5,659 bases of DNA from Candidatus Fermentibacterales bacterium (GCA_016928495.1 JAFGKQ010000071.1:1-5659), one strand, 5' to 3'; positions 1-5,659 are shown, counted from the stretch's first letter. Numbers and translations: made by a program. The notes: generated from the sequence alone by a model not told the origin.

Positions 1-917
1 CGGCGATCCTCTCGGGCGCCATGATAAAGATCTCGTTCTTCGCAATGGTCAGGATCGTGCTGGAGTTCGGCGGGGACTACCTGATGGGGCTGCTGATGTG
101 GATAGGGGCCTTCACGGCTCTGGCCGCCGTGATCAGCGCCCTGGCCCAGACCGACGTGAAGAGGCTGCTCGCCTACCACTCTATCTCTCAGCTCGGCTAC
201 ATCCTTGCCGTGTTCGGGGCCGGCACCGCCGTGGGCCTGACCGCCTCGTTCATGCATGCCCTCAACCACGCCCTCTTCAAGAGCCTTCTGTTCCTAACCG
301 TGGGGGCGGCCGTCAGCTTCACGGGTGAGCGGAGCCTCAACCGGATCTCCGGCATGGGCAGCAGGATGCCGGTCTTCGCCGCGGCCTTCTTCGCTGCCGC
401 CCTGTCCATCTCCGGCATACCTCCCTTCAACGGCTACGCCAGCAAGGCCTTCATCACCCTGGGCATGAAGGGCACCGCCGCCTACCCCCTGCTCTGGGTT
501 ACCGGTTTCCTGACCATGGCCAGCTTCATCAAGCTCGGCAGGATATTCCTGCCGGCCTACGGGAGTGAGGAGGCCCGGCAGGGACCGGGACCGCTGCCCG
601 GGGCACTGGAGACCGCCGTCGTGGTGGCGCTAGCCCTGATGTGTCTGGGATCGGGGGTTTTCGGGACGCCGGTCGCGGGCTTCCTTCACTCGATGCTCCA
701 CGGCCGGGCACTCGAGGCAGCCCCCTCTCTCTTCTCGGCAGGGAGTCTTCTGAAGACCCTGGTGCTGGTGCCGCTGGCGATCGCCGCCTATCGCCTGGTG
801 CTCACGGAAACGGGCCGCGGCCTCTCCGGAAGGATCAGGGCGCTGGCGCCACAGCTCAGGATGGTGCTGGTCTTCTTCTTCGTCGGCCTGCTGGCCTTCG
901 CCGCCGTGGCGTACTGA
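1..917 (+). CDS. Proton-translocating antiporter-like membrane subunit (MrpD / hydrogenase-4 B / NuoM-N superfamily), 5' partial
   Basis: This is the C-terminal part of an integral membrane subunit that moves H+ or Na+ across the cytoplasmic membrane as part of complex I, a Mrp antiporter or a membrane-bound hydrogenase. The reading frame is open from base 3 through the ATG at 21, and the residues before that ATG (AILSGA) fit the family, so the true start is left of the window. Numbered from that internal ATG, visible motifs are QTDVKRLLAYHSISQLGYI at about 43-61, with the conserved loop lysine, HALNHALFKSLLFL at about 79-92, and SISGIPPFNGYASK at about 129-142. Roughly eight hydrophobic segments follow one another, and the last ends at the extreme C-terminus before TGA at 915-917. 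The wording AYHSISQ plus GIPPFNG resembles Mrp subunit D and Mbh/Ech-type hydrogenase subunits more than classical NuoN, but the exact complex cannot be decided without the left-hand neighbours. It converges on the operon to its right. Confidence 0.9.
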   Translation, partial: AILSGAMIKISFFAMVRIVLEFGGDYLMGLLMWIGAFTALAAVISALAQTDVKRLLAYHSISQLGYILAVFGAGTAVGLTASFMHALNHALFKSLLFLTVGAAVSFTGERSLNRISGMGSRMPVFAAAFFAAALSISGIPPFNGYASKAFITLGMKGTAAYPLLWVTGFLTMASFIKLGRIFLPAYGSEEARQGPGPLPGALETAVVVALALMCLGSGVFGTPVAGFLHSMLHGRALEAAPSLFSAGSLLKTLVLVPLAIAAYRLVLTETGRGLSGRIRALAPQLRMVLVFFFVGLLAFAAVAY

Positions 918-1146
918 GGCGCAGCAGGAGTCGCGTTCGGACCACATCTCCCCCCCGGGCGGGCGACCGTGTAATCCAGGGGCTCACGGGACAGAGGTGG
1001 GTGCTCTGCCGGAGCCGGCCAGGCTGCCTCGCGGCTCTCGCCCTTCACGCTGCGCCTGCTGTCGCGTCGAATGGGCTGTGGGTTCTCCGGTACGAGTCTC
1101 CGCTACAAGACTTGCAGAGCACCTCGCTCAACAGATGCAACCGGCC
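918..1146. other. Convergent intergenic spacer, no gene seen
   Basis: This 229-base stretch separates the stop codons of two convergent genes. Two short inverted repeats are visible. One pairs 1012-1017 (GAGCCG) with 1032-1037 (CGGCTC) around a 14-base loop, inside which AGG and CCT can pair. The other pairs 1103-1108 with 1112-1117 around a 3-base loop; as - strand RNA it has six pairs including one G-U. The second lies about 30 bases past the exporter stop codon, where an operon terminator would be expected. Neither is followed by a run of T on the relevant strand, so neither is a standard intrinsic terminator. A run of seven C at 950-956 is the only other oddity. Short frames here lack family signatures, and no tRNA fold could be completed. 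Confidence 0.6.
1103..1117 (-). terminator. Weak hairpin downstream of the exporter gene
   Basis: Read as - strand RNA this is CUGCAA-GUC-UUGUAG, a six-pair stem with one G-U pair and a three-base loop, starting about 30 bases after the TAA stop of the ABC exporter. On the + strand the same site has an A-C mismatch, so it is a better hairpin for the - strand transcript. There is no U tract after it and the stem is short, so a role in termination is only a positional guess. Confidence 0.15.
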
Positions 1147-2844
1147 TTAACGTACCCCCAAGCAGCGAGCCATACTCGAGGAGCCGACACTGTCCAGATC
1201 CAGAATCCGGGTCGACACTGCCTCGACGGCCGGGCGGTGCGCGACGACGAGCACGATTGAACCCGCCTCGGCCAGCTCGCGAACGGCTCTCAGGATCAGC
1301 TCCTCCGTGACCATGTCGAGTTGCGATGTCGGCTCGTCGAGAAGGGCTACCAGTGGCCTCCTCAGCATCAGAGCCCCGAGGACGAGCCGCTGTCTCTCGC
1401 CGCCGGACAGGTTCCCACCTCCTCCGCTCACGTCCATCTGACCTTCCGCCCTGGAGCTGAACCTGGCGGAGAGGTCCAGTCGCTCGATGAGATGGTCGAG
1501 TTCCTCCGTAGTCACTCCTCTGCCGGCCAGGATCTCGAGATTGGATCTGAGCGACCCCTTCCACAGCCTGGCCTCCTGGGGCAGATACACGGCATCCCTG
1601 CCAATTGCCATGAGCCCATCGATGCGTTCTCCATCAAGGAGCAGCTCTCCTCTGGACAGCGGATACAGACCGTACATGGACCTGAGCAAAGTGGTCTTCC
1701 CGCAGCCGCTCCTGCCACGAATCGCCAGTATGTCGCCTCGCCCGATCGAGAAGCTCACCCCGTCGAACAGGGTCTTGCCGTCCAGGTCGAATCCGAGTCG
1801 ACGGGCTTCCAGGGTCTCGGCCCGGGGTGATACGGTAGTCCCGGGCTCGATCGCGCGCCTGGGCAGCACCAGCATCTGGACCATCCGATCCAGGGAAGCG
1901 AGCGAGGACTGGATCCTCCCAACGGCTGTCGCCGTACCCGTCAGTCTGCCGGCAAAGACCCACAAGTAGCCGAGGAAGGAAACGACCGTACCGAGGTTGG
2001 CCGTAGCCATCGACGGAGACTTCTCGGCGTAGACGAGGAATCCCGTCATCCCTCCCAGCAGGACCAGGAACATGAGGAACAGGAGCAGCATCGACCTGAT
2101 CGAGTTCCGGAGGTCGAGGTGCGTGGTCTGTCTTATCAGTGACTCGGCTCTGTCGCAGACCCTCTCTTCCGCACCGAACGCTCTCACCTGAACCTGAGAC
2201 GAGACGATATCCGTAGTGAACCCCTCGAGTAGCGACCATCTCTCCATGACCTGTGCGACAAGAGCGCGCATTCGCCTCGAGACCAGGACGCCCAGGGGTA
2301 CCAGGATGGTTCCGGCACCGACGAGAACCAGGGCGACTCCGGGAAGGAGGTGAACGAGCATGATCAGACTGAAGGCCATGACGAGTGCCGATTCCAGCAG
2401 GCCGGGGATCTCGATGGAGAAGAGCCCTGGCACGGCCTTGAGCTCCGCGCTCATTCTCCTGTTGAGGTATCCCGCTTCATGGCACTCCAGCGCACGGAGG
2501 TCGCATTCGCTGATCTTCCTGAACACGACCGGCATCCACTGATCGATGAAGGACCTGGAGAAGACCTTCTGAAGGACCTGATTGGCGAGCTGGACACAGA
2601 CGGCCCCCAGCCCTACCAGCAGAAGGAGCCTGACACCGGAGAAGGTGACAGTCATCGACCGCCCGTCGCTCAGGATGCCGTCCAGGGACTGCCCGAGAAC
2701 AAGCGGGGCAATCCCGCACACGAACGCTCCTCCGAGCGCCACAAGCATGATCAGGAGCAGGACGAACCGTCCGCTCCGCAGAGACGACGCGATCAGACTC
2801 CTCCTGATCGAGGAAGGACTCAGGCTCTCATCACACGGGATCAT
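1147..2844 (-). CDS. ABC exporter, fused transmembrane and ATPase domains (peptide/lipid export type)
   Basis: This 565-residue half-transporter would dimerise in the cytoplasmic membrane and use ATP to export a substrate. The N-terminal half carries about six membrane segments (near 27-46, 72-93, 149-168, 169-187, 252-272, 283-302). The ATPase half is complete: Walker A GRSGCGKTT at 377-385, Q-loop glutamine at 423 in YLPQEARLWKGS, signature LSGGERQ at 479-485, Walker B LVALLDEP at 498-505 with the catalytic glutamate, D-loop SQLD, and switch histidine at 536 in VAHRP. No C39 peptidase domain precedes the membrane part. The chosen ATG shares ATGA with the stop of the lipoprotein gene, a classic coupling overlap, with GGAG two bases upstream. 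A GTG at 2886 is an alternative; it has AAGGA nine bases upstream and would add 14 residues. The substrate is inferred only from the neighbouring radical SAM genes to be a modified peptide; the ABC exporter assignment itself is firm. Confidence 0.93.
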   Translation of the reverse strand: MIPCDESLSPSSIRRSLIASSLRSGRFVLLLIMLVALGGAFVCGIAPLVLGQSLDGILSDGRSMTVTFSGVRLLLLVGLGAVCVQLANQVLQKVFSRSFIDQWMPVVFRKISECDLRALECHEAGYLNRRMSAELKAVPGLFSIEIPGLLESALVMAFSLIMLVHLLPGVALVLVGAGTILVPLGVLVSRRMRALVAQVMERWSLLEGFTTDIVSSQVQVRAFGAEERVCDRAESLIRQTTHLDLRNSIRSMLLLFLMFLVLLGGMTGFLVYAEKSPSMATANLGTVVSFLGYLWVFAGRLTGTATAVGRIQSSLASLDRMVQMLVLPRRAIEPGTTVSPRAETLEARRLGFDLDGKTLFDGVSFSIGRGDILAIRGRSGCGKTTLLRSMYGLYPLSRGELLLDGERIDGLMAIGRDAVYLPQEARLWKGSLRSNLEILAGRGVTTEELDHLIERLDLSARFSSRAEGQMDVSGGGGNLSGGERQRLVLGALMLRRPLVALLDEPTSQLDMVTEELILRAVRELAEAGSIVLVVAHRPAVEAVSTRILDLDSVGSSSMARCLGVR

Positions 2845-3980
2845 CTCTCCACGAACCTTATGCGGTACAGCTCCTGGTTCCCCCACTCGTCCGTTTCCTT
2901 GACCAGAATGCCGTACGGGGTGACGCTCGTCTCGATCAGGCTGGACTCGGAATCCAGGCCGGAGGCCACGGCTTCGTAGAGGACCTCCTCCGTGGCCGTT
3001 GAGATAACGAGGAAGGTCGGGGCCGCCTCTGTTCCCAGGCGAACCCAGAGGTTCCCGAGGGAATCGATACCCAGTTCAGACACCTGGGGCAGGTACTCGC
3101 CGGGGCTTACCTCTGCCACGCGGTTCCGGAGCAGAGGGCCTGATGCCATGGGCGATCCCTGGCTCGCTTCGATATCCGTCACCCGGACCGGTTGGGCGTT
3201 CTCACAGAACTCGAACACGACCTGCCCTTCGCAGTCGTAACCCCTGATGCTCACAAGGTCGGGCTCGGTCCTGGAGACGTAGACTACCCCGGACGACAGG
3301 TCCGATGCGTAGCGGTAGCGAGTCAGTGCCTCGTAGAGCGAGTTCGAGACATCCATGGGATCCAGGGTTATGGAAGACCCCTCGAGTGTTGCAACGGGTT
3401 CGGCTCCGTCCTGGAACAGACACACCGAGAGTTGTGCTTCGAGATCCCCGTGCTCGTTGATCGAGCTCTCGGCGATGAGACCCACATGCCCTCCCCCGGC
3501 TGATGCTGCGAGGGCCACCGGCAGGTTGGCGGCGAAGAATGACCGATCGGAGAGGTACTCGCCGTCCGTCGAGAAGCACACCGTCCCCAGGGCGGCGTCG
3601 ATAACCCGGACCGTCCCCCCGGAAACGACGAAGCTCACGGGGTTGAGAAGGCAGCCGGGACCCTCACCGGACTCCCCGAAGAAGGTCCACTCCCCACCGG
3701 GATCGAGCCTGACGACTCTGCGGCCGGCGCAGTCGAGCACGAACAGACCCTCTTCAGCAAGCTGGAACCCGTCTATCGAATAGACCGAATCGTAGTCGTC
3801 AGATCCGACAGACAGCAGAGTCTCGCATGGAGTGAGGAGAAGACGAGTCGGAGGCTCCAGGGCGCCGGTTGCTGGTCCGGAGCCGCCACACCCCGGACCG
3901 GATATCGAGAACGCGATGACGGCGAGAGCAACGGCTCTCAGGACTCCGGTCTCTGCTCTACGGTCACTGTCGCTCCACAT
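2841..3980 (-). CDS. Lipoprotein with a six-bladed beta-propeller (NHL-like)
   Basis: This 379-residue precursor has a lipoprotein-type signal: basic residues near 7-15, a hydrophobic stretch AVALAVIAFSIS at 17-28, then GPGC with the likely lipidated cysteine at 31, followed by GGSG. The box is loose (GPG-C rather than LAG-C). The mature part is rich in beta strands with repeated blade-like units. The unit around 81-140 has LFVLDCAGRRVVRLD, then FGESGEGPGCLLNP, then VRVIDAALGTVCFSTDGEYL; this arrangement with GEGP is typical of the '6-bladed beta-propeller' family often found as lipoproteins. A later blade holds GIDSLGNLWVRL at 304-315. Seven further cysteines could form disulfides outside the cytoplasm. 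The frame opens upstream to a GTG at 4109, but starting there would bury the signal peptide behind 43 residues, so ATG 3980 is preferred; AGGAG lies 11 bases upstream at 3992-3996. It overlaps the upstream enzyme by 43 bp. Its role is unknown; binding of the exported product is a guess. Confidence 0.85.
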   Translation of the reverse strand: MWSDSDRRAETGVLRAVALAVIAFSISGPGCGGSGPATGALEPPTRLLLTPCETLLSVGSDDYDSVYSIDGFQLAEEGLFVLDCAGRRVVRLDPGGEWTFFGESGEGPGCLLNPVSFVVSGGTVRVIDAALGTVCFSTDGEYLSDRSFFAANLPVALAASAGGGHVGLIAESSINEHGDLEAQLSVCLFQDGAEPVATLEGSSITLDPMDVSNSLYEALTRYRYASDLSSGVVYVSRTEPDLVSIRGYDCEGQVVFEFCENAQPVRVTDIEASQGSPMASGPLLRNRVAEVSPGEYLPQVSELGIDSLGNLWVRLGTEAAPTFLVISTATEEVLYEAVASGLDSESSLIETSVTPYGILVKETDEWGNQELYRIRFVER

Positions 3981-5257
3981 ATCGCACTCGACTCCTGGCT
4001 CACCATGTAGTTCGCGTACATCTGCAAACCGAGAAGCTCTTCCCTCGACAGCATCCTGCTCGGGAAACACAGAGGCTCCTCCCTGTCCTGCTCCCACCAG
4101 TCTCGACACTCAAGGTAGCCGAGCCTGGTCGCATTCTCGTACATATAGGTTCCCGGGTAGAGCTTGAGACAACCGAACTCGATGGCGGCAGCTCCGCTAT
4201 CCGCCAGCTCCACAGCCTTCCTGATCCTCTCCATCACTATGCCTACCGTGTCCCCCGGAAGCCCGATCATCAGTGACACCGCAACCCGTATCCCGAGGTC
4301 TGCAGCCATCTCCACGAGCCTTGCGACCGGGACTTCAGGCAGTCTCTTTCCAATCAGCCGCGACAGGCTCTCATCGAAGCACTCCAGCCCGAACTGGATC
4401 TCCCTGCATCCGGAATCCGCCATGAGCCTCAGAATGGACTCTTCGGCCGAGTCGAGCCTGGACTCACAGAACCACCGAAGGTCGTGATTGGCGAGGACAT
4501 CGCACATACGTCTGGTTCTCTCAGCACCCGAAGTGAATGCGTCATCGAGTATGGACAGCCCGGAGGCACCGTGCTCCTCGACCAGATCAGCCAGCTCCTC
4601 CGAGACATCCTGCAGGCTCCTCGGGTAGTACCTGCCGGAGTGAATCACCTGAGTCGCGCAGAACCTGCATCTCCCCGGACAGCCTCGCGACGTGACGATG
4701 GTGAACGGGAAGCGATAGATGCGGAGATCGTAGCTGCTCCGGTCGGGCCTGAGAGGAGTGCCGCGGGCGCTTCGGAAACCGGGGCCTCGGGCATCAAGAA
4801 TGCAGGACTTGCCTAACCGGGTCACGCCGGGTCCCGACACAGGACTCCCTGATGTGACTGCCCTCAGCAGCCCCGGGAGAACAGCCTCCGCAGGCCCCCT
4901 TACGACTACTGCGGCGCCGATCGATCTGGCGCAGGACTCCGGGGCGCAGGTGGCATGCGGACCGCCGATTACTGCGGGCACGATCGAGCAGGATGATTCC
5001 CGGATGGCCTGCAGCAGCCGTCGCGCGTAGCATGCAGACTCAGTGCAGAGAGAGAGACATATCACGTCCGGGTCGGCGGCGAGTATCTCCAGTGCAGCCT
5101 CCCGAGGCGTGCGGCCCCCGTCTGAGACGATAGGAATGTCATGGAGGGCAACCTCCCCGAGACCGGACTCCAGAATGCTCGCAGAGAGGTATAGAAGGCC
5201 GAGCGGCGGCATCTCGAGAACACGGCCCCTGCTAAGGCTTACAAGCGAGACTCTCAC
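3938..5257 (-). CDS. B12-binding-type radical SAM enzyme
   Basis: This 439-residue cytoplasmic enzyme should use a [4Fe-4S] cluster to cleave S-adenosylmethionine and do radical chemistry, probably with cobalamin. The N-terminal 150 residues match the B12-binding fold of this class: MPPLGLLYLSA near 16-26, GGPHAT at 98-103 and VVRGPAE near 118-124 (usually VVRGEGE). The canonical DxHxxG cobalamin-ligand motif is absent, which is common in radical SAM members. The radical SAM core has CPGRCRFC with cluster cysteines 193, 197 and 200, then LDDAFT, FGLECFDE, GLPGDT at 332-337 and YPGT near 367-370. A GTG start at 5257 is chosen because GGAGGA sits at 5261-5266 and conserved residues begin right after it; the open frame runs on to 5335, but those 26 residues are low-complexity Ser/Thr/Gly. 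It overlaps the SPASM gene by 26 bp. The family members are typically methyltransferases, cyclases or ring-forming enzymes; the substrate here is inferred to be a peptide from its neighbours. Confidence 0.92.
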   Translation of the reverse strand: MRVSLVSLSRGRVLEMPPLGLLYLSASILESGLGEVALHDIPIVSDGGRTPREAALEILAADPDVICLSLCTESACYARRLLQAIRESSCSIVPAVIGGPHATCAPESCARSIGAAVVVRGPAEAVLPGLLRAVTSGSPVSGPGVTRLGKSCILDARGPGFRSARGTPLRPDRSSYDLRIYRFPFTIVTSRGCPGRCRFCATQVIHSGRYYPRSLQDVSEELADLVEEHGASGLSILDDAFTSGAERTRRMCDVLANHDLRWFCESRLDSAEESILRLMADSGCREIQFGLECFDESLSRLIGKRLPEVPVARLVEMAADLGIRVAVSLMIGLPGDTVGIVMERIRKAVELADSGAAAIEFGCLKLYPGTYMYENATRLGYLECRDWWEQDREEPLCFPSRMLSREELLGLQMYANYMVSQESSAICGATVTVEQRPES

Positions 5258-5659
5258 GGTTCCTCCAGAGCTCCCTGTGGAGCCAGCAGTAGGGGTAGTC
5301 GCCAGAGAGGCTGCCTGTCGCCCAGTAGGCCGCACTCCTGCAACCCCCTGCGCAAAGAGATGAGATGTCGCAGTCCCTGCAGGAAGCCAGGTTCTCCACG
5401 GTCAGCTTCCGCACCGCTGCCAGGACTCCCGAGTGCATCCAGATTTCCATCAGGCTCTCGGTGACGGAAGCCGGTTCCACTCTCCCCAGTTCGAGCGCCG
5501 CATCGAGCAGCGACGAACAGGGGTAGACTCGCCCATCGGGCTCCAGGTGAAGGAGGCCTGTCCCAACGAAGCAGAATCTCTTTCGACCGCCCTTCGCGCC
5601 CCGGATCCTCCCCTCTTCCAAGACTCCGTCACCGAATACCGACATGACACCGGTTCTTC
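5232..5659 (-). CDS. Radical SAM/SPASM enzyme, C-terminal SPASM part only (5' partial)
   Basis: This is the C-terminal auxiliary-cluster domain of a SPASM radical SAM enzyme; its radical SAM core would lie beyond the right edge. The frame is open through the window end, so the ATG at 5645 is internal or undecided. Numbered from that ATG, the seven-cysteine SPASM pattern is complete: C25-x12-G38-x4-C43 (containing LEPDGRVYPC), then C89-x2-C92-x5-C98-x3-C102 (CRDCDISSLCAGGC), then C120 in DYPYCW. ELGRV and SLMEIW between the cysteine groups are also typical. Such enzymes bind two extra [4Fe-4S] clusters and modify peptides or proteins (PqqE, sulfatase-maturase and RiPP crosslinking families). 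The gene ends with TGA at 5232-5234 and overlaps the next enzyme by 26 bp, so it is the first visible gene of the operon. Without the core domain, a sulfatase-maturase role cannot be excluded, but no sulfatase is present here. Confidence 0.88.
   Translation of the reverse strand, partial: RTGVMSVFGDGVLEEGRIRGAKGGRKRFCFVGTGLLHLEPDGRVYPCSSLLDAALELGRVEPASVTESLMEIWMHSGVLAAVRKLTVENLASCRDCDISSLCAGGCRSAAYWATGSLSGDYPYCWLHRELWRNRESLACKP
5261..5266 (-). promoter_or_regulatory. Ribosome binding site GGAGGA for the B12-type radical SAM gene
   Basis: On the - strand the sequence reads GGAGGA-ACC-GTG, placing a strong Shine-Dalgarno core three to four bases before the GTG at 5257. It lies inside the 3' end of the SPASM gene. 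This site decides the start of the downstream gene and suggests translation is coupled to the gene before it. The spacing is slightly short. Confidence 0.7.

Follow-up and report, generated by a model that had tools for sequence, protein, structure and literature searches.

A very probable peptide make-modify-export operon with two radical SAM enzymes and a propeller lipoprotein in Candidatus Fermentibacterota

We analyzed a window of 5,659 bp that forms an entire contig (C155) of a 2.3-Mb genome (G000), 81% complete, from the uncultured phylum Candidatus Fermentibacterota. The ORF calls placed four genes on its minus strand (Table 1), overlapping by 26, 43, and 4 bp, the last as ATGA, exactly as an earlier note on this DNA had described them. 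Curated domain models bore out the identities that it had proposed for three of the genes, the SPASM radical SAM enzyme, the B12-type radical SAM enzyme, and the ABC exporter. At 3–917, a plus-strand gene encodes an unrelated antiporter-type membrane subunit (Proton_antipo_M). The SPASM gene has no start in the window and runs past the contig end.

Table 1. Features of the locus in the window (C155) and on contig C25 (locus L127) of the same genome
Feature	Location	Strand	Position or start	Basis
SPASM radical-SAM peptide maturase, C-terminal 141 residues	window 5232..5659 (frame 5657-5232)	-		PF13186, TIGR04085
B12-binding-domain radical SAM enzyme, 439 aa	window 3938..5257	-	GTG start	PF02310, PF04055
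NHL-type beta-propeller, predicted extracytoplasmic lipoprotein, 379 aa	window 2841..3980	-	ATG start	17-relative profile, alignment
ABC exporter, fused transmembrane and ATPase domains, 565 aa	window 1147..2844	-	ATG start	PF00664, PF00005
38-aa ORF MALKPAEEAVIRVEDGPAKSIILYLLCGLLNYAGSGPE, candidate precursor	C25 1922-2038		TTG start; upstream of PqqD gene	Shine-Dalgarno site, homologue
PqqD-like gene	C25 2112-2378		upstream of SPASM gene	PF05402
SPASM enzyme, N-terminal 323 residues	C25 2344-3312	+	at contig end	truncated radical SAM gene

The C-terminal piece of the SPASM enzyme scored 35.5 bits on PF13186 and 46.9 bits on TIGR04085 (cut-off 27), and the seven-cysteine SPASM motif could be read from it in full (CX12GX4C, CX2CX5CX3C, and C). 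For the missing N-terminal part, a truncated radical SAM gene at the end of contig C25 is a good candidate: this contig ends with the eight bases GAAGAACC, with which the minus strand of the window begins, and the reading frame continues across them. Among the 46 contig ends compared, the other 45 overlapped the window by at most 3 nt. A 25-base search found no longer overlap for the window end in the genome, and the truncated radical SAM genes on C182, C73, and other contigs did not fit it. The joined enzyme has 462 aa and can be aligned over its full length with the phylum's SPASM enzymes, gap-free at the junction when compared with its nearest relative. The distance from GGEP to the SPASM P–C cysteine is 191 residues, against 172–242 in 32 relatives. 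In a search of 42 genomes, the N-terminal half alone had a single close relative, at the precursor locus of genome G003 described below.

On the basis of the eight bases and the domain logic, we regard C25 and C155 as neighbors, a placement that is well supported but not proven. Were the two not adjacent, the true upstream part of the operon would lie elsewhere. The draft genome is fragmented, C25 and C155 are both short, and their ends overlap by only 8 nt; yet that overlap is in frame and exceeds those of all the remaining ends, the domain spacing falls inside the family range, and the halves meet with neither gap nor repeat, which makes such a misplacement highly improbable.

The earlier note had proposed looking for a short ORF that precedes the SPASM gene and for a conserved small ORF beside the same gene order in other genomes, and the search led to one and the same peptide. 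The ORF on C25 encodes 38 aa, and its Shine–Dalgarno match is strong, with a pairing energy (–13.3 kcal/mol) that no other site in the region equals; a comparable 30- to 60-aa ORF with such a site appeared in 1% of shuffles. The peptide matched no family model. The PqqD-like gene that follows scored 26.7 bits on PF05402, above the gathering score of 23.4, and runs 35 bp into the start of the SPASM gene. In G003, which belongs to another family of the phylum, we found a 40-aa homologue, MIEKPAEIGIEYVDPGSTVKCIAFYILCGLLNFAAMPPQE (E = 1.9e-4, 49%), in the same position: its gene has a Shine–Dalgarno value of –12.4 and is followed by a PqqD-like gene (30% identical to that of L127; 19.3 bits on PF05402, under the cut-off) and then by a SPASM N terminus (36.5% identical). 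The G003 contig breaks off partway through the SPASM gene, where the frame is also broken, and does not reach the positions of the B12, propeller, and ABC genes, leaving the complete six-gene order seen once.

The two peptides share the core YxLCGLLN[YF]A, including their single cysteine. Over 38 codons, they differ at 14, 13, and 24 sites at codon positions 1, 2, and 3, a concentration at third positions that fits the expectation for a selected coding sequence. A profile of both peptides, run against the phylum, recovered these two loci and no third member. The inter-gene hairpins that follow the precursor gene in the two genomes have only a modest folding advantage over shuffled sequences (z = –1.9 and –1.4). 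The 38-aa ORF would be the translated substrate of the operon's enzymes.

The B12 radical SAM enzyme scored 67.5 bits on PF04055 and 50.6 bits on PF02310 and contains the CX3CX2C motif (CPGRCRFC), while the cobalamin motif DxHxxG is absent. It is related to ApyD, HpnJ, and AprD4 but falls under every equivalog cut-off: it reached 111.5 of the required 750 bits on ApyD, the best NCBIfam model, and 48.7 of 281.85 bits on TIGR03975, the model for RiPP C-methyltransferases. The best solved relative is the apramycin biosynthetic oxidoreductase AprD4 (6fd2). We found no orthologue in the phylum, the best match having 31% identity, and a single-query search of 84,980 genomes with close-relative patterns returned 69 pattern matches and no relative. 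The protein is a putative C-methyltransferase or other tailoring enzyme; methylation is common among B12 radical SAM enzymes, although the class has other reactions too.

In the ABC exporter, PF00664 and PF00005 were the only strong domain matches, and no C39 peptidase domain is present. The peptidase-exporter equivalogs TIGR03796 (113 of 853 bits) and TIGR01193 (101.6 of 523.85 bits) were failed as well. No leader peptidase gene was found in the window or on L127 between the precursor and the window; in many RiPP clusters, the peptidase is encoded elsewhere, and it is not a defining requirement. Relatives of the exporter with 37–45% identity occur in three other genomes, the best match outside the phylum has 26%, and we found the clade in Fermentibacterota alone. 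None of the ABC relatives outside the phylum had SPASM or propeller neighbors.

The propeller protein alone matched no Pfam or NCBIfam family and no solved structure. A profile of 17 relatives, by contrast, matched solved NHL propellers (TRIM2, TRIM71, and Thin) with E values down to 4e-43, for TRIM2. The AlphaFold model, built from three sequences, was poor (mean pLDDT 42). The protein has an N-terminal signal, and Cys31 is invariant in all 17 aligned relatives, where it is the only invariant cysteine. The earlier reading as a propeller lipoprotein agrees with the NHL match and the invariant cysteine, although the lipobox, GPG-C, is noncanonical. The protein shares the profile match, the signal, and the cysteine at the lipoprotein position with known NHL or six-bladed propeller lipoproteins (the PF17170 group; TRIM NHL domains); unlike the PF17170 group, it is unrecognized by Pfam. 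Its family is large: across 42 Fermentibacterota genomes (about 110 Mb), we counted about 507 matches, or about 12 per genome. As most of the propellers examined have no SPASM neighbor, the presence of one in the operon could be less specific than it appears.

We nevertheless found SPASM, propeller, and ABC genes together on one strand in the window and at five loci in four other Fermentibacterota genomes: L068 (G041), L074 and L079 (G033), L076 (G008), and L157 (G032). As in the window, the SPASM gene comes first, accompanied by one or two propellers and an exporter, but a B12 radical SAM gene is lacking at all five, and L157 encodes its ATPase and permease separately, both ahead of the propeller. 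The four-gene order that the earlier note had suggested looking for in other genomes was therefore recovered in part: the SPASM–propeller–ABC arrangement recurs, but the B12 enzyme lies inside the module only here, as a distinctive addition found in the source genome alone. Six further loci (L124, L139, L141, L145, L151, and L155) have SPASM and propeller genes without an adjacent same-strand exporter; in all, propeller lipoproteins adjoin SPASM genes at about a dozen loci of the phylum. By chance, about one SPASM gene in 100 would be expected to have a same-strand propeller within 4.2 kb downstream. When we took the eight top SPASM matches from outside the source genome, picked by SPASM similarity alone, three had such a propeller by profile, and at a fourth locus lay a divergent lipoprotein that shares 49% identity with one from a module. 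The association of SPASM and propeller genes therefore exceeds chance.

Small ORFs with several cysteines and Shine–Dalgarno sites precede the SPASM gene at L068 (42 aa) and L157 (40 aa), as a small cysteine-containing ORF does in the source operon, and a 67-aa ORF that likewise has several cysteines and a Shine–Dalgarno site, conserved in two genomes, lies upstream of SPASM at L139 and L145. These candidate precursors are unrelated in sequence to the 38-aa peptide. PqqD-like genes or domains were also found at L141, L151, L154, L157, and L070.

We compared the operon with known RiPP systems. It has a small candidate precursor gene, a PqqD recognition gene, and tailoring enzymes and an exporter in overlapping frames. 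With the SPASM RiPPs that use PqqD or an RRE (sactipeptides, ranthipeptides, PQQ, and mycofactocin), it shares a short precursor, a PqqD-like protein, and a SPASM maturase with an RRE-like N terminus and the full seven-cysteine motif; it differs from them in the single-cysteine hydrophobic core, the extra B12 radical SAM enzyme, and the propeller lipoprotein. A B12-binding radical SAM enzyme within a peptide cluster is also a feature of ApyD-type RiPP pathways, and PoyB and PoyC of polytheonamide are cobalamin radical SAM enzymes of a RiPP pathway. In contrast to proteusins, the precursor is 38 aa long and lacks a long NHLP or Nif11 leader. The SPASM enzyme scored far below the cut-offs of the sactipeptide and ranthipeptide maturase equivalogs (StsB, PapB, SCIFF, and others), with 30.4 and 35.3 of 625 bits on StsB for the C- and N-terminal halves and 31.1 of 340 bits on PapB for the C-terminal half. 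The PQQ equivalogs TIGR02109 (35.7 and 57.3 of 381 bits for the SPASM halves) and TIGR03859 (15.5 of 46 bits) were failed, as were the mycofactocin equivalog cut-offs. The operon is best read as a RiPP cluster with SPASM and PqqD and belongs, by these tests, to no named RiPP class.

Taken as a whole, these observations make it very likely that the window holds the 3' portion of a RiPP-type operon of six genes, in the order 38-aa precursor, PqqD-like protein, SPASM enzyme, B12 radical SAM enzyme, propeller lipoprotein, and ABC exporter, and that this is very probably a make-modify-export operon for a small peptide. The PqqD-like protein and the conserved small ORF support the proposal, made from the window alone, of an operon that makes, exports, and handles a radical-modified peptide; the chemistry and the role of the propeller we infer. 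The PqqD-like protein and the RRE-like N terminus of the SPASM enzyme would bind the leader (KPAE...VEDG), and the SPASM enzyme would introduce a radical cross-link in the core, KSIILYLLCGLLNYAGSGPE. The cross-link would most likely be a thioether from the conserved Cys27, because cysteine is the residue that the phylum's candidate precursors, otherwise unrelated, have in common. The cobalamin enzyme would add a second modification, probably C-methylation; a cysteine thioether with C-methylation is the probable chemistry of the peptide. The ABC exporter is predicted to export the product from the cytoplasm. Outside the inner membrane, the propeller lipoprotein, the unusual part of the operon, may bind the product, whether to receive it, to confer immunity, or to pass it on.

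A different division of labor, in which the small ORF is a bystander and the radical SAM enzymes act on the propeller lipoprotein itself, like the enzymes of rSAM/lipoprotein pairs, would fit the SPASM genes beside propeller lipoproteins across the phylum and the several cysteines of the window's propeller. We consider it very improbable: the small ORF is kept in sequence, position, and Shine–Dalgarno site across two families, a PqqD chaperone is encoded, a SPASM neighbor is lacking for most of the propeller family, and the conservation of a single cysteine, Cys31, among 17 propellers leaves the others variable. SPASM relatives also scored only 73.3 and 101.4 of 425 bits on the rSAM-with-lipoprotein model TIGR04133. 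No sulfatase-type protein substrate, an alternative that the earlier note had named, was seen.

The main alternative concerns the nature of the peptide, which might be a conserved cofactor or signal precursor, similar to those of PQQ or mycofactocin, rather than a secreted antimicrobial, with the propeller as its extracytoplasmic user or receptor. The core is well conserved across two families, unusual for arms-race bacteriocins, and would fit a signal or cofactor better; PqqD with SPASM follows the logic of the PQQ and mycofactocin type, and the propeller gene adjoins the exporter gene. The conservation is nevertheless drawn from two known precursors, the candidate precursors of the other propeller modules are unrelated and cysteine-rich, the PqqE, PqqD, and mycofactocin equivalog cut-offs were all failed, and a dedicated ABC exporter is encoded. 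On balance, we regard this reading as unlikely.

Under the preferred reading of a make-modify-export operon, the locus supplies a candidate precursor, the protein that would recognize it, and both radical enzymes of a peptide pathway in Fermentibacterota, for which we found no RiPP reports in the literature searched. Propeller lipoproteins repeatedly accompany radical-SAM peptide genes, a partnership that calls for explanation, and our search of the open literature returned nothing relevant on such a link. Tentatively, the operon may represent a Fermentibacterota RiPP family, a phylum-specific module in which a conserved, single-cysteine hydrophobic peptide is modified by SPASM and cobalamin radical SAM enzymes and a dedicated propeller lipoprotein outside the cytoplasm belongs to the core of the system, as the receptor of the peptide, its immunity protein, or its user. 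If the propeller does have such a role, it would be a component new to the RiPP classes in the literature searched.

NHL-type propeller lipoproteins were found to be strongly expanded throughout Candidatus Fermentibacterota, with ~507 matches in 42 genomes and up to 33 in a single genome. Some of the genes adjoin ABC ATPases or other Walker-A proteins.

Radical SAM genes also occur in other arrangements in the phylum. A cassette conserved in six genomes (loci L146, L147, L148, L149, L150, and L156) contains, besides three SPASM-type genes in succession, a gene for a protein of ~217 aa and one for a B12 radical SAM enzyme. SPASM-type genes form tandem pairs in many genomes (loci L171–L177 and others), several of them with a short gene of ~90 aa in front; where tested, at L141, a comparable pair followed by a propeller gene, the short gene was PqqD-like.

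Two loci appeared damaged. In the SPASM-propeller-ABC module L076, the SPASM gene is seemingly 5'-cut and adjoins a transposase-like ORF, and the ABC gene is present only as a fragment; the locus is probably a decayed copy of the module. At L241, the SPASM frame of the orthologue in G003, a genome of another family, is broken ~109 nt from the contig end, through either assembly error or decay.

Coordinates of candidate precursor ORFs, repeat arms, and apparently damaged loci
Feature	Locus	Positions	Context
67-aa Cys-rich ORF	L139	5108-5311	just upstream of SPASM
67-aa Cys-rich ORF	L145	7005-7208	just upstream of SPASM
42-aa Cys-rich ORF	L068 (G041:C58)	17898-18026	SPASM downstream
Repeat arms	L068 (G041:C58)	17846-17863; 18042-18059	
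Probably decayed module	L076 (G008:C75)	3-4942	
Broken SPASM frame	L241 (G003:C15)	1-110	

The candidate precursor ORF of L068, another SPASM-propeller-ABC module, is bracketed by a perfect 18-nt inverted repeat (TGGGATAGGAGTCCCTAC). The bracketed ORF may belong to a cassette that is invertible or mobile; alternatively, the repeat could form an RNA stem. The 67-aa ORFs of L139 and L145, almost identical between the two genomes, precede a SPASM gene and two successive lipoprotein genes, the second encoding a propeller, and likely represent a further precursor family.
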